DNA of 64,000 nt from Oscillospiraceae bacterium (GTDB lineage Bacteria > Bacillota > Clostridia > Oscillospirales > Ruminococcaceae), in contig JAFTTH010000002.1 in assembly GCA_017466885.1 (NCBI GenBank), positions 186,001-250,000 on the forward strand, given 5' to 3'. Made by a program: the position numbers and the translations under genes. Shown here in pieces: positions 1-64,000 of this stretch (its first letter is position 1; every line of letters starts with the position of its first letter). The notes below the pieces were generated by a model. The model saw only the letters and a program-made list of their open reading frames with translations. It ran no database searches and had not been told where the DNA came from.

Positions 1-1650
1 ATCAATGAAACGGTAGGAGAATTTGGAGATATAAGAGAGGATCTGGGGCGCTTTGTAATAGTCGCTGTTCTGCGCCAGAACATCCTCTTCGGTCATTACC
101 AGCTCAATGGAATTTTCCGCTTCGGAAACGATTCCCAGACGGAAAAGCATTGCGCACTGACCCAGCTGCGCATAAGTCGCAGGATCCATGCAGAAGGCAA
201 AGTAGTCAGTATAACCCTTCAGGGTGAAGTAGGAGTCTCCGCCGTCAAAGGTATAGTTGAAAACGCAGAAACCATCCCATCCCTGGAATGCACCGTAGGC
301 CGCCATCTGCACCAGGCAGTCTGCCTTGAAATCGGAGGGCGCAGTGGTATTCCACTCGGTTACCACAAGAGGCTTATCTGCCACAGAGCACTTATTGACC
401 ACGCCCACGTTATGGGTTTTAAAGTTATCTCCGCCGTGAACCGCACGGGGATCGGTGGCGGACATTTCATAGGTATGGAAGGTTGCCGGAACTGTGTAAT
501 TATCCTGGGGATGGTTCCAGTAGGTATTTTTCTCCATCACATCGCCCAGAGCATTGATCCAAAGATCCACCGCCCGTTCCGGCTGGTTGGAGCAGTTGAT
601 GGCCGACTTAAAGCCGGTATCCCGGACCTTTTTATAGAAATCCTTGAAATTCTTTGCCTGGACATCCATCAGGAAGTTCATAAAATCCGCATGGCGGGGA
701 GAGCAATCCTTATTGGAGAAATCGGTGGTGTACCGAACAAATGCCTCGCCCCAGGAGCCCATGGTGGAGTTCTTTACCGTTCCCTTGGTGGGATCCTCGT
801 TGATCTGGAGGGCACATTTCCCCTTATCATCCGTCCAGGCGGCGGCAAGGGCCGACCGGGTACGGTATTTTTCCACCAGCCACTCGTTATACATCACGTT
901 GAGCTTGCGGGTGAAAACATTATCCGGATCCCAACTGTCAAACCAGGTGATGCTGGACTCGTTTGCGTACTGAATGATGGCAAATACGGGGTCCTTTGCA
1001 TAGCTCATCTTGGTATAGGGGTTGACATGGTTGAGCAGATCCAGCGCAAACTGATGCTCCAGCGCCACGATCTTAGGATCGATGAACCGCGCCGCGCGAA
1101 GCGCACCGTTGCTGCCGGCAGCAACCTCTTCCTTGGAAAAGCCGTCCGCCTCGGTCAAAACGCGACCTGCGCTGGTATCCAAATGAACGTAAATGCCCTT
1201 CTGCTTCAGGCAGTAGACCAGGTAGTCCATCCGATCCAGCATTGCCGGGTCGATCGCGGTTTTCTGGCCGGATTTATAGCTGAGAACGCCGCTGTAGGTG
1301 CAGTCGATCGCATGGAGACGGGCCAGGTTAACGCCCATACTTGCCAGGTCCTCGGCCATGGCCTCCGCAACCTCCTTGGTGGGGGTAGCGGCCGCAAATC
1401 CCAGCACAACACCGAAAAACTTTACCGGTGTGCCATCCTCGAAAATAAATCCGTCATCCTTGACCAGCACGTGGCCTCTCTTGCCGGCAGGTGCTTCATT
1501 CATCCAGGAGTAGTTTATGGCTCCCGTTTTCGCCACACCTGTCTTTTGGTTGAATACGATATACTGATCCTCTGCCGCAGCGGAAAGAGCCGAGCCGCTT
1601 CCAAAGATCAGGAGAACCGTCATCAACGCGCAGGCAATCCGTTTTTTCAT
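1..1650 (-). CDS. Exported clan GH-A glycoside hydrolase (paralogue A), 3' end cut by the window
   Basis: 550 codons are visible and the frame is still open at position 1, so the C-terminus is missing. The ATG at 1648-1650 follows an AAAGGAGT ribosome site. Residues 1-26 form an export signal (KKR, hydrophobic core, AAA before EDQ) without a lipobox cysteine, so secretion is likely. The rest aligns closely with the genes at 1668-4172 and 7497-9875: a beta-rich N-terminus, then a TIM-barrel-like region with the acid/base motif ANESS (Glu about 231) and the nucleophile motif VTEWN (Glu about 432). That pair of glutamates is the clan GH-A (GH5-like) signature; the exact family cannot be fixed by eye. 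It is the last visible gene of the 25-kb operon and starts 17 bases after paralogue B. Confidence 0.85.
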   Translation of the reverse strand, partial: MKKRIACALMTVLLIFGSGSALSAAAEDQYIVFNQKTGVAKTGAINYSWMNEAPAGKRGHVLVKDDGFIFEDGTPVKFFGVVLGFAAATPTKEVAEAMAEDLASMGVNLARLHAIDCTYSGVLSYKSGQKTAIDPAMLDRMDYLVYCLKQKGIYVHLDTSAGRVLTEADGFSKEEVAAGSNGALRAARFIDPKIVALEHQFALDLLNHVNPYTKMSYAKDPVFAIIQYANESSITWFDSWDPDNVFTRKLNVMYNEWLVEKYRTRSALAAAWTDDKGKCALQINEDPTKGTVKNSTMGSWGEAFVRYTTDFSNKDCSPRHADFMNFLMDVQAKNFKDFYKKVRDTGFKSAINCSNQPERAVDLWINALGDVMEKNTYWNHPQDNYTVPATFHTYEMSATDPRAVHGGDNFKTHNVGVVNKCSVADKPLVVTEWNTTAPSDFKADCLVQMAAYGAFQGWDGFCVFNYTFDGGDSYFTLKGYTDYFAFCMDPATYAQLGQCAMLFRLGIVSEAENSIELVMTEEDVLAQNSDYYKAPQILSYISKFSYRFID

Positions 1651-1667
1651 TGGTGCAACACTCCTTT

Positions 1668-4172
1668 TTATTTAAACTCAACCTCGTAATTGCAGCAACC
1701 GCCCAGAGTTACCTCAAAGCCGTCATCGGTCTTTTTGACCGCTGCTTCTCCGACCCGTTCGCCCTTATAGTTGAGTTTCCAAACAGTGCAGGTACCGTAC
1801 TCCGATGTCAGTTTCAGCGTTCCCCGGATATCCTCATAGGTCAGGGGAGCCACACCGAAGGAAATCAGCTCATTGCCATCCCATTTGGTATTATAGTTCT
1901 GGCAACGGCCCATAGCGTAAACCAATAGCTTATCTGATTTGGCAATGCTCTTATCTGTTCTGGAAAAGATTGCAACACAGGCAAGGTCATTGTCCGTTTC
2001 CACCAGGTCAGTTGCCCGGGCAATCTGCCCTGCAGCAACCACCAGGCGGTCAGTATTGAGATTGAAGGTTTGCTTTTCATAATTGAGGATAATCTCGCCG
2101 GTATCCGAAACCACCCGATCCTCCGACCAGCCTTCCCCTTCATCCAGCAGGCCGAAATGATTCATCGCTTCATTCATCAGCATATAGGGTTCTGCGCCAC
2201 CCATAAAACCGTTTTCCACCGGAGAGGTGACCAGAATCCGGTTCTTTCCAACCAAAGCGCTGAAGGTTTCCACCGTCTTCTCAGTCATTCCCGGTTGCTT
2301 ATGGCTGTTAAGCCAGCTTTCCCGACCCTTATTCTGCTGGTAGGCATCGCTGAAAGGGTTATCCGAATGGAGAAGCAGGTTCTTTGCCTTAGTGTAATCG
2401 CCGGAGGCGGTATTGCCGGAGGAGATGACCAGGTCAGCCGATCCATCGTACTGATCGTCTATAAAACGTATGGAAAATTGTGATACATAAACGCTGAACC
2501 GGGGAGCGAAATAAAAGTTCCCTGTGCTGCCCAGTACATCATCCTCCGTCAAAACATATTCGATGGTATTTTCCGCAGTGCGGATCATACCCTGCCGATA
2601 AGCCGCTGAAGCCATTCCGAATTGCGCCCACATTGCCGGGTCAATATTGGAATTGAAGAAGCTGTCAAAGCTCTCGGTCATATCGAAGAACATCTCGTCC
2701 CCCTCAAATGTATAGGTGAACAGGCAGAAGCCATCCCAATCCTGCAGGGATGCATAAGCGATCACCTGGAAAATCGCATCCGCCCGGAAGGTGATCCCCG
2801 ATGTGGCATTCCACTCGGTGACCACAAAGGGCTTATCTGCAACATCCGCCCGGGCAAAGGTGGAGACCATACTGTCCTGCACCTTGGGATGCATCGCAGT
2901 CATTTCCTTCACAGCCAAGGTTGCCGGAAGCTTATAATCTCCTACCGGGTGACCCCAGTAGGCGTTCTTTTCCATAATATCGCCCAGGGCATTGATCTTA
3001 TTATCAATGGCCGCCTCAGGCTGGTTGGACATATTGATGGCCGATTTATACCCCATATCCCGGAGCATATCGTACATCTCGGTGAATACCTTGGACTGGA
3101 TCTCAATCAGAAATGCGGCAAAGTCGGCAAACCGGGGTGCACACTGCACACTGTTATAAGGGGTTTTCCAGTCGACCTTCGCCTCTGCCCATCCGCCGAT
3201 CACCGAGCACCGGACGGTGCCCTTGGTGGGGTCTTCCTCCGCCTTCAGCGCACATTGACCCTCCGAATTGGTCCAGGCCTTCTGCAGCGCCGCACGGGTT
3301 TTATATTTTTCCACCAGCCATTCATTGAACCGCACCTGGAACTGCTTGGAGAAGACATTATTTTCATTATAGCCGTTAAACCAAGTGATGCTGGATTCAT
3401 TGGCATACTGGATCACTGCAATGACCGGATCCTCCGCATAGGTCATACCGGTATAGGGGTTTTTATGTCCCACATATTCCCGGATGAAGTTGGTTTCGAT
3501 CTCAACAATTCGCTCGTCAATAAACCGGGCCGCCCGCATGGTTCCTCCGGCGGCATAAGCGACCTCCTGCTGAGAGAAGCCCTCCGCCTCTTTCAGAATC
3601 CGGCCGGCATTGGTATCCATATGAATATAAATACCCTTTTCCTTCAAACAATAAACCAGGTAATCCAGCTTATCCAGATTCTTTTCATTGATCTTGGGAA
3701 GCCCTGTTCCGGTATAATCCACAATTCCCGCATAGGAGCAGTCGACTCCGTGAAGACGGACGAAGTTGACGCCCTGACTGGCCAGCTCAGCTGCAATCCG
3801 CTCTGCCAAAGGCTTATCGGGATACGCTGCCGCAAAGGCCAGGTTGACGCCGAAGAACCGAACCCGGGTGCCATCCTCAAAATAGAAGTGGCCATCCTTT
3901 ACCACAACGTGTCCGTGCTTGCCGGCGGGAGCATCGTTCAGATAGGAGAAGTCCAGCGCCCCGGTTTTGGCAACGCCCACTTCCTGATCGTAAATGATCC
4001 ATCCCTCTTCCAGATCGTACGTCTGCTCGGGACGAGAGGTCACCGGCTTGCTTCCGGTATTTCCCCACATTCCTCCGGTGGAGGAGACTGCATCAGTAGC
4101 ACCCGGCGTACAGCCTGCCATCAGCAGAAAAATCCCAAATAAAGCGGTTGCCAGAATTCGCTTACCTTTCAT
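1668..4172 (-). CDS. Lipoprotein clan GH-A glycoside hydrolase (paralogue B)
   Basis: 834 residues. The N-terminus ends in the lipobox LMAGC (Cys21), so the protein should be anchored outside the membrane, where it could cut glycans before import. The candidate acid/base is Glu259 (QYANESS) and the nucleophile Glu453 (VVTEWNA); FVRLHGVD and DYLVYCLKEKG are barrel-strand segments shared with paralogues A and C. About 350 residues follow the barrel and probably form beta domains. The start follows AAGGAAGG. It lies between the ceramidase-like gene (37-base gap) and paralogue A. The substrate cannot be read from sequence; clan GH-A membership is well supported, the family is not. Confidence 0.85.
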   Translation of the reverse strand: MKGKRILATALFGIFLLMAGCTPGATDAVSSTGGMWGNTGSKPVTSRPEQTYDLEEGWIIYDQEVGVAKTGALDFSYLNDAPAGKHGHVVVKDGHFYFEDGTRVRFFGVNLAFAAAYPDKPLAERIAAELASQGVNFVRLHGVDCSYAGIVDYTGTGLPKINEKNLDKLDYLVYCLKEKGIYIHMDTNAGRILKEAEGFSQQEVAYAAGGTMRAARFIDERIVEIETNFIREYVGHKNPYTGMTYAEDPVIAVIQYANESSITWFNGYNENNVFSKQFQVRFNEWLVEKYKTRAALQKAWTNSEGQCALKAEEDPTKGTVRCSVIGGWAEAKVDWKTPYNSVQCAPRFADFAAFLIEIQSKVFTEMYDMLRDMGYKSAINMSNQPEAAIDNKINALGDIMEKNAYWGHPVGDYKLPATLAVKEMTAMHPKVQDSMVSTFARADVADKPFVVTEWNATSGITFRADAIFQVIAYASLQDWDGFCLFTYTFEGDEMFFDMTESFDSFFNSNIDPAMWAQFGMASAAYRQGMIRTAENTIEYVLTEDDVLGSTGNFYFAPRFSVYVSQFSIRFIDDQYDGSADLVISSGNTASGDYTKAKNLLLHSDNPFSDAYQQNKGRESWLNSHKQPGMTEKTVETFSALVGKNRILVTSPVENGFMGGAEPYMLMNEAMNHFGLLDEGEGWSEDRVVSDTGEIILNYEKQTFNLNTDRLVVAAGQIARATDLVETDNDLACVAIFSRTDKSIAKSDKLLVYAMGRCQNYNTKWDGNELISFGVAPLTYEDIRGTLKLTSEYGTCTVWKLNYKGERVGEAAVKKTDDGFEVTLGGCCNYEVEFK

Positions 4173-4209
4173 TGGTAACCATCCTTCCTTGCTTAATCAG
4201 TTGGGTCTG

Positions 4210-5499
4210 TTATTTCTTCATTGCATCGATAATCTGAAGGTTTGCTTCTACGATCTGATCATCGGCATAATCTGCCAAGACGAATGCTCCGGCCGCCTTA
4301 CGGTCTTCGATCTCATATCCGCCCAAGGGAATCTGATCCTTAGTGGGGAAGTAGCTGAGGTAGCCATTGGTGTTACTCATACAAAGGGTGTAGGGCATTC
4401 CGCTATGCTCCCGCAAGCGGAGGGAAACCCCGCAAAACATCTCATACTCAAAGGGGATGAAAACCACAGGTCCAAGCTTGAGCACCGTTTGCCGGGTGAC
4501 TCTCTGTCTGGGATAGTCCTGATTGGAATCCAAAACCTCCAGCACCTTTTCCAGGTGGGTCATCTGCAGGACATTCATCGCCTCAAGTCCGCCCCGGGTG
4601 CGGATATTCTCCATCTCGGCAATGACAGCTTCCCGATCCGGCAGAGGACAGTAATCCAACGCCTGCGTTCCGCTTTGCAACTGCAACTCTGCATCCCGGT
4701 ATTCCCGGATGGTATTCCAGATGCGAACCGCATCGTGGGCGGCACGCTCTCCCATTTCGAATAAATAAGGAGTGCTGTGAGCAGTAGAGCCATTGGAAAG
4801 GCGGGGACCGACATCTCCCTCACAACCGTTGATGAACATGGTTTTCCCGCCGGTAATCTCCTCCATCCGGTCGATCATCACTCCGGCCCAGTCCCGGGTG
4901 ATCTCATCATTGGCTCCCGCGGCGGTGCAATGGCAACCGTAATGAACGAGGTTTGCGATAATTCCATTCTCTCCCCGAAGGGTCAGAACCGTCATATTCG
5001 GATCAAAGGTACCCCAGGGATTCTGTCCCAGGCCGATGGTTCCGTCCCGGAAGACCTGCCGACGGTTGACGGCGGCATCCGAATTCCCCGATGCAACACC
5101 CAGCTGGGCGGGCTCAAGGTTGGCCCAGGCCTCCTTGCAGGCTTCCAGCGTGGTCGGCTCCAAAATCTGCTGACAATACTCTTCATTCACCGAGGACCAG
5201 CCGGGAATCAGCCCCGACTCCGGCCCGGAATGGGTATGGATTGCATGAAGGAAGAGGCTCTCAACCGGAATACCGATCTCCTCGCTGATGCGAGCCCGGA
5301 GCAGCTTGACCCGGTCATTGTCAAACAACAGAATTGCCGCGCTGACGATAATAGCAAATTTCTCCCCATCCCGAAGGGCAAGGGCATCCACCGTTAAGGG
5401 ATCCAGCACCTCTTTTGCGGGACGGCGGTTGGGGTATCCGAAAAGAATCGTTCCCAAGGGTGGGGTAATATCTTTGCGGGAATGTCCTGCATAAAGCAT
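4210..5499 (-). CDS. Neutral ceramidase-like protein lacking the usual nucleophile serine
   Basis: 429 residues matching the N-terminal domain of neutral/alkaline non-lysosomal ceramidases: the start GHSRKDITPPLG, the metal-site motif HTHSGPES, the second histidine region HYGCHCTAAG and the loop NGCEGDVGPR. Canonical ceramidases have GDVSPN in that loop, with Ser as nucleophile; here Ser is Gly. There is no signal peptide, and the protein is much shorter than true ceramidases (about 650-700 residues), lacking their C-terminal domain. It is therefore probably cytoplasmic and not a ceramidase in the strict sense; hydrolysis of an N-acyl or ester group on an imported sugar is possible. Its ATG overlaps the stop of the upstream isomerase gene by one base (TAATG), implying translational coupling; GAGGAGG lies in the upstream gene. 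Confidence 0.75.
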   Translation of the reverse strand: MLYAGHSRKDITPPLGTILFGYPNRRPAKEVLDPLTVDALALRDGEKFAIIVSAAILLFDNDRVKLLRARISEEIGIPVESLFLHAIHTHSGPESGLIPGWSSVNEEYCQQILEPTTLEACKEAWANLEPAQLGVASGNSDAAVNRRQVFRDGTIGLGQNPWGTFDPNMTVLTLRGENGIIANLVHYGCHCTAAGANDEITRDWAGVMIDRMEEITGGKTMFINGCEGDVGPRLSNGSTAHSTPYLFEMGERAAHDAVRIWNTIREYRDAELQLQSGTQALDYCPLPDREAVIAEMENIRTRGGLEAMNVLQMTHLEKVLEVLDSNQDYPRQRVTRQTVLKLGPVVFIPFEYEMFCGVSLRLREHSGMPYTLCMSNTNGYLSYFPTKDQIPLGGYEIEDRKAAGAFVLADYADDQIVEANLQIIDAMKK

Positions 5500-6323
5500 T
5501 ATTTTGCCTCCTCTTCCGCTTTTTTCAGATACGCAAAGCAGATCTCTGCGCTCCGGCGGTTGGATTCGCTGGCAACATCCAGCTCACAGTTCCAGAATCC
5601 GGTGTAACCGGCTTTATTCAGTTCCCGGATCACCGCCGGGAAATCCACACAGCCATTGCCCAGCTCGGTGAAGTTGGAGTAAACCTCCACCCCTGCACTC
5701 ATTCCGCTGGAAACAGCTCCGGTGCCTTTAATATCCTTCAGGTGAGTGAAGGCCGTCCGGCCGGCATACCGGCGAACCATCTCCACCGGGTCGCATTTGC
5801 CGCCCACCAGATGAGCGGTATCAGGACAGAAGAAAACCCGGTCGGGGTTGGTCTGAGCCATAATATAGTCGATCTCATCCTCAAACATCATTGCAGTATT
5901 GCAATGGGGATGGAGGGAGAGCTTAACACCGTGATCCTGGGCGGCCCTGGCAAGAAGGTCTGCACACTCGACGGTGTAAAGGACCTCCTCCTTTGTGGCC
6001 TTCCGCTCCCCCACCCAAATGGCCTGGAGGGTCATCCGGTGGACACCGGTCTTCTCCAGGAAGGGGATCTTTTCCAAGGCTCCCTGAATATCCTTATCCC
6101 GGTCGCCTGAGAGGTGGAAATAGAAGCTGGCCGGCTCCACACCGAACTCCTCGCAGACATCCAGAAACTCCGATACATCATTCCTATAAAGGCCGATGGT
6201 ATCGTGCACACTTTCAAAATACCGATACCCGATGGGGGCGATTTCCCGGACCGCAGTCACAAACTGCTCCTTTTCCTCCACACCCCATGGCCAGATTGCA
6301 TAAGCATACCGTTCAATTCCCAT
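5499..6323 (-). CDS. Sugar phosphate isomerase/epimerase family TIM-barrel protein
   Basis: 274 residues of the xylose-isomerase-like/AP-endonuclease-2 superfamily. Typical metal-site segments are visible: SLHPHCNTA, CPDTAHLVGG, FTHLKDIKG and NCELDV near the C-terminus. Such proteins isomerise or epimerise sugars, keto-inositols or their phosphates in the cytoplasm. The start follows AAAGGAG. It is coupled to the ceramidase-like gene (TAATG) and lies 18 bases after the DegT gene, so the three probably act on one imported sugar derivative. The specific substrate is unknown. Confidence 0.8.
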   Translation of the reverse strand: MGIERYAYAIWPWGVEEKEQFVTAVREIAPIGYRYFESVHDTIGLYRNDVSEFLDVCEEFGVEPASFYFHLSGDRDKDIQGALEKIPFLEKTGVHRMTLQAIWVGERKATKEEVLYTVECADLLARAAQDHGVKLSLHPHCNTAMMFEDEIDYIMAQTNPDRVFFCPDTAHLVGGKCDPVEMVRRYAGRTAFTHLKDIKGTGAVSSGMSAGVEVYSNFTELGNGCVDFPAVIRELNKAGYTGFWNCELDVASESNRRSAEICFAYLKKAEEEAK

Positions 6324-6341
6324 AGCACCTTTCTCCTTTCC

Positions 6342-7484
6342 TTATCCGTTGATCCGGGCGATCCGCTCGGCAACCTCTTCCTCCGTCCAGTCCGGGTTGA
6401 TGGAGATATACACCACCCGGGAAAGCAGGTCGAGGGACTTTGCATAGGTTTCGGAACGGTAATCCGGGTTGGACTGGGCGTTCCGGGCCATCAGGTAGGG
6501 GTTCATCTCATCGCAGAAGGCGCCGCGGCGGTTGACCACCGGCTCCCAGTTGCAGAAGATATGCCGCTCACTATCGATGGGGAGCCAGCCGCCGGCCTTT
6601 TTGGCAAAGGCGCGGGCTTCCTTCTCTGTTTCAAAAATAAATCCTGCCACCACACCGCAATCGCCCTCGTAATCATTGGAGGGGAGGGGGGTATAGGCGG
6701 GGCAGCTGTCGTGGAGCTGCTTCCGGATCCGGCGGAGGTCCGCCAGTATGCCATCCAGCCGGGTCAGCTGAACCCGCAGGATTGCACCGGTGATCTCCGA
6801 AACACGGGCAGCGGTTCCCACAAAGAAGGGAACGTCCTTATCCTCGGTATAGGGCCAGAAGGCGGCACCGCTATCGTGATAGATGGAGGCGCGCTTAAAG
6901 ACCTCATCGTTATTGGTCAGCAATGCGCCGCCCTCACCGGCCGAGATGATCTTGAAATAGTTAAAGCTCATGGCACCGGCATCGCCGATGGTTCCCAGCC
7001 GACGGCCGCGGAAGCTTCCGCCCACCGCCTGGCAGGCATCCTCCACCACAAAGAGGTTATGCCGCTTGGCGACCTCCATAATTCCATCCATATTGCAGGG
7101 GAGTCCGGACATATGGACGGGGAGGATGGCTCTGGTGCGGGGGGTAATTGCCCGCTCCGCCGCTTCGGGGGAGAGGGTCAGAGTTTGGTCTACATCGGCA
7201 AGGACGGGGATGGCTCCCACCGCCAAAACAGCCGAGGCGGTTGCGATATAGGTATACGCAGGGACGATCACCTCATCTCCCGGGCGGACGCCCAGGCCGG
7301 CCAGGCTGGACATCAACGCTGTTGTGCCGCCCGAAACGCAGAGGGCGTGGCTCACTCCCACCTTCTCTGCCAGCTCCTGCTCAAAATGGGTGGTTTCCTT
7401 TGCGCCGTCATTGACCCGGAAAAGCTCCTTGGATTCAATGACCCGGGCGGCCGCTGCCGCCTCCTCTTTTCCCATTCGGTACAT
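6342..7484 (-). CDS. DegT/DnrJ/EryC1/StrS-family PLP-dependent enzyme
   Basis: 380 residues, the family's usual length. Hallmarks of a fold-type-I sugar aminotransferase are present: SGGTTAL (phosphate binding), VVEDACQA with Asp149 (pyridine nitrogen) and FNYFKIISAGEGG with Lys178 as the expected Schiff-base lysine. The family aminates keto-sugars, usually nucleotide-linked and in biosynthesis, so its place inside a catabolic operon between hydrolase C and an isomerase is unexpected. It could run as a deaminating step on an amino sugar, or act on another keto-sugar. TTAAGGAGG precedes the ATG; TTAA is also the end of the upstream gene. Confidence 0.85.
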   Translation of the reverse strand: MYRMGKEEAAAAARVIESKELFRVNDGAKETTHFEQELAEKVGVSHALCVSGGTTALMSSLAGLGVRPGDEVIVPAYTYIATASAVLAVGAIPVLADVDQTLTLSPEAAERAITPRTRAILPVHMSGLPCNMDGIMEVAKRHNLFVVEDACQAVGGSFRGRRLGTIGDAGAMSFNYFKIISAGEGGALLTNNDEVFKRASIYHDSGAAFWPYTEDKDVPFFVGTAARVSEITGAILRVQLTRLDGILADLRRIRKQLHDSCPAYTPLPSNDYEGDCGVVAGFIFETEKEARAFAKKAGGWLPIDSERHIFCNWEPVVNRRGAFCDEMNPYLMARNAQSNPDYRSETYAKSLDLLSRVVYISINPDWTEEEVAERIARING

Positions 7485-7496
7485 GGTGGTTCCTCC

Positions 7497-9875
7497 TTAA
7501 GAAAGGGTGATCTCGTAAAGATGTCCTCCGCCGAGGGTTGCAACAAGCCCTGTTTCTGTCTTCTCCACCGGAATCTCCGCCACACGCTCGCCCAGCGTAT
7601 CCAGCCTCCAGCCGCTCATTGCTTTCCTTCCGGTGGGAATCTTCAGAGTTCCCAGTACGTTTTCATAAATAATCGGCTCAACACCGTGGGTCATCATGGT
7701 GCTGCCCTGCCATTCGCGGTCGGTATTTTCGCAACGTCCCATGGCATATATAAGGAGATGCTCACTCTCGTCAATATTTTTCCCATCCAGCGGGAATACC
7801 GCAATGCCTACCCGGTCATTCTCGGTGCAGAAAATGCAGTCTCCCAGCTGATGCGCCCCGCCCGACTTACCGGCAAAGATCGCGACCCGCTTGGTGTTGA
7901 CAGAGAAGTTTCCGTGACGGATATCATAGGTGATCTCACCGGTATCCGAAACAACCTTATCTCCAAACCATCCCTGCTCTGCAGTCAGCAGGCCGAATTT
8001 CCGCATCACTTCCGTCAGAACAACATCTGCATTCTCGCCGCCCAAAGTAACGTTTGAAACTCCGGCATCATAAACGGCCCGCTTTTCGCTCATATGGAGG
8101 AGGCCGCCTGCCAATGCAGTTGTTTTGCTGCCCGGCTCGGTGTGTTTTTTCAGCCAGCCTTCCCGATCCTTTTGATGCTGGAGCGCATCGCAGAAGGGGT
8201 TATAGCTCTGCACCAGCGCCCGGGGAGCCTCGGTGTAGTCTCCCGAAGCGGTATTACCCGCGCTGATTACAAGGTCTGCATCCCCCTGATATTTATCCCC
8301 GATGAAATGGTATCCAAACCGGGAAACAAAGGGAATATACATCGGCAAACGCCAATAGTCACCCGACTGCACCAGCAGATCCTGATCCGAAACGCCCAGC
8401 TCCACCCGATTCCGGCCCTTTTGCACCAAACCGAGACGGAAGATGGCCGCGGCAATTCCAAACTGTGCCCACATCGCCGGGTCAATATTGGAGGTAAAGA
8501 AGGTGTCAAAATGCTTCTTCCCGAAGAAGCCCTCCTTGCTTCCCTCAAAGGTATAGATAAAGAGGGTAAAGCCACTCCAATCCTGCAGCGCACCGTAAGC
8601 GGCAATCTGGAAGAGGGCATCCGCCCGGAAGGGGGTGGTGTTGGTGGCATTCCACTCCGTGATTACAAAGGGCTTATTCCAGACCCGTCCCCGGGAGGAA
8701 ACGCCGAGGGAATGGGAATTGTGAGTCGCCCGGTGTTCCCGGGGATCAACGGAGGCCATCTCATCCGGATAAAATTCAGAGGGGGGATAATAATCCCCGA
8801 TAGGATGGTTCCAGTAGGGGTTTTTCTCGGTAACATCGCCTTCGGCAATCATTTTCAGATCCATTGCCGCCTCGGGATAGTTGGAAAGATTAATGGCGGA
8901 ACGGTATCCCAAGTCCCGCATCATCTTGTAAACCCCTGCAAAGGTCTTTTCCTCGATCTCCTGCAAAAATTTCATAAACTCGGCATGCCGCACCGGGGCA
9001 CGCACTGCATCGGGCGCCTCATTCCATTCGGTGACAGGCTCACCCCAGGAGCTGAGGGGAGGACGCACCACCGTTCCCACCGACGGATCCTCCTCCCGAC
9101 CCAACGTGCAAACGCCGTCCGCATTGGTCCAGGCGGCCTTCAGCGCCTCTCTGTTGCCGTATTGATCCAAAAGCCAAAGATTGAACCGGAGATCCAGCAT
9201 TTTGTCAAAGGCGGTATGGGTGTCCGGTGTCTGATACCAGGTAATACTGTTTTCATTGGTATACTGGACGATGGCCACCGCCGGCTCATCCACGTACCGG
9301 AGGCCGGTATAGGGATTGCGGTGGGTCAGATACCGCTCGATATACTCCATTTCCAGCTTGATGATCCGCTCGTCAAAAAACCGCACCGCGCGGACATTTT
9401 GAGAAGCATATTCCAGTTCTTCCTCGGTGAAGCCGTCCGCTGCATGAAAGGCCCGGCCCGCGGTCATATCCAAATGGAGGTAGATCCCCTTCTCCTTCAG
9501 ACAATACACCAGATAATCCAGACGGTCCACCATCTCGGGATCGATCTGCCCGGTGGTTTCCTGAGTATAATCGATGATTCCACCGTAGGTGCAGTCGGTG
9601 GCGTGAAGCCGGGCAAAGTTTGCGCCGGAACGGTAAAGATCCTCCGCCATTGCCTCTGCAACCTCTTTATCGGGGAGCGCGGCACCAAATCCAAGGTTGG
9701 CACCGAAAAATTTAATGGGAGTGCCATCCTCAAAAACAAACTGTCCATTTTCGGTGGTCACAAAGCCGTGTTTTCCGGCAGGTGCATCGTTCAGCCAGGA
9801 AAAATCCAGGGCACCTTTTTTGCTTCCGCCAATGCAAGGGTCATATGCCAACCATTTTGTTCCGTCTGCTCTCAC
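7497..9875 (-). CDS. Cytoplasmic clan GH-A glycoside hydrolase (paralogue C), GTG start
   Basis: 792 residues from a GTG at 9873-9875, which has AGAAAGGAAG six bases upstream. An ATG further upstream (9980) would add an arginine-rich stretch unlike its relatives and would overlap the binding-protein gene by 62 bases, so it is rejected. From the GTG the protein begins VRADGTKWLAYD and has no signal peptide, unlike paralogues A and B. Acid/base Glu208 (QYTNENS) and nucleophile Glu407 (VITEWNA) are kept. This suggests related chemistry on both sides of the membrane: A and B on polymer outside, C on imported oligosaccharide inside. It follows the binding-protein gene by 43 bases. Confidence 0.82.
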   Translation of the reverse strand: MRADGTKWLAYDPCIGGSKKGALDFSWLNDAPAGKHGFVTTENGQFVFEDGTPIKFFGANLGFGAALPDKEVAEAMAEDLYRSGANFARLHATDCTYGGIIDYTQETTGQIDPEMVDRLDYLVYCLKEKGIYLHLDMTAGRAFHAADGFTEEELEYASQNVRAVRFFDERIIKLEMEYIERYLTHRNPYTGLRYVDEPAVAIVQYTNENSITWYQTPDTHTAFDKMLDLRFNLWLLDQYGNREALKAAWTNADGVCTLGREEDPSVGTVVRPPLSSWGEPVTEWNEAPDAVRAPVRHAEFMKFLQEIEEKTFAGVYKMMRDLGYRSAINLSNYPEAAMDLKMIAEGDVTEKNPYWNHPIGDYYPPSEFYPDEMASVDPREHRATHNSHSLGVSSRGRVWNKPFVITEWNATNTTPFRADALFQIAAYGALQDWSGFTLFIYTFEGSKEGFFGKKHFDTFFTSNIDPAMWAQFGIAAAIFRLGLVQKGRNRVELGVSDQDLLVQSGDYWRLPMYIPFVSRFGYHFIGDKYQGDADLVISAGNTASGDYTEAPRALVQSYNPFCDALQHQKDREGWLKKHTEPGSKTTALAGGLLHMSEKRAVYDAGVSNVTLGGENADVVLTEVMRKFGLLTAEQGWFGDKVVSDTGEITYDIRHGNFSVNTKRVAIFAGKSGGAHQLGDCIFCTENDRVGIAVFPLDGKNIDESEHLLIYAMGRCENTDREWQGSTMMTHGVEPIIYENVLGTLKIPTGRKAMSGWRLDTLGERVAEIPVEKTETGLVATLGGGHLYEITLS

Positions 9876-9918
9876 GGTGATCTTCCTTTCTTCTGAAGGG
9901 ATTGCTTTGCTTCTGTGT

Positions 9919-11250
9919 TTAATCGGAGGTTCCGTAAAAGACCTCTTCGATCTCCTTCTGCGCCTGGGGCAGAATGCCAAAAATTGTATCGGAGGGTTTT
10001 TGATCGTAATTCCAGAGAACCTTCAGCACGAGAAGCTTGGGGAGTCTGCCGAAGCTGCCGTCATTGGGCACAACCCCATATTGCTTGATCTCCTCATGGA
10101 ATCGGTAAAGCTCCTCATCTCCGCAGAAGGTATCCCGGATGATCTGCGCTTTTCGCTCTGTTTTATCTTCTTTCTCCGCAAAGAGCCAGGTGACGTAATG
10201 CGCCAAAAGCTCCTTTTCATCGCAGGTGCTTGCCAAAAACATCGGGATCGCTCCCGCCTCCACCGCCGTCACCTTCTTGCGGTCGAAGTTGGGGCCGGTA
10301 GGCATGGGGACAACCCCCAGATCCTCACCCTTGGCTTCCTTCAGCTTGGTCACTGCCTGCGTATTTTCATAATACATAACAACCTTGCCGGTTAGGAAAT
10401 TTTCCTCATCCGGCTCGCCGCTCTCACTGTAAGCCTTGATGCTCATAAAGACATCCCGCTCCTGCTCCATTGCTGTGAATCCGGCAGGATCAGCGAGTGC
10501 AAGCTTGGGTTGACCGTTTGCAAATCTCACATAGTTGGTTCCGTTTCCCAGGATCCAACCGTCCGTGGCATAGCCGCCAAAGGCATATCGCTCCTTGACT
10601 CCGTCGCCATCCGCATCAATCGTGAGCTTTTGTCCAATCTCGTTGAACTTTGCCCAGGTCCATTTCCCTGCCCGGAAGAGGGTATAAGGATCCTCCAATC
10701 CGGCCTCGGAAATAATCTTTTTATCGTAATAGATCCAGTAAAAATCCATTTCCTCGGAATTGATGATTCCGTAGGTTTTTTCATTATAGGTATAATATTC
10801 GGTCACCGCGTGATCCAGCTTGGACCGAAAGGGTGCTGCGGAGGGATCAATGATCTCCTCCCAGGGAAGGACCCAGCCTTCCCGCGGCCAGACCGGCACT
10901 GCATACTGCCATAAATAGCAGGCATCCGGCCCTTCTCCTGCCGCAATTTTTCCGCTGACCTTATCCCGGTACTCCGATCCATCGTAAGAGGCGCCGTAAG
11001 GGATCACCTCATAGGTAACAATCGCCCCCGTTTCCTCCTCAAACCGGGAAATATCTCCAAAGGGATCGGGAAGCTGCCAATGCGCCCAGATGGTAAGCTC
11101 TTTTCCCTGAAAGGCTTCTTTCTCAAATGAAAAGGCAAAAGGCTCCTCTGGAGCGGACGATTCCGTCCCTTCAGAAGAGGGTGGTGTGCAACCGGCAAAA
11201 ATGCCGATCAGTAAAATCGTTGCCAGGAATAATGCTATCTTCTTCATCAT
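9919..11250 (-). CDS. ABC transporter sugar-binding lipoprotein (family 1), tandem copy 2
   Basis: About 443 residues from the ATG-ATG pair at 11245-11250, preceded by AAGGGGAAG. The upstream extension to 11316 is not used because the lipoprotein signal begins MMKKIALF and ends in IFAGC. The mature protein is a family-1 extracellular solute-binding protein (TIWAHWQ, GPDACYLWQ, YYENTQAV and a conserved C-terminal WNYDQ). It is closely related to the next gene upstream, with the same layout and many shared motifs such as VLPW, EEMDFYWIYYDK versus SEMNIYWIYYDK, and LEDPYTLFR, so the pair arose by tandem duplication. It serves the importer encoded at 12710-14541. Confidence 0.9.
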   Translation of the reverse strand: MMKKIALFLATILLIGIFAGCTPPSSEGTESSAPEEPFAFSFEKEAFQGKELTIWAHWQLPDPFGDISRFEEETGAIVTYEVIPYGASYDGSEYRDKVSGKIAAGEGPDACYLWQYAVPVWPREGWVLPWEEIIDPSAAPFRSKLDHAVTEYYTYNEKTYGIINSEEMDFYWIYYDKKIISEAGLEDPYTLFRAGKWTWAKFNEIGQKLTIDADGDGVKERYAFGGYATDGWILGNGTNYVRFANGQPKLALADPAGFTAMEQERDVFMSIKAYSESGEPDEENFLTGKVVMYYENTQAVTKLKEAKGEDLGVVPMPTGPNFDRKKVTAVEAGAIPMFLASTCDEKELLAHYVTWLFAEKEDKTERKAQIIRDTFCGDEELYRFHEEIKQYGVVPNDGSFGRLPKLLVLKVLWNYDQKPSDTIFGILPQAQKEIEEVFYGTSD

Positions 11251-11279
11251 TCTTCCCCTTGCCGATTTCATCTGTAGCC

Positions 11280-11313
11280 GGTGGGCGAGCGGTCGTGATT
11301 CCGGCCGCCCACC
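11280..11313 (-). promoter_or_regulatory. Intercistronic GC-rich hairpin between the two binding-protein genes
   Basis: Stem GGTGGGCG (11280-11287) pairs with CGCCCACC (11306-11313), with further partial pairing in the 18-base loop. No T-run follows on the minus strand, so it is not a typical terminator. Hairpins in this position can protect the 3' end of the upstream message or cause partial attenuation, letting binding proteins be made in excess of permeases. The role is inferred; the hairpin is seen. Confidence 0.55.
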
Positions 11314-11339
11314 CACCGAAGGGTTCTTGGTGGGATTAC

Positions 11340-12662
11340 TTATTCAGCAGTTCCGTTGAAAACGTCGTCGATCTCGCCCTGCGCCTGGTTGAAGATGGCC
11401 TGCACCGTAGAGGTGGGGGTCTCCTCGTAGTTCCACATAACCTTCAAGGAGAGCAGCTTATTCAAACGGCCGAAGCTAATGTCATTGGGGATCCAGGAGT
11501 ACTGCTTGAGCTCCTGGAAGAAGTTATACATCTCCTCGTCGCCGCCCCAGTTCTCTTCAATATTCTCTTTTCTCCGTTTTTCCTCACTGCCCTTATCGGT
11601 ATACAGATAGGTCACATAATGAGCCAGCAGTTCCTTCTCATCGCAGGTATTGCAGATGAACATCGGAACGGCGTTTGCCTCAACTGCGGTCACTTTGGCA
11701 GGATCAAAGTTGGGACCCATGGGCATGGGAACAACGCCCAGATTATCGCCCTTGGCTTCTTTCAGAAGCTTCACAGACCAGGTGCCCTCATAGTACATAG
11801 CGACCTTACCGCTGATGAAGTTATTCTCGTCCGGCTCGCCGATCTCGGAGTAAGCCTTAACAGTCCCGAAAACCTCTCTGGTCTTTTCCAGCGCAGCAAT
11901 GCCGGGGGCGTCTGCCAGAGCAAAGCGGGGCGCGCCATTCTCATCAAAGTCAACATAGTTGGTTCCGTTGGAGGCAATCCAGCCGTCCGCATCGTAACCG
12001 CCCCAGCCGTACTTATCCACGTTACCGTCCTGATCGGAGTCATAGGTCAGCTGCTCAGCAAGCTCCTGGAACTTCTCCCAGGTCCACTTGCCCTCCCGGA
12101 AGAGGGTGTAAGGATCTTCCAGACCGGAATCGGAGAAGATCTGCTTATCATAGTAGATCCAGTAGATATTCATCTCAGAAGTGTTGATGATGCCGTAAGG
12201 CTGACCATTGTAGGTATAGTAATCTACAACAGCCTGATTGAGCTTGCCGGCAAAGGGCTCTGCTGTAAGGTCAATGACATCTGTCCAGGGCAGAACCAGA
12301 CCCTTCTGAGTCCAGGTGGGAACGGCAAACTGCCACAGGAAGGTCGCATCCGGACCAGTGCCTGAAACGATCGCCGTACTGATCTTGCCGTAATAGTCGG
12401 AACCGTCACTGGAAGTACCGTAGGGGATCATTTCCCATTTAATATCCGCGCCGGTCTTTTCCTCAAAAAGCGCAACATCACCGGCGGAATCGGACTCTTC
12501 CCAGTTGGCCCAAAGGGTCAGCTCTTTCCCCTGAAAGGATTCCGTATCAAAGGCAAAGTCCACAGTATTGTCGTTGCCTTCTTCCGTTCCGGTCGGACCG
12601 CAGCCTACAAAAGCCAGCAGAACCATCAGAACGGCAAGTACCAAGGTTAACTTTTTCATCAT
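11340..12662 (-). CDS. ABC transporter sugar-binding lipoprotein (family 1), tandem copy 1
   Basis: 440 residues. The lipoprotein signal begins MMKKLTLVL and ends with AFVGC (Cys21). The mature part has family-1 solute-binding motifs (LTLWANWE, FEEKTGADI, GPDATFLWQF, KVAMYYEGTWS). Its start is one of two adjacent ATGs after AAAGGAGG. It directly follows the two permease genes, the normal order for a MalE-like partner. The paralogue downstream suggests either two related ligands or higher receptor dosage for one importer. Confidence 0.9.
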   Translation of the reverse strand: MMKKLTLVLAVLMVLLAFVGCGPTGTEEGNDNTVDFAFDTESFQGKELTLWANWEESDSAGDVALFEEKTGADIKWEMIPYGTSSDGSDYYGKISTAIVSGTGPDATFLWQFAVPTWTQKGLVLPWTDVIDLTAEPFAGKLNQAVVDYYTYNGQPYGIINTSEMNIYWIYYDKQIFSDSGLEDPYTLFREGKWTWEKFQELAEQLTYDSDQDGNVDKYGWGGYDADGWIASNGTNYVDFDENGAPRFALADAPGIAALEKTREVFGTVKAYSEIGEPDENNFISGKVAMYYEGTWSVKLLKEAKGDNLGVVPMPMGPNFDPAKVTAVEANAVPMFICNTCDEKELLAHYVTYLYTDKGSEEKRRKENIEENWGGDEEMYNFFQELKQYSWIPNDISFGRLNKLLSLKVMWNYEETPTSTVQAIFNQAQGEIDDVFNGTAE

Positions 12663-12709
12663 GTTTCCTCCTTTATTTTTGACCGATCTTCCGACCGGAA
12701 AGATACAAA

Positions 12710-13621
12710 TTATCCGACAATGCCGGAACGCTCCACACTCTCAACGAACTTCCGCTGAACGATGGCATAAAAGACCAGCATGGGGGCGATTACCAGGATA
12801 ATGCAGGCGTAACGGATGGGAATAACGTAAACCAGATCCTTTACAACGCCCGCCTCCTGAGTGATAAACCCGTTGACGTTAATCAGACGCATGGAGAGAG
12901 TCATCATATCGGGGGTCTGGAGGTAGGTGGTCGGCTCAAAAACCTCATTCCAGTTCCAAACCAAGGAGAACAAACAAACAGTTACAATGGCGGGGATGGC
13001 GTTTGGCAGCATAATCCGGGCAAAAATCCGGAAGTCGCCGCAACCATCCAAATAAGCAGCCTCCTCAAATTCCCTGGGCATTCCCGAGAAGATCTGCCGG
13101 TAGATATAAATGAAGATTCCGCTTTTTAGGCCGAGTCCAAAGAAGGAGGGGAGAATCATCGGCCAAAGAGTATCGATCATCCCCATGGATTTGAAGATCA
13201 TCACCTTGGGGAGGCTGATGGTTTGGGGGGTAACAATGAGGATGAAGAGCATCACTCCGAACAGGAGGCCCTTTTCCTTGAAGTTATACCGGGCAAAGCC
13301 GTATCCCACCAAAGCGCAGGAAAGAGTCTGACCCACTGCGCAGGCGATGGACAGGATCGCCGTATTCCGCAAACCGTCAAAATATTTTACCTTCTGAATC
13401 GCATCAATGTAGTTTTGGAGGGTCGGTTCCTTGGGAATCCAGATGGTGGTGGGGTTTATCATATCCGAATAGGACTTAAAGCTGCCCGAGAAAACGCTCA
13501 GGATCGGATAGATCAGCACGAAGATGATCCCGGTAAAGAGTGCAAACCGGAAAAGTCCCCATCCGAAATTCTTCCAGAAGAGCGGATGCTTGAGTTTATT
13601 GGTAAACCGTGTAAGTGTCAA
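12710..13621 (-). CDS. Carbohydrate ABC transporter permease, MalG type
   Basis: 303 residues with six predicted membrane segments and the coupling-loop (EAA) motif EAAYLDGCGDFRIF followed by IMLPNAIPA, which contacts the ATPase. The start appears to be TTG at 13619-13621, nine bases after AAGGAGG. It lies 14 bases after its MalF-type partner. No ABC ATPase is encoded in the operon, so a shared MsmX-like ATPase elsewhere is expected, as is common for sugar importers in this phylum. Confidence 0.9.
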   Translation of the reverse strand: MTLTRFTNKLKHPLFWKNFGWGLFRFALFTGIIFVLIYPILSVFSGSFKSYSDMINPTTIWIPKEPTLQNYIDAIQKVKYFDGLRNTAILSIACAVGQTLSCALVGYGFARYNFKEKGLLFGVMLFILIVTPQTISLPKVMIFKSMGMIDTLWPMILPSFFGLGLKSGIFIYIYRQIFSGMPREFEEAAYLDGCGDFRIFARIMLPNAIPAIVTVCLFSLVWNWNEVFEPTTYLQTPDMMTLSMRLINVNGFITQEAGVVKDLVYVIPIRYACIILVIAPMLVFYAIVQRKFVESVERSGIVG

Positions 13622-13635
13622 CTGTTCCGCCCTCC

Positions 13636-14541
13636 TTATTCTGAATAGTGTTTTGTCAGCCTGGACAGGATGAAGACGATCACCATAATAATGGCAAACA
13701 TAGAAATAAAGTATACCCAGGACAGCGTTGTACCGTAGGCGTAATCCGCCTTTCCGAAGATGGTGCTCTGCACGTAACGCAGCAGCTCACTGTTATAGTT
13801 GGAGAAGGTATCAATGATCGTATACAGAACGTTAACGACCACCAAAGGCAGGATCATGGGCACCGTGATCTTCCAGAAGGTTTCCCAGCCGGTTGCGCCG
13901 TCCACCCGGGCACTTTCATAAATGCTGGTGGAAATACTCTGCAGACCCGACAGGAAGATCAGGATCTGAACACCCGAGGCCCAAAGGATAACGAATGCCT
14001 GGTCCATAATCCCCACGATTCCGCTGGCCAGATCCGCATTGTTGGTAATCTGGAGGATCAACACCTGAATATCGGCATTGGACAGCATCACCGATGCGGC
14101 TTCCTCGCCGTTATTGGCAAACATATCACTGGTGACGTTGGTATCCAGAACGTAAACCAGGGCGCCGCTGGTAATAATAACCGGCAGGAAGAACATACTC
14201 CGGACAAAGCCTCTTCCCTTGAACTTTTGGTTGAGCATCGTCGCTGCAAAAAGGGAGAAGAGGAGAATCAGGGGAAGCTTGGTGGCAACCTCGGCAAGGC
14301 CCTGGTAGAAGTAATCCAGGAAGAATGCATCCAGAGTGAAGGCCTTGATCCAGTTGGCAAATCCGGCCGGAGTCAAAACATATCCTCCGGTGGGTTGGAT
14401 CACAACGTTGGAGAAGGTATAGATCAAAGACATAACGATGGGAATCAAAACGAAAATAATCGCCGCCACAAACCAGGGGTAAACAAATGCCCGCCCTGCC
14501 ATATTCCGGCGCTGTACAACCGTCAGACCGCGTCTTTTCAT
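13636..14541 (-). CDS. Carbohydrate ABC transporter permease, MalF type
   Basis: 301 residues. A basic N-terminus (KRRGLTVVQRR) leads into six membrane helices, with the coupling motif ESARVDGATGWETF then ITVPMILPL. A long extracytoplasmic loop after helix two (about residues 100-150) is larger than in simple MalF homologues. Its ATG overlaps the stop of the DUF5696 gene by four bases (ATGA), so translation is coupled. It pairs with the MalG-type gene downstream and the two binding proteins. Confidence 0.9.
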   Translation of the reverse strand: MKRRGLTVVQRRNMAGRAFVYPWFVAAIIFVLIPIVMSLIYTFSNVVIQPTGGYVLTPAGFANWIKAFTLDAFFLDYFYQGLAEVATKLPLILLFSLFAATMLNQKFKGRGFVRSMFFLPVIITSGALVYVLDTNVTSDMFANNGEEAASVMLSNADIQVLILQITNNADLASGIVGIMDQAFVILWASGVQILIFLSGLQSISTSIYESARVDGATGWETFWKITVPMILPLVVVNVLYTIIDTFSNYNSELLRYVQSTIFGKADYAYGTTLSWVYFISMFAIIMVIVFILSRLTKHYSE

Positions 14542-16820
14542 TTGCTCGCCCCCTTCACAACAAGATAATCCTTCGCCGCTACCGATACACCCTCCGTCTG
14601 GAAGACCTGGTCACCGTAGTTGACGTAAATCTTTGTGCCATCCTCATATTCGGTCACATAAGCGTCATCCGAAAGCTCCTGGTGGGAAACCATCTTCTGC
14701 TGGCTGAGTCCTTCGTAAAGCTCCTTCAGCAGGAGGTATTCCTCCACCGACTCCTCCAGCCAATCCTCATATCCGGCGGAGAAGTATTCATTATATCGGG
14801 TCTCCTTCAGCCGGGAGGAATCGTCCGCGCCGAAGATCCAAGCCGGGCAGGCACCGTATTCCACCATCCGGAGGAATTCATCTCTGGAATCGCTCCGGAG
14901 ATTTCCCGGGGTCAGGCTGTAAGGGATATAGCCGTGCACCACCATCTGATAGAAGGGAACCGACTGTGTTTCCATATCCGTCCCACCGGAGGATTCGGGC
15001 ATTCCGGAAAGGAAGGTTGCATAAGGGAGAACGTAGCTATTGGCGCCGTTGACCTTAACCTCCTGGTTATTTGCCTTCAGCAGTGCCAGAGCTTTATTCC
15101 ACTCGTCCAGCGCTTCTTCCCGGGTGGTGAAATTATTCTTGGCAAACTGGGAATAGATTTTCACACCGATATCATTGACAGCCAGCGAAACGCCCTGAGG
15201 CACCGACTCCAAAAACCGCTTGGTAAAGGAGACAAGCTTGGAAGGCTCCAGCAGATAGTACGCCTTCAGCCCTCTATTCTGACTTCCGTCTACCACATTC
15301 CAGATCTTCTGCTTGGAGTAGGCATCCGTCAGCTGACGGACGGCATCATAGTTGGCGGTAAATCCGTGCCCTGTGCGGTAAACGTTGATCAAATCAGCCG
15401 ATACAGTCAGCGCGATCCCCGAATCCTCTCCGATATAGTTCATCAGTGATTCGAAGCCGCCGGCTCCGCCCAGCACGCTGTCCGGCTCAAAGGAACCGAT
15501 CTTTTCGTTCATCCAGCCGCCGCTTTGCGCACCGTAATAGGTCAGCTGAATGTTATCCACCCCGGCTTCCCGGAGCTTTTTCAGGATCATCTGCGCATCC
15601 TCAAAGGAGGTCAGCGACTTGGTCAGTGCCACCGGCACACCGGCAATCTGCTCGGTCTCCCGGATGGCTCCGATCAAAGAAAGATCCATAGAAAACTGTG
15701 TTTTTGCCTGATTGAGCAGATCATTGTCCAGCAAATACTCCCGATAGCAGGCTGCCATCTCCGAGTATCCTACCTCTTGGCCGGTGAGGAATCGGTAGTC
15801 AATATCGAAATTGCTCCGGTTGGGCTCGGTGGAAATATCGTTGACATACCGCTCGGTAGACTGGCCCTCGTAAAGGATCAGGGTATGAACATCCCGGTAG
15901 GTAAAGACAGTATTGATCCGGTAATTGGAAGATCCCGAACCGGCCACACCAGCGTTGATACGCGCCATCGCCTCACCGTCCCGGATGATTCCCAGCATTG
16001 CACCCTCGCCCTTTTTGATTCCGAAAACGGGCAGCGCATAGGGCTGGGTACGGTTTGGCATTGCCGAAAGAGCAATACTGTTATCAAATCCGTAAATAAC
16101 CTGAGCTTGCTCACGGAGAGAGGAGGGGTTGCCCGAAAATTCTACCAGCGCGCCGCTTCCGTCCGGAATCAGGAGATATCCGGAATCATCCAGCTTGGCC
16201 GCTCCAAAGTAGGGCATCACGCTGATCTTGGAAATCAGCTCTCCCTTATCCCCCTCTTTGATGCTATCCTGGGGGATACTCAGGCGGAATCCGGTCTCTG
16301 TCAGCTGATATTTCACAGTCAGCTGAATGCCGGAGCTTTTGAAGGTATACTGAACGTCAAAACCGTTGGAGGTCAGCGTTACCTTGGTTCCGCTTTTCCG
16401 GACACTGTCCGAAAGGCTGGCCACACTGGCAAGCTGGTTTTTCTCCGAGTTATATACGTCCAGAACAATTCCCGAGCCCAGGTACATCCGGGCAGGTCCA
16501 ACGGCGTAGGAGTCCTCCTCCCAGCCCTCCGGGACCATATTCCACCGCTGACCGGATCTCCGGTCCTCTAAAATCACATCCAGGGTTTCGGGATGGTAAT
16601 AAAGGTAAAAGGTATCATTCCCCGCTGCCGCCCGATACCCTTCAATCTCCGGCATTTCGGAGGGTTTGATGGGGGCGGGAGGAATCGCTTCCGCTGAAGG
16701 GGAAGCGCTACTGCCATCCGTTAAGGCCCGTTGCCATCTGCTGCTGCAGCCGCCCAAAAGGGTAACCAAAAGCGCCGCAACCGTCAACAGACACAGCAAT
16801 CTTTGCCGCATTTTCTTCAC
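14538..16820 (-). CDS. DUF5696-type envelope lipoprotein
   Basis: 760 residues from a GTG (16818-16820) preceded by AGGAAGGG. The signal ends in LLGGC (Cys25), so it is a lipoprotein on the outer face of the membrane. The body, with the C-terminal segment YVNYGDQVFQTEGVSVAAKDY, resembles the DUF5696 family, found next to sugar importers and Yip1-type membrane proteins in Bacillota. A catalytic role has been suggested by barrel-like folds, but no catalytic residue can be assigned here. It sits between the Yip1 gene (30-base gap) and the permease (four-base overlap), so it probably works with the importer at the cell surface. Confidence 0.75.
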   Translation of the reverse strand: MKKMRQRLLCLLTVAALLVTLLGGCSSRWQRALTDGSSASPSAEAIPPAPIKPSEMPEIEGYRAAAGNDTFYLYYHPETLDVILEDRRSGQRWNMVPEGWEEDSYAVGPARMYLGSGIVLDVYNSEKNQLASVASLSDSVRKSGTKVTLTSNGFDVQYTFKSSGIQLTVKYQLTETGFRLSIPQDSIKEGDKGELISKISVMPYFGAAKLDDSGYLLIPDGSGALVEFSGNPSSLREQAQVIYGFDNSIALSAMPNRTQPYALPVFGIKKGEGAMLGIIRDGEAMARINAGVAGSGSSNYRINTVFTYRDVHTLILYEGQSTERYVNDISTEPNRSNFDIDYRFLTGQEVGYSEMAACYREYLLDNDLLNQAKTQFSMDLSLIGAIRETEQIAGVPVALTKSLTSFEDAQMILKKLREAGVDNIQLTYYGAQSGGWMNEKIGSFEPDSVLGGAGGFESLMNYIGEDSGIALTVSADLINVYRTGHGFTANYDAVRQLTDAYSKQKIWNVVDGSQNRGLKAYYLLEPSKLVSFTKRFLESVPQGVSLAVNDIGVKIYSQFAKNNFTTREEALDEWNKALALLKANNQEVKVNGANSYVLPYATFLSGMPESSGGTDMETQSVPFYQMVVHGYIPYSLTPGNLRSDSRDEFLRMVEYGACPAWIFGADDSSRLKETRYNEYFSAGYEDWLEESVEEYLLLKELYEGLSQQKMVSHQELSDDAYVTEYEDGTKIYVNYGDQVFQTEGVSVAAKDYLVVKGASK

Positions 16821-16850
16821 TATCCCTTCCTAAAATTGCTTACTTGTTTC

Positions 16851-17495
16851 TCATCGGATCCAGTAGGTCAGCTCATTGAAAACTGTGCTGAAGAAGCTGA
16901 CCAGCTGCTGAATCGCACTGTAGAAAACAGCAAGTAGAAAGATCAGCGCAATGATTGCCAGAATTGTAACCACACTGGTAACAATCGTTTTGACCATCGT
17001 ATAGTCCTGCACACTTGCCAATCCTGCCAGCAGGAGCCACACCACCCATATAATGACCAGCGCATCAATAATCATCATAAAGGAGCCTTCTTCTTCGGTG
17101 AAGAAATGGCTTAGAATCACCTGCGGAATATACAGGATCACCATGGGCAGGAGGGAAAAACAGGTGGTGATGAAGATATTTCTCATGGTCGCCTTGCCCT
17201 CAAAAAGGGTTGTGACACTCCAGTTGACCACCGACCATACTCCCACCGGGACAAGTACAGCCACTACCTGTAAAAGAACGTTATTCCGTTCCGGGTTACC
17301 CACCTGAAAAAGGAATCCGGTCGCCTGCATTTTCAGAATGATCACAACCATTGTTGCCAGAAGGATCACAACCGCCGCAGGAAGATTCTGCTTTCTGAAA
17401 TGCTTGATATTGTAAAATCCTTCAAAAGGATGGATGCAGGCATGAAATCCGTAGAGAAGAGTGCTGAACATATCCTTGAGCTTGGTTTTTATCAT
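16851..17495 (-). CDS. Yip1-family integral membrane protein
   Basis: 214 residues with five hydrophobic segments separated by short loops, beginning with a cytoplasmic segment HPFEGFYNIKHFRKQN typical of bacterial Yip1-domain proteins. AGGAGG lies eight bases before the ATG. It lies between the NHL/TPR gene and the DUF5696 lipoprotein; this trio recurs beside sugar ABC transporters but has no established function. Membrane location is clear, function unknown. Confidence 0.75.
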   Translation of the reverse strand: MIKTKLKDMFSTLLYGFHACIHPFEGFYNIKHFRKQNLPAAVVILLATMVVIILKMQATGFLFQVGNPERNNVLLQVVAVLVPVGVWSVVNWSVTTLFEGKATMRNIFITTCFSLLPMVILYIPQVILSHFFTEEEGSFMMIIDALVIIWVVWLLLAGLASVQDYTMVKTIVTSVVTILAIIALIFLLAVFYSAIQQLVSFFSTVFNELTYWIR

Positions 17496-17513
17496 GACTA
17501 CCGCCTCCTTTTC

Positions 17514-18944
17514 TTAGGGATCCACAAAGGCCTTGATCTTTGCGGGGATTTTCGCAATCTGCTTGCGGAAGATAAACCACAAAATCACAACAATCAGCAG
17601 CACCGTCATAATCCAGGGGAAGGCATCCCCCAAAAGCTTGGTGCGGTGCTCGGCATACGCATCGGAATAGCCTTTTTTGTATTTGCCCATTTCATAGCAT
17701 TCCAATGCCTGCTCATAGTCACCCGTCTGCAGATATGCGTGACCCATACCAATATAGGCCAGATCAAAGTTTGCATTCCGCTTCAGCACCTGCTTCCAGG
17801 TCTCCATGGATTCCTGATAGTCACCCTTGATGAACTTGGCATTGGCCTCATTAACCAGTGTGCCGAAGTCGGTTGCCTCAAAAACGGCAATGGTATTTTT
17901 TGCTGAATCGGAAACGAACACTCTGCCGTCCTCGGTGCAGTCAATGGCAGTGGGGGTGGTAAAGGTTCCTACCGCCGTACCGTTGCCGCCAAAGATGGCC
18001 AGCAGGTCCCCCAGCTCGTTATACTGGAAGATCTTCCCCCGCCGGGAATCCAGCACAAAGAGGTTTCCGGACTGATCTACCGTCACATCCACAATGTTGG
18101 CCGACTGGTAGTGAATGTCACCGTAAACATTCTTGGTGCGGGCATCGGTGCGGAGAATGTTATTCCCTGAGGTATTGAGTTTTTTAACCTGATTGGTGTC
18201 CGCCTTGCAGGTAGCATAAACGAAGTTATCCTTATCCACGGTAATGTTGCTGTACTCCACCGGGATAAAGGAAATACGCATCTTCTGCGCTTCCTTGGAA
18301 AGGAAGAAGCGGAGGGCCAACTCATAGAAGTCGACCACAACCCGGTTGCTTCCGAAGAACCGCACGAAGGTTCCGTCCGGCTCCAGCTGGATGATACCCT
18401 CCGTTACGCTCAGTCCGACCACGTAAATTCGGCCGTTTCCGTCCACGCCAACCTTGGAGGGCTTATATTCCACGTCCACCGCCCAGGTATCGATCTGCGG
18501 CTGGGCAATAATGCGGAGGAAGTTTCCCTCGGTGTCAAACACCACAAGACGATGGTTTTCCGTATCGGCAACATAAAGCTCGTTCCCGATCACGCAAACG
18601 CCGGAGGGCTGCTTGAGGGCATCCTCTCCCTGCTCCGAAGTGAAGGTAGAAATCTGGCGGACCATTTCCGGTCTGCGCTGGGAAACATCCAGGATCACGA
18701 TCCGGTTATTTCCGGTATCCGCCACATAGCAAAGGTCCCCTTCAATTTCCAGGTCGGACGGCGTTTTCAGCGAAATATGGGTGTTTTCTCCGCTTCCGAT
18801 GGAATAGGAGGGCAGATAGGAGGCTGCTGATGAAACTGCCTCCAGATCGCTGTTATAATTATATGTATAATACGGACTGTACGCGGCGCTGCAGGTGACC
18901 GTCAGGGTCAAAGCCGCCGCCAAAATACAGAGCACTTTTTTCAT
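17514..18944 (-). CDS. Exported NHL beta-propeller protein with TPR and C-terminal membrane anchor
   Basis: 476 residues. A signal peptide (MKKVLCILAAALTLTVTCSA) is followed by NHL repeats (PSDLEIEGDLCYVADTGNNR, PSGVCVIGNELYVADTENHR and further copies to about residue 350), a short TPR region (YIGMGHAYLQTGDYEQALEC) and one membrane helix near the C-terminus (WIMTVLLIVVILWFIF). The propeller should face outward, where it could bind a glycan or scaffold the DUF5696 and Yip1 proteins. No enzyme active site is evident. It lies within the operon, 19 bases before the Yip1 gene. Confidence 0.78.
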   Translation of the reverse strand: MKKVLCILAAALTLTVTCSAAYSPYYTYNYNSDLEAVSSAASYLPSYSIGSGENTHISLKTPSDLEIEGDLCYVADTGNNRIVILDVSQRRPEMVRQISTFTSEQGEDALKQPSGVCVIGNELYVADTENHRLVVFDTEGNFLRIIAQPQIDTWAVDVEYKPSKVGVDGNGRIYVVGLSVTEGIIQLEPDGTFVRFFGSNRVVVDFYELALRFFLSKEAQKMRISFIPVEYSNITVDKDNFVYATCKADTNQVKKLNTSGNNILRTDARTKNVYGDIHYQSANIVDVTVDQSGNLFVLDSRRGKIFQYNELGDLLAIFGGNGTAVGTFTTPTAIDCTEDGRVFVSDSAKNTIAVFEATDFGTLVNEANAKFIKGDYQESMETWKQVLKRNANFDLAYIGMGHAYLQTGDYEQALECYEMGKYKKGYSDAYAEHRTKLLGDAFPWIMTVLLIVVILWFIFRKQIAKIPAKIKAFVDP

Positions 18945-18987
18945 ACGCTGACATCCTCTCCTCTCGTTCAGGATCCACTGCGGGTTT

Positions 18988-19866
18988 TTATTCCTTGATT
19001 CCGGCAGATTTCATCGTTTCAATGACCTTTGACTGAGAAAGGACAAAGATGATAACCGGAGGCGCCAGCATAATCAAAGAAAACGCCGCACCGACGCCAG
19101 CTCGCACACTACCGGAGGTGGTAATGTAATTCATCAAAACGGACATCGTTTTAATGGAATCGTTGAAGATATAGAGGGTCGGAGAGTTGGTGTCATTCCA
19201 AAGATCCTTGACAAGCAGCATAACCAAGGTCAACCAGGCCGGCTTGATCGAAGGCATAACGATGGACCAAAGGATCCGGAATTCTCCGGCGCCGTCAATC
19301 CGGGCTGCCTCCAGCATGCTGTCCGGCATCTGATCCATAAAGCATTTGAGAAGGTAAAGTCCCAGGGTTCCCGCCATAGCAGGAAGAATCAAGGCCCAGT
19401 AGGTATCCAGCATTCCCATCTTGGACATAACCAGGAACCGGGGAATACCCAAAACGTAGGTAGAAAACATCAGAGAATAGATAATGACCGAGAAGATCGC
19501 TCCCCGATATTTCACCGTATGGTGCTTGGCCAGGGGGTATGCCGCCATTGCAGAGACAGCAAGATGGCCCACCGAGGCAATCACCGTGGTCACAACACTA
19601 TTGAACGCATACCGCGCAAAGGGAACATACGAATCTCCCAAAACACTGGAAAGGTCGGTAAAGTTTTTCAGCGTGGGGTTGACGATATAAAAGCGCGGAG
19701 GATACAAAAATAACTCATCCAGCGGCTTGAAGGCGGTAAGGATCTGATATACGAGCGGCAGAGCGGTAAATGCTCCCACCAATGCGAGGAAAAGAAACAG
19801 CACAACATTCCCCGCAACGGAACGGTTGATCTTGACGTTCCTTGGCCGACGCGAAATTCTGCGCAA
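18988..19866 (-). CDS. Carbohydrate ABC transporter permease, MalG type (second importer)
   Basis: 292 residues, six membrane helices, coupling motif EAARIDGAGEFRILW followed by IVMPSIKPAW. The likely start is TTG at 19864-19866 with AAGGGG eight bases upstream; no in-frame ATG occurs early. A basic N-terminus (RRISRRPRNVK) precedes helix one. It follows its MalF partner by 27 bases and precedes the NHL gene by 43. Confidence 0.88.
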   Translation of the reverse strand: MRRISRRPRNVKINRSVAGNVVLFLFLALVGAFTALPLVYQILTAFKPLDELFLYPPRFYIVNPTLKNFTDLSSVLGDSYVPFARYAFNSVVTTVIASVGHLAVSAMAAYPLAKHHTVKYRGAIFSVIIYSLMFSTYVLGIPRFLVMSKMGMLDTYWALILPAMAGTLGLYLLKCFMDQMPDSMLEAARIDGAGEFRILWSIVMPSIKPAWLTLVMLLVKDLWNDTNSPTLYIFNDSIKTMSVLMNYITTSGSVRAGVGAAFSLIMLAPPVIIFVLSQSKVIETMKSAGIKE

Positions 19867-19893
19867 AGCCGAGCGCCCCTTTCTGCAAAATAT

Positions 19894-20808
19894 TTAGTCT
19901 TTTTCCTGAAGCAGCCGCATGATGATCTTGGTCACAACCAAAGTAAAGAGGAAAAGCACCACTGCAATTGCCAGGGCGTATCCCATTTCGTACCGGGTGG
20001 TACCGTAGTCCATCATGTGCAGGCTGACCGTATGGGCCGCATAAAGGGGGCTGGGGTTACCTGCAAGGTTTGCGCTGATATCGCTGACCGCAAAGGTTGA
20101 TGTGATCTGAAGAATGGCACCGAACATCAGCTGGGGCTTCATTTCCGGCAGGGTAATATACCAAAGCTCCTGCCACCGGTTGCGGATACCGTCAATGGCA
20201 CCCGATTCGTAATGGCTCCGATCGATGCTCTGCAGACCTGCAATAAAGGTCAGGAAGCTTGTTCCCAGACTCATCCAAAGCTGAACGAAGATGATAACAC
20301 CCAGCATCATTGTCGGATCCTTCAGGAAAAGAAGGGGGGTATCGATCAGACCCAGCTTCAGAAGCCAGCCATTGATCAGGCCGTAGGAGTCGCCGGAGAA
20401 GATGTACTTCCAAATGTAAAGAACGTTGGAGGAAAGAGAGGGGACATAAAGAAGCAATGTCATAACCGAGCGAACCTTGGGGTTAAGGTCATTGAGCAGC
20501 CAGGCAAACAGGAAGCACGCCACATAGCTCAAAGGTCCGGTGATCACGGAGAATACAAGAGTATTCTTTACCGAAATCATAAAGACATCGTCATCAAAAA
20601 AGAGCTTCCGGTAGTTCTCCCAGCCAATGAACCGGGGTGGCTGGATGATATTATAGTAGGTGAAGCTCATAATGACGGAAATTACAACAGGGATAATAAT
20701 AAAGATGATAAACAGCAGCAAATAAGGGGTCATCAGCAGATAGGATATTTTATTGTTTCTGATATCCGCGATCAAGCCGATGCGCTGTTTTTTTGCCTTT
20801 GCCGACAT
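19894..20808 (-). CDS. Carbohydrate ABC transporter permease, MalF type (second importer)
   Basis: 304 residues with six membrane helices and the coupling motif ESGAIDGIRNRWQELW followed by ITLPEMKPQL. It is preceded by a GGTGAGAG-type ribosome site and lies 29 bases after the modular binding-protein gene. With 18988-19866 it forms the heterodimeric pore of the first-transcribed importer. It is only distantly related to the permease pair at 12710-14541, so the two systems probably take different oligosaccharides. Confidence 0.9.
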   Translation of the reverse strand: MSAKAKKQRIGLIADIRNNKISYLLMTPYLLLFIIFIIIPVVISVIMSFTYYNIIQPPRFIGWENYRKLFFDDDVFMISVKNTLVFSVITGPLSYVACFLFAWLLNDLNPKVRSVMTLLLYVPSLSSNVLYIWKYIFSGDSYGLINGWLLKLGLIDTPLLFLKDPTMMLGVIIFVQLWMSLGTSFLTFIAGLQSIDRSHYESGAIDGIRNRWQELWYITLPEMKPQLMFGAILQITSTFAVSDISANLAGNPSPLYAAHTVSLHMMDYGTTRYEMGYALAIAVVLFLFTLVVTKIIMRLLQEKD

Positions 20809-20837
20809 TCTCTCACCGCTTTCTGACAGATTCCTTC

Positions 20838-23663
20838 TTACTGTTCTGTGCTGAGGTTAAACTCCTGACGCTTCTTGGTGATCTCTTTATTGATCTCCAA
20901 AACGTACTTGGTCAAAGAGTTCCGGGGCAGCTCACCGTAGGTATAAACCTCACGGAAGGCGTTATCCAAGTGACGTGTTGTGTAGTAGCTTCCGGGAATC
21001 ATAGGTACGCCCTTAACCGTCTCCCACTGCTCGCTCAGCACTTCCAGATCCTCCAGCTTCCAGGGCAGATCCTTCATCGCTTCCAGGTTGGCCGAATTAT
21101 ACCGGGCACCGGCGCCCATAATCGCCTCGACCTCGTTTCCGTACCGGACCTGAACCGAATCAGAAGTCCACCAGTCAATGAACCGCCAGGAGGCCTCCTG
21201 ATTCTTGGTGGTGCTGAAAATAACGATGGAGGTGGTAACTCCCGCAACCGAGCCATCAATCGTGCCATCCTCCCAAACAGTTCCGGGAACCGGAGCCATG
21301 GTCCAGAGGCCCTTGATTTCCGGAGCAGAGATGGTCATGGTATTATATCCGGAGGAATAATCCGCAATGAAGATAGGCATCTCACCGGTACGGAACCGGT
21401 TGACCGCATCATACTCCAGAGGGAGGGAATAATCGGTATAGAAGGAGGTATAGGTCTGGAATGCCTTGAGTCCCTCCGGCGAGTTAATCACACAGGCGGT
21501 CATGGCATCGTTATAGTAGCTGCAGCCATTCTGGAAGATCAGCGTGTCCAGCAGTCCGGTCACACCGGTAGTCAGATTCCGTTCCTGAAGGGTCTGCACC
21601 GCCTCAAAGAAATCATCCCAGGTCTTGGGGATCGCAATGCCCAGGTTATCCAGAACATCCGTCCGGCAGAACATAATGGGGAAGCTCTGGGTATGGGGGA
21701 TAGCGTAGGTCGCACCTTCGTAAGCGAAGGGAGAAACCGCCGATTCAGAGAACCGTCCCACAACCTCGGAGAAGGTATCCATCGTGGAAAGATCCAGCAC
21801 CGCTTCACGCAGACCGTAGTCCACCGGGAGCTGCTGGGACAGCCCCAGCGCCACATCGGGAGGATTTCCCGCCGCAACCGAGAAGAGCAAAACGCCCTCG
21901 TTTGCGATGATATTCATGTTGACATTCAAATCATATTTGGGGGTAAAGCTGTCGTCAACAATGGTTTTAAAGGTATCTGCCTGCTCACGTCCCAAAAGGG
22001 TCCAGACGCTGATGGCCTCGGTGGCATCATAGGAGTTACCGACCTTGGAATAATCCTTAAAGAAGGATACCCAGAAGGACTCTAAGGTGGACCACAACTG
22101 CTCAAAGAAGCCGGGGTTGACCTGCGGATAGTCCATATTCTTGGGAAGGAAGGTAATATAGTCGATGGTTGCGCAGGTCTCGCTGGCCGTCAGGATCCAG
22201 GAGGAAAGGGTGGTGATATTATCCTTGAAATAGCTCAGCTTGGCCGGAATATCATCCGGGTCAGCGATCATCGTTTCAATCTGCTCGTAAACCCGCTCAA
22301 TGGAGTGCGCCTCACTGGCCTCTCCGCCCGAAAGATAGCGGATGTAAGCTGCCATATCCCGAAGGGCATCCACGTTGCTCTGCAGCTCCTCTGTGAGGGT
22401 GGGGAGACGCTTTGCCAGCTGGTAGTCACGGTATGTATCGGGGGTAACACCGGTAATCATAATGATCCGGCTGTAAATATCCAGCAGATCCACGGTAATC
22501 TGGCGGATATTGTAAACCGCAACCGAGATCTCATCCAGAGCGGCAGTCAGCCGAAGGGTGTGATGTCCTTCCTCCAGCCAGATATAGCACTCCTCCTGGC
22601 CCGACTGCAGGGTAGCCATCTGCCAGGCCGTATCATAATCCAGTGCGAAGCTTTCCAGCTCCTCGAAAAGATACTCCCCGTCAATCTGGATTCGCCGCAC
22701 GATGGGAATGCCCATCAGGAAGTCCTGCTTGAAGCGAATACCCATTTTGTAATAGCCGCTGGTTTCAACATCAAACTCCCACTCAGCCCAATCGCCGTTG
22801 GATCTCCAGTTGTAACCACCGATGGCATTGAAGATGGTATTCTGCACCGAGAAGGGCTCGTTATAGCAGTTATCCCGGGCATAGAGAGGATAAAGGCTGG
22901 GGGAGGATTTCCAAAGGGCCTCTTCCGCCTGAACACGGATCTCCCTTTCCGCCCGATCCTCTTTTCCGGCCACGCTCTGAGCATAGCTTTCATAGGTGGG
23001 TGTTTTCGGATACTGGCAAAGCTTGAGCCATTCGATCTCCATCGGCTGGCTTACGCCCACCAGCTCAACCGTATGCTCGCCTGCCTCAAAATAAAGTCCG
23101 AAGGGATCGGCAAAAATGCCTTCATCGTCCCGCACCCAAGCCTCCTGCCATTGCGGAGAGACAACCTGGGTCGGACGGAGTTGGTTTCCCTGGTTATCGG
23201 TCTGAATCTCCTCATCCCGATTCTTGACCATTTTGGAGAAGGCGGATTGCTCCAGCTCCTCAAAGGGAACCTTGCCGTCAATCTGAACGGTGCGAAGGAT
23301 ATCGGAGAAGGTATCATTGGCACTGCGGTACCGCAGCTTCAAATAATAGATTCCGCTTTCCTCCACCGAGAAGCTCCAGGAAACGGTGCCTCTCTCGTTG
23401 CTCCAGAGGAGCGTCCCCTCCGTCAGGGAGGTTTCGGCCTCCTCGGAGGAAAGGGCATCCTCCGCCTTCAGAAGGATCTCCCGGTCGGGATAAGCCGCGT
23501 TTTCGTGCTGCGCGCGGTACTCCGAGTAGCTCCCCTCCCGGATCAGATAGTCCAGCGTGTTTTGGCTTGCGGGAGATTTGCTTTCCGCCGCTCCCGCCGG
23601 AACGAAAGGTCCAATACAGCATAAAACCATACTGACAGCCGCTACCAAAGCGAGCTTTTTCAT
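20838..23663 (-). CDS. Large sugar-binding protein with two N-terminal carbohydrate-binding-like modules
   Basis: 941 residues from the ATG at 23661-23663 (AAAGGAG upstream); the frame extends upstream, but only this start gives a proper signal peptide (KKLALVAAVSMVL ... AAE). Two similar beta-sandwich-like modules follow: about residues 60-230 (SWSFSVEESGIYYLKLRYRS) and 235-390 (AEWEFDVETSGYYKMGIRF), resembling CBM6/35-type or discoidin-like folds. A helical linker leads to a family-1 solute-binding domain from about residue 560 to the end. Ordinary solute-binding proteins are about 400-450 residues, so this is a fusion; the modules may hold polymer near the importer. There is no lipobox, so anchoring is uncertain. 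Confidence 0.85.
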   Translation of the reverse strand: MKKLALVAAVSMVLCCIGPFVPAGAAESKSPASQNTLDYLIREGSYSEYRAQHENAAYPDREILLKAEDALSSEEAETSLTEGTLLWSNERGTVSWSFSVEESGIYYLKLRYRSANDTFSDILRTVQIDGKVPFEELEQSAFSKMVKNRDEEIQTDNQGNQLRPTQVVSPQWQEAWVRDDEGIFADPFGLYFEAGEHTVELVGVSQPMEIEWLKLCQYPKTPTYESYAQSVAGKEDRAEREIRVQAEEALWKSSPSLYPLYARDNCYNEPFSVQNTIFNAIGGYNWRSNGDWAEWEFDVETSGYYKMGIRFKQDFLMGIPIVRRIQIDGEYLFEELESFALDYDTAWQMATLQSGQEECYIWLEEGHHTLRLTAALDEISVAVYNIRQITVDLLDIYSRIIMITGVTPDTYRDYQLAKRLPTLTEELQSNVDALRDMAAYIRYLSGGEASEAHSIERVYEQIETMIADPDDIPAKLSYFKDNITTLSSWILTASETCATIDYITFLPKNMDYPQVNPGFFEQLWSTLESFWVSFFKDYSKVGNSYDATEAISVWTLLGREQADTFKTIVDDSFTPKYDLNVNMNIIANEGVLLFSVAAGNPPDVALGLSQQLPVDYGLREAVLDLSTMDTFSEVVGRFSESAVSPFAYEGATYAIPHTQSFPIMFCRTDVLDNLGIAIPKTWDDFFEAVQTLQERNLTTGVTGLLDTLIFQNGCSYYNDAMTACVINSPEGLKAFQTYTSFYTDYSLPLEYDAVNRFRTGEMPIFIADYSSGYNTMTISAPEIKGLWTMAPVPGTVWEDGTIDGSVAGVTTSIVIFSTTKNQEASWRFIDWWTSDSVQVRYGNEVEAIMGAGARYNSANLEAMKDLPWKLEDLEVLSEQWETVKGVPMIPGSYYTTRHLDNAFREVYTYGELPRNSLTKYVLEINKEITKKRQEFNLSTEQ

Positions 23664-23786
23664 TCTTCCGATCTCCTTTCGTGGCATAACAGGAAATATG
23701 CAAAATATATCCGCTTCGATCTTGTGACAGATGCCGCTCCCGGCACGCACAGTTTGGAAGCTTTTGGTCAGTTCTTTTCCCGGGCC

Positions 23787-25130
23787 TTAGTTCAGACCGT
23801 TATCCTCAATGATCTTTTGGTAGGCATAAAAGCTTTTCCGCGGTGTCCGCTCCAGCGTCTTATAGTCTACCTGAATTAGACCGAAGTTGTAAAGATAACC
23901 GCCCGCGCCACCTTCATATGTATCCAGGATCGTCCAGCAGCAGTAGCCGGAAACGTTGACACCGTCCTTGATGGCATTGCAAAGCTCACGCAGATGAATC
24001 TGCATATACTCTGCCCGGTAGGGATCATCCGCATCCACCGCAAGGTCCCCGGTGCGGGCCGAGCCGTAACCGTTCTCGGTGATGACGATCTCCATATCGC
24101 CGTAGTATTCCTTCAGGTAATGCACTGCATCATAAATTCCCCGGGGGTAGCAGGCAAAACCATAAGCATCCTTGCTGATGTGATCGGGGATAAAGGTCTC
24201 ATAGCAGAGCTTGCCATCCTCTTTCCATCTGGCAAAGTTGGGGTTATAATAGTTGATCCCCAAAAAGTCGGAGGGAGCAAACTCCTCCGCCAACCGCTCC
24301 GCATAGTTTTCCGGCAAATGCTCCGCAACATAGGGAATATCGGTGACGATCTTGGGGTAGCGACCGTAAACGATCGGCTCCAGCCAGATTCCCGAGTAGT
24401 ACGCCTTGCAACGGTCCGCCGCAACACGGTCCAGGTCAGAGTCCGTTTCGGGATAGACCGGCTCAAAATGGTTGACTGATCCGATCTTTCCCTTCAGGCC
24501 CATTTCGCGATAGGCGCGAACCGCCCGGTAGTGACCCAGCATCATATGGAAGCAGGCCTGCATTCCGGTATCCATTCCGGTCAGATAGGGGGCGCAGGTG
24601 CCGCCACAAAAAGCACCGAAGATATTGATGGAGGGCTCATTCATCGTCGACCAGTATTGAATTCGGTCGCCAAAGGCCGCAAAACAGGTTCTGGCATACC
24701 GCTCAAACCAAGCCGGGAAATCCGGATTGGCCGGGCCGCCCGCATCCACAACAAACATCGGCAAATCGCAGTGGAACAGATCAAAGAAGGGCACAATGCC
24801 GTTTTCCACCAAACAATCGATCATACGGTTATAGTAATCAATGCCCTTTTGGTTGACCGGCCCATCCACCGAGGAATAAATCCGGGCCCAGGAGATGGAA
24901 AAACGGAACATCTTCAATCCCAGCTTTTTCATCAGTTGAATATCCTCGGGGAATCGGTGGTAAAAGTCCACCTCATCATCCGGAGTTGCGTTTGCAAATT
25001 TCTCCGGATAAACCCTGGAATAATGGTCAAAAACATTTTCTACCTTCCCATCCGTTGCGCAGGCTGCCTCAATCTGGCAGGCGCTGGATGCCGCTCCCCA
25101 AAGAAAATTATCAGGAAAAGAGTATTTCAC
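23787..25130 (-). CDS. GH1 family beta-glycosidase
   Basis: 447 residues, cytoplasmic (no signal), GTG start with AGGAGG nine bases upstream. GH1 hallmarks: FLWGAASSACQIE near the N-terminus, acid/base Glu165 in TMNEPS and nucleophile Glu352 in ITENGYG. Around the -1 subsite HCDLP replaces the usual HWDLP, and the C-terminal segment reads LDTYEGGAGGY where most beta-glucosidases have a NFEW-type motif, so aglycone or sugar specificity may differ from cellobiose-type enzymes. It is the first gene after the LacI-controlled promoter and probably acts on imported oligosaccharides. A 123-base gap with no strong terminator separates it from the binding-protein gene. Confidence 0.92.
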   Translation of the reverse strand: MKYSFPDNFLWGAASSACQIEAACATDGKVENVFDHYSRVYPEKFANATPDDEVDFYHRFPEDIQLMKKLGLKMFRFSISWARIYSSVDGPVNQKGIDYYNRMIDCLVENGIVPFFDLFHCDLPMFVVDAGGPANPDFPAWFERYARTCFAAFGDRIQYWSTMNEPSINIFGAFCGGTCAPYLTGMDTGMQACFHMMLGHYRAVRAYREMGLKGKIGSVNHFEPVYPETDSDLDRVAADRCKAYYSGIWLEPIVYGRYPKIVTDIPYVAEHLPENYAERLAEEFAPSDFLGINYYNPNFARWKEDGKLCYETFIPDHISKDAYGFACYPRGIYDAVHYLKEYYGDMEIVITENGYGSARTGDLAVDADDPYRAEYMQIHLRELCNAIKDGVNVSGYCCWTILDTYEGGAGGYLYNFGLIQVDYKTLERTPRKSFYAYQKIIEDNGLN

Positions 25131-25243
25131 AGTAGATTTCCTCCTATTGTCTTTCTGCCTGACGACCGGCTGCAGATGCAGTTTTTGCCTGACAGACCCC
25201 TTTGGAAGCGCAGAATTTTTCCTATTTTTCGCGCGAAAGCCTA

Positions 25244-25307
25244 TGCAAACATTTATGCAAACCGGTTTATCTTTTTTTATTATAATTTATATAAACAGGT
25301 TTGTCAA
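25244..25307 (-). promoter_or_regulatory. Consensus promoter of the 25-kb glycan operon with LacI-type operators
   Basis: On the minus strand TTGACA (25302-25307), a 17-base spacer and TATAAT (25279-25284) match the vegetative consensus perfectly. The spacer contains the near-palindrome AAACAGGTTT (25293-25302). Downstream of the -10 lies the perfect palindrome AAACCGGTTT (25259-25268), then another copy of its left part (ATGCAAAC at 25243-25250 and 25255-25262). These spacings suit binding by a LacI dimer that blocks RNA polymerase. The divergent regulator is the obvious candidate ligand-responsive repressor. Confidence 0.8.
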
Positions 25308-25423
25308 CTCATTGTAACGAAAAATCCCTGCCAAAAACCGCCGATATTTTTTCATCAAAATGCACAATAAACGCCGGATCAGCATAAATTATTTCAAAAT
25401 ATTGCATTATTTAAAAATTTTGT

Positions 25424-25452
25424 TTGCATTGTTTGAGTTTATATGGTATACT
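25424..25452 (+). promoter_or_regulatory. Promoter of the divergent lacI-family gene
   Basis: TTGCAT (25424-25429), a 17-base spacer and TATACT (25447-25452) lie 34 bases before the start codon. The -35 is weak and the -10 good, suiting low regulator expression. Together with the operon promoter this explains the 355-base gap 25131-25485; the rest is AT-rich leader without an evident gene. Confidence 0.6.
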
Positions 25453-25485
25453 ATAGAAAATAAAAATTTGTATGGAGGGGTAAAA

Positions 25486-26508
25486 ATGTCCAAACGTTTG
25501 ACAATTCGTGATATTGCAAACATGGCAGAGGTTTCTCCAACGGTTGTTTCCTTTGTAATCAACGGAAAGGATGGCGTCAACCGCCATACCCGGGAGCGGG
25601 TGCTGGAGGTTATTAAAAAAACCGGATTCACTCCCAATATTTCCTCCCGTCGGCTGACGATGAAAAAAAGCTTCAATATCGGAATCGCCTTCACCCCAGA
25701 GGTTTCCCCCTTTTCCAACCTCTTTTTCTTTGAGGTTGCCCAAGGCGTTTTAGACAAAAGTAAGGACTATGGATATAATATCGTTTTTACCGGAATGGAA
25801 AAGGTAAACAATAAGTACCACCTTCCGGATATTGTGGAAAAGGGCGATACGGATGGCATCGTCTTCCTGATGACGGTTGATAAGGCAGTGCTGGATGCTC
25901 TGGCCGAGCGGAATATCCCCGCGGTTCTGGTTGATTACCACGGCCCCACTCTCAGCGTGCCCTGTGTCAAGGTCAATTATGAGCGGGCGGCTTACGTTGC
26001 AACCCGCCACCTGATTGAGCAGGGGCATCGGGATATTGCCTTCCTTTCCCAAAACGGTGTCCCCAATTTTTACAATCAGGTATTCACCGGCTTCCGGAAG
26101 GCCCTGGAGGCCTCCGATATTATGATCCCTCTCCACTGGATCTGCTCCGCCAATGATGAAGCGCAGACCATCTCCGCCCTCAACTCCATCATCGCCGGCA
26201 AAAAGCCGCCCACAGCAATCTTCTGCTCCATCGATAACCTTGCCATTGAAGCAATGGCTTATCTAAAGACAAAAGGCTTCCGCGTGCCGGAGGATATTTC
26301 CTTCATCGGCATTGACGATATTATTATGTCCCAGTATATGGATCCGCCCCTTTCCAGCGTCCGGATTGATAAATGGGAAATGGGTGTGCAGGCGATGGAG
26401 CTGATTATGCGGATTATGGAGGGCGAAAAGCCGGATGACGTTACCATCTGCTCGGATAATTTGATTCTCCGCCGCTCTGTCACCGCACCCCCAACCCAGA
26501 ATCGGTAA
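25486..26508 (+). CDS. LacI/GalR-family transcriptional regulator
   Basis: 340 residues from the ATG at 25486, with GGAGGGG before it; an upstream extension of the frame is unconvincing. The N-terminal helix-turn-helix (LTIRDIANMAEVSPTVVSFVINGKDGVN) and hinge are followed by a periplasmic-binding-like sensor domain (NIGIAFTPEVS, GHRDIAFLSQNG, ISFIGIDDI). It is transcribed away from the GH1-led operon and faces palindromes of LacI type, so it probably represses that operon until a sugar binds. It is the only plus-strand gene in the first 34 kb. Confidence 0.92.
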   Translation: MSKRLTIRDIANMAEVSPTVVSFVINGKDGVNRHTRERVLEVIKKTGFTPNISSRRLTMKKSFNIGIAFTPEVSPFSNLFFFEVAQGVLDKSKDYGYNIVFTGMEKVNNKYHLPDIVEKGDTDGIVFLMTVDKAVLDALAERNIPAVLVDYHGPTLSVPCVKVNYERAAYVATRHLIEQGHRDIAFLSQNGVPNFYNQVFTGFRKALEASDIMIPLHWICSANDEAQTISALNSIIAGKKPPTAIFCSIDNLAIEAMAYLKTKGFRVPEDISFIGIDDIIMSQYMDPPLSSVRIDKWEMGVQAMELIMRIMEGEKPDDVTICSDNLILRRSVTAPPTQNR

Positions 26509-26560
26509 TTCCCTGAATGCAAAAAGACTTCATTAGAGCTTCTTCTCAGAAGAATGTTAA

Positions 26561-26588
26561 AAACCGACAGAATGAAATCTGTCGGTTT
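26561..26588. terminator. Bidirectional terminator between lacI and the GNAT gene
   Basis: An 11-bp stem, AAACCGACAGA (26561-26571) with TCTGTCGGTTT (26578-26588), has a six-base loop and is A-rich on one side and T-rich on the other. It serves the lacI gene from the left and the convergent GNAT gene, whose stop begins at 26589. Confidence 0.85.
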
Positions 26589-27086
26589 TTATATTACATA
26601 CTCCATTGTAAAATTGTTGTGGCTTTCAGATTCTGTTTTGTCAACAATCGAAAAACCGATATTCTTCCAAAAGGATAAACCACTTGAATTGTTGTCCTGC
26701 ACGGAAAGACGTATCCGTTTAATATTTGTATCTTTCAACGATAAAATTAGATCTTTGATTAATTCGGTACCTATATGTTTTCGCTTGTACTTATCATGAA
26801 CAAGAAAGAGACCAATCCATAGAGTGTCATTATCAGGATACCCTTCAATTACAAACAAACACGCAACAGGTTCTCCTTTATCAGCAAAACCAATGTTATG
26901 AAATTTATTCTTAGATATTCCCTCAATGGTATATTCTATCGTTTCAATACAGTCGCTTTGTGTTGCAGCACGACCTTCTGTAATCATATAATATTCATTA
27001 TTACAATAAAACACATCTTCATATTTATTCACATTATCTAATGTTATATATTCGACCTCATAACAATGATGTTTTTTCTTTCTCAT
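26589..27086 (-). CDS. GNAT-family N-acetyltransferase
   Basis: 165 residues if the ATG at 27084-27086 is used (AAGAGA seven bases upstream); further in-frame ATGs at 27104 and 27128 are possible. The acetyl-CoA motif A is visible as LFLVHDKYKRKHIGTELI, followed by the beta-bulge region IRLSVQDNNSSGLSFWKNIGF. The substrate is unknown. The gene is AT-rich with A/T-ending codons, unlike the GC-rich neighbours, and lies between a terminator and a palindrome array, so it is probably a later insertion into the glycan locus. Confidence 0.8.
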   Translation of the reverse strand: MRKKKHHCYEVEYITLDNVNKYEDVFYCNNEYYMITEGRAATQSDCIETIEYTIEGISKNKFHNIGFADKGEPVACLFVIEGYPDNDTLWIGLFLVHDKYKRKHIGTELIKDLILSLKDTNIKRIRLSVQDNNSSGLSFWKNIGFSIVDKTESESHNNFTMEYVI

Positions 27087-27199
27087 TTTTATATCTCTTT
27101 TCATCGCCAGCATCGCATTTGTAAACACAAACGCTTTATTGAGCTATGCCCAAACCCGTTTCATAATAACATAATAGATAGTAATAATCAAGTTTTATT

Positions 27200-27395
27200 C
27201 CGACTTCGTCGGAGTGATATTATTGCATTCGCAATAGTGTTATTGAAACCAAATGGTTTCAGTGTTATTTTATTCGCCTCAAACTGCCGAAGGCAATACC
27301 ACTCGGCGTTAGCCGAATATAACTGCGAAGCAACACCACTCGCCAAATGTAATGCGGCGAATAAAACTGCGAGACTTCCCTATGGGAAGTCTCGC
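27200..27395. repeat. Palindrome array 1 (short hairpins with inverted linkers)
   Basis: A series of short perfect hairpins fills most of the gap 27087-27433: CCGAC-TTC-GTCGG, TTGC-ATTC-GCAA, GAAACC-AAAT-GGTTTC, TGCC-GAA-GGCA, CGGC-GTTA-GCCG, TGC-GAA-GCA, and finally a 12-bp stem GCGAGACTTCCC (27369-27380) with its complement (27384-27395). Linkers in the left half read AGTGATATT or AGTGTTATT; in the right half they are reverse-oriented (ATACCACT, ATAACT, CACCACT). TTTTATTCGCC near 27268 pairs with GGCGAATAAAA near 27355. The whole array can fold as a large branched cruciform or RNA. No gene was found in it. Confidence 0.8.
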
Positions 27396-27433
27396 TAACG
27401 TGAAGTCTTTTTCTTTACACATTTTTCAGCAAA

Positions 27434-27751
27434 TCAATCGAGCTCAAAGACCTTCTCCATCAGAGGCTGAGCACCGGTCTCCGGATCCATCTGCATCACC
27501 ATAACATCCTTCATATACTCATTCCACCGATCCACAACATCACTTTCCGCCTGAACCTTTGCCGCGTAGGCAACACCCTTTTCGCACTCATAGTACCCGA
27601 ACAGCTCGTTCCCTACGTTCCAGATGGTATAATTGCAGATGCCTGCTTTTTTCAGCACCTCCGTCAGCTCCGGCCAGATATTATTATGCCGCCGGATATA
27701 CTCCTCCAGTTTTCCGGGCAGAACCTCTGCCTTCCATGCGTACTTTTCCAT
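27434..27751 (-). CDS. rhaM: L-rhamnose mutarotase
   Basis: 105 residues from the third of three in-frame ATGs (27749-27751), which lies seven bases after GGAGG. This places the catalytic-type histidine at residue 22 in RRHNNIWPEL, as in known L-rhamnose mutarotases, whose length is also about 104. NYTIWNVGNELFGYYEC and the C-terminal EKVFELD fit the family. The enzyme interconverts alpha and beta L-rhamnose in the cytoplasm. It follows the HAD gene by 33 bases in the same unit. It is the best clue that the locus handles rhamnose. Confidence 0.9.
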   Translation of the reverse strand: MEKYAWKAEVLPGKLEEYIRRHNNIWPELTEVLKKAGICNYTIWNVGNELFGYYECEKGVAYAAKVQAESDVVDRWNEYMKDVMVMQMDPETGAQPLMEKVFELD

Positions 27752-27784
27752 CATCATTCCTCCATTCATTGGTCGCGGGGGAGC

Positions 27785-28531
27785 CTATCCCTCCCGCTCC
27801 AAAAGCTCGGTAATATCCCCGATCACGCCGTCCGCCGCAGCCTGCAGCTGGGCAACGCCGTTTTTCATTGCATAGGAGTGAAACTCACGGATCATATCCA
27901 TATCGTTGCTGTTGTCCCCCACGGCGATCACATCCTCATACCGGCCGCCGAAGAACTCCATCACCCGGTAAAGCGCCCGGGCCTTATCCACCTCCGCCGG
28001 CACAATATCCACCGTGCCCTCGCTCAAAAGAGGCTTGAGCATCCCCGGATAATTCCGGCAGATCTGCTCCGCTACCGCCTCCCCTTCCCGGTCAGGCAGA
28101 TAGGCGCTGACCTGATGAAACCAGGCCACCTCCGGCATCTCCGTCAGGGTGCAGACTTTCACACCTTCTCCCCCTTGCGGCTCCGCCTCTGCAGACACGC
28201 AAAGATACTCCTCCCCGAAGATATAAACCCTCCGGCAACCCCAGCTCAGCAGATCTCCGGCCAGCTTTCGCGGATCCACCCGGGAAAACCGCACCTCATC
28301 GATCAAATTCCCCTTCCCGTCAGTAATGTATCCACCGTTGAAGGAGGCGAAAAAATCCCATTCCAGCCGGGGGTACAGCCGGGCAAGCTCTTTCCGGAAA
28401 TCATCCCGCCGCCCGCTGATGACTCCAAACTTATTCCCCCTTTTTCGCCAGTTCCGGATGGCGGTGAGCTTTTCCTCACCAATCCCGCCCTGGGTTAGGG
28501 TTCCGTCATAATCACTTCCGAGAATCTTCAT
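27785..28531 (-). CDS. HAD-superfamily (Cof-type, IIB) phosphatase
   Basis: 248 residues with motif I DYDGT (Asp7, Asp9), motif II ISGRR, and the C-terminal metal site GDNSNDMDM. The cap between them is of the IIB kind. Cof-type enzymes dephosphorylate sugar phosphates or cofactors. GGAGAG lies five bases before the ATG. It forms a two-gene unit with rhaM, suggesting a role in balancing sugar phosphates. Confidence 0.87.
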   Translation of the reverse strand: MKILGSDYDGTLTQGGIGEEKLTAIRNWRKRGNKFGVISGRRDDFRKELARLYPRLEWDFFASFNGGYITDGKGNLIDEVRFSRVDPRKLAGDLLSWGCRRVYIFGEEYLCVSAEAEPQGGEGVKVCTLTEMPEVAWFHQVSAYLPDREGEAVAEQICRNYPGMLKPLLSEGTVDIVPAEVDKARALYRVMEFFGGRYEDVIAVGDNSNDMDMIREFHSYAMKNGVAQLQAAADGVIGDITELLEREG

Positions 28532-28593
28532 CCGTTCTCTCCGTTCCTTCTCAAGCTCTTCCCGCGCAATGCCGCAACCGCTCCTGCAGCATT

Positions 28594-28623
28594 AGTATAG
28601 CATAAATATCGACAACAGAGCAA
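28594..28623 (-). promoter_or_regulatory. Promoter of the HAD-rhaM unit
   Basis: Minus-strand TTGCTC (28618-28623), 18-base spacer, TATACT (28594-28599) preceded by TGC, making an extended -10 (TGCTATACT). The same TATGCTATA(A/C)T form recurs before the GH127-like gene, so it may be a common local promoter type. Confidence 0.55.
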
Positions 28624-28640
28624 GACAGATCCGGATAAAA

Positions 28641-28668
28641 AAGGCCCCATTCCAATGAACGAGGCCTT
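28641..28668 (-). terminator. Terminator after the GH106-like gene
   Basis: AAGGCC (28663-28668 read on the minus strand) pairs with GGCCTT (28641-28646), followed on that strand by TTTTTT. It lies 17 bases after the stop at 28685. Confidence 0.65.
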
Positions 28669-28684
28669 CGAGGAAGATTTTTTC

Positions 28685-31600
28685 TTACCGGTTTTTCTTT
28701 GTCTGCGCCTTGAAGGTGAATCCGCGGAGCCAGCTGGAGAGGAGACTGTAATCATCCGTCCAGTTTTCTCCGGTGGTCACAAAGCTCTCCGGACTGCAGG
28801 CAGGAGCAGGCTTTACCACCTCGTGAAGAGGGCCGAACACATTCGTCCGGACGCCAACAACCGTCACGCTGATGGGGAGCCCCTTGCGGTATGCCTCTGT
28901 GACATCCGCCTCATAAGGATCCCATCCAAGCACCGTTGTTTTTCCGTCTGCCGTTACCTTTGCGCAACCGCCGGTGAAGGCCGCAGGGGTCAGCACAATG
29001 CGGTCAGCGGTGTCGGCAGCTGCACCGAGGACGGAACGGTATTCCTCCGCGGTGAGGGTCACCGTCACACTTCCCGTATAGAAGGGCAGATCGTATGCAA
29101 CAAGATTATCGCAGCCGATCATCCGGGGAGCCTGGGTGACGGTGCGTTTATGGCCATCCAGCCGGACGCCGAAATCCCCAATGAGATAAACCGCCTCAAT
29201 ATTCGAGGTGCGGCGGAAGGAAAGATCGACCGTTACCTCGTTGCGGCCCAGCTTCAGGGCATTGGCCGGAACCTTCATCTTCTTAAAGCAGTCATCCACC
29301 CAAATATCGTTGATATCCTCCGACACAAGAGCAACTCCGTTGATGCAGTAGTGATTCCGTTCCGGTCTCTCTCCCGCCAGATATACATCTCCCTCGGGGA
29401 GGGTATCGATGAAAAATTCATAGGAAAGCTGCAGCTCCCCATAAACGTTATCATCATAATGCTTGGCAAACCAGGGCTGAAGCATTTCGCCGCCCCGCCA
29501 CTCAATTCCAATGTTGGAACGAACCGCCCGGTCTGTCCGGAGAACTTCGGCCTCATCGCTCCACTGGTCTCCCTGCCAGCGCCACCGGCAGAAATCCAGA
29601 ACACAGACATTGGGCTCGTCGGTCTCGTAGGAATGTTCGCCGGTCAGCGTTTCCGCCGCAACCGTTTCATATTCCTCCAGCGGCTCCAGCGCTTCCTTCT
29701 CCCCGGCAAAGACAAAGCACCGGGTCCCGGCCGCCTCCAAATCCAGACTCAGGGAGAGCAGATCCCCCTGTCTCCGCGCCAAACGGGAGGCGTCCTTCCG
29801 GTCGCCGTTTTCAAAGCTCCACTCCTCCACTGCATATCCCTCGGGGATGCGCAAGGAAAGGGTGAGTCCCTTTTTGGCATATTCCCGGTCGGTGTTGAGC
29901 AGAACCGCCAGATAGCCATTCCCGCCAAAGTCACGGCGCACCTGCGCAAAAACCGTGTGGACGGTATTTCCCTCTTTATCCGTCACGCGGACAAACGCCC
30001 CGTCGCTCTCCCGAATAGCAGAAACCAAAGCGTTTTCATCATAGGGGATGGTGATTCCCTTCCCGGAAAGCTCTTTCGGAGCATCGGAACAGACCGCATC
30101 CACATACCGGGGCAGTTCACCCATAAAGATAACCCTTCCCCCTGCCGCCATAAACTCCTCCAGGAGCTTTAGGGTGGTGGGACGGATGGTAAGCATATTG
30201 GAAACAATCACCGTTTTGTAGCTTGCCTGACCAACGTAAAGCCGCGGCTCACCCGCCACAGTCTCCACGCGGGCCATACGGGCCATCATTTCTTCCTCGC
30301 CGTAATCAAAATCGATCTGATTTCCCGTCAGCATATGGAAGATCTCGGCATACCGCTTCTCATAGGGCGCAATATCGGGAGAGTTATTGTAAATCCAGTT
30401 GGCCCAACCGATATAAGCCTGGCACCAGACCGATTCAATGGGGTTAAGTAACAGCACATCGCAATCCGGCGCACCCTGGGAAATAACAAGACCCATCCGG
30501 GCAAAATAGTCCTCTACCTTCCCGTAATCCCGATACCAGGGAGACTGATGAAGAATGGAGGCCGGATAGTCCCGCTTCGCCTCACCCTCCATGGTGTACC
30601 AGGACAGATGCTGGCAACGGAGGTTGATCCCGAAGAGTGCCTGCCAGTCACCCACCGCTTTATGGGCCTTGAAATTGAAGTGCCAGCCGGTGCAGCCGTA
30701 AAGCTCGGAAAGCAGCCACTGTTTTCCAAGCTGGCGGGCCGCAGAAGACAACTGCTTTACAATCCAATAACAGCAGTTTCCTTCGGTCAGGCAGTCTACA
30801 CCCGGGTAACCCATATGCTCATAAAAACGCATCAGCGAGCCATTGGGAACCGTCTGATTCATCAGGCTATCCTCGTGGAGCACGTGTCCGGTCAGGATCA
30901 TACCGTGGGCATTGCACCAGTCGTTCAAGGGCTTTGCGTACCGCTCCAGGAAGAGGTTGTTGGCCAGGTCAAGGTAATGAAGCTTGACAGGGGAGACCGT
31001 CTCGCCGTTTTTGCGGTAGAATAACTCCGGCAGGATCTCGCGGCAGGAAAAGCCGTACCGGGCAGAAAACTCCTGGAAAATATCCTCCGTCCAGCAGATG
31101 GCGCAGGAGATCACTCCGTCCTCATTGCGCAGGTTGTCAAAGCAATGGCCTCTGTGGGGCTCATCTGTGAAAATACCCTTGATGCTCTTCCCCAACCGGT
31201 CCTTGCACCGCTGGGCATACTGCTCGTGGGTCAGCTCAATGAAGCGGTCAGTCGCCTTACGGCTCATAGTATCCACATAGGTTGCGCCGTTATAGTTGGA
31301 GTTGCAAGGATCCGGCACAATGGCAAAGCGCAGCGCCTTCCACTGGCCCGCCTCCTCCGGTGCCGTCTCTGAAAGCTCCTCAATGGCGGCCTTCACCGCC
31401 CGGGATGCACACTTTGCGCAGGCAATTCCGGAGGTATCCAGCTCCCGATAGGTATACAGGTTGATTCCGTCCAGCCGGGCAACGTACAATGCAATGGTCT
31501 GGTCATCCCACTCCACCTTGTCCGGGCAGGTTTCGAAAACATAGAGGGATTTCTTCCGGTACTGGGGGTCAACCGTTACCTTTCCGCCGGCAGAGCCGGA

Positions 31601-31879
31601 GGGCCACCTGTCCTCATCGTAGAGCCAGGCCTCCATTCCGTCCGCCTCGGCGGCATCAGCGACCTCATTGACCAGATCGAACCACTCGTCCCCCAGATAG
31701 TCGGTAATCAGTCCCGAACGGGAATGCATAAAATAACCGCCCATTCCCATCTCTTTCATAATGTGTGCCTGCCGCACCAACTCCTCGCCCCGAAGCTCTC
31801 CATTCCAGGACCAGAACGGCTTTCCCCGGTAAGCAACTGAGGGCATTTGAAACGATTCTGCAATCTGTTTTTTATCCAT
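28685..31879 (-). CDS. GH106-like glycoside hydrolase (rhamnosidase type)
   Basis: 1064 residues from the ATG at 31877-31879 (AAGGAGG upstream). The N-terminal barrel has features of GH106 alpha-L-rhamnosidase-like proteins: KPFWSWNGEL, GGYFMHSRSGL and YDEDRWPSG (residues 87-95). Middle and C-terminal parts are beta-rich, with galactose-binding-like segments (FFIDTLPEGDVYLAGERP). No signal peptide, so it should act in the cytoplasm on imported oligosaccharides. It is a single-gene unit with its own promoter, operator-like palindrome and terminator. With rhaM nearby, cleavage of rhamnose-containing glycosides is the most likely role; the family also contains enzymes of unknown specificity. Confidence 0.82.
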   Translation of the reverse strand: MDKKQIAESFQMPSVAYRGKPFWSWNGELRGEELVRQAHIMKEMGMGGYFMHSRSGLITDYLGDEWFDLVNEVADAAEADGMEAWLYDEDRWPSGSAGGKVTVDPQYRKKSLYVFETCPDKVEWDDQTIALYVARLDGINLYTYRELDTSGIACAKCASRAVKAAIEELSETAPEEAGQWKALRFAIVPDPCNSNYNGATYVDTMSRKATDRFIELTHEQYAQRCKDRLGKSIKGIFTDEPHRGHCFDNLRNEDGVISCAICWTEDIFQEFSARYGFSCREILPELFYRKNGETVSPVKLHYLDLANNLFLERYAKPLNDWCNAHGMILTGHVLHEDSLMNQTVPNGSLMRFYEHMGYPGVDCLTEGNCCYWIVKQLSSAARQLGKQWLLSELYGCTGWHFNFKAHKAVGDWQALFGINLRCQHLSWYTMEGEAKRDYPASILHQSPWYRDYGKVEDYFARMGLVISQGAPDCDVLLLNPIESVWCQAYIGWANWIYNNSPDIAPYEKRYAEIFHMLTGNQIDFDYGEEEMMARMARVETVAGEPRLYVGQASYKTVIVSNMLTIRPTTLKLLEEFMAAGGRVIFMGELPRYVDAVCSDAPKELSGKGITIPYDENALVSAIRESDGAFVRVTDKEGNTVHTVFAQVRRDFGGNGYLAVLLNTDREYAKKGLTLSLRIPEGYAVEEWSFENGDRKDASRLARRQGDLLSLSLDLEAAGTRCFVFAGEKEALEPLEEYETVAAETLTGEHSYETDEPNVCVLDFCRWRWQGDQWSDEAEVLRTDRAVRSNIGIEWRGGEMLQPWFAKHYDDNVYGELQLSYEFFIDTLPEGDVYLAGERPERNHYCINGVALVSEDINDIWVDDCFKKMKVPANALKLGRNEVTVDLSFRRTSNIEAVYLIGDFGVRLDGHKRTVTQAPRMIGCDNLVAYDLPFYTGSVTVTLTAEEYRSVLGAAADTADRIVLTPAAFTGGCAKVTADGKTTVLGWDPYEADVTEAYRKGLPISVTVVGVRTNVFGPLHEVVKPAPACSPESFVTTGENWTDDYSLLSSWLRGFTFKAQTKKNR

Positions 31880-31894
31880 AACCTTTTCCTCCTT

Positions 31895-31949
31895 ACGCAA
31901 AGCCGGAAATTTTGCGTTTTAGTATAACACACCCGCAACGCAGATGCAA
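31895..31949 (-). promoter_or_regulatory. Promoter and operator-like palindrome of the GH106-like gene
   Basis: Minus-strand TTGCAT (31944-31949), 17-base spacer, TATACT (31921-31926). Just downstream an inverted repeat ACGCAAA (31895-31901) and TTTGCGT (31911-31917), spaced by nine bases, overlaps the ribosome site. It differs from the AAACCGGTTT sites of the main operon, so another regulator may bind here. Confidence 0.55.
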
Positions 31950-32436
31950 GACAAAATATTTCCGCGCCGCAACACATTTTCCTGAACGAATCACGCAATA
32001 CCACCGGGACGACCATTGCTGCAGATTCCCGAAAAAGCACTTCTCCGAAGCAATCGATGCGGGGTGAACCCGGGTTTTGTCCCTTGGATCTTCCCGGCCT
32101 TTTCACTCAAAGACACCTTGTTTTTTCAGCGGCTTTCTTGTAATTATACCCCCTCTTTTTCGTTGAGTCAATTAAATTTGACTGAATCGGTAATTTTTAT
32201 TTTGATATTTTCAAAATACCCTCTCTTTATCTGCGCTTATTTTGGAATATTCGTTCATACTCATTTTCTCATTTTTGGAAAGGAATCCTGCAATTCCGCC
32301 GCCCCTTCGGATGCATCGCCTTGTTTATTTACGTTTGAATCAACAATGATATGATGTGATTCGGCACACACTCTGCGCAAAGAAAGCCTTCCGTTTTGCA
32401 TTTCCGGCTCATCGTCAAATCGGTTGGTGCAATAAA
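31950..32436. other. Intergenic stretch without a convincing gene
   Basis: Between the GH106-like promoter and the next terminator no frame shows family features or a ribosome site. A loose inverted repeat AGTCAA...TTGACT lies around 32164-32181. The bases are more AT-rich than the flanking genes. I see no RNA gene here. Confidence 0.4.
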
Positions 32437-32474
32437 AAATAGCCGATACAGAAAAATCCATATCGGCTATTTTG
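32437..32474. terminator. Terminator downstream of the GH127-like gene
   Basis: A 13-bp stem AAAATAGCCGATA (32437-32449) with TATCGGCTATTTT (32462-32474), A-rich before and T-rich at the end on both strands. It lies 84 bases beyond the stop at 32558. Confidence 0.75.
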
Positions 32475-32557
32475 CTGTCTCTCGGTGTCCAAGACGGATG
32501 AAGCGCATCGTTTCGCTTCGCTTGCTTTCGCCGCCATCCGCCCGGGCGCTGTCGGCC

Positions 32558-33856
32558 TCAAAAAAGAATCTTCTGCTTTAGGTTCTGGGAAACCTCCGCC
32601 GGGAGCTTATAATATTTGATGATGGGGCAAAGGCGACGCCCATCCACCTCAACAATATGCTCGGCATACTCCTCTGCGCCTTCTGCGACCTGGGCGTAAA
32701 GGATATCTCCATCCGCATAAACCCTTCCCTTTTTGGAAACAGCTCCATCCAGACGGGCCGCAAATAAATCCTTGTTTTCCTTCACATACCACAGCCCCTC
32801 CGCCAAACGCATCGTACAGCAGAAATACGCCTCATAAAGCTGTGCGTAAAGCAGCTCATTTTTTCCATCCAGCACAATGCTGTCCGTTCCTGCGCCGCCG
32901 TTTTCCCGCTGGGCTGTAGCCAGGCCGTTATGATATATTCTCGCCGCAAGGGTGCGGTATGTATCATCATTGGTAATTTTATAAAGCTCGCCCGCCACCA
33001 TAAAGGAGTCCACAATGGCGCAGGGCTCGGTCCAGGTTTCGGGTCTGCCCCACCAGTTCAGGTTCTGATACGTTTCGGTCATCCCGCCGTGATCGACATA
33101 CAGATCCATAATGTACTTTGCACCGTTGAGATATTTCTCCTCCCCTACCTCGCGGTACATACGAAGCATTCCCCGCGCCGCTGTCAGGGTGCAATGGGTC
33201 TGCACCTGCAGCTTCACCAGGTCGATCCCCAAATAAACGTCCATCATCTCATCCACAAGATCTTTTACCCGCGCATCCTTGGTGATGCAGTAAGCGGCAG
33301 ACACGCCATCAATGCTCATAAATGCACAGCCAACGTCACTGGAAAGAATCCAGCCATCCAGCTTGCCAATATCCGACCCGCTGACTCCCCCTGTATCCAT
33401 TTTGCTACGGTTGACCGGGTAGGAATGAAACCGATTCCGTTTTGACACAAATAAATTCTCGGTAATGTTCCGGATTGCACTCAGACAAAATTCATCCTGA
33501 TAGATTTGATAATGCTCACAAAGCCCGCGCAGAAGCCAGGAGTGACCGGACAGCTGCTGTTCCTGGATCTCCTCCTGATAAACCGGGCCGAGATACCCCT
33601 CCGCATTGAATCTGTTTTTCATTTCCTTCAGCATCAGCGGCATACACGGGATCACCCTGCCGCTCATCTTCAGATGGCTGACAAAGGCCAAAAGGGCGCG
33701 TCCCTCCTTATCTCCGTACCAGGTATACTCCATAGGAGAAAAGATATCATCAATCTGATAATAATCCCCCTCCGACAGCCGCCTAAAATTCAACTCAATG
33801 CGGGTCTCCAGCTCCTGCTCATCAATTTTTTTGCAAATCGGTACAGCTCCGTTCAT
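32558..33856 (-). CDS. Short GH127-like (beta-L-arabinofuranosidase type) enzyme
   Basis: 432 residues from the ATG at 33854-33856 (GAAGAGG seven bases upstream); an upstream extension lacks support. The sequence fits an (alpha/alpha)6-barrel of the GH127 group: QTHCTLTAARGMLRMYRE, TEPCAIVDS (Glu277, Cys279) and YFCCTMR (Cys346, Cys347). In known GH127 enzymes this Glu-x-Cys plus Cys-Cys set binds zinc, and one of the paired cysteines is the nucleophile. Typical members are about 600 residues or more; this one lacks the C-terminal beta domains. No signal peptide. Substrate may be L-arabinofuranosyl or another pentosyl or deoxyhexosyl linkage. Confidence 0.72.
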   Translation of the reverse strand: MNGAVPICKKIDEQELETRIELNFRRLSEGDYYQIDDIFSPMEYTWYGDKEGRALLAFVSHLKMSGRVIPCMPLMLKEMKNRFNAEGYLGPVYQEEIQEQQLSGHSWLLRGLCEHYQIYQDEFCLSAIRNITENLFVSKRNRFHSYPVNRSKMDTGGVSGSDIGKLDGWILSSDVGCAFMSIDGVSAAYCITKDARVKDLVDEMMDVYLGIDLVKLQVQTHCTLTAARGMLRMYREVGEEKYLNGAKYIMDLYVDHGGMTETYQNLNWWGRPETWTEPCAIVDSFMVAGELYKITNDDTYRTLAARIYHNGLATAQRENGGAGTDSIVLDGKNELLYAQLYEAYFCCTMRLAEGLWYVKENKDLFAARLDGAVSKKGRVYADGDILYAQVAEGAEEYAEHIVEVDGRRLCPIIKYYKLPAEVSQNLKQKILF

Positions 33857-33954
33857 AGAAAAACCTCTTCCCCTTTCAAGACCTGTGCGCCGCGCAAGCA
33901 TTCTCATCAAGCCTCTGGATGCGGTACAGTTTTCCACCCTATCGCCCCGCTAAT

Positions 33955-34185
33955 TATAGCATAAAAGCGGTGGAGGGGCAATAATTATTCATTATTCATC
34001 AGCAAAGCGACTTCATTTTTCATTATTCATTTGAAAATCCGTTCTCTTTTAATGAATAATGAATGATGAATATTGAAAAATGAATAATACAAACAAAAAT
34101 CCGCCCACTTACGTGAACAGATTTTTGTTTGGGTGTTTTGAACTTAATGACACAAATGAAATTGTGCCTGAAAATCGAGGATTTT
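33955..34185. repeat. Modular intergenic element E1 (promoter-like end, palindromic array, hairpin, tail)
   Basis: The left end TATAGCATAAAAGCGG (33955-33970) recurs at 36376 and 40467; read on the minus strand it contains TATGCTATAAT, a promoter-like extended -10 for the GH127-like gene. Next (33981-34088) come repeats of ATTATTCAT that switch orientation to ATGAATAAT about 34055. Then a hairpin with arms AAACAAAAATC and GATTTTTGTTT (34091-34130). The tail 34136-34185 begins TTTTGAACTTAATGACAC and recurs at 36659 and 37664. The element fills the 33857-34197 gap and ends 12 bases before the next gene's stop codon. Confidence 0.75.
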
Positions 34186-34197
34186 CTCTAATTTTAA

Positions 34198-34455
34198 CTA
34201 TTCATCAGTATTTTTGCAAATACCAAGACGAATATTGATAAGCTTACGATTGATTTCACTAATAGTTAATATAGAACCTAATTTAGTATCTTCATAAATA
34301 CATTTGCCAACATAAACTTTTGATTTTTCACCATTTTCATCAATAACCATAACATATTTACCAAAAACACTGCGGTATTTTTTTATTAAACACCCACGAT
34401 GTTCTTTATAATTCTTCTTAATATTATCAAGCTGCATTTGTTTAAAAGTTTTCAC
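34198..34455 (-). CDS. Small protein of unknown function
   Basis: 85 residues, GTG start after a GGCGGTGAT ribosome site. Basic N-terminus (KTFKQMQLDNIKKNYKEHRG), then a beta-rich segment (GKYVMVIDENGEKSKVYVGKC). I do not recognise a family. AT-rich codons. Its promoter-leader region (34460-34493) is nearly the same as that of the hydrolase gene at 38297-38965. Confidence 0.65.
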   Translation of the reverse strand: MKTFKQMQLDNIKKNYKEHRGCLIKKYRSVFGKYVMVIDENGEKSKVYVGKCIYEDTKLGSILTISEINRKLINIRLGICKNTDE

Positions 34456-34459
34456 TTTA

Positions 34460-34493
34460 TCACCGCCTCGGGTGTATTATATGCTTGTGTTAA
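34460..34493 (-). promoter_or_regulatory. Leader shared with the hydrolase gene (copy 1)
   Basis: 34 bases matching 38970-39003 at 30 positions. On the minus strand it holds AACACAAGCATATAATA (-10 TATAAT at 34476-34481) and the ribosome site GAGGCGGTGAT directly before the GTG start. Two unrelated genes thus share one promoter and translation-start cassette. Confidence 0.65.
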
Positions 34494-34510
34494 GTTAGGA
34501 CACAAAAAAA

Positions 34511-34629
34511 TGTGGTATGATAATAATCATACCACAGAACTAAAAATCATACAAGTTAAAATGCAGTTAAAAACTTTGTTTTTAAGCAGTAAAACCGCCG
34601 AAAGTATGACGGCTATTCCAACCTTGCCT
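34511..34629. repeat. Dispersed repeat Q, copy 1
   Basis: About 118 bases recurring at 39240-39355. It begins with a 10-bp hairpin TGTGGTATGA / TCATACCACA (34511-34536), then AAAAATCATAC, a second hairpin TTAAAAAC-TTT-GTTTTTAA and a GCCG...CGGC pair, ending ATTCCAACCTTGCC. Both copies lie just downstream of the stop of a minus-strand gene. Confidence 0.75.
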
Positions 34630-34637
34630 TAAAAATA

Positions 34638-36236
34638 TTAATACTCATTACTATTTTCAGAATATCTTTTTACACCAAACATACATAAATTTGTTTTCTT
34701 TTCGGGTACGATTAAAAACTGATCTTCTACAAGTTTTTCAATAATAATTCCCATTGCATCCACTTGATAGCGAACATATGCCAACTGTTCACAATGTTCT
34801 TTCAATTCTTTTGGCGTATGGTTTTTAAAAAGTAATGCTGCACTGTTACAAATTTTCTCCATACAACCAACAATAATATCAGTTATTGGCTTTAATTCTT
34901 CTCTAATATAATGATTTTCTCGACTTGTTAAAGTTGGGAAGTTTGCACATAATATGCCATCCTTAACACTTACCATTCCTTCCTTTACAAGTTGAGCAAC
35001 AACTTCTTGTGAAGTACAGTCGGCAATATTTCTTTTCAATATCGCATCACAAAGCGTATCGGTGCGAGCTTTAGAACTACCCCGCCACCATTGACAACTT
35101 TTAATCACATTATAGTTTACAGCAGAGTAATATGCAGTATTTTGACTATTGTCACATCTGCCGTAAATTCCGGCAAAATAACCATACCGATAATCATTAT
35201 CGTGACCATAAACAAAACCATATGTGCTAGCATTAAGTCTTGGGCACGCACCAAACTTTGTCTGCAATATATTTTCCTCAAAATCACCTAAAGCATTTAT
35301 CATTGCAATGTTGACAATAAACCATCTTAATGCATTATCATCTAATTCAATTTCAAAATCTTTTATCTTATATTTTGGCAAAAGTTTTTCCGTAAACGCT
35401 TTAATTTCCTCTGTTGCCGATTTGCAAATTTCAAGAGTTGGAACTTTTTCTTTGAATTCTTCTTCAAAGTCGGATTTAAAAATTAAGAAATTTGTCTGAT
35501 ATTTATTTCCTGACTTGGTAATAAAATTATATTTCAGCAAAATTTCAAGCTCATCTTCTAAGTATACAGCTGATACTCCTAATTCTAATGATAACTCCTC
35601 TATTGTAAGGGGTTTTTCATAGGCAGCAAGAACAATATTTCCGGGTAGTTTGCGTTCAAAAGTTTCCCATATGTAAGAATTACTGCCATTACCCCAAAAA
35701 TCGATGCCGAACTTGCTTGGATTATAACTTTTTTCGCCGTATTTTCTTTCCATATTTACGCCCTCTTTCAAAATTTTTCTTGTTTTGAAAAGATAATATT
35801 TTACCATCTCTTCACTTATATTCATTTCTTTTGAAATCAAGGAACAGTTTTTATTCTCAATGTAGTACTTAATAGTAGCTTCCCTATACTGTCTAGATAA
35901 TAGAGTTAGCTCCCGTCTTAAAATTGCAACTTCCTCATTATCTATGCACTTCTGTTCAGGAGTTTCCCAATACACACCACAGAATTTTTCATCGAACACA
36001 ACATTCAACTTATTTTTATTGCGGATATATTGCTTAAAGGTATTCTCGGCAATTTTCCACATATATCCGTAAAAAGCGGAATCGTTTTCGAGTCGATTTA
36101 TAGATGACAGTACAGCTATAATAATATCATTGGTTAAATCTTCTGCATCTTGTTTATCATAAACTCTAGAAATTGAAAAAGCGAAAATATCCTTTAAGCA
36201 TTCTTGCAATTTTTCATAAGCTTTTGTTTGTTCCAT
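34638..36236 (-). CDS. Large sigma-70-family (ECF-like) regulator with long C-terminal extension
   Basis: 532 residues. Residues about 1-80 match sigma region 2 (DAEDLTNDIIIAVLSSINRL, YMWKIAENTFKQYIRNK) and about 105-160 region 4 (LLSRQYREATIKYYIENKN, then a helix-turn-helix ISKEMNISEEMVKYYLFKT). The remaining 370 residues are not part of a normal ECF factor (about 170-200 residues); they include a winged-helix-like stretch (LTIEELSLELGVSAVYLEDEL) and an unrecognised aromatic-rich domain (YGFVYGHDNDYRYGYFAGIY). The extension may sense a signal and control the sigma part. AT-rich; single-gene unit between repeat Q and element E2. Confidence 0.75.
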   Translation of the reverse strand: MEQTKAYEKLQECLKDIFAFSISRVYDKQDAEDLTNDIIIAVLSSINRLENDSAFYGYMWKIAENTFKQYIRNKNKLNVVFDEKFCGVYWETPEQKCIDNEEVAILRRELTLLSRQYREATIKYYIENKNCSLISKEMNISEEMVKYYLFKTRKILKEGVNMERKYGEKSYNPSKFGIDFWGNGSNSYIWETFERKLPGNIVLAAYEKPLTIEELSLELGVSAVYLEDELEILLKYNFITKSGNKYQTNFLIFKSDFEEEFKEKVPTLEICKSATEEIKAFTEKLLPKYKIKDFEIELDDNALRWFIVNIAMINALGDFEENILQTKFGACPRLNASTYGFVYGHDNDYRYGYFAGIYGRCDNSQNTAYYSAVNYNVIKSCQWWRGSSKARTDTLCDAILKRNIADCTSQEVVAQLVKEGMVSVKDGILCANFPTLTSRENHYIREELKPITDIIVGCMEKICNSAALLFKNHTPKELKEHCEQLAYVRYQVDAMGIIIEKLVEDQFLIVPEKKTNLCMFGVKRYSENSNEY

Positions 36237-36360
36237 TGATTTATCCGTCCCTTGTGAAAGCTTTCAATAATATAGTGTAACAAAACCACTTTTGGTTAAT
36301 GTAAATATTAAAAATTATCTCATTTTTTGATAAAAATAAATATTGATAAAAATTTTGTCT

Positions 36361-36703
36361 CTATTGTATCACAAGCATAGCATAAAAGCGGCGGTGAATC
36401 AACGGCTTTCCATCGTATATCCACTGCCACCTTTAACCAACTCCTTTACTCTTGCGGTGCCCAAAAGTTGCGAACGGCTTGGAGCGCCTGCAACTTTTGA
36501 CCTCGGCGCCAAGCCCTGCTCCCTTTCTCCGCCACCGGCGTCGGTCGCAGGCCTTGCAGTTAACAGCCGCGCGGCTGTTAACCTTGGGGAAATGCTTTGT
36601 GCGCAAAAGATCAGCCAAAAGAAAAACCACCCTGCTGGGTGGTTTTTCTTTTGGGTGGTTTGAACTTAATGACACAAATGAAATGTACCTGAAAGCTGAA
36701 ATT
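36361..36703. repeat. Modular intergenic element E2 containing repeat R, copy 1
   Basis: Fills most of 36237-36706. Left end 36361-36392 (CTATTGTATCACAAGCATAG, then CATAAAAGCGGC) recurs at 40452. Repeat R (36449-36632) recurs at 40750-40934: CTCTTG(C/A)GGTGCC, a 10-bp hairpin whose stem differs between copies (CAAAAGTTGC here, arms 36462-36471 and 36490-36499), a constant ACCTCGGCGCCAAG, and a perfect 24-bp palindrome at 36559-36582 (half GTTAACAGCCGC). A terminator-like hairpin AAAAACCACC / GGTGGTTTTT follows (36620-36648), then the tail TTTGAACTTAATGACAC (36659-36703). A small reading frame here (36343-36663) is rejected as a by-product. Confidence 0.78.
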
Positions 36704-36706
36704 CCC

Positions 36707-37432
36707 TTAAAAAAACATTACAATACCGCTTATTATCATACCAATGTATATAATATATTTCAATTTGTTTGAATTCAGCTTTTCAAACACAGATTTACCG
36801 ATAAAATCACCAATCATACACCCAACAACACCGATTGCCGCATATATGAGTATCTCGATATTAATAATACCATTGAGTGCCCGCATTGCCGTCGCGTATA
36901 AATTGGTAAAGCAAAAATAAAATTGAATCGTTGCAAAATATGTAATATTATCGGTCATTGCGTTGCTGAGATAAAGCACCACCGGTGGACCGCCGGTAGA
37001 AAAGAGACCGTTTAATGTCCCGCCTAAAGTTCCGGCAAGTATACCGTTAAAGCAAGTAGGATTTATTTTAATGTGCTTATTAAAGAACATGAAATATATA
37101 CTTAAAACAATCAAAACTGCACCAAGTAATATTTTAAATATTTCCCCCGACACTGCTGCAGAAAAGTAAACTGCTACAGGAATTGAAATAAGTGCCGCAC
37201 ATATCATAGGAAAAGCGGTTTTAAATTCCACGTTTCTTCTGTAACGCACAGAATTATATGTTGATGTTATACAAGAAAAAAGAGTAGAGATTGTGGCAGC
37301 GTCGGTATGTGAAGGCATAAAATGGGGTAAAAACATCATAGCAAAAATACCAAGCCCAAAACCGCTAACTCGCTGAACAAACCCTGCACCTATGCCAATT
37401 ACAACAAGAAGCAACCCGCGGAATAGATCCAT
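36707..37432 (-). CDS. TauE/SafE-family sulfite exporter-like membrane protein
   Basis: 241 residues with about eight hydrophobic helices. The family's two similar halves are visible: GIGAGFVQRVSGFGLGIFAM near the N-terminus and NGILAGTLGGTLNGLFSTGGPPVVLYL in the second half. Members move sulfite, organosulfonates or related small anions across the membrane. A TGTTATAAT extended -10 precedes the gene on the minus strand near 37460. AT-rich, single-gene unit flanked by elements E2 and E3. Confidence 0.85.
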   Translation of the reverse strand: MDLFRGLLLVVIGIGAGFVQRVSGFGLGIFAMMFLPHFMPSHTDAATISTLFSCITSTYNSVRYRRNVEFKTAFPMICAALISIPVAVYFSAAVSGEIFKILLGAVLIVLSIYFMFFNKHIKINPTCFNGILAGTLGGTLNGLFSTGGPPVVLYLSNAMTDNITYFATIQFYFCFTNLYATAMRALNGIINIEILIYAAIGVVGCMIGDFIGKSVFEKLNSNKLKYIIYIGMIISGIVMFF

Positions 37433-37479
37433 AGCTCTCCCCCTTTAATTTTGACAAATATTATAACACAGTGGCCAAG

Positions 37480-37713
37480 GAAATGCAACGCTTAGTGAAA
37501 TCTTCTGCCTTACTCACGGTGAAATCAAATTCACCACCGCCGCAGCGATTTCAACCGAGCTTAGCGAGGATTTCACATTGCTAAGCAATATTTTACCACT
37601 CGATAAGATGGATTTAGTTGAAAAAGAAAGACACGATTTTCATCGTGTCTTTCTTTTTGGGAGTTTTGAACTTAATGACACGAATGAAATTGTGCCTGAA
37701 AATCGAGGATTTT
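37480..37713. repeat. Modular intergenic element E3 (degenerate palindrome array, hairpin, tail)
   Basis: Linker GTGAAATC occurs on the left (37495-37530) and GATTTCA on the right (37550-37580), the same inverted arrangement as array 3. One clear hairpin is ATTGC-TAA-GCAAT near 37580. A strong terminator-like hairpin AAAGAAAGACACGA / TCGTGTCTTTCTTT follows (37624-37657). The tail TTTTGAACTTAATGACAC (37664-37713) matches E1 with one early difference (ACACGAAT for ACACAAAT). It ends 14 bases before the DUF3795 gene's stop. Confidence 0.7.
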
Positions 37714-37727
37714 TTTAGGTTTATACA

Positions 37728-37991
37728 CTATTTTACTTGATTATTTAAATCAACAAGATTTTGTATTCTTTCTGTATTTTCACTTGAAGCCCACTCTTTT
37801 AGCATATCACAAGGAAACTTATTACATTTACCACAATGTGCAAGGTTTTGTTTTGCCGAACAGTCAAATAAGTCGCATCTGCCATTCCACACACATTTTC
37901 CTTCCGGTGCAACAACTCTGCATCCTTTACACTTCTTTTCTGCAAAAAAATTACAGGCATCACAATTAATTCCGCAAACAGATAAATTCAT
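37728..37991 (-). CDS. DUF3795-type cysteine-rich small protein
   Basis: 87 residues from the ATG at 37989-37991 (GGAGG eight bases upstream); an upstream in-frame extension is rejected as hydrophobic and unsupported. Nine or more cysteines in paired spacing (VCGINCDACNFF, CKGC, CDLFDC, CGKCNKFPCD) suggest metal binding, as in the DUF3795 group of small zinc-ribbon-like proteins. Function is not established. Single-gene unit between E3 and E4. Confidence 0.75.
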   Translation of the reverse strand: MNLSVCGINCDACNFFAEKKCKGCRVVAPEGKCVWNGRCDLFDCSAKQNLAHCGKCNKFPCDMLKEWASSENTERIQNLVDLNNQVK

Positions 37992-38021
37992 ATGTATTTC
38001 CTCCAACCTAATTATTGAATA

Positions 38022-38290
38022 TATTGTAGCATAAAATAGACTAAAAATCAATGTGAAGCATTGCATATCATCAACTTCGAAAGAAGTTGTATATCATCAA
38101 GCCGACAGATTTTTAATACACACCTAAAGGTGTGATGATATACGCCGCACTTGTGCGGCAATGATATACACGACTGCGTCGTGATGATATACCAAGCCTG
38201 TCGGCTTGGATAAAAAAACACTCGTTCAAGAGAACGAGTGTTTTTCGTCATTCGTGTCCGAAAAAGAACTGGTTGAAAACCGAGATTCTT
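38022..38290. repeat. Modular intergenic element E4 with palindrome array 2
   Basis: The left end ATTGTAGCATAAAA resembles the other elements. Array 38049-38209 consists of CAATG-TGAAG-CATTG, CAACTTC-GAAA-GAAGTTG, CACACCT-AA-AGGTGTG, GCCGCAC-TT-GTGCGGC, CACGAC-TGC-GTCGTG and CCAAGCC-TGTC-GGCTTGG. Left linkers read ATATCATCAA, right linkers ATGATATA (reverse complement). GCCGACAG (38101) can also pair with CTGTCGGC (38198). A terminator-like hairpin AACACTCGTTC / GAACGAGTGTT ends at about 38242, then a diverged tail (TTGAAAACCGAG). A 67-codon frame across the array is rejected. Confidence 0.78.
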
Positions 38291-38296
38291 TAAATA

Positions 38297-38965
38297 TTAT
38301 CCATATTTTTTAGAATTATTATATTTGTCACAACACTGAATATCGTGTTCCTTTTTTTGTTTTAACAACCAATCAAACACCTCAGGATTTCGATATGTAT
38401 CGCTCCAAGCATCGTGACTGTTTTCAGGATAGACGGTCAACTTGGCCTTTCCTTTTGAGTGATTAACAGCATCAACCATTTTGACCGATTCTTCTAAAAG
38501 AACCGTTGTATCTTTTGCTCCGTGAAATGCCCATACAGGAACATTAACAAGCCTTGCAGCATTCCAATACATTCCACCACCGCAAATTGGAACTATGGCG
38601 GCAAAGCGTTCGGGCATACTCATAGCAAGTTGCCAGGTAGCGTAGCCGCCCATACTCGCTCCCATAATGTATATACGATTGCAGTCAGCAAAAGGTAAGG
38701 CCTCAATCTCTTCCACCAACAACTGCAGGCGTTCAAAAACATCAAACCAAGTATTCTCACTGCACAAAGGCGCAATAATAACAAAAGGTAAGTTTTGGTG
38801 TGCCTCAATTATCTCAAAGAAAGGATTATCATACAATTTACTTATATCGTTACCTCTTGTTCCTGCCCCATGCAAAAACAAAAGTATGGGATATTTCTTT
38901 TTGGGATTAAATCCATTCGGTTTTTTCATTAAATATTGCATGTTTTGAAAACAATATTCTTCCAT
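38297..38965 (-). CDS. Alpha/beta hydrolase (prolyl-oligopeptidase/esterase-like)
   Basis: 222 residues, cytoplasmic. Oxyanion-type segment LLFLHGAGTRGND, nucleophile elbow GASMGGYATW (Ser), aspartate region FHGAKDTTV and histidine in PENSHDAW complete a catalytic triad. Resembles small carboxylesterase/phospholipase-like proteins related to the C-terminal domain of secreted esterases. The natural substrate is unknown. Its leader (38970-39003) is shared with the small unknown gene at 34198-34455. AT-rich. Confidence 0.82.
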   Translation of the reverse strand: MEEYCFQNMQYLMKKPNGFNPKKKYPILLFLHGAGTRGNDISKLYDNPFFEIIEAHQNLPFVIIAPLCSENTWFDVFERLQLLVEEIEALPFADCNRIYIMGASMGGYATWQLAMSMPERFAAIVPICGGGMYWNAARLVNVPVWAFHGAKDTTVLLEESVKMVDAVNHSKGKAKLTVYPENSHDAWSDTYRNPEVFDWLLKQKKEHDIQCCDKYNNSKKYG

Positions 38966-38969
38966 ACAA

Positions 38970-39003
38970 TCACCACCTTGGGTCTATTATATCCTTGTGT
39001 TAA
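38970..39003 (-). promoter_or_regulatory. Leader shared with the small unknown gene (copy 2)
   Basis: Matches 34460-34493 at 30 of 34 positions, including the -10 TATAAT (38986-38991) and a GGTGGTGAT ribosome site five bases before the ATG. Confidence 0.65.
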
Positions 39004-39020
39004 ATGAGAGATAAATTAGC

Positions 39021-39130
39021 CCTTGGCTCCCTCTGACGAGGGAGCTGTCAGCGAAGCTGACTGAGGGAGAGAAAACTACCCCTCCGTCAAAACTTCGTTT
39101 TGCCACCTCCCCTGACAAGTGGAGGCTCCT
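39021..39130. repeat. MITE-like hairpin repeat
   Basis: A run of inverted repeats: GCTCCCTC-TGAC-GAGGGAGC, GTCAGC-GAA-GCTGAC, AAAAC-TTC-GTTTT and CACCTCC...GGAGG. The form (CTCCCTC, stem-loop, CTGACTGAGGGAG, CCCCTCCGTCA) recalls an abundant intergenic repeat of Oscillospiraceae genomes; that is from memory and needs a search. No gene lies here. Confidence 0.6.
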
Positions 39131-39197
39131 GTTACAACAAGCATTTTCTTAAATTTAATATAACATTTTTCATCACATTTTTCAAGTTATATATACA

Positions 39198-39355
39198 AAA
39201 AGAGTTATCCCTAAATTAAGAGATAACTCTATTTTTGATGGTATGACAAAAATCATACCGATACATTGAAAATCATACCAAAAGAAAGGTAGTTAAAAAC
39301 TTTGTTTTTAAGCGGTAAAATCGCCAAAAGTATGATGGTTATTCCTGCCTTGCCC
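39198..39355. repeat. Terminator-like hairpin and dispersed repeat Q, copy 2
   Basis: Hairpin AGAGTTATC / GATAACTCT (39201-39230) followed by ATTTTTG, then repeat Q (39240-39355): GGTATGA-CAAAAA-TCATACC, AAAATCATACC, TTAAAAAC-TTT-GTTTTTAA, and the ending ATTCCTGCCTTGCC. The differences from copy 1 include paired changes in the first hairpin arm length. It accounts for most of the 38966-39411 gap together with the MITE-like repeat. Confidence 0.7.
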
Positions 39356-39411
39356 AAATATTTGCAATATTATGATACGGTATTTCAATAATTCAAGCTG
39401 ACCGACCGATC

Positions 39412-40281
39412 TTACTTTTTGACTACCGGTATCCAAATTTCGCTACGATAATCTGATCCACCCATATCACCTTCTGTATAGGCTTCGATATCCATTTCAT
39501 ATGTTGGCTGATAACCAGATGTCGGAAAAAATTCTGAAGTTATTTTGTGCCACATATCTTGCATTGCTTTCGGCATTTCTCCTTTGCACTCGAAAATTGC
39601 CCAAGTCCTTGCAGGAATTATATTTCTGCGAAACCCTTTCGGAACAGCAGTTTTTGGGTTATATACCGCACCAATAGAATAGTCAAAAGTCTTTGCGCTG
39701 TCGGAATTATTACCATAACAAACACCAAAAATGAATGTTCTGTCGGTTGTGTTTTCCAGTAAAGTTTTTACCGTTCCGTCATTGTGTGATTTTGTCCAAA
39801 AATCCGGAATACTTTTTGCATTTATATCATTTTCAATGCTATGTGCTTCAACTTTTTCAATAATTTCAAAAGCTTCCTTTTCAACAATTTTATAGTCCAT
39901 CATATAACCTCCGCTCAATGTAATTTTCACTGAAAGACGAGAAAACGATTTTAGCTTTGAGCCATTTTTCTTTGCTTCGGACGGTGTTATTCCGTGGAAC
40001 TTAGAAAAAGCTCTTGTAAAACTTTCTGGACTTTCATAACCATACTTTAATGCAATATCTATTACTTTTATGTCGGAAACATTCAACTCATTACCGGCAA
40101 GAGTTAGTCTTCTGTTGCGAATATATTCGCCAAGAGAAATATCGCATAGAACACCAAAAATTCTTTGAAAATAAAAACTTGAACAAGCAGCTTCTTCAGC
40201 CACTTTCTCATAATTTATTTCTTCTGTTAAATGTTCCTCTATGTAGTTGATAGCATTTTGTATTCCGGTAATCCAATCCAT
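39412..40281 (-). CDS. AraC-family regulator with GyrI-like effector domain
   Basis: 289 residues. Residues 1-105 form an AraC/XylS double helix-turn-helix (YIEEHLTEEINYEKVAEEAA, CSSFYFQRIFG, VIDIALKYGYESPESFTRAF, FHGITPSEAKK). Residues about 120-289 resemble the GyrI-like/AraC effector-binding fold (YKIVEKEAFEIIEKVEAHS, IPARTWAIFECKGEMPKAM), which binds small hydrophobic or cationic ligands. The domain order is that of Rob/SoxS-like multidrug-responsive regulators. No obvious target gene is adjacent. AT-rich. Confidence 0.87.
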   Translation of the reverse strand: MDWITGIQNAINYIEEHLTEEINYEKVAEEAACSSFYFQRIFGVLCDISLGEYIRNRRLTLAGNELNVSDIKVIDIALKYGYESPESFTRAFSKFHGITPSEAKKNGSKLKSFSRLSVKITLSGGYMMDYKIVEKEAFEIIEKVEAHSIENDINAKSIPDFWTKSHNDGTVKTLLENTTDRTFIFGVCYGNNSDSAKTFDYSIGAVYNPKTAVPKGFRRNIIPARTWAIFECKGEMPKAMQDMWHKITSEFFPTSGYQPTYEMDIEAYTEGDMGGSDYRSEIWIPVVKK

Positions 40282-40451
40282 AGTCGTTCTCCTTTCGGTG
40301 TAATTACATTATAAAGCAAAGTAATATGATTTCCTGACTTTTTGTGCTCTCATATGCAATATGATTTAGTTATGCCTTAATAGCTTTATAACTAATTATA
40401 ACATAATTTAACTCGCACAACAAACAACATTAACATATTACAAATTTGTTC

Positions 40452-40706
40452 CTATTGTAGCGCAAGCATAGCATAAAAGCGGCAAAGTCGCAAGTATAAG
40501 TGAAATCGTGCTATCGCACGGTGAAATCAAAGGCTTTCGCCTTTGGTGAAATATTTTGCTAACGCAAAATGTGAAATAAAATTCGCCTCTTAACATTTGC
40601 GAAGCAAATATTTCATACGCGATAGCGTATTTCATAGCGAAGCTATTTCACTCGCCGAAGGCGAATTTCATTGAAAAAGAAAAGACAAGTCTTTCAACTT
40701 GTCTTT
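40452..40706. repeat. Modular intergenic element E5 with palindrome array 3
   Basis: Left end 40452-40483 repeats that of E2. Array 40500-40672: CGTGC-TATC-GCACG, AAAGGC-TTTC-GCCTTT, ATTTTGC-TAAC-GCAAAAT, ATTTGC-GAA-GCAAAT, TACGC-GATA-GCGTA, TAGC-GAA-GCTA, TCGCC-GAA-GGCGA. Left linkers are GTGAAAT, right linkers ATTTCA. ATTCGCC (40581) can pair with GGCGAAT (40660). A hairpin AAAGACAAG / CTTGTCTTT (40681-40689, 40698-40706) then T-rich sequence ends it, next to a tRNA 3' half. No gene was found here. Confidence 0.8.
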
Positions 40707-40713
40707 CTTTTTC

Positions 40714-40762
40714 TGGCTCCCCCTGTTGGACTCGAACCAACGACCCATTCTCTTGAGGTGCC
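40714..40762 (-). pseudogene. 3' half of a tRNA gene (remnant)
   Basis: Read on the minus strand: a T-arm with stem GTTGG, loop TTCGAGT and stem CCAAC (40725-40741), then a seven-base acceptor strand AGGGGGA, discriminator G and an encoded CCA (40714-40724). The D-arm, 5' acceptor strand and a convincing anticodon are absent; upstream sequence changes into repeat R. Such 3' fragments commonly mark attachment sites of integrating elements, or may have been carried in by the repeat. A hairpin plus T-run (40681-40706) is placed like a tRNA terminator. Confidence 0.65.
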
Positions 40763-40934
40763 CGAAATTTTCCGGACTCGCGTTCGCTCGTGAAAATTTC
40801 GACCTCGGCGCCAAGCCCTGCTCCCTTTCTCCGCCACCGGCGGCGGTCGCAGGCCTTGCAGTTAACAGCCGCGCGGCTGTTAACCTTGGGGAAATGCTTT
40901 GTGCACAAAAGATCAGCCAAAAGAAAAACCACCC
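40750..40934. repeat. Repeat R, copy 2, with covarying hairpin
   Basis: Same layout as 36449-36632. The variable hairpin stem here is CGAAATTTTC (40763-40772) with GAAAATTTCG (40792-40801), entirely different from copy 1 yet again perfectly paired. Flanks GGTGCC and ACCTCGGCGCCAAG and the 24-bp palindrome (40861-40884) are unchanged. A hairpin AAAAACCACCC / GGGTGGTTTT (40923-40950) follows, downstream of the recombinase gene on the minus strand, where it would act as terminator. Confidence 0.78.
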
Positions 40935-41042
40935 AATAGGGTGGTTTTCCTTTTGTGTTTTATGGTCGTTTTGGATTTTTTCTGAAAATAGCCAGTATTT
41001 ACGGGCATTTTCACTACTGGTCAATTTAGATTTTTCTACGCT

Positions 41043-41837
41043 TTACATCGTAGGAATCATGCCTTCTCCTTCATCGGTTTCCTCGCCCGAATCTTCCTGA
41101 CTCTCGGCGATTTTTTCCTGAACCTCTGCCCACTTCTCTCGGCTGATCAGCGGTTCACTTGTCGAAGGAGTTGACTCTGTTACATTGCAGACGTTTACAT
41201 GTTTTCTTGCTTGAACAAGAGCATTATGTCGTTGCTTGTTGATTAGTGCCTCATACTCTACAGGCCATTTTTCTTTGACCTCGCTCTCGATCATACTTGT
41301 AATTTCATCGAGACTCATTGAGTGATTGAGTTTCCAAAAATAACTTTGTCTTGCAAAGCAGTATTTCACGACATCCATTTCAGACTCGTTCACTACCAAC
41401 CCATCATCCGTTCTGTCATATCCGAACACCAATTCTTCATCAGTATCGGCGTAGACATCTTCAGACTCTACGCTGCCCAAGTATGCTTCTACCAATTTTG
41501 CCGGATTTATCACAACATCGTGTGAACCGTCAAGTGTTTCGAGACCAACCCCCGATTCATAGAAAAGTTTTGCAAGTTCTCCAACTTCATCGAGAGTACC
41601 AGTGACTCTGTTGGTCGACTGCATTACGATTTTTTCAACGCCATTGGTTTTGGCATTTTGAAGCAACTTCATGAGCATTGGGAAGCCAAACTTTTTATCG
41701 CCTATTACATCGGCGTGGTCGACTACTTCATATCCTTTAGACTCACAATAATCTTGTAACTTCTTCTTTTGATTATAAGCTGCTATTTGAGCAGTATCAA
41801 AATTACTTACTCTTACGAATGTTGCAACCTTCTTCAT
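41043..41837 (-). CDS. Short divergent serine-recombinase homologue
   Basis: 264 residues. The N-terminus has the resolvase fold signature KVATFVRVSNFDTAQ with the catalytic serine in RVS, and KIVMQSTNRVTGTLDE where active enzymes read SVSRFARN, so the second active-site arginine is replaced. A recombinase-domain remnant (SREKWAEVQEKI) follows, but the DNA-binding zinc ribbon is absent, and the C-terminus is acidic (EDSGEETDEGEG). It may assist or regulate a full recombinase rather than cut DNA alone. Last gene of the unit starting at 43455. Confidence 0.72.
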   Translation of the reverse strand: MKKVATFVRVSNFDTAQIAAYNQKKKLQDYCESKGYEVVDHADVIGDKKFGFPMLMKLLQNAKTNGVEKIVMQSTNRVTGTLDEVGELAKLFYESGVGLETLDGSHDVVINPAKLVEAYLGSVESEDVYADTDEELVFGYDRTDDGLVVNESEMDVVKYCFARQSYFWKLNHSMSLDEITSMIESEVKEKWPVEYEALINKQRHNALVQARKHVNVCNVTESTPSTSEPLISREKWAEVQEKIAESQEDSGEETDEGEGMIPTM

Positions 41838-41868
41838 TGTACCAACTTCCTCTCTACATTATTATATA

Positions 41869-43455
41869 TTATAGTTTGCTTTCAAGTCTACCTTCTTTGG
41901 CTGTCCAGCCATACATTTTCGGTGTTTCGAGGATTTCCTCTAACACGTCTTTTCTTGTTGTGGTATTGAGTGTTTCAAGAAACTTTGCGAAACCTTTTAC
42001 GCCACCTGCATCATCAAACAGATTGAGTCCGTCCGATGCAACGCATACAGGCTTTTGCTTAACACAAACCTCTTGAACAATTTTGGTTTCTCTAATATCT
42101 ACCGTATTTTCAAACGCATCTTCCAAAACTATCTCTCCAGCCAAATGAGTCAGTTTGTTCTCGCTCATCCAATAGAACGGATCCTCGGCCATATAGTATG
42201 CATTTTCACAGGTGATTGTAATTTCCCAATTATCACCGTAATCATATCGGTAGATTAGACTGTCTGCTTGGGATTTCATTCGGATTGTGGATGCGTAAAT
42301 CAAGCCTTCAATCACATCGAAGTTTTCTCTTGGGTTTATCATCATTTCATCCCATAAATCTTGATGCTTCTCATTATCTTCTTCCAGATATGACAAGAAG
42401 TCTTCAACAGGTTCTGCAAAATACTTGCTATTACCATTTGGCAGATTTAGAAAATCGGGAACGGCTAATCTCTCCAACAGGAAGTTAATATCCTGAGGGA
42501 TTCCGTGCATAGACCGTACTTTCTCTATCGACATACTTCCGTATTTTTGCTTAAACCAATTCACCCATCTCTGATTCTCTATATAGTAATCGCCACCACC
42601 GGCATAGTAATACGGTCCGGTGTACTTTGATTTCAACCAGTTTTTGAAACTGATTGATTCATCGTAGTCCGCATCCCAATAGATATCTTCCCTGTCATCA
42701 TCGGGAACTCTGAAATATACACCGCAGAGACGAAGCCATTGATCTGAACTGTCTTGCGTGAGCTTATCAAAGACGTCATCGGGAAATTTGAAATAATGCA
42801 AATGTGAGTTCTGCCAGCCGAATGCTCTTTGAATAACATAATGTAATGCTCTCAAAGTCATATCGGCAGGGATAATTACATCGCGCGAAATGCCTTGCTT
42901 TACTTTGCCGTACTTTTCAAGTGCTTTTCTTTCTTGCTTTGTAATTCCATCCATATTTAATTCTAAATGGAGTTTTAGTGCAATCGGTCTGCTGCTCTGC
43001 GGAATATATCCTCTTTCAATCTGTCTTTCTTCATCATGTGATTTGACTTCGGCAGGAAGCACCTTGTTTTCATCCATAACAGGACTACCGTTCAAATTCT
43101 TAATTCCTTGAACGGCTGCACGTTTTCTACTGCGATACTTGGCGGCTCGTTCAGCATCATCGTTTTTACTGCCACCGCCATATGCACCCTTTGTATAGGG
43201 CAAATATGACTGAACGTTCTTTTCTGATATGAACAGTTCTTTTGCAATTTCGGAAGTGCTATACCCTTTGGCGTGTAACTCGCCTACAGCTATACTCGTC
43301 TTGCTACTCCAAAGTCCTTCCGTAATAAGAACACGGCGAACTTTGATAGTATTGGTATTCAGATTCGCGGCTGTCTGCTTAATAGACTGTGTCTTTTCAT
43401 AATCCGCTAAAATCGCCTGATATAAATCCTGTTCACTCATGGTGTACCTCCGCAT
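41869..43455 (-). CDS. pRiA4b ORF-3-like protein with N-terminal helix-turn-helix
   Basis: 528 residues, GGAGGT before the ATG. The N-terminal 80 residues contain two helix-turn-helix-like segments (KQTAANLNTNTIKVRRVLIT, YSTSEIAKELFISEKNVQSY). From about residue 165 the plasmid pRiA4b ORF-3 family signature appears: LKLHLELNMDGI, PADMTLRALHYVIQRAFGW, SHLHYFKF and YRYDYGDNWEITI. Such proteins are common on plasmids and transposable elements; the role is unknown. It has its own promoter and is followed by the divergent recombinase gene. Confidence 0.8.
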   Translation of the reverse strand: MRRYTMSEQDLYQAILADYEKTQSIKQTAANLNTNTIKVRRVLITEGLWSSKTSIAVGELHAKGYSTSEIAKELFISEKNVQSYLPYTKGAYGGGSKNDDAERAAKYRSRKRAAVQGIKNLNGSPVMDENKVLPAEVKSHDEERQIERGYIPQSSRPIALKLHLELNMDGITKQERKALEKYGKVKQGISRDVIIPADMTLRALHYVIQRAFGWQNSHLHYFKFPDDVFDKLTQDSSDQWLRLCGVYFRVPDDDREDIYWDADYDESISFKNWLKSKYTGPYYYAGGGDYYIENQRWVNWFKQKYGSMSIEKVRSMHGIPQDINFLLERLAVPDFLNLPNGNSKYFAEPVEDFLSYLEEDNEKHQDLWDEMMINPRENFDVIEGLIYASTIRMKSQADSLIYRYDYGDNWEITITCENAYYMAEDPFYWMSENKLTHLAGEIVLEDAFENTVDIRETKIVQEVCVKQKPVCVASDGLNLFDDAGGVKGFAKFLETLNTTTRKDVLEEILETPKMYGWTAKEGRLESKL

Positions 43456-43483
43456 TTGTGATAACCTTACTTTTTCTACTGCT

Positions 43484-43546
43484 ATTGTACACCATCGGCA
43501 TATATCACGTCAACCCTATCTTTTGTTTTTCTCAAAAGATAGGGTT
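43484..43546 (-). promoter_or_regulatory. Promoter abutting a strong hairpin before the pRiA4b-like gene
   Basis: Minus-strand TTGACG (43508-43513), 18-base spacer, TACAAT (43484-43489). Immediately upstream is a 13-bp hairpin AACCCTATCTTTT / AAAAGATAGGGTT (43512-43524, 43534-43546) that touches the -35 and probably ends the incoming operon; its T-run is weak on this strand. This accounts for the 43456-43658 gap. Confidence 0.6.
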
Positions 43547-43658
43547 TGTCCTTTTATCATCTCCATTCAAATGTCTTTGTGTAGAAGACCATACCGTTAT
43601 TATTTTTAACTGGCTTGCATAAAGACCAAGCGAAGTCTACTTAGCGGATCTCATTACC

Positions 43659-44246
43659 TTACACCGTAACCGGTAGTGATAACAGGTATTCATTGAACTT
43701 CTCAAAAACAAAATCGTGCTTTTTCATAAACTCCCGTATTTTTTCCATTTCTTCGGGTGTTGCCTTGATGCAGTCTTCGGATTCAATAACAATTCTTCGT
43801 CTTTTGGAGAAAACCATTGCTCTAAGAAAATCCATAAAATCTTTTGATTTGATTTCCTGTCTACCAAGGATGCACACATCTTTCCTTCGCAAATAGTATC
43901 CGTTTTTGCAAGTTCTGTCTATCACCTGTTCAAATGATTCTTCTAACTCATTACCTTTCTTTTGAAGATAATTTATGCGCATTTGTTTGCTTGCCTCTTT
44001 GATTCTTCTTTTCGTATCCCGTTCAATGCTTGCAAGCTCATTAATGAAATTATTAACCGCAAGTATCGCAACCTGTGACACTCCTGTTTTTTTAGAAATC
44101 TTTTGTATAGACACGCCTCGATTTAGCATACACATTATTTCTGCAATGATTTTTGCATCTTCTTCGTCTATGCCATCCTTTTGTTCATGATACTCTGTTC
44201 GTAAGGTGTCAAAAACTTTTCCAATAATATCATTGACTTCTTTCAT
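43659..44246 (-). CDS. Unknown protein with helix-turn-helix segment
   Basis: 195 residues from the ATG at 44244-44246 (GGGGAAG upstream). Residues about 45-70 (MLNRGVSIQKISKKTGVSQVAI) form a resolvase/sigma-like helix-turn-helix; the rest is helical and charged (IERDTKRRIKEASKQMRINYL) with a basic end. I do not recognise a family. Final gene of the mobile-element operon, 19 bases after the RNA-ligase gene; it may be a DNA-binding regulator. Confidence 0.6.
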   Translation of the reverse strand: MKEVNDIIGKVFDTLRTEYHEQKDGIDEEDAKIIAEIMCMLNRGVSIQKISKKTGVSQVAILAVNNFINELASIERDTKRRIKEASKQMRINYLQKKGNELEESFEQVIDRTCKNGYYLRRKDVCILGRQEIKSKDFMDFLRAMVFSKRRRIVIESEDCIKATPEEMEKIREFMKKHDFVFEKFNEYLLSLPVTV

Positions 44247-44265
44247 GATTCTTCCCCACAATCTA

Positions 44266-44832
44266 TTATTTCATTGGCCAAGGATAGCCGAAGTCTGAAC
44301 GCTTGATCTTGCATGCAGGTTCGCCGTTGAACCAAAACACGAGGCCTTCAATGTTATGTTCTTCGAGATATTTGCGAATTCCTTCGAAGCTGCGTTCCAC
44401 CTCAACCATATCTTCCCCGTGTCTTACGAGAATATCTTTGTCGAGGTTGTATTTATTGCCGTTGAAATGGATGCCGATGGCCTCATATGTACCTTCGTGG
44501 ATTTCAGTTTTAGGCGTTGCTTCATAAGCTGCAGTGAACCACTTATCTGCCGGACTGTTTTCATCCACTGCCAACCAGTGCGGATGGTGTCCTGTTACGG
44601 CATCGGGTTCACAACACGGGATTGCACCTTTGGGTGCTTTCTTGCCGTGCTTTGCATCATACCTTTTATATAGTTTTCCGTCTATAATGGCACAGCAACT
44701 GCCGTCATATTTTACTGTGGCGACTCCCCTGCCTTCCAACACCCATTCCAAGCCGGGTGTTACGACAGGAAGAATGCCAACCTTTTCGTGACCTTCGAAT
44801 ATTCTTTCAAATAAAGTCGGAATCTTTTTCAC
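44266..44832 (-). CDS. RLIG1-like ATP-dependent RNA ligase
   Basis: 188 residues, GTG start overlapping the preceding stop (GTGA). Nucleotidyltransferase motifs are in order: motif I TVKYDGSCC with Lys41 as the AMP-accepting lysine, RYDAKHG, the family motif GHHPHWLAVD, motif III-like EGTYEAIGIHFNGN, motif IV IEGLVFW and motif V ACKIKRSDFGYPW. The order and the GTCC-like, GH-PGW-like and final W-P segments match the RNA ligase 1 family related to human RLIG1 (C12orf29), which joins 5'-phosphate and 3'-hydroxyl RNA ends. It is a minimal adenylation domain. Presence with three phosphoesterases suggests RNA end repair. Confidence 0.8.
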   Translation of the reverse strand: MKKIPTLFERIFEGHEKVGILPVVTPGLEWVLEGRGVATVKYDGSCCAIIDGKLYKRYDAKHGKKAPKGAIPCCEPDAVTGHHPHWLAVDENSPADKWFTAAYEATPKTEIHEGTYEAIGIHFNGNKYNLDKDILVRHGEDMVEVERSFEGIRKYLEEHNIEGLVFWFNGEPACKIKRSDFGYPWPMK

Positions 44833-44993
44833 TGCATATCACTCCCATCTCTCGTATTTATCATTATTTTTTCACGCATTTTCCGATGCTCTCTTTGAGT
44901 TATCGCACCGCATTTAAGCAGATAATCATTGTAGTATAGCAAACGCAACTGGCGAGTCACGTTTCTAACTTGGTTGTTTTCATTCCTTTGCAT
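44829..44993 (-). CDS. 54-residue basic protein coupled to the RNA ligase gene
   Basis: ATG at 44991-44993, TGA at 44829-44831, four-base overlap with the ligase's GTG start; AGGGTGAT lies upstream. The protein (begins MQRNENNQVRNVTRQLRLLY, contains KCGAITQREHRKMREKI) is basic and helical. It fills an otherwise empty gap in a tightly packed operon, which supports it being real. No family recognised. Confidence 0.6.
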   Translation of the reverse strand: MQRNENNQVRNVTRQLRLLYYNDYLLKCGAITQREHRKMREKIMINTRDGSDMQ

Positions 44994-45003
44994 CTAAATC
45001 ACC

Positions 45004-45417
45004 CTAACTAAACTCACTGTCTGTAAATTCATATCCTTCACTATCGGTAAAATACCGTATAGAGACAAAACTGTGTATATCTCTTTTCTGTGCAGTAATA
45101 TGAGATTCGAATTTGTCCGTTTCACCATTTCTATATCGGGTATATTTCGTTGTAAAGATTTCTTCAAAATCTGCCCACTCGACTTTTCTGTTGTATTCAT
45201 CATAGATTTCGAAATCGTCGGTATCGTACAGTCTTTTGATATCCGCTACCGATTCAATAACACCGTGATGATATTCGAATAGGTTCAACCATCCGCACGA
45301 GCTTTTCATAAGGTGCAAGCTGTACGCAAAAAACGGGGTATCTGTTATCGCTACTTTGTCGCCGAGCTTGTCCTTATATTTTAAATCCTTTGTTAAAAGG
45401 TAGTAATTTGTTCCCAT
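45004..45417 (-). CDS. Unknown phage-type protein beginning MGTNYY
   Basis: 137 residues. The start MGTNYYLLTKDL followed by SLHLMKSSCGW resembles a loose group of phage and plasmid proteins of unknown role that start MGTNYY and carry a SxxGW segment. Acidic C-terminus. Seven-base gap from the gene upstream; part of the same operon. Confidence 0.6.
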   Translation of the reverse strand: MGTNYYLLTKDLKYKDKLGDKVAITDTPFFAYSLHLMKSSCGWLNLFEYHHGVIESVADIKRLYDTDDFEIYDEYNRKVEWADFEEIFTTKYTRYRNGETDKFESHITAQKRDIHSFVSIRYFTDSEGYEFTDSEFS

Positions 45418-45424
45418 TTTATTT

Positions 45425-45925
45425 TCACTCCAACCAATCTATACCGGGACGAGAACATTCTTCGGGATATTTCTCTCGATAGAACGCTTCTTTCTTTTTG
45501 ACTTCAACCGCAATCGGCTCTATATCATAACTTTGATATTTCCGAACAGCGCGGATAAAGTCGATTATCATATGCCCGTACAGAAGTGCATCATAGCCTT
45601 CCCTAATGTCATAACCATGCTTGTCTTTTGTTTCGACTATCGGCTTATCATAGGAAATGTATAGAAAATCATCTCTATGCAAATGGTTTATATGATAATT
45701 GGGTTTGTAGAGTATATCCTTTACCCCAAGCACAGAGATGTATCCCAACGCTTTAAATATCCAACCGTATATATAATGTTCCGGCAGATCCTCGGCAGTG
45801 ATTTTGGTTTTGTACTCACCTTTTGAATACAGATATCCGTTTGGCAGTCTTGTGTTATGAAATAGAGCTTTCAGACCGACCTTGGTTTTCGTATAGAAAG
45901 GCGCCGTTATTCTTTTCTTTGACAT
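45425..45925 (-). CDS. Unknown protein
   Basis: 166 residues from the ATG at 45923-45925, with GGAAGTGAGG just before; an ATG at 45949 overlapping the upstream gene is possible. Contains LYKPNYHINHLHRDDFLYISYD and a C-terminal basic/acidic helix. Similar to nothing I recognise. Operon member. Confidence 0.55.
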   Translation of the reverse strand: MSKKRITAPFYTKTKVGLKALFHNTRLPNGYLYSKGEYKTKITAEDLPEHYIYGWIFKALGYISVLGVKDILYKPNYHINHLHRDDFLYISYDKPIVETKDKHGYDIREGYDALLYGHMIIDFIRAVRKYQSYDIEPIAVEVKKKEAFYREKYPEECSRPGIDWLE

Positions 45926-45936
45926 TTCCTCACTTC

Positions 45937-46713
45937 CTACTCTTGCCATATCTCAACGGGTATTTCTTTTTCCGTCAATTCTTCTAATATGATCTGATAC
46001 ACATCCTCCCACTCGTCACAGGTCATCTTCAATCCCATCATATATGGAATCCTGACTGTCGTTAGCGTTCTTGCCGGTAACGGCGTAGCTACTATACAAA
46101 CTTGTTTTAATGACTTTCGGAAGGCTTCGAGATTAATACGCACCTTATTATCCTCGCCCACTTCTTTAACGAACATAGTGGCAAGATTATAATCATGACC
46201 GTTTGTTTTATCGCTTTTGAACCAAACCTCACCGAGCAAGCCATCCTTATTTGCCTTCCTTTTCCGTTTGATTTCAAAAAGGCAAAGCCAGTTCGGGAAT
46301 GTGTTTTTGATTTGCTCATCAAGATTAGTGCATAATTCGCCCTTGTAATTTACAGGATGACAGACTATGCACTCATGTCCTGTTCTGTTGGGACAAAATA
46401 TATTCCCTTTTGTAAAGTGCATGCCGTCCATTTTGTAATAATAGTCTAAGAACATATCCTTTACTCTGCGGTATGAATCTGCCAACTCACTATCGAAAGT
46501 TTCTACATAATCGGACAGTCGGCGATGCAATTCACAGAACTTTTCATCCGTAATAAAATCGAGGATTTGGTCGTTGACGGCATCAATTCTGTTCTCATCT
46601 GTAACCTTATTCTTTATGATCTGCTCAACATCGTTTTTGCAGAGGTTATACGCTACCTTACGCAATTCTTGTTCTCGCTCGATAGCTTTGCATAATTCGT
46701 TATCAATCAACAC
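45937..46713 (-). CDS. Unknown protein with a cysteine/histidine cluster
   Basis: About 258 residues if started at the GTG near 46713 (AAAGGA eight bases upstream); an ATG at 46770 is in frame but lies inside a hairpin and has no ribosome site. The middle has FCPNRTGHECIVCHP, a possible metal site, then LFEIKRKRK. The C-terminal half is basic. No family recognised. Operon member after an unusually long gap holding a hairpin. Confidence 0.55.
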   Translation of the reverse strand: MLIDNELCKAIEREQELRKVAYNLCKNDVEQIIKNKVTDENRIDAVNDQILDFITDEKFCELHRRLSDYVETFDSELADSYRRVKDMFLDYYYKMDGMHFTKGNIFCPNRTGHECIVCHPVNYKGELCTNLDEQIKNTFPNWLCLFEIKRKRKANKDGLLGEVWFKSDKTNGHDYNLATMFVKEVGEDNKVRINLEAFRKSLKQVCIVATPLPARTLTTVRIPYMMGLKMTCDEWEDVYQIILEELTEKEIPVEIWQE

Positions 46714-46746
46714 TGACACCGTCCTTTCATTTATAATAATGGAGTA

Positions 46747-46770
46747 GTGGGAGTTCCGCAGAACTCCCAC
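46747..46770. repeat. Perfect hairpin inside the operon, related to repeat R
   Basis: GTGGGAGTTC (46747-46756), loop CGCA, GAACTCCCAC (46761-46770), followed by CGGTCGCAGGCCT, 13 bases identical to part of repeat R (near 36543 and 40845). No T-run. It looks like a small or truncated insertion of the repeat system into an intercistronic gap. Confidence 0.6.
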
Positions 46771-46803
46771 CGGTCGCAGGCCTCACAAGCTTCTGCAACT
46801 CAA

Positions 46804-47454
46804 TCACTCCACATCTTCCCATCCCATCATTTTTTCAAACAATTTTCTGTTCTGTTCTTTTGAAACTTCTTCAATAAAGTAGTGTATAAGGCTTTGTGCA
46901 TCGCAACCGTAATCACGGGCAACTCTTTCTGCCTTTTCATACAGCTTATTGTCAAGCAAGACCGGAACTGCTGAGATTTCTCTATTGATTTGGGTTGCAT
47001 CATAGAAATGTCCGCGCAGTTTTCTTTCTGCCTTTTTAAGATTGTTTTTGTGTTCCTCCATCACTGCAAAGAATTGAAACTGCATTTCTCTTTCCTTGTC
47101 AGAAGATGAAATCTGTTCATACAGAAAATACAGGTCGCAGTCATAGGTGCTGCGCATATCCCTGAAAAGTTCGACAATGTCAACAATCCCCTTTGTGACC
47201 ATTTGCACTGCCGGAACAACTATCGTATCAACGATATCGTTTTCGCAGATTTTGAGAAGTCTTTGCCATCCTTCTCGTTGTTTGTAGTAAATATCCGGTG
47301 CAGACCTGTCCACAATAACGTCCACAACCTCCAATGCAGGTCTATTCGGCGTTTCTCGTAATGCCTCGATAAAGAACTTTTGCATGTGTTCATCGGTAAC
47401 ATTGTCCGGACTGTTGAAACAATTTAGGTTTGCGTAACAAATTACACGTTTCAT
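46804..47454 (-). CDS. Degenerate serine-recombinase-like protein (no catalytic serine)
   Basis: 216 residues with the resolvase-domain layout: RVICYANLNCFNS where active proteins have a YxRVS motif, VDRSAPDIYYKQREGWQRLLKIC, DTIVVPAVQMVTKGIVDIVELF, and a later QFQFFAVMEEHKNNLKKAERKLRG matching the long helix region. The serine and both arginines are lost. A regulatory or structural role is more likely than DNA cleavage. Operon member. Confidence 0.65.
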   Translation of the reverse strand: MKRVICYANLNCFNSPDNVTDEHMQKFFIEALRETPNRPALEVVDVIVDRSAPDIYYKQREGWQRLLKICENDIVDTIVVPAVQMVTKGIVDIVELFRDMRSTYDCDLYFLYEQISSSDKEREMQFQFFAVMEEHKNNLKKAERKLRGHFYDATQINREISAVPVLLDNKLYEKAERVARDYGCDAQSLIHYFIEEVSKEQNRKLFEKMMGWEDVE

Positions 47455-47474
47455 TTTTGTTTTCTCCTTTATAT

Positions 47475-48125
47475 TTACTCACGATATACGATTAACCGCA
47501 CATCGTTGACATCGGGGATTCTATCTTCTCTGTCAACCTCAGTCAGCGTACTGCTTGCCCAATACGAGAACAAATCGAGGAGCACATCGACTGTTTTGGC
47601 TATCTTTGAGAAAACGCCGTACCAGTCACCCCACTCGTTCCATTCATAGTAGGTATATTCCTCTTTGCCTTCGTCATCGAGCTTGTCATATTCGCATTTA
47701 TGTATCCAACTGCTAATATGATCGGATTCACCGATTTCAAACTCGGACAAGGTATACTTTGAAACGTAACCGCAGTACCGGGTAGGTCTGCCTTCCTTTA
47801 CGCGCTTTTTAATCGTCTTACCGTAATTGGCAACGCACATCATCTGCCGATAGTGTTCCTTCATATTGATTTCGGGGATACCGTATCCGGCATCAGCATT
47901 GTCATCCTCATTAAAGCGATTCCGAAGTTCCTCGCTGAAGTCTGACTGTCGGCCGTGTGCATAAGCACATTCTTCGAGTTCTTCTACCGCTTCTCTGAGC
48001 CATGATCTGCCTTCGGCTATTGGCAAGATTGTCAGTCTGCCGTCCTCGTTCTTTCGCAAGGGACAGATATTGTACCACTTGTCACCGACACGAGCTTCGG
48101 CATATATCACATAGGATACTCCCAT
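47475..48125 (-). CDS. Unknown protein, paralogue of the next gene upstream
   Basis: 216 residues. Start GVSYVIYAEARVGDKWYNICP and end DVNDVRLIVYRE correspond to VKYIFFTEIKVNGKWECINN and SIEDIRLIMFIN in the neighbour at 48142-48720; both also share a central Y..YEWN(E/D) segment. A tandem duplication within the element; function unknown, probably soluble. Confidence 0.6.
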   Translation of the reverse strand: MGVSYVIYAEARVGDKWYNICPLRKNEDGRLTILPIAEGRSWLREAVEELEECAYAHGRQSDFSEELRNRFNEDDNADAGYGIPEINMKEHYRQMMCVANYGKTIKKRVKEGRPTRYCGYVSKYTLSEFEIGESDHISSWIHKCEYDKLDDEGKEEYTYYEWNEWGDWYGVFSKIAKTVDVLLDLFSYWASSTLTEVDREDRIPDVNDVRLIVYRE

Positions 48126-48141
48126 CCGCTTTCTTCCTTTC

Positions 48142-48720
48142 TCAGTTAATAAACATTATGAGACGGATATCCTCAATGCTCTCCGCATTGTTATGGCACT
48201 TCCAGAGTCGCAACTGCTTTTCAACCTCTTGACGTAAAATACTGTAATAGTGATATACACCTGTTCGGTCGTTCCACTCATAATATTGGTATGCTTTCTT
48301 GAGTTCGTTATCCATTGCCTTGTAAGTATCAATGGATACGTACTCGTATATTTCGTCTTCACGGCCGCTTTCAAAATCTGCTACGTCCTTACGAGATGCA
48401 AAGGCGTAATGCTCTTTCCCTGTGCCGTTTAGATAATTGAGGATACTTTCATAATAGAGTGCTATTACCGGTTCTCCGATATGCATGTCATACTCTTTGA
48501 TTTTGCACCGGAGATTTTCGGATATATCGTCCATTTTGATTCCATGGCCGTCCTCGTTGATTTCCATGTATGTTTTCTCGAAGCGAGTTCGTGAGGAGTT
48601 TTCATAGGTGGGTATAACCGAGTGTTCAAAATACGGCTGTGTTCTGAATACCGGATTATTGATACACTCCCATTTACCATTCACCTTTATTTCTGTAAAA
48701 AATATGTACTTCACACTCAT
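48142..48720 (-). CDS. Unknown protein, paralogue of the next gene downstream
   Basis: 192 residues, related over its length to 47475-48125 (see shared ends). Acidic, soluble, with many tyrosines (AYQYYEWNDRTGVYHYY). Sixteen-base gap to its paralogue and twelve to the phosphoesterase upstream. No family recognised. Confidence 0.6.
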   Translation of the reverse strand: MSVKYIFFTEIKVNGKWECINNPVFRTQPYFEHSVIPTYENSSRTRFEKTYMEINEDGHGIKMDDISENLRCKIKEYDMHIGEPVIALYYESILNYLNGTGKEHYAFASRKDVADFESGREDEIYEYVSIDTYKAMDNELKKAYQYYEWNDRTGVYHYYSILRQEVEKQLRLWKCHNNAESIEDIRLIMFIN

Positions 48721-48732
48721 TCAATCACCTGC

Positions 48733-49434
48733 TTACATCTCCGAGTAAAACTCTTTCATGTCATCCAACCGTAAACATGCAAGCCTACCGTAATCATAAC
48801 CGCAACCGCAGTCAATACCGATAGCGTTATCTCCTTTCCAAATGCGCATGGGTTCTGCATTTTGGAAATGATTTGTCGGTGTGTGCCCGAAGACCAACAC
48901 AAAACCTTCGGGAATATGATGGCACTCGTTCCATCTCTCCCATACTGCGAATTCTTTTTCGTTTTCATATTCATAGCTGTACGCATACAAACTCATAAAG
49001 TTCTCTATGGGCGAAGCATGAACGAGCTTGTAATTGATGCCGTTCACCTGAACGTCTATATTGATCGGCAACTGTCTGATGAATCGAAATACATCCGCGC
49101 GGTATTCCTTCTTGATATGCTTCAGATATTCGTGTGTTACCATGCCGCCGTTTCTGTACCAAAGTCTTCTTTCTCTCCAGTTGGTGTTTTCCTTTTCATC
49201 GGCAGCATCTTTGCAATGCCCTATAGCTCTCAGCATCATATATTCGTGGTTGCCGATGAGCATTTTCACATTGGGCATCCTCATTATTTGTCTTAAAATC
49301 TTAACTCCGTGCGGATACCTGTCCACCACATCTCCAAGGATATATAATGTATCATCCGGTTGGAGATTAATTTGATTCATTATCGACTCAAATCTCCGCA
49401 GGTTTCCGTGGATGTCGGATAATACATAAGTCAT
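48733..49434 (-). CDS. Calcineurin-like metallophosphoesterase 1 (PrpE/PP1-like)
   Basis: 233 residues. Metal-site motifs in order: LSDIHGN, LGDVVDRYP, IGNHEYM, LVHASP and FGHTP, the classic PPP/PrpE layout. Such enzymes dephosphorylate proteins, dinucleoside polyphosphates or RNA ends; the choice cannot be read here. First of three related but distinct phosphoesterases in the operon. Confidence 0.88.
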   Translation of the reverse strand: MTYVLSDIHGNLRRFESIMNQINLQPDDTLYILGDVVDRYPHGVKILRQIMRMPNVKMLIGNHEYMMLRAIGHCKDAADEKENTNWRERRLWYRNGGMVTHEYLKHIKKEYRADVFRFIRQLPINIDVQVNGINYKLVHASPIENFMSLYAYSYEYENEKEFAVWERWNECHHIPEGFVLVFGHTPTNHFQNAEPMRIWKGDNAIGIDCGCGYDYGRLACLRLDDMKEFYSEM

Positions 49435-49437
49435 CTT

Positions 49438-49818
49438 TTACATCTCACTTTGTTCTGTATTTTGCTCTATTCTTTTTAGCAGTCTTTGATACTGCCAATT
49501 GATTCGTGTCAGTCTATCCCAAGACATTCGGTCGGAACAATAGAACACGTCGCCAATCAACTGCCGACAGACTTCGCTGTCCGATTCGGCGTTATCTTCA
49601 TCCGTTAACCACATTTTCTTCCAATTGCCCTGTCCGAGCGTATCGCATAACCATAGAGCCTGTTTGCGATTTAAGTTGAAATTGTACTTACATAAAGCAG
49701 GACAGACTGTTTCTCGGTATTCTTCCGCAATGGCTTTCATCGTATCAGTGTCTTTGTCCAACTCACTGTATTTGTGATAAAAGCTATTGATTATGGCATA
49801 ATACTTCTTTTCTCTCAC
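49438..49818 (-). CDS. Unknown helical protein
   Basis: 126 residues, helical and charged, with RKQALWLCDTLGQGNWKKMWL and a C-terminal WQYQRLLKRIEQN. Its ATG overlaps the stop of 49815-50531 by four bases, so the two are translationally coupled. No family recognised. Confidence 0.55.
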   Translation of the reverse strand: MREKKYYAIINSFYHKYSELDKDTDTMKAIAEEYRETVCPALCKYNFNLNRKQALWLCDTLGQGNWKKMWLTDEDNAESDSEVCRQLIGDVFYCSDRMSWDRLTRINWQYQRLLKRIEQNTEQSEM

Positions 49819-50531
49819 TTGGTTTCACCTTTGAGCCACTTATCATCGGCAAGCTGCGGATGCTTTTCTTTCAGCACCTCACGCAAGGATTTATACAGTT
49901 CGTAAAACCTACTATCGTCACCGTAGTCCATAAGCAGATATTTGAAATCCTCGATTCCCTCAATATCGGTTATGTACCCTTTCTCAATTTCTTTGATAGT
50001 CTGTTCGACCAATTTATAGGTTTCTTCTTTTTTATCCTTTAACCTGTCCATTAAAAGACGAATACTGACACACTGCTTATAGTATTCCTCTACATCAATG
50101 CACGCTCTGTATTTGTCAATCTGAATCTTGACATCCATTTGGAGTTCAATCCACTCTTTATGGTACCTGTGAATTTCACCGTAAGGATCGAGATACATGC
50201 TTATATCATGGTCAATGGTAATTAATGTTTTTATATCAAGCATTTCCATCGCATCTTTAATAAAACCAATGACATAACACGACTGTTTTTCATCATTGAT
50301 TAATGCATTGATAACCGCACCATTGATTACTCTGTTGAGGTTATTGCTTGCGAACTTTTCAAACCATTCAGACGGACAGAGCACCAAATCATCCTTACCT
50401 TCATCGGTTATGATAATACCGACATTATCACGTGATACGGTTTCCAACCATTCATCTAATTTATCGCAGAATTCCTTTCGGGATACTCGCTGCATCGTAT
50501 CAGTCGGTTGCAACTCTATAACGTGTTTCAT
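49815..50531 (-). CDS. Unknown protein with Phd/YefM-like N-terminus
   Basis: 238 residues. The first 60 residues (MQRVSRKEFCDKLDEWLETV, then GIIITDEGKDDLVLCP) recall the beta-alpha-beta fold of Phd/YefM antitoxins, which bind DNA as dimers; the remaining 180 residues are helical (KKEETYKLVEQTIKEIEKGY). The likeness is weak. Coupled to the gene downstream. Confidence 0.5.
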   Translation of the reverse strand: MKHVIELQPTDTMQRVSRKEFCDKLDEWLETVSRDNVGIIITDEGKDDLVLCPSEWFEKFASNNLNRVINGAVINALINDEKQSCYVIGFIKDAMEMLDIKTLITIDHDISMYLDPYGEIHRYHKEWIELQMDVKIQIDKYRACIDVEEYYKQCVSIRLLMDRLKDKKEETYKLVEQTIKEIEKGYITDIEGIEDFKYLLMDYGDDSRFYELYKSLREVLKEKHPQLADDKWLKGETK

Positions 50532-50542
50532 CTAATCTCTCC

Positions 50543-50800
50543 TTAGAACAAGTTCCACCAGTAATCGTAAACCTTTCGGTATGATCCGTGTTGGAGTTGT
50601 TCGTGTTTATTCCTTCGTACCTTGCGGCTCGCTTGTTTCCTAAAATAACGACTTAGTGATGTATTACCTCTTGGATAGTAGCGGATGTAAATACCCTTCT
50701 TTTCGTCATACCAAACTCCGCGACCGTAGGTGTTCTTGGTTTGCATGTACACCTTTTTCAATCGGCGGTTTCTTTCTCTGCTTTGTTTGTAACCCATCAC
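50543..50800 (-). CDS. Small strongly basic protein
   Basis: 85 residues rich in Arg, Lys and Tyr (GYKQSRERNRRLKKVYMQT, YFRKQASRKVRRNKHEQL), suggesting nucleic-acid binding. Proteins of this look occur on clostridial mobile elements, from memory. Eleven-base gaps on both sides support operon membership. Confidence 0.6.
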   Translation of the reverse strand: MMGYKQSRERNRRLKKVYMQTKNTYGRGVWYDEKKGIYIRYYPRGNTSLSRYFRKQASRKVRRNKHEQLQHGSYRKVYDYWWNLF

Positions 50801-50811
50801 CCAAGCCTCCT

Positions 50812-51441
50812 TTATCCGTTACCGTACACCTCGTTAATAACCGGCTCAAAGTTTATCTTGGTTTCGTCAAACATATCTTCACATGCTTGGGCGAACTCTT
50901 TGTATTCTTCGTTCACGACAAAGAACCGGCATTTATTCCAGTCGCCGTCAAGATCGAGCATGTGTGGAAATCCCCAAAAGCATTCTTGCCGTCTACTCCA
51001 TTTATTCGTGAATGGTGAATAGTCGCTCAAAGACCTGAAAGACGGTCTGATAGCTCTGTATATCTTACTTCCAATCTGAAACAGTTTTACTTCTACGATA
51101 ATCTGTGTTGCTCTCATCTTCACAGGCCAACGCCAAGTATTGAGATGTGTCCATATTCTGCGGTTCATTCTAAAAGTAGTTGAACCTCGCACACGTACAG
51201 GAGTCAGTAGTTTCACATCCTGATGTGCAACCTTGTGTGTTACCTTTTTATCGCCTTCAAGGAACTTATAAAAACCTTCTATTGTGTCCTTGTGAGCTTC
51301 TGCGGTTTCTGGATCCTTTTCAAGCAACCGTATGAAATGCCCTATTTCTTCAAGTGTTCCGAAATACATTTTGCCGAAGGATGTAAACTGTGCGGCAGCA
51401 TAGTCATCGAGGTGCATTACATAATATTTTTCTTTACTCAT
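50812..51441 (-). CDS. Unknown protein
   Basis: 209 residues; N-terminal KYYVMHLDDYAAAQFTSF, a basic middle (GSTTFRMNRRIWTHLNTWRW) and acidic end. Its ATG overlaps the stop of the phosphoesterase upstream by eight bases. No family recognised. Confidence 0.55.
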   Translation of the reverse strand: MSKEKYYVMHLDDYAAAQFTSFGKMYFGTLEEIGHFIRLLEKDPETAEAHKDTIEGFYKFLEGDKKVTHKVAHQDVKLLTPVRVRGSTTFRMNRRIWTHLNTWRWPVKMRATQIIVEVKLFQIGSKIYRAIRPSFRSLSDYSPFTNKWSRRQECFWGFPHMLDLDGDWNKCRFFVVNEEYKEFAQACEDMFDETKINFEPVINEVYGNG

Positions 51442-52138
51442 CGCATTTCACCTCTTTCAGCATTTCAAATGTTCTAAAGAGGAAATGCATCTTATCTATA
51501 TGCTTGTCTGTATGCCAATGACCGCAATACCAATCTTTATAGTCCACAGCTTCTTCTATCTTGTCGAGCCATAGTTCTGTAGATTCATCTACTGTGCTTT
51601 GGTCCAGACCGGGTATAAACATTTCAGTCGGTCTATACTTATAGGGACAAGTGTGAGACAGTATGATATCTATGCCACCTTTGGCTATAACGTCCTCCAC
51701 CTTGCGTTTTGTCTGCTCGGACGGTTGTTCATCTGCCCACCATCCAAAGCCTCGTTCAAGGCGGTAAAACTTGTCCACACTGTATGCACCGCCGATGGCA
51801 AGCGCTTTGTAACCTTCAAGATCGTACACCTCGCCGTCTTCTGCGAATAGGATGTTGGGATAGTCATCGCTTACAAGGACACGGCCGCCGTTCCATAGCT
51901 TCGGCTTATAGCCTGCTATCTTCTCCGGTCGCATTTCGTGGTTTCCGTGTATGCATAAGAAGGTCGGAGGGTAGTTACTCAATATATTTTTTAGAAAATT
52001 ATCTTTCTTGTTTCCGTAATAATTGGCACCGACATCACCGAGTAGGACAATGGTGTCCTTTTCGGTCAGCTTCACTTTTTCTAAGAATAACTGTATCTGT
52101 GTCGGATTACCGTGTATATCACCCGTTAGGAATATCAC
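51434..52138 (-). CDS. Calcineurin-like metallophosphoesterase 2
   Basis: 234 residues with TGDIHGN, LLGDVGANYYG, HGNHEMRP, LSHTCP and CGHWHTD, a full set of metal ligands. It differs in loop lengths from the other two phosphoesterases, so the three are not recent duplicates. The ATG overlaps the stop of gene 3 by 20 bases, a strong sign of coupled translation. Confidence 0.87.
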   Translation of the reverse strand: MIFLTGDIHGNPTQIQLFLEKVKLTEKDTIVLLGDVGANYYGNKKDNFLKNILSNYPPTFLCIHGNHEMRPEKIAGYKPKLWNGGRVLVSDDYPNILFAEDGEVYDLEGYKALAIGGAYSVDKFYRLERGFGWWADEQPSEQTKRKVEDVIAKGGIDIILSHTCPYKYRPTEMFIPGLDQSTVDESTELWLDKIEEAVDYKDWYCGHWHTDKHIDKMHFLFRTFEMLKEVKCDE

Positions 52139-52718
52139 TTTCTATCATCTCTTTTCTCTTTTTTTCAAATTCGGGGAAATCATAAGCTGCGAGAAGTTCA
52201 TCGAGGGTTCTCGGTGTGTAATTCATATATGTCATCATGACACCGACATTAATAATTTTGCACGGGATACCATCATCCCACAGTTCTTGTTTCCATTTTT
52301 CGACATACTTCCATTCTCTTGTGTTATGGACATGACCGTAAAGCATTATCGCACCGTAGTGCTGTGCGTTATAAAACAGCATCGGATAATGACTCATAAC
52401 GACACGTCTGCCGTTATCCACGATTTCTTCGTATTTGAGGATCTCATCATAGTGAAATCGCAGTTTGCCATGTACTCGGTCGTGGTTACCTTGGATAAGG
52501 ATCTTCTTTCCGTTCAGCCGTTTGATGATATTCACGCTGCCTTCTTCGTTCTTCCAAAAGCAGTCGCCGAGAATATATACCGTGTCTTCCTCGGTGACTC
52601 GCTCGTTCCAGTTGTGGATGAGGACTTCGTCCATCAGCGTTGTATCGGCAAACGGTCTGTTGTCAAACCGAATTACATTCTTATGCCCAAAATGGTTATC
52701 TGAAATATAATAAATCAA
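52119..52718 (-). CDS. Calcineurin-like metallophosphoesterase 3
   Basis: 199 residues with SDNHFGHKN, LGDCFW, QGNHDR, MSHYP and YGHVHN. This SDxHFGHKN-type subgroup is common in phages and mobile elements. First gene of the leftward operon; a GGAAGGAG ribosome site precedes the ATG. The promoter and four phased repeats lie just upstream. Confidence 0.87.
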   Translation of the reverse strand: MIYYISDNHFGHKNVIRFDNRPFADTTLMDEVLIHNWNERVTEEDTVYILGDCFWKNEEGSVNIIKRLNGKKILIQGNHDRVHGKLRFHYDEILKYEEIVDNGRRVVMSHYPMLFYNAQHYGAIMLYGHVHNTREWKYVEKWKQELWDDGIPCKIINVGVMMTYMNYTPRTLDELLAAYDFPEFEKKRKEMIESDIPNG

Positions 52719-52776
52719 TGGACATTCTCCTTCCTTTTCCGGCGATACTTACAGTACCCCATTTAAGTTGTCCTAT

Positions 52777-52785
52777 ATATTAACA
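52777..52785 (-). promoter_or_regulatory. Candidate extended -10 of the phosphoesterase operon
   Basis: Minus-strand TGTTAATAT, an extended -10 (TG-N-TAATAT), about 60 bases before the first start codon, with no clear -35. The four phased repeats lie 34 to 117 bases further upstream, an activator-like position. Confidence 0.4.
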
Positions 52786-52818
52786 CAGGTGCCATCCAAA
52801 AATCTCGCTTTTTTCGTT

Positions 52819-52894
52819 TTCATATGTATTTACGAGCAATTCATATGTATTTAGAGCGTTTTCATATGTATTTTCGACCATTTCATATGTATTG
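52819..52894. repeat. Four 13-bp direct repeats spaced exactly 21 bp
   Basis: TTCATATGTATTT starts at 52819, 52840, 52861 and 52882 (the last ends in TTG). The eight-base spacers differ in sequence but not in length. A 21-bp period equals two helical turns, so bound proteins would line up on one DNA face. The core contains the palindrome CATATG. Either regulator sites for the operon to the left or iterons of a replication origin; not CRISPR, since the units are too short. Confidence 0.85.
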
Positions 52895-52905
52895 GCAAAA
52901 GAGTT

Positions 52906-52939
52906 AAACCCTCCGTGAAGTAAGTTTCACGAAGGGTTT
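52906..52939 (-). terminator. Terminator after the minus-strand XRE gene
   Basis: AAACCCT (52906-52912) pairs with AGGGTTT (52933-52939), with inner GTGAA/TTCAC pairing; T-rich sequence follows on the minus strand. Confidence 0.65.
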
Positions 52940-52981
52940 ATTGCTTTTATCCCTGCTCTGTGCAAAGATTGGTGTACCCAT

Positions 52982-53338
52982 TTACTTGAACGTTATTTTG
53001 ATGTCTTCTTCTCTGAGTGTCTTCTTTAATGCTTTTAAACACGAAACAATAAACTCGCGCTCGATTTCAAGACAATCATCAAGTAAAAGTATCACTTCTT
53101 GATCCGCTTGACTGTCCAGTACGCCTATGTAATCGGCTAAGAGGTAATCTGCGCCGACATCAAGAATATTGGCTACCTGAATCAGCGTATCAAGCGTCAT
53201 ACTTCGTGTGCCGTTCTCAATGTAACTCACAAAGGTGGTCGACCGGTCAATCTTTTCAGCGAACACAAGTTGCGACATTCCCATCTCCTTTCTTCTGTTT
53301 TGGATTCTTTTTCCGATTAGTGTGTAATCGATTTTCAT
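52982..53338 (-). CDS. XRE-family transcriptional regulator
   Basis: 118 residues. Residues 5-62 are a Cro/CI helix-turn-helix (GKRIQNRRKEMGMSQLVFAE, TTFVSYIENGTRSMTLDTL); the C-terminal helical half (EREFIVSCLKALKKTLRE) probably dimerises. Divergent from the XRE gene at 53485 across a shared AT-rich control region, like a phage immunity switch. The four phased repeats beyond its terminator could be targets. Confidence 0.85.
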   Translation of the reverse strand: MKIDYTLIGKRIQNRRKEMGMSQLVFAEKIDRSTTFVSYIENGTRSMTLDTLIQVANILDVGADYLLADYIGVLDSQADQEVILLLDDCLEIEREFIVSCLKALKKTLREEDIKITFK

Positions 53339-53484
53339 GGTTATAACCTCCTTTTTTTATAAATATTATAAAGCGGAGATTATAATATAGCGTTGTCTTT
53401 ATATCGTTTCTATAAAGAGGTCGCTATAATAATATAAGGTGTAGGCTATAATATAACCTATAGACGATATTGGGAGGTGAAGCA
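53339..53484. promoter_or_regulatory. Divergent control region with repeated TATAATATA
   Basis: Very AT-rich, with TATAATATAGCG and CGCTATAATAATATA facing each other, and GGCTATAATATAACC as a near-palindrome. Several overlapping -10-like TATAAT sequences serve both directions; -35 boxes are poor. This suits mutual control by the two XRE proteins. Confidence 0.5.
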
Positions 53485-53853
53485 ATGTCAGATATCGAGA
53501 ATAAGACTAATCAGCTTATTGGCAGCCGAATCCGTGCGATTCGTCAGAGTCAACGACTCAGCCAAGCGGCACTGGCAGAGAAAGCCCACCTTTCCCTTCC
53601 TTTAATTAGTTCTATTGAGCTGGGCAAGTCCACCATGCTCGTTACCACCCTTTTGCGTATCATTGAAGCGTTGCAGGTTTCAGCGGATGAGTTGCTTCGA
53701 CCTGACGTTCCGTCCGTGAACGGTATTTATCAGAATGAGTTCGCAGAGCTGCTCGGTGGATGTACTCCCGAAGAGATTGACTCCATTATTAAAATTGTAA
53801 AAGAACTCATCGAGACCATGCACACCAAAAAAGATGATTATTCTGACTTTTAA
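53485..53853 (+). CDS. XRE-family transcriptional regulator
   Basis: 122 residues from the ATG at 53485 with GGAGGTGA four bases upstream; a longer frame from 53470 has no ribosome site. Helix-turn-helix: GSRIRAIRQSQRLSQAALAE, LSLPLISSIELGKSTMLVTT. The C-terminal helix ends acidic. Convergent-divergent layout with 52982-53338 suggests paired regulators of the element. Confidence 0.85.
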   Translation: MSDIENKTNQLIGSRIRAIRQSQRLSQAALAEKAHLSLPLISSIELGKSTMLVTTLLRIIEALQVSADELLRPDVPSVNGIYQNEFAELLGGCTPEEIDSIIKIVKELIETMHTKKDDYSDF

Positions 53854-53883
53854 GCGAGAAGGTTTTTAGCAACCTGCTCGCTT
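53852..53883 (+). terminator. Terminator after the plus-strand XRE gene
   Basis: AAGCGAG (53852-53858) pairs with CTCGCTT (53877-53883), with inner GGTT/AACC pairing, then TTCTTTTTAA. Confidence 0.75.
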
Positions 53884-53898
53884 TTCTTTTTAACCCTC

Positions 53899-53950
53899 TT
53901 GACAGACTACCCTATCATAGTTTATAATGTTATTGAAAACAAATGATAGG
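53899..53950 (+). promoter_or_regulatory. Promoter and inverted-repeat operator of the XRE-DUF3990 gene
   Basis: TTGACA (53899-53904), 18-base spacer, TATAAT (53923-53928). The inverted repeat CCTATCAT (53911-53918) and ATGATAGG (53943-53950), 24 bases apart, brackets the -10 and the probable transcription start: the layout of an autorepressed toxin-antitoxin or phage-repressor promoter. Confidence 0.7.
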
Positions 53951-53960
53951 TGGTTTTGAT

Positions 53961-54806
53961 ATGAAGTATTTAATTAAGAAGATGCGCGAGCTTGCCGATA
54001 TGAGCCAAGAGCAGTTCGCCAAAGAAATCGGGACTACTGTCGTTTCCATTAATCGTTGGGAGAACGGCAAGTCTATTCCCAACCCTATGGCTCAAAACCA
54101 ACTCAACCTTTTCTGCGCTAACCACAATATAGATATCGCCGATATCATTGTCGAAAAGTATCGCTACGAACACAATGATGACCGACTCATTCTCTATCAC
54201 GGTTCTAAGGAAGGACTTACAGGTCAGATTCAACCTAAAAGCCGAGAAGACTGCGACTTCGGTGTTGGTTTCTACACCGGTACGGATACCATTCAGCCGT
54301 TGACTTTGGTTTGCGGTGAACCTAATCCTAAGTTCTATGTAGTTGATCTGAATCTCGGTGGTCTGAAAGTTCTTGACCTTGAACTCGGACTGGATTGGGC
54401 AATGGTGGTTGCATATCATCGCGGCTATATGGATATAATAAAAGGTACGGAGATGTACGAAAAGTACGCTCATCTGTTTGACGGTTACGACATGATTGTC
54501 GGTTATATTGCTAACGACCGTCTTTACACTGAGCTTACTCGTTTCTTCAACGGAGATATCACCGACACCGCACTCATGAACTGTTTGGTTGCTCTTGATC
54601 TTGGCAAACAGTATGTTGCTAAGACTCAAAAGGGTTGCGATGCTTTTTCTATCGTTTCCGAATCGGATATCTATCCGATGGAACTTACTGCCCTTCAAGA
54701 AAAAGCGGCAGTTCGCAGAAAAGAGAGTTATGCGATTGCAAGCAAAATCGAAAAGCAGTACAGACGTGTCGGCAAGTATTTCGATGAGATTTTGAGAGGT
54801 GAATGA
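53961..54806 (+). CDS. XRE helix-turn-helix fused to a DUF3990 (ADP-ribosyltransferase-like) domain
   Basis: 281 residues from the ATG at 53961 (GGTGG seven bases upstream); an ATG at 53943 lies inside the operator half-site. Residues 1-65 form an XRE domain (MRELADMSQEQFAKEIGTTV, INRWENGKS). The rest resembles DUF3990: LYHGS, DFGVGFYTGTD, YDMIVGYIANDRLY and LGKQYVAKTQKG. DUF3990 is thought to have an ADP-ribosyltransferase-like fold and occurs in toxin-antitoxin-like gene pairs. The fusion would let the enzyme control its own promoter. The next gene overlaps its ribosome site with this gene's end. Confidence 0.75.
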   Translation: MKYLIKKMRELADMSQEQFAKEIGTTVVSINRWENGKSIPNPMAQNQLNLFCANHNIDIADIIVEKYRYEHNDDRLILYHGSKEGLTGQIQPKSREDCDFGVGFYTGTDTIQPLTLVCGEPNPKFYVVDLNLGGLKVLDLELGLDWAMVVAYHRGYMDIIKGTEMYEKYAHLFDGYDMIVGYIANDRLYTELTRFFNGDITDTALMNCLVALDLGKQYVAKTQKGCDAFSIVSESDIYPMELTALQEKAAVRRKESYAIASKIEKQYRRVGKYFDEILRGE

Positions 54807-54807
54807 A

Positions 54808-55230
54808 ATGCTTGATGTATTTGAACTAACTCTATGCGATATGCAGGGCAAGCTCTTTGAGATGTCTGCCAACGAAGGTTTTTCAAGTGAAGCGTTCATC
54901 AAGACTTTCATGCTGTCAAACACCGCTGCGGATCTTGACAAGTTGTTCAACCATATGCAGTGGGCAGGTCAAGGATATATCATTGACCGCCTTAGAGAAC
55001 AGAATGCAGATACGCTTGAAACCGATGGCGAACTCTATGACAATGAAACACTCTATTGGTCTGGCTATCTCTACCGCTATTGGCATATCTACACCGGTGA
55101 AACAAGCAAAGAGATTTACAAGCAAGCACCTGCAAAGACAATGCGTGCTGTCTACTTGATGTATCACACTATGAGTCCTGAGATGGCGATTGACCGCTTG
55201 AAAGACACTTACGCAAGAAAACATAAATAA
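54808..55230 (+). CDS. Partner of the XRE-DUF3990 protein (possible antitoxin)
   Basis: 140 residues from the ATG at 54808; GAGAGGTGA lies seven bases upstream inside the previous gene, and the gap to its stop is one base. Helical, soluble: EAFIKTFMLSNTAADLDKLF, MQWAGQGYIIDRL, YWSGYLYRYWHIYTGETSKE. I recall similar proteins beside DUF3990 genes but no experimental role. The tight coupling suggests the two proteins act together. A terminator follows. Confidence 0.65.
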   Translation: MLDVFELTLCDMQGKLFEMSANEGFSSEAFIKTFMLSNTAADLDKLFNHMQWAGQGYIIDRLREQNADTLETDGELYDNETLYWSGYLYRYWHIYTGETSKEIYKQAPAKTMRAVYLMYHTMSPEMAIDRLKDTYARKHK

Positions 55231-55245
55231 TCTACTTGATTTGGT

Positions 55246-55326
55246 AACAGATTGGATTTTCGAGTCCAATCTGTTATTTTTTTATACAATTATAAACTCA
55301 GCGTGATTCCACTTCACGTTGGGTTT
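55246..55326 (+). terminator. Two successive terminators
   Basis: First: AACAGATTGGA (55246-55256) with TCCAATCTGTT (55265-55275), then ATTTTTTTAT. Second: AAACTCAGCGTGA with TTCACGTTGGGTTT (55294-55326). They separate the toxin-like pair from the recombinase operon. Confidence 0.8.
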
Positions 55327-55389
55327 ATTCCTTTTATAGCCTCCACTATATAAAATAACCTGTAGTATTTAGTTTTTTCGGAGGCGAAC

Positions 55390-55992
55390 ATGAACGAGTT
55401 AAGTATCACCTACAACAAAGAAGATATGGAGCTTCTTCGTTTTACACCACTGAGCATAGATGATGAGGCACGGCAGAAAAGAGCGAAGGCAATGGCGGCT
55501 CATTACAGCCATTCCATTGAAATCCCCAACCTCTACAAGCAAATGAGGGTTGCCGTGTATATCCGTTACTTCAACTCGGCAGATATCGAGGATTGGCTTG
55601 ATGCTATCAAGAAGTTCTACACAGACGGACTTGCTAACATCCCTGCTTGGACTTTCGTTGACTTCTACATTGACGAGGGGCCTTCTCCCAACAACATGGA
55701 GAACAACAAGGAATGGTGTCGCCTGTTGGACGATTGCTTTGCCGGTAAAGTCGATTTGATCATGACTCAGAAGACCACAGGCATTTCCAAGAACCCCACC
55801 GAAATCACTATGTGCGCTCGTATTCTCTCACAGCTTGAAAAACCTGTCGGGATTTACTTCGAGGCAGAGAACTTCTACACCTTGGCCTCCTACTATCTGT
55901 CCGATACTACGGATGACTATCTCCTTCCAAGTGCCGAGACTCTAAAGATTCTCGATGAGTCAAGCAATGAAAGGAGGCTTTTAGGTGAGTAA
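55390..55992 (+). CDS. Catalytically dead serine-recombinase domain protein
   Basis: 200 residues. It aligns with the N-terminal domain of the next gene: RVAVYIRYFNSADIEDWLDA against RIAVYVRVSTDS, VDLIMTQKTTGISKNPTEIT against IDIILTKSVSRFARNIVDC. The catalytic serine and both arginines of the SRFAR motif are replaced, so it should not cut DNA. It stops after the catalytic-domain fold, with no DNA-binding part. It overlaps the active recombinase gene by eight bases, so it may form mixed oligomers that set the direction or timing of recombination. GGAGG precedes the ATG. Confidence 0.75.
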   Translation: MNELSITYNKEDMELLRFTPLSIDDEARQKRAKAMAAHYSHSIEIPNLYKQMRVAVYIRYFNSADIEDWLDAIKKFYTDGLANIPAWTFVDFYIDEGPSPNNMENNKEWCRLLDDCFAGKVDLIMTQKTTGISKNPTEITMCARILSQLEKPVGIYFEAENFYTLASYYLSDTTDDYLLPSAETLKILDESSNERRLLGE

Positions 55993-57856
55993 CGAATATA
56001 CAAACCCAGCACAGAAACCCATGACCGAAACCGAAAGCCGTTACAGAGAAGTGCGCGACCTTTCCAAGCTGCGTATCATCCCTGCCAAAGAAAAAGAACC
56101 CGACTTTTACGATGATGAGGTTCACAAGAGAATTGCCGTCTATGTCCGTGTTTCCACTGACAGTGAAAAACAGACTTCTTCCTACGAGCTTCAAAAGAAA
56201 TACTACGAAGGCTATGTTCGTGAGCACGACAACTGGACTCTCGTCAAGATCTATGCAGATAAGGGTATCAGCGGTACTTCTCTCGAACATCGTGTGGAGT
56301 TCAACAAAATGATTGCCGACTGTAAAGCCGGTAAGATAGATATCATTCTTACTAAGAGTGTTTCTCGTTTTGCCCGTAACATCGTTGACTGTATTGGTAT
56401 TGCACGTGACCTCGCTGCTCTTTCTCCGGCTGTCGGCGTTTTCTTTGAGATGGAGCACATCTTCTCTCTGAACGAGGATTCACAGATGGCTCTCTCCTTC
56501 CAAGCGACTATCGCGCAGGAGGAATCTCATATCAAGAGCCGTAGCATGAACAAGTCCTATTTCATGCGATTCAGCAACGCCATTTTTTTGACTCCGAAGC
56601 TGCTCGGTTACAACAGCGTTAAGAAAGGCAAACTGACCATTAATGAGGAACAAGCGCCGACCGTCAAGCTCATTTTCTATATGTATCTCTGCGGTCATAG
56701 CACTACCGAGATTGCAGAGACATTGATGATGCTCGGCAAGAAAACGCTAAAAGGCAATACCAAATGGACGTCAAGCGGTATTACACAGATTCTTCGTAAC
56801 GAAAGGTACTGCGGTGATATTCTCACCAACAAGACCTACACACCGAGTTACTTAGACCACAAGGCTAAGAAGAACTACGGCAAGAAGCAACAGTTCTACT
56901 ATACCGATGACCACGATCCTATCATCCCAAGGGACGATTTCATTGCGGTTCAGCATATGCTCAACAACGCTCGGTACAGGAATACTTCTATTCTGCCGGA
57001 GCTTCGTGTCATTCCGGAAGGTCTGCTCAAAGGATTCGTTGTTATCAATCCGCGTTGGGCAGGTTTCAATGATAACGACTACCGACTTGCCTGTCAGAGT
57101 GTGTACGGGGACGAGCCGATTACCGAAGAGGCCAACAACTGCTCTATCTATGCTGCAGACGGCGACTTCGACATGCGCGGATTTGAAATCACACGGTCTG
57201 AGTTCTTTGATTCAGTCCAGCGACCGTTTGTCACCTTCCAAGACGGGCGTATCAAGTTCAGTATGAACTGCATCAAGAAGTTTGGTAAGCAGCAGTATAT
57301 TGAGATGCTTGTCCACCCTATTAAGAAGCAGTTCGCTGTTCGCATTACGAACAAGGAAAATCGCAACGCTGTCGTGTGGGCGAAATCTACCAGCGGTGTG
57401 TTTCATCCGAAGGATATTCCCACCACAGCGTTTACCAACACATTCTTTGCTCTTTTCTGTTGGGATTTGAATTATAAATACAGAGTCACAGGTTCTTTTT
57501 ATCAAAAGGACAAGGACTCGGTTTGTATTTTCGATTTGGCTGAAACCGAGGTGTTTCTCCCCACCCGCATTCTTGCGGATAGAACTGAGGAAGACGAAGA
57601 ATCATCCACACCGCTTATTCCGGGCAAAAACCATATCAAAGCAATGCCGGAGGATTGGCTTAAAACCTTCGGTCGTAAATATTATATTCAGAAACAAGCT
57701 GCCGACAAGGTCGAGTCAGCCGCTTGGGATATTCAAAATCAAGGCTCTGTGTACGATGAGGAAAACCAACTCAAAGTCAGTGATCCTGAGGTGCTCAGAG
57801 AATTTATCAATCAAGAATTAAGTAATGGTAATAAGGAGGCCGTTTCAAATGAGTGA
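55985..57856 (+). CDS. Large serine recombinase with unusual C-terminal domain
   Basis: 623 residues. Resolvase domain about 45-195 with catalytic Ser57 (YVRVST) and Arg128/Arg131 (SVSRFAR); recombinase domain about 200-330 (PKLLGYNSVKKGKLTINEEQ, SSGITQILRNERYCGD). The usual CxxC zinc ribbon is absent. Instead residues about 385-535 hold a domain (GFEITRSEFFDSVQRPFVTF, CIKKFGKQQYIEMLVHPI, NYKYRVTGSF, IFDLAETEVFL) that recurs in the next two genes. It is probably the element's integrase or invertase. It starts inside the dead-recombinase gene and ends eight bases inside the next gene. Confidence 0.87.
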   Translation: MSNEYTNPAQKPMTETESRYREVRDLSKLRIIPAKEKEPDFYDDEVHKRIAVYVRVSTDSEKQTSSYELQKKYYEGYVREHDNWTLVKIYADKGISGTSLEHRVEFNKMIADCKAGKIDIILTKSVSRFARNIVDCIGIARDLAALSPAVGVFFEMEHIFSLNEDSQMALSFQATIAQEESHIKSRSMNKSYFMRFSNAIFLTPKLLGYNSVKKGKLTINEEQAPTVKLIFYMYLCGHSTTEIAETLMMLGKKTLKGNTKWTSSGITQILRNERYCGDILTNKTYTPSYLDHKAKKNYGKKQQFYYTDDHDPIIPRDDFIAVQHMLNNARYRNTSILPELRVIPEGLLKGFVVINPRWAGFNDNDYRLACQSVYGDEPITEEANNCSIYAADGDFDMRGFEITRSEFFDSVQRPFVTFQDGRIKFSMNCIKKFGKQQYIEMLVHPIKKQFAVRITNKENRNAVVWAKSTSGVFHPKDIPTTAFTNTFFALFCWDLNYKYRVTGSFYQKDKDSVCIFDLAETEVFLPTRILADRTEEDEESSTPLIPGKNHIKAMPEDWLKTFGRKYYIQKQAADKVESAAWDIQNQGSVYDEENQLKVSDPEVLREFINQELSNGNKEAVSNE

Positions 57857-58592
57857 TGAATTAAATATGGGTGTCGATATTGCCCAACAAACTGTCTTGC
57901 CGGACGAGACCGGTGCTATCGCACTGACAGCAGACGATATTATTGAGCTGGAAGGTGATTTCAATTACGATGGATTCCAAGTTGTTCGCAGAGAGTTTTT
58001 CGCTCATACCTTCGAACCGTCTATTACTCTTAATAACTACAAGGTCTATGTTAATGCGGCGTGTCTGAACCGTTTCCCTGAGATCGAGCATGTTCAGCTT
58101 CTCATTAATAGCGAGACCAATATCATGGCACTTCGTCCGTGTGCGGAAACTGACCGAGACTCATTTGCTTGGTGCAGTAAAGGCACGGGCAGAAGAAAGC
58201 CAAAGCAGGTCACCTGCCGTTTATTCTTCGCTAAGCTGTTCACGATGATGAACTGGAATCCTGATTATAGATATAAACTGCTCGGTAAGATTGTCTGTGC
58301 AAACGGAATGTATCTTATCGTTTTTGACCTGTCTGCAACTGAGGTCTATCAGCGCACCTTCGTTGAAGGACAGAAGCCGAAGAACTCACGAGTTCCTGTC
58401 TTCCCTGCTGCATGGCAGAATCAGTTCGGTATGCCTTTCGAGGAACACCGCAAGTCATTGCAGATTAATACCTTTAACGGTTATGCCGTTTATGAAATTA
58501 AAGAGAAACAAGCACCCAAGCCTGACGGAGATTCCGCACAGGTTCAGCAGTTATCTCTTGACAATCCTACAGGTGAAGGAGTTGAGAGTTAA
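57849..58592 (+). CDS. Stand-alone copy of the recombinase C-terminal domain
   Basis: 247 residues from the ATG at 57849 (AAGGAGG nine bases upstream). Residues about 30-175 match the recombinase C-terminal domain: GFQVVRREFFAHTFEPSITL, CLNRFPEIEHVQLLINSETN, FAWCSKGTGRRKPKQVT, MNWNPDYRYKLLGKI, VFDLSATEVYQRT. No catalytic residues recognised. A role as accessory DNA- or protein-binding factor for recombination is the natural guess. Its stop overlaps the next ATG by one base (TAATG). Confidence 0.72.
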   Translation: MSDELNMGVDIAQQTVLPDETGAIALTADDIIELEGDFNYDGFQVVRREFFAHTFEPSITLNNYKVYVNAACLNRFPEIEHVQLLINSETNIMALRPCAETDRDSFAWCSKGTGRRKPKQVTCRLFFAKLFTMMNWNPDYRYKLLGKIVCANGMYLIVFDLSATEVYQRTFVEGQKPKNSRVPVFPAAWQNQFGMPFEEHRKSLQINTFNGYAVYEIKEKQAPKPDGDSAQVQQLSLDNPTGEGVES

Positions 58593-58951
58593 TGTTGTCC
58601 TCTAACATAGGGTTGTCCTTTAGTATCAAGCGTAATCAAATCCTCATTTACAAGCACGGATTGAAACAACTCGGCAACCCTGCCTACATTCAGTTGCTTT
58701 ACAATCCCACCGCACGTGCTTTTATTATTAAAAGCTGCGATCAGCACACACCCGATTATATTTATATCGGAAAGTATCTTATCAACAATCCGGGTGCTTC
58801 TGTCGTTCTGTACAGTAAGACCTTGATGCTGCGTATTTGCAGTTCTGTCGGCGGTGCTTTTGATAACATAGATTACTGCAAACTTGAGGGCGAGGTGCTT
58901 TCTGACGAGAACGCTCTCATATTCCCTTTGTCATCGCAAACAGGAGGTTAA
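58592..58951 (+). CDS. Short relative of the recombinase C-terminal domain
   Basis: 119 residues. KRNQILIYKHGLKQLGNPAY, IQLLYNPTARAFIIKSC, then FDNIDYCKLEGEV and NALIFPLS follow the same order as the middle and end of the preceding protein and the recombinase tail, with the first strand missing. It is thus a third, minimal version of the domain. Tight TAATG coupling upstream and a three-base gap to the ParB-like gene. Confidence 0.65.
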   Translation: MLSSNIGLSFSIKRNQILIYKHGLKQLGNPAYIQLLYNPTARAFIIKSCDQHTPDYIYIGKYLINNPGASVVLYSKTLMLRICSSVGGAFDNIDYCKLEGEVLSDENALIFPLSSQTGG

Positions 58952-58954
58952 TTC

Positions 58955-59920
58955 ATGGCGACCGTTGTACTGAAAATTGACGAGGATTTCAAAAACCTTA
59001 TCCGTCCTCTATCCCAAGATGAGTATCTTCAGCTTGAGGCAAATCTGCTTCTTGACGGTTGCCGTGAACCGATTACCACTTGGAACGGTATCATTGTGGA
59101 CGGACATAATCGCTACGAAATCTGCAAAAAACACAACATTCCTTTTGCCGTACAGCCGAAGGAATTTGACTGCCGTGAGGAAGTGATTGTTTGGATCTGT
59201 TCCAACCAACTCGGTCGCCGTAACATTTCCGATGAAACACGGAAGTATCTCATCGGCAAGAGGTATCAGAATGAGAAGATTATCGGCGGCAGAAATACAA
59301 CGGGCAGTAATCAATATACAGCCAATCATACCGATGAGGATGCAGAGATACCCAATGACGATAGGTTTCGTACTGCCACAAAACTTGCGGAGGAATATCA
59401 TCTCTCGCAGGTCACCGTTCAAAAATACGGCATGTACTCTCGCGCACTGGATGTTATCGGTGAAGTAGAACCTTCCCTTGTGCCGAGAATACTGTCCGGT
59501 TCAATTAAAATATCCCACGAGAACGTCGTGGCACTATCAAAATTAAATGATGATGAAATCAAAACATTTGGAGAAAAAATGAGAGAGAAAAATCAACCTT
59601 TCACACGTTTTTCGGGAGCAAGAGAAGACCTCCCCAATCGTTTCCGCAGACAAGCGCCTATTGTTCATACACCGCCTTCTTCCGAGGTGAACGCTCTGCC
59701 TGAAAACTCGGTCAAGACAATGCCTAAGTATGATCCCGATTCCGAGATTACCGGTCTGACTCTTACCATTCCGTCTTGGGTTAGTTCCATTGACCGTGCG
59801 AAAACAAAGGCGGATTTCAGTTCCACATCCAAACCTGCCAAGACCAAGCTTGTCGGTGCGTTAAAAGAGCTGCTTGGTATCATCATGGAACTGCTCACAA
59901 AAATCGAAGAGGAGGAATAA
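58955..59920 (+). CDS. ParB/Spo0J-type N-terminal domain protein
   Basis: 321 residues. The ParB/sulfiredoxin-fold core is visible (LEANLLLDGCREPITTWNG, IVDGHNRYEICKKHNIPF, VIVWICSNQLGRRNISDE), followed by a helix-turn-helix (TATKLAEEYHLSQVTVQKYG). The C-terminal third is low-complexity then helical and acidic. Such proteins segregate plasmids or regulate DNA transactions on mobile elements; no ParA is visible in the window. Two-base gap to the next gene. Confidence 0.82.
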   Translation: MATVVLKIDEDFKNLIRPLSQDEYLQLEANLLLDGCREPITTWNGIIVDGHNRYEICKKHNIPFAVQPKEFDCREEVIVWICSNQLGRRNISDETRKYLIGKRYQNEKIIGGRNTTGSNQYTANHTDEDAEIPNDDRFRTATKLAEEYHLSQVTVQKYGMYSRALDVIGEVEPSLVPRILSGSIKISHENVVALSKLNDDEIKTFGEKMREKNQPFTRFSGAREDLPNRFRRQAPIVHTPPSSEVNALPENSVKTMPKYDPDSEITGLTLTIPSWVSSIDRAKTKADFSSTSKPAKTKLVGALKELLGIIMELLTKIEEEE

Positions 59921-59922
59921 CA

Positions 59923-60864
59923 ATGGACGATTTACAACAAGCAAACGAATTAAACTTGGAGGAAGCGGAAGAGCATTTCGAGATGTTCGTTCCGAATGTA
60001 TCTTTTGAAAAAATACAGATTAAGAACCTTGTGTCCAGCCAAGATTATCAGCGTGGCATCTACATGAACCACGTCAAACGTGCCGTTGAGCATTTTGATG
60101 TTTACCAAATCAATCCCGTTAAGGTCAGCCGCCGAAACGGTATTAACTATGTTTTTAACGGTCAGCACACCATCGAGATGGTGGCACTCGCTTCGGGTTC
60201 CCGTGAGACTCCGGTTTGGTGTATGATCTACGATGACCTTTACTACGAACACGAGGCCGACATCTTTGCTAATCAGCAGAAGTTCGTCAAGAACCTTCAG
60301 CCGTATGAGATTTTTATTGCGAACGTGGAAGCCGGAAATCAGAAGCAACTGCTTATCAAAGACTTGGTGGAGTCCTACAATATGACCATCGGTGCGGTTA
60401 AGGGTGCCGGTGTTATCGGTGCGGTTGCATCCCTTGAGAATATCTTTGACAAGTACGGTTATCATGTTCTCGACCGTACCCTTCGCCTTTGCATTGCTAC
60501 TTGGGAGGGTGATGTTGACTCCTTCTCCGGCAACATGCTCAAAGGTATCGCAAGACTGGTTGCCTGTTACGGCGAAGCCATTGATGATGAGATATTCAAA
60601 GACAAGGTTGGTGCTTTGTCGGTTAAACAAATCGGTCGTAACGCCAAAGAACGCAGAGCCGGTTCTTTGGGTTATGCCGAGGCTTTATTTATTGCTTATA
60701 ATACCAAGTGCAAGAAGCCTTTACGCTTCACAAAACTCTATGAACGTATATCGCCTGTTGATAATATTGAGGACGATTTCGAGGAGTCTGATGAGGATAT
60801 GAGCGAAGGTTATGTTTCCCTTGAAACTATTTTAGCACAAACTGAAAACAACGCAGAGGACTAA
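59923..60864 (+). CDS. DUF6551-like ParB-fold protein
   Basis: 313 residues. DYQRGIYMNHVKRAVEHFDV, VSRRNGINYVFNGQHTIEMV and EADIFANQQKFVKNL follow the ParB-like nuclease-domain pattern seen in DUF6551 proteins of mobile elements. C-terminus is acidic. It closes the recombinase-ParB operon; the stop lies inside a terminator hairpin. Confidence 0.72.
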   Translation: MDDLQQANELNLEEAEEHFEMFVPNVSFEKIQIKNLVSSQDYQRGIYMNHVKRAVEHFDVYQINPVKVSRRNGINYVFNGQHTIEMVALASGSRETPVWCMIYDDLYYEHEADIFANQQKFVKNLQPYEIFIANVEAGNQKQLLIKDLVESYNMTIGAVKGAGVIGAVASLENIFDKYGYHVLDRTLRLCIATWEGDVDSFSGNMLKGIARLVACYGEAIDDEIFKDKVGALSVKQIGRNAKERRAGSLGYAEALFIAYNTKCKKPLRFTKLYERISPVDNIEDDFEESDEDMSEGYVSLETILAQTENNAED

Positions 60865-60872
60865 TCCTCTGC
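60853..60872. terminator. Terminator between convergent operons
   Basis: GCAGAGGA (60853-60860), loop CTAA, TCCTCTGC (60865-60872), then TTGTTTTC on the plus strand. It overlaps the stop of the DUF6551-like gene and faces the recombinase gene ending at 60882. Confidence 0.75.
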
Positions 60873-60881
60873 TTGTTTTCG

Positions 60882-62525
60882 TTACAGCATTTCCTCAATT
60901 ACGTATCCACCGCCGAAGATGATATCCACCTTCTTGTTCTCGTAGATACGGATACACTCGATGGTTTGTCTTACGAGACCGTCATCGTACTTTGAGAAGT
61001 CGAGGTTCTCGTTATCGATGGCGTTTTGGATTTCTCGGATTCTCTCATCGGTGATTTCGTTGCCCATGCTCTGCTCTTGGAGGATTTTTATCTGCTCTTT
61101 GAGTTCGGCTATCTCATCGGATATCTGCTTGAACTCGTCTTCGCAGTCTTCCACATCTTGACCGTTGGCGATGCTCTCGGATACGATGTTCATCATCTTT
61201 TTATTAAGGGCATCCACTCTGCGTTCAAGATAGTCGATTTCGTTTCGTGTCGAGCTGCATCCCATTGCATCGGCAAGGGTGGCTTTGAGCAAGGCGATAT
61301 AGGTTTCGGAGTCTTCTTCGTAGAACTTGGCTATCGCTCTCATGATGGTAGCGTGCAGCACCGTTTCGTCTATGGTCGGTGAGTGCTTGCAGTATTTCTT
61401 GCCGTAGTCGAGTCGGCTTGTGCATCGCCATACCACCTTTTTCTGATCACCTCTCACCCACGTTACTCGTCTGTACACCGAACCGCATTCGGCACAGTGG
61501 ATGAGCTTGGTGAGGGCATACTTACTGTATTTGCCTTGCATAGTGGTGCTTACCTTACAGGAGGCAGGTTTCACCGCATTTCGTCTTGCCATTTCGGTCT
61601 GTGTCTTATTGAACACCTCTCTGCTGACTATCGGTGTGTGGTTATTGTGTACATAGTACATCGGCACTTCCGAGCCGTCATTCTTCACCACCGTCTTATT
61701 GATGCTGTCGATAGTGTATGTCTTCTGCAAGATAGCATCGCCACAGTATTTTTCATTCTTGAGGATATTCTGAATGGTTGCTCTCGGCCAATCGGTACTG
61801 CCCTGCCTTGTCTTATACCCTTCGGCTTTCAGTCGCTCTTTGATGGCAAGCACCGACATTCCTGAGAGATACCAGTCGAAGATTTTGACGATGATCTCAG
61901 CTTCGTGCGGAATGACTTCGGGTTCGCCGTCAGCACCTTTCTTGTAGCCGAGCAGTTTGGCGTAGTTAAATTTCACCTTACCTTCCTTGAAGTTGTTGCG
62001 GAATGTCCATGTAATGTTCTTGGACATGTTTTCCGATTCGCTTTGTGCGAAACCTGCGTATATGACAAGGTACAGTTCACTTTCGGTTTTGAGTGTGTCG
62101 ATATTCTGTTCTTCGAATATGACTCCGATGTTCTTTTCTTTCAGTAGTCGCACATATTGGAGGCAGTCTACCGTGTTTCGTGCGAATCGGGATACCGACT
62201 TTGTTATGATATAGTCGATCTTTCCGGCGAGGCAGTCTTTAATCATCTGATTAAAGTGTTCACGCTTTTTGACCTGCGTTCCTGAGATACCTTCATCGGC
62301 GTATATCCCTGCGAGTACCCACTCTTTATTTGCTGCTATCTTTTCGGTATAGGTTTTCTTCTGATTCTCGTATGACAGCAACTGTTCTTTAGAGTCGGTT
62401 GATACTCGACAGTAGGCTGCTACTCGCAGTTGGTTATATTTACTTCTATCTACAATGTTGACGCGCTTGGGTTCGATAACCGTAACCGTCTTCTTTGGTA
62501 TTTTGGTTACTACCACATCATCCAC
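60882..62525 (-). CDS. Serine recombinase with zinc ribbon
   Basis: 547 residues if the GTG at 62525 is used (a GTG at 62516 has better ribosome-site spacing). Resolvase domain with catalytic Ser42 (YCRVSTDSKEQ) and SVSRFARN; recombinase domain (KLLGYKKGADGEPEVIPHEA); zinc ribbon CAECGSVYRR...WRCTSRLDYGKKYC; then a coiled coil of about 100 residues (KEQIKILQEQS). A complete large serine integrase. It is the last of three overlapping recombinase genes read leftward. Confidence 0.9.
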   Translation of the reverse strand: MDDVVVTKIPKKTVTVIEPKRVNIVDRSKYNQLRVAAYCRVSTDSKEQLLSYENQKKTYTEKIAANKEWVLAGIYADEGISGTQVKKREHFNQMIKDCLAGKIDYIITKSVSRFARNTVDCLQYVRLLKEKNIGVIFEEQNIDTLKTESELYLVIYAGFAQSESENMSKNITWTFRNNFKEGKVKFNYAKLLGYKKGADGEPEVIPHEAEIIVKIFDWYLSGMSVLAIKERLKAEGYKTRQGSTDWPRATIQNILKNEKYCGDAILQKTYTIDSINKTVVKNDGSEVPMYYVHNNHTPIVSREVFNKTQTEMARRNAVKPASCKVSTTMQGKYSKYALTKLIHCAECGSVYRRVTWVRGDQKKVVWRCTSRLDYGKKYCKHSPTIDETVLHATIMRAIAKFYEEDSETYIALLKATLADAMGCSSTRNEIDYLERRVDALNKKMMNIVSESIANGQDVEDCEDEFKQISDEIAELKEQIKILQEQSMGNEITDERIREIQNAIDNENLDFSKYDDGLVRQTIECIRIYENKKVDIIFGGGYVIEEML

Positions 62526-63354
62526 CTTCCTTTATTTTTATATTTGACTTGGTTACGAGTTCGGCGGCGCCGTCCTCATAGAGTATGATTTTATCTACCG
62601 TCCTTTCGAGGAGTTGGGATAGGTTTTCCTTTCCTTCTCTTACGTTTGCTCGAATGCCGGGTATTGACTGAATGCCTTCGTACTGTATTTGTACCAGTTC
62701 GATGCACAGTTCTAAGGCTCTCTGAGCATTGACATTCGGTCTGTCGAGTTCATCTTCGAGTTCGCTTTTTATTTTCAGCGTATCCGAAGTGTCGGTTGTG
62801 GGCATCTTCCTTTCTTCCGGTGTGTAATCGTCTTCCACCATTCGCATGGTGAGGGTTTGCACCTTTTTCAGTATTACGGTATCTCGGATATGCACGTTGT
62901 TATCGCAGTCGGGATTGCTACAGTACCACCTTTCTTTGTACTTGCATTTTCTCTCCACTCTGCGTTTCATAACACATCCGCATTTCCCACAGACGATGTA
63001 TCCTTTCAGTACATGTATTTCCTGTTCCGTGTCAGCAGGTGTGGTTCTCTGCCTTGCCGTTTTTTGCCGTGCGGCTTCTGCGAACAGTCCTTCGTCTATG
63101 ATTTGTGGGAAGGTATCGTCACCGAGGTATTTTACATTGTCGAGGATCCTCATGACTCTCGCTTTATTCCACTCGGTTTTCTTTTCACTGTATACTACTT
63201 GCTGTGCGGTCAATCTGTCGGCGATGTCTTTCAGTGTGGCACCTGCGATATATGTTTCGAAGATATATCGTATTATCTTGGCCTCGCTCTGTTCTATGAC
63301 GATGTCGCCGTTTTCCATGGTGTATCCGTATGGGATATATCTGTTTTTTAGCAT
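62518..63354 (-). CDS. Recombinase lacking the catalytic domain (recombinase domain plus zinc ribbon)
   Basis: 278 residues from the ATG at 63352-63354 (GGTGG five bases upstream). It begins directly with the recombinase domain (NRYIPYGYTMENGDIVIEQS, ARVMRILDNVKYLGDD) and continues to a zinc ribbon (VCGKCGCVMKR...WYCSNPDCDN) and helical tail. The resolvase domain is missing without any sign of a frameshift remnant in front, since the upstream gene's end overlaps it by seven bases. Probably a DNA-binding accessory subunit; the gene trio is kept compact. Confidence 0.78.
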   Translation of the reverse strand: MLKNRYIPYGYTMENGDIVIEQSEAKIIRYIFETYIAGATLKDIADRLTAQQVVYSEKKTEWNKARVMRILDNVKYLGDDTFPQIIDEGLFAEAARQKTARQRTTPADTEQEIHVLKGYIVCGKCGCVMKRRVERKCKYKERWYCSNPDCDNNVHIRDTVILKKVQTLTMRMVEDDYTPEERKMPTTDTSDTLKIKSELEDELDRPNVNAQRALELCIELVQIQYEGIQSIPGIRANVREGKENLSQLLERTVDKIILYEDGAAELVTKSNIKIKEGG

Positions 63355-64000
63355 ACCTTCCACCTACACTTTTCTGTGAATTTCAGACCGCCGAGCAGGA
63401 CGAATGTTGCCATGTCGTTTTGGTCTATCTCCACCTTTCTTACTATGTTTTTGAATAACTCATCCGAGAAGTCGCTTAGCGGTTCTTTGACTTCTTTCAG
63501 CTCGATTTGGAGTTTCAACACATCCGCATGGGAGTCGCTGAGTACCGTGCTGAATGTTGCCAACCGTTTCTCTTTCAGTGCCGTGATTCTCTGCATGATT
63601 TCTCGGCTCTGTCGTTGGAAGGTGACGGTGTCGAGGTATCCTTTATCCTTGAGCTTACTTATCATCAGCAGTTTCTCATTGAGTTCACTGATTTCCTTAC
63701 TGCAATCATAGGATTCTTGGTTTCCTCTGCGTTGCATCGCCATTGCCTTTTCCAAGGTCCTGACCGCTAACTTCAGTACGTCTTCGCTTGCAAAGCACAG
63801 CTTGTTCACCATTGTGACGAAGGCGGTTTTGATATCGTCTTCTTCGAGGTAGTGTGTGGGACACCAGTCTTTGTCTTTCTGATGATTCGCACACACCCAA
63901 TTGATATGGTCTTTTCGTTTTCGGCGCACAAAAATTGCACCGCATTCACTGCAGTGCATAATTTTTGAGAATATATACTTTTCGGTCGGCAGGTCTTCAC
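63348..64000 (-). CDS. Serine recombinase C-terminal part, cut by the window end
   Basis: 217 codons visible; the frame is open to the window edge, so the N-terminus lies outside. The visible part begins with a zinc ribbon (YIFSKIMHCSECGAIFVRR, WVCANHQKDKDWC) followed by a coiled-coil region (SKEISELNEKLLMISKLKDK) and a strand-rich end (ATFVLLGGLKFTEKCRWK). It resembles the C-terminal half of large serine recombinases. The internal ATG at 63959 is not a credible start because the family pattern continues upstream. Confidence 0.82.
   Translation of the reverse strand, partial: EDLPTEKYIFSKIMHCSECGAIFVRRKRKDHINWVCANHQKDKDWCPTHYLEEDDIKTAFVTMVNKLCFASEDVLKLAVRTLEKAMAMQRRGNQESYDCSKEISELNEKLLMISKLKDKGYLDTVTFQRQSREIMQRITALKEKRLATFSTVLSDSHADVLKLQIELKEVKEPLSDFSDELFKNIVRKVEIDQNDMATFVLLGGLKFTEKCRWKVC

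Follow-up and report, generated by a model that had tools for sequence, protein, structure and literature searches.

The usual view of a serine integrase is of one protein that works by itself, with no more than one small factor required to run the reaction in reverse. The serine integrases of phiC31, A118/LI and TnpX combine a catalytic domain and a recombinase domain with a zinc ribbon and a coiled coil. The zinc ribbon and coiled coil of one integrase that has been characterised bind the outer half of the att site and control synapsis (PMC3783163). More than one recombinase gene is found in SCCmec, where both CcrA and CcrB are catalytic. The cyanobacterial XisF-XisH-XisI system consists of a serine recombinase and two small accessory proteins and in this respect resembles the operon described below; neither XisH nor XisI is known to be derived from a domain of XisF.

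The window, a 64,000-nucleotide stretch of a contig from an Oscillospiraceae bacterium, features a serine recombinase gene, SRctd, that is followed by the genes of two small proteins, CTD2 and CTD3, and of two ParB-like proteins, ParBa and ParBb (Table 1). SRctd and the two small proteins had been placed in one coupled operon by the preliminary description, and the coordinates on which this was based are right. The end of SRctd at 57856 overlaps the start of CTD2 at 57849, CTD2 and CTD3 are joined by a TAATG at 58592, and CTD3 is separated from ParBa by 3 bp. A search for inverted repeats or an invertible segment around the operon gave weak matches at most. Genes of ~280–300 amino acids that are similar to the short recombinase gene on the minus strand also sit between two large serine recombinase (LSR) genes at the loci L039, L061, L062, L105, L106 and L115.

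Table 1. Features of the operon and its surroundings, in window coordinates.
Feature	Coordinates	Strand	Basis
Possible operators: three direct repeats of ~21 bp, flanked by divergent HTH genes	53362..53455		Repeat search
N-terminal serine recombinase domain, catalytically dead, 200 aa, paralogous to SRctd	55390..55992	+	34% identity to SRctd, E 2e-19
SRctd, serine recombinase with new C-terminal domain (CTD), 623 aa, GTG start	55985..57856	+	Pfam Resolvase 1.7e-22, Recombinase 1.5e-22
SRctd catalytic (resolvase) domain, aa 50-188	56132..56548	+	PF00239
SRctd Recombinase (DNA-binding) domain, aa 221-327	56645..56965	+	PF07508
Core of CTD1, aa 408-530, at the position of the zinc ribbon and probably the coiled coil	57206..57574	+	BLASTP, hhalign, AlphaFold2; no Zn-ligand cysteines
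CTD2, free-standing paralogue of the SRctd CTD, 247 aa, alternative start 57825	57849..58592	+	BLASTP E 6e-24, hhalign 100%
CTD3, shorter basic free-standing paralogue, 119 aa	58592..58951	+	hhalign 98.2-98.7%, AlphaFold2 pLDDT 89.8
ParBa, ParB-like protein	58955..59920	+	PHROG ParB-like partition protein 1.5e-5
ParBb, DUF6551 / ParB-fold protein	59923..60864	+	Pfam DUF6551 4.6e-30
Convergent conventional LSR with zinc ribbon	60882..62525	-	Pfam Resolvase, Recombinase, Zn_ribbon_recom
Short recombinase, DNA-binding domain and zinc ribbon, no catalytic domain	62518..63363	-	Pfam Recombinase and Zn_ribbon only
Third convergent LSR gene, runs past the window to window coordinate 64934	63348..64000	-	

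SRctd has the active serine and arginines of a large serine recombinase as well as the domains PF00239 and PF07508, and none of the 55 homologues compared has a substitution at Ser57, Arg55, Lys124, Arg128 or Arg131. The absence of a zinc ribbon, which had been noted earlier, holds: PF13408 does not match SRctd and no paired cysteine columns are found in residues 325–623 across the 55 homologues. The AlphaFold2 model of residues 331–623 lacks a long helix pair and is of low confidence outside the CTD core. The top Foldseek matches of SRctd are serine integrase complexes, and the alignments cover at most ~340–390 columns. In SRctd the CTD takes the place of the integrase zinc ribbon and probably also of the coiled coil. 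The paralogue upstream of SRctd is a dead catalytic domain in which the serine is replaced by phenylalanine (YVRVSTD to YIRYFNQ) and the arginine pair of SRFARN is lost (SNVSKx). Both changes are found throughout its family, and the gene is present upstream in 33 of 69 loci.

The C-terminal domain of SRctd (CTD1) had been proposed to recur in the two downstream proteins, and alignments bear this out. BLASTP aligned residues ~369–566 of SRctd to CTD2 with 23% identity over 199 residues (E 6e-24), and hhalign, profile against profile, gave a probability of 100% (E 7e-40). The motifs quoted for the domain are present in both proteins as GFEITRSEFF/GFQVVRREFF, CIKKFG/CLNRFP, NYKYRVTG/DYRYKLLG and FDLAETEV/FDLSATEV for CTD1 and CTD2, respectively. 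The shortened copy in CTD3, which is without the GF..R.EFF segment, is marginal in pairwise comparison (phmmer E ~0.001 for the single sequence in a three-sequence database) but clear when family profiles are compared, with hhalign values of 98.2% (E 4e-14) against CTD1 and 98.7% (E 3e-16) against CTD2. CTD3 homologues from two other loci (L041 and L050) match CTD2 directly with E ~1e-7. As a check on whether the folds are unrelated, AlphaFold2 structures were predicted for two of the three segments, and these feature the same order of beta-beta-alpha-beta-beta ... alpha-beta-beta. In CTD3 (mean pLDDT 89.8) the strands are located at residues 6–11, 16–20, 32–38, 43–49, 95–103 and 108–112 and the helices at 21–26 and 76–90. 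In CTD1 (pLDDT ~90 at residues 411–520) the strands are located at 415–419, 422–425, 438–444, 449–454, 498–508 and 511–526 and the helices at 427–433 and 484–490. A resemblance due to chance or to convergent composition, with three unrelated segments, would fit the weak pairwise score of CTD3. Chance similarity of CTD3 was rejected, since the profile comparison is clear even though the pairwise score alone is insufficient, and the CTD1-CTD2 alignment, hhalign values of 98–100% for every pair, the predicted strand and helix order and the conserved gene order contradict this explanation to the point where its probability is negligible.

The domain was previously unrecognised, as had been suggested, in that no entry of Pfam, PHROGs, PADLOC or the PDB matches CTD2 or CTD3. 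Family searches with 51 CTD2 and 59 CTD3 proteins gave no usable Pfam match and no PDB sequence for either family, and the CTD2 family of 51 proteins gave nothing in PHROGs. Foldseek comparison of CTD3 with the PDB gave insignificant matches only, with a best E of 0.066; sliding clamps recur among these matches with TM-scores of ~0.2 and were set aside as evidence. Among viral models, CTD3 matched phage proteins that are themselves uncharacterised, for example Gp105 of Lactococcus phage KSY1 (E 4e-5, TM 0.66), and such matches point to no function. The domain is not mentioned in the open-licence literature that was searched. A reading of the operon as a defence system was rejected, as none of the window's six proteins matched PADLOC at a useful E-value (best 0.062).

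Relatives of the operon were collected by an alignment-based scan of viral contigs, which gave 115 relatives of which 80 were kept, and from 13 genome contigs. A locus was considered testable if its recombinase was full-length and was followed by 3.5 kb or more of sequence (n = 77). The order recombinase-CTD2-CTD3 is present in all 77, with genes that overlap or lie at most 10 bp apart in most of them. The use of the domain both fused to SRctd and as separate proteins of one operon, which the preliminary description had proposed for the window, is thus a conserved arrangement. Both ParB-like genes are present in 75 of the 77 loci; ParBa is found in every one, in L114 as a 70-residue fragment, and ParBb in 75. 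In three genomes of another sampled family, that of G311, the triplet (L233, L237 and L238) lacks the ParB genes and has a gene for an AAA ATPase as its neighbour, and its persistence there identifies the triplet as the core of the operon. In a tree of 165 CTD cores, CTD1, CTD2 and CTD3 form three exact clades with support of 0.96, 0.91 and 1.0, respectively, which argues that the duplications are old and the parts not interchangeable. The median pI points in the same direction: CTD3 is strongly basic (9.1) while CTD1 and CTD2 are acidic (~5.4), which makes it unlikely that one copy could stand in for another.

Carriers of the operon include gut phages of 'Ca. Heliusvirales' as well as chromosomal islets. 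It is present in 17 named gut-phage records of Lachnospiraceae and Oscillospirales, at least two of which are classed as 'Ca. Heliusvirales', a group whose first description does not discuss the SRctd operon (PMC9226167). Carriers make up ~4–5% of the sampled genomes in two bacterial families (13/298 and 21/397). In the window, genes of a phage lysogeny type adjoin the operon, BLASTP matches to the phages PV036458 and PV036436 are limited to lysogeny-side genes, and the same comparison found no terminase, portal or capsid match in 160–324.5 kb of the contig. This lack of phage structural genes indicates that the window copy resides in a remnant or in a non-phage element.

The best phage matches beyond the gut lineage are phi1207.3 (Tn1207.3) and its relatives, in which the same parts are found in a split form. 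The phi1207.3 orf2 encodes a 370-residue recombinase that has no zinc ribbon, matches the recombinase HMM with E 1e-110 and ends exactly where the CTD would begin. The next gene, orf3, encodes a 138-residue protein that is annotated as hypothetical and is a free-standing CTD, previously unrecognised as such; it matches the CTD core HMM with E 1e-20 and the CTD3, CTD2 and CTD1 profiles with E 5e-15, 5e-12 and 7e-11, respectively. Pairs of the orf2-orf3 type are also found in phi-SsuNJ5_rum, phi-SsuHCJ31_comEC and the Oscillospiraceae phage PV036431. CTD proteins related to orf3 are present in 20 phage records, with the recombinase adjacent wherever both coordinates are given. The split pair suggests that the CTD is probably a detachable subunit that has been fused to the recombinase in the gut lineage. 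Judged from these sequences, the free-standing CTD may be ancestral and the fusion derived.

Taken together with the conserved triplet and the invariant active site, the split form counts in favour of a large serine recombinase made of several subunits that the operon encodes, with CTD proteins in the role of the zinc ribbon and coiled coil, and this multi-subunit enzyme is the reading towards which we lean. The free-standing CTDs might instead be recombination directionality factors (RDFs) or inhibitors that bind the CTD in cis and either switch SRctd between integration and excision or silence it in the prophage, in which case they would not be needed for site recognition. The RDFs of serine integrases are usually small proteins that bind the integrase, which suits the small CTD3, and all parts are encoded in one operon beside HTH regulators. 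RDFs are not usually homologous to a domain of their own integrase, however, and both paralogues are constant companions of SRctd here. In addition, the phi1207.3 recombinase has no CTD in cis, so its single free CTD cannot merely modulate a fused one. We regard a role of the free CTDs as RDFs or inhibitors as unlikely.

Insertions of the operon were found with empty sites in relatives. At L050 a 5.2-kb insertion that consists of an HTH gene and the five operon genes is located between a small chromosomal gene and rpsF, and relatives have an empty site. At L043 an 8.2-kb insertion is matched by an empty site in L193. L044 and L049 were rejected as stand-alone islets, as both are parts of larger islands, and were left out as proof of mobility. 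The cpaF islands of G656 and G663 were likewise rejected as cargo-free elements; these islands extend further and carry Tn554-like recombinases. The prophage of G304 is located in comEC, where its junctions overlap by 2 bp (CC), and comEC fragments also flank the module in G815, G625 and PV036436. The att junction of the comEC prophages lies upstream of the 5' end of the recombinase gene, by 2.8–4.1 kb in G298/G304 and by ~0.9 kb in phi-SsuHCJ31_comEC. In G304 the junction is on the recombinase gene's own side, away from an LSR pair that the same prophage carries. The comEC insertions were not accepted as proof that SRctd is an integrase because the LSR pair is present in those prophages and because the breakpoints, as judged from the lengths of the comEC pieces, appear to differ between the streptococcal and the clostridial phages. 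The starts of IMG/VR contigs ~1.62 kb upstream of SRctd were rejected as an att site because these ends coincide with gene boundaries and were probably trimmed by software.

The main argument against a multi-subunit integrase is that most carriers have other recombination systems. The operon usually faces a pair of conventional LSR genes, with one or more convergent LSR genes no further than 6 kb away in 35 of 52 loci, and Tn554-like tyrosine recombinases are encoded in the cpaF islands of both G656 and G663. The SRctd module therefore need not be the integrase in these carriers, and integration is the weakest step of the proposal. The module could instead be a companion of mobile elements that controls, resolves or inverts element DNA or competes with other elements, with integration left to the LSR pair or to the tyrosine recombinases. 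The LSR pair beside the module in most phages, the Tn554-like TnpABC of the cpaF islands and the parAB genes of L234, where the module is located on a 58-kb contig, are in line with such a role, as is the suggestion by the authors of the phi1207.3 study that orf56 and orf57 carry out integration (PMC4260502). Against it, the stand-alone islet at L050 has no other recombinase in or beside it, the 101-kb contig of L049 has no other serine recombinase and no other integrase in the flanks that were read, and the att junctions of comEC prophages lie 5' of the SRctd-type recombinase in streptococcal and clostridial phages alike. We consider a module that leaves integration to another enzyme a minority possibility, though one with a real chance of being correct.

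The last two genes of the operon encode proteins of the ParB-CTPase fold and DUF6551 type, and the conserved FNGQHTIE motif is kept in ParBb. In vitro, one phage fusion of a ParB fold and DUF6551 bound CTP and another bound ATP; the study does not mention a linkage of DUF6551 to a serine recombinase (PMC12704722). A ParABS partition system would have ParA next to ParB; no ParA gene was annotated beside the operon or noticed there when the ORFs were inspected.

In the multi-subunit reading, SRctd would provide the catalytic serine, the DNA-binding domain that recombinases usually have and one CTD in cis, and CTD2 and the basic CTD3 would join in trans. The CTDs would attach to SRctd, to the outer arms of the recombination site or to both, and only a mixed complex would be active and give the reaction its direction. 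Where a dead catalytic domain is encoded, it would serve as an additional subunit with a regulatory or clamp function, as would the two ParB-fold proteins, which may add a clamp that is controlled by NTP. The complex would probably integrate and excise the phage or islet in which the operon resides. We infer the function and the att sites, and likewise that a complex forms, that the CTDs bind DNA and contribute to directionality and that the reaction is integration. Of the roles that could fall to the CTD, target recognition or subunit contact, which the preliminary description had suggested for the domain, would be the likeliest. The basic pI of CTD3, the insertions with empty sites and the att junctions upstream of the recombinase gene in comEC prophages count in favour of the multi-subunit reading, and the acidic pI of CTD1 and CTD2 and a CTD fold that is like no solved DNA-binding protein count against it. 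A bolder and rather improbable version is a heteromeric serine recombinase of a new class. In it, exchangeable CTD subunits would read the sites, the dead subunit would make the tetramer asymmetric, ParB-type clamps powered by NTP would load the complex or act as its gate, and nothing beyond the operon would be needed to move a cargo-free element of 5 kb.

The part of the enzyme that reads the site appears to have been taken off and turned into a separate, duplicated subunit in a widespread gut-phage lineage and, by homology, in a streptococcal macrolide-resistance prophage. If confirmed, this would be a natural separation of catalysis from target recognition, would give a function to the unannotated orf3 of a medically relevant element and would provide an anchor for the annotation of many hypothetical phage proteins. 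The arrangement is a variation on the large serine recombinases with a partial precedent hidden in phi1207.3, and its generality exceeds what the preliminary description had claimed.

Among the known systems, the integrases of phiC31, A118/LI and TnpX share the catalytic and recombinase domains with SRctd, whereas a different CTD and its free paralogues are found here in place of their zinc ribbon and, probably, their coiled coil. SCCmec resembles the operon in having more than one recombinase gene and in a distant similarity of CcrB to SRctd, which scores 100.7 bits with the CcrB model NCBIfam NF047343, below the cut-off of 900; the extra subunits of SRctd, unlike CcrA and CcrB, have no catalytic domain. 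SRctd matches XisF poorly, with 36 bits against a cut-off of 375. In phi1207.3 and its relatives (phi-m46.1, phi-SsuNJ5_rum and phi-SsuHCJ31_comEC), a recombinase without a zinc ribbon is followed by a CTD protein, as it is here. The phi1207.3 prophage also resembles the gut-phage carriers in its pair of conventional LSRs and in having comEC among the target genes. The phi1207.3 locus differs in that it carries neither ParBa nor ParBb and no dead domain among the annotated adjoining genes, and in that its CTD is unfused and present as one free copy, whereas the recombinase in the window does not stop before the CTD but carries it fused, in addition to two free copies.

The serine recombinase that lacks a zinc ribbon (SRctd) is preceded in about half of the loci by a second, conserved serine recombinase N-terminal domain, which is catalytically dead and features a Phe in place of the active serine. 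Two ParB-like genes are almost fixed companions of the recombinase operon. In the prophage phi1207.3, orf3 is the C-terminal domain of the recombinase as a free-standing copy.

Further to the left in the window, the ~21-bp direct repeats are probably operators. Homologues of the metallophosphoesterase-like genes that start at 48733 and 51434 adjoin the repressor region of phage PV036458. The 216-aa gene shows a weak match to the recombinase N-terminal domain (E 7e-7), and the likeness of the 264-aa gene was judged by eye only.

Coordinates of the features discussed
Feature	Location	Remarks
Catalytically dead serine recombinase N-terminal domain	window 55390-55992	upstream of recombinase
Two ParB-like genes	window 58955-60864	second is DUF6551
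phi1207.3 orf3	L268 2025-2441	unannotated gene, macrolide-resistance prophage
Three ~21-bp direct repeats	window 53362-53455	between two divergent HTH genes
Three clustered metallophosphoesterase-like genes	window 48733-52718	starting 48733, 51434, 52119
Small recombinase-like gene, 216 aa	window 46804-47454	left of operon
Small recombinase-like gene, 264 aa	window 41043-41837	left of operon
KANIWNxYSYxRxKIE-family gene	L142 14716-15090; L242 7377-7685	comEC prophage; cpaF island
Recombinase gene without catalytic domain	window 62518-63363	DNA-binding domain and zinc ribbon (Pfam)

Prophages that carry the module hit comEC repeatedly as a target, and a CC dinucleotide is all that the junctions of one comEC prophage have in common (G304; L141 ~7761, L142 ~15245). 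Contig G298 features a tandem pair of prophages. The module is also present in cpaF islands of three genomes (L240, L242, L235, L247, L251), two of which islands (L247, L251) also contain Tn554-like TnpA/TnpB/TnpC genes. A small gene family with the motif KANIWNxYSYxRxKIE adjoins the host junction both in the comEC prophage and in cpaF islands.

In the window and in L039, L061, L062, L105, L106, and L115, two full genes for conventional large serine recombinases flank a recombinase gene of ~280-300 aa, whose domain content was established with Pfam for the copy at 62518-63363. With a DNA-binding domain and a zinc ribbon and no catalytic domain, this gene is the mirror image of the split between recombinase and C-terminal domain, in which phi1207.3 encodes the recombinase without its C-terminal domain (orf2) and the free-standing domain as separate neighbouring genes.
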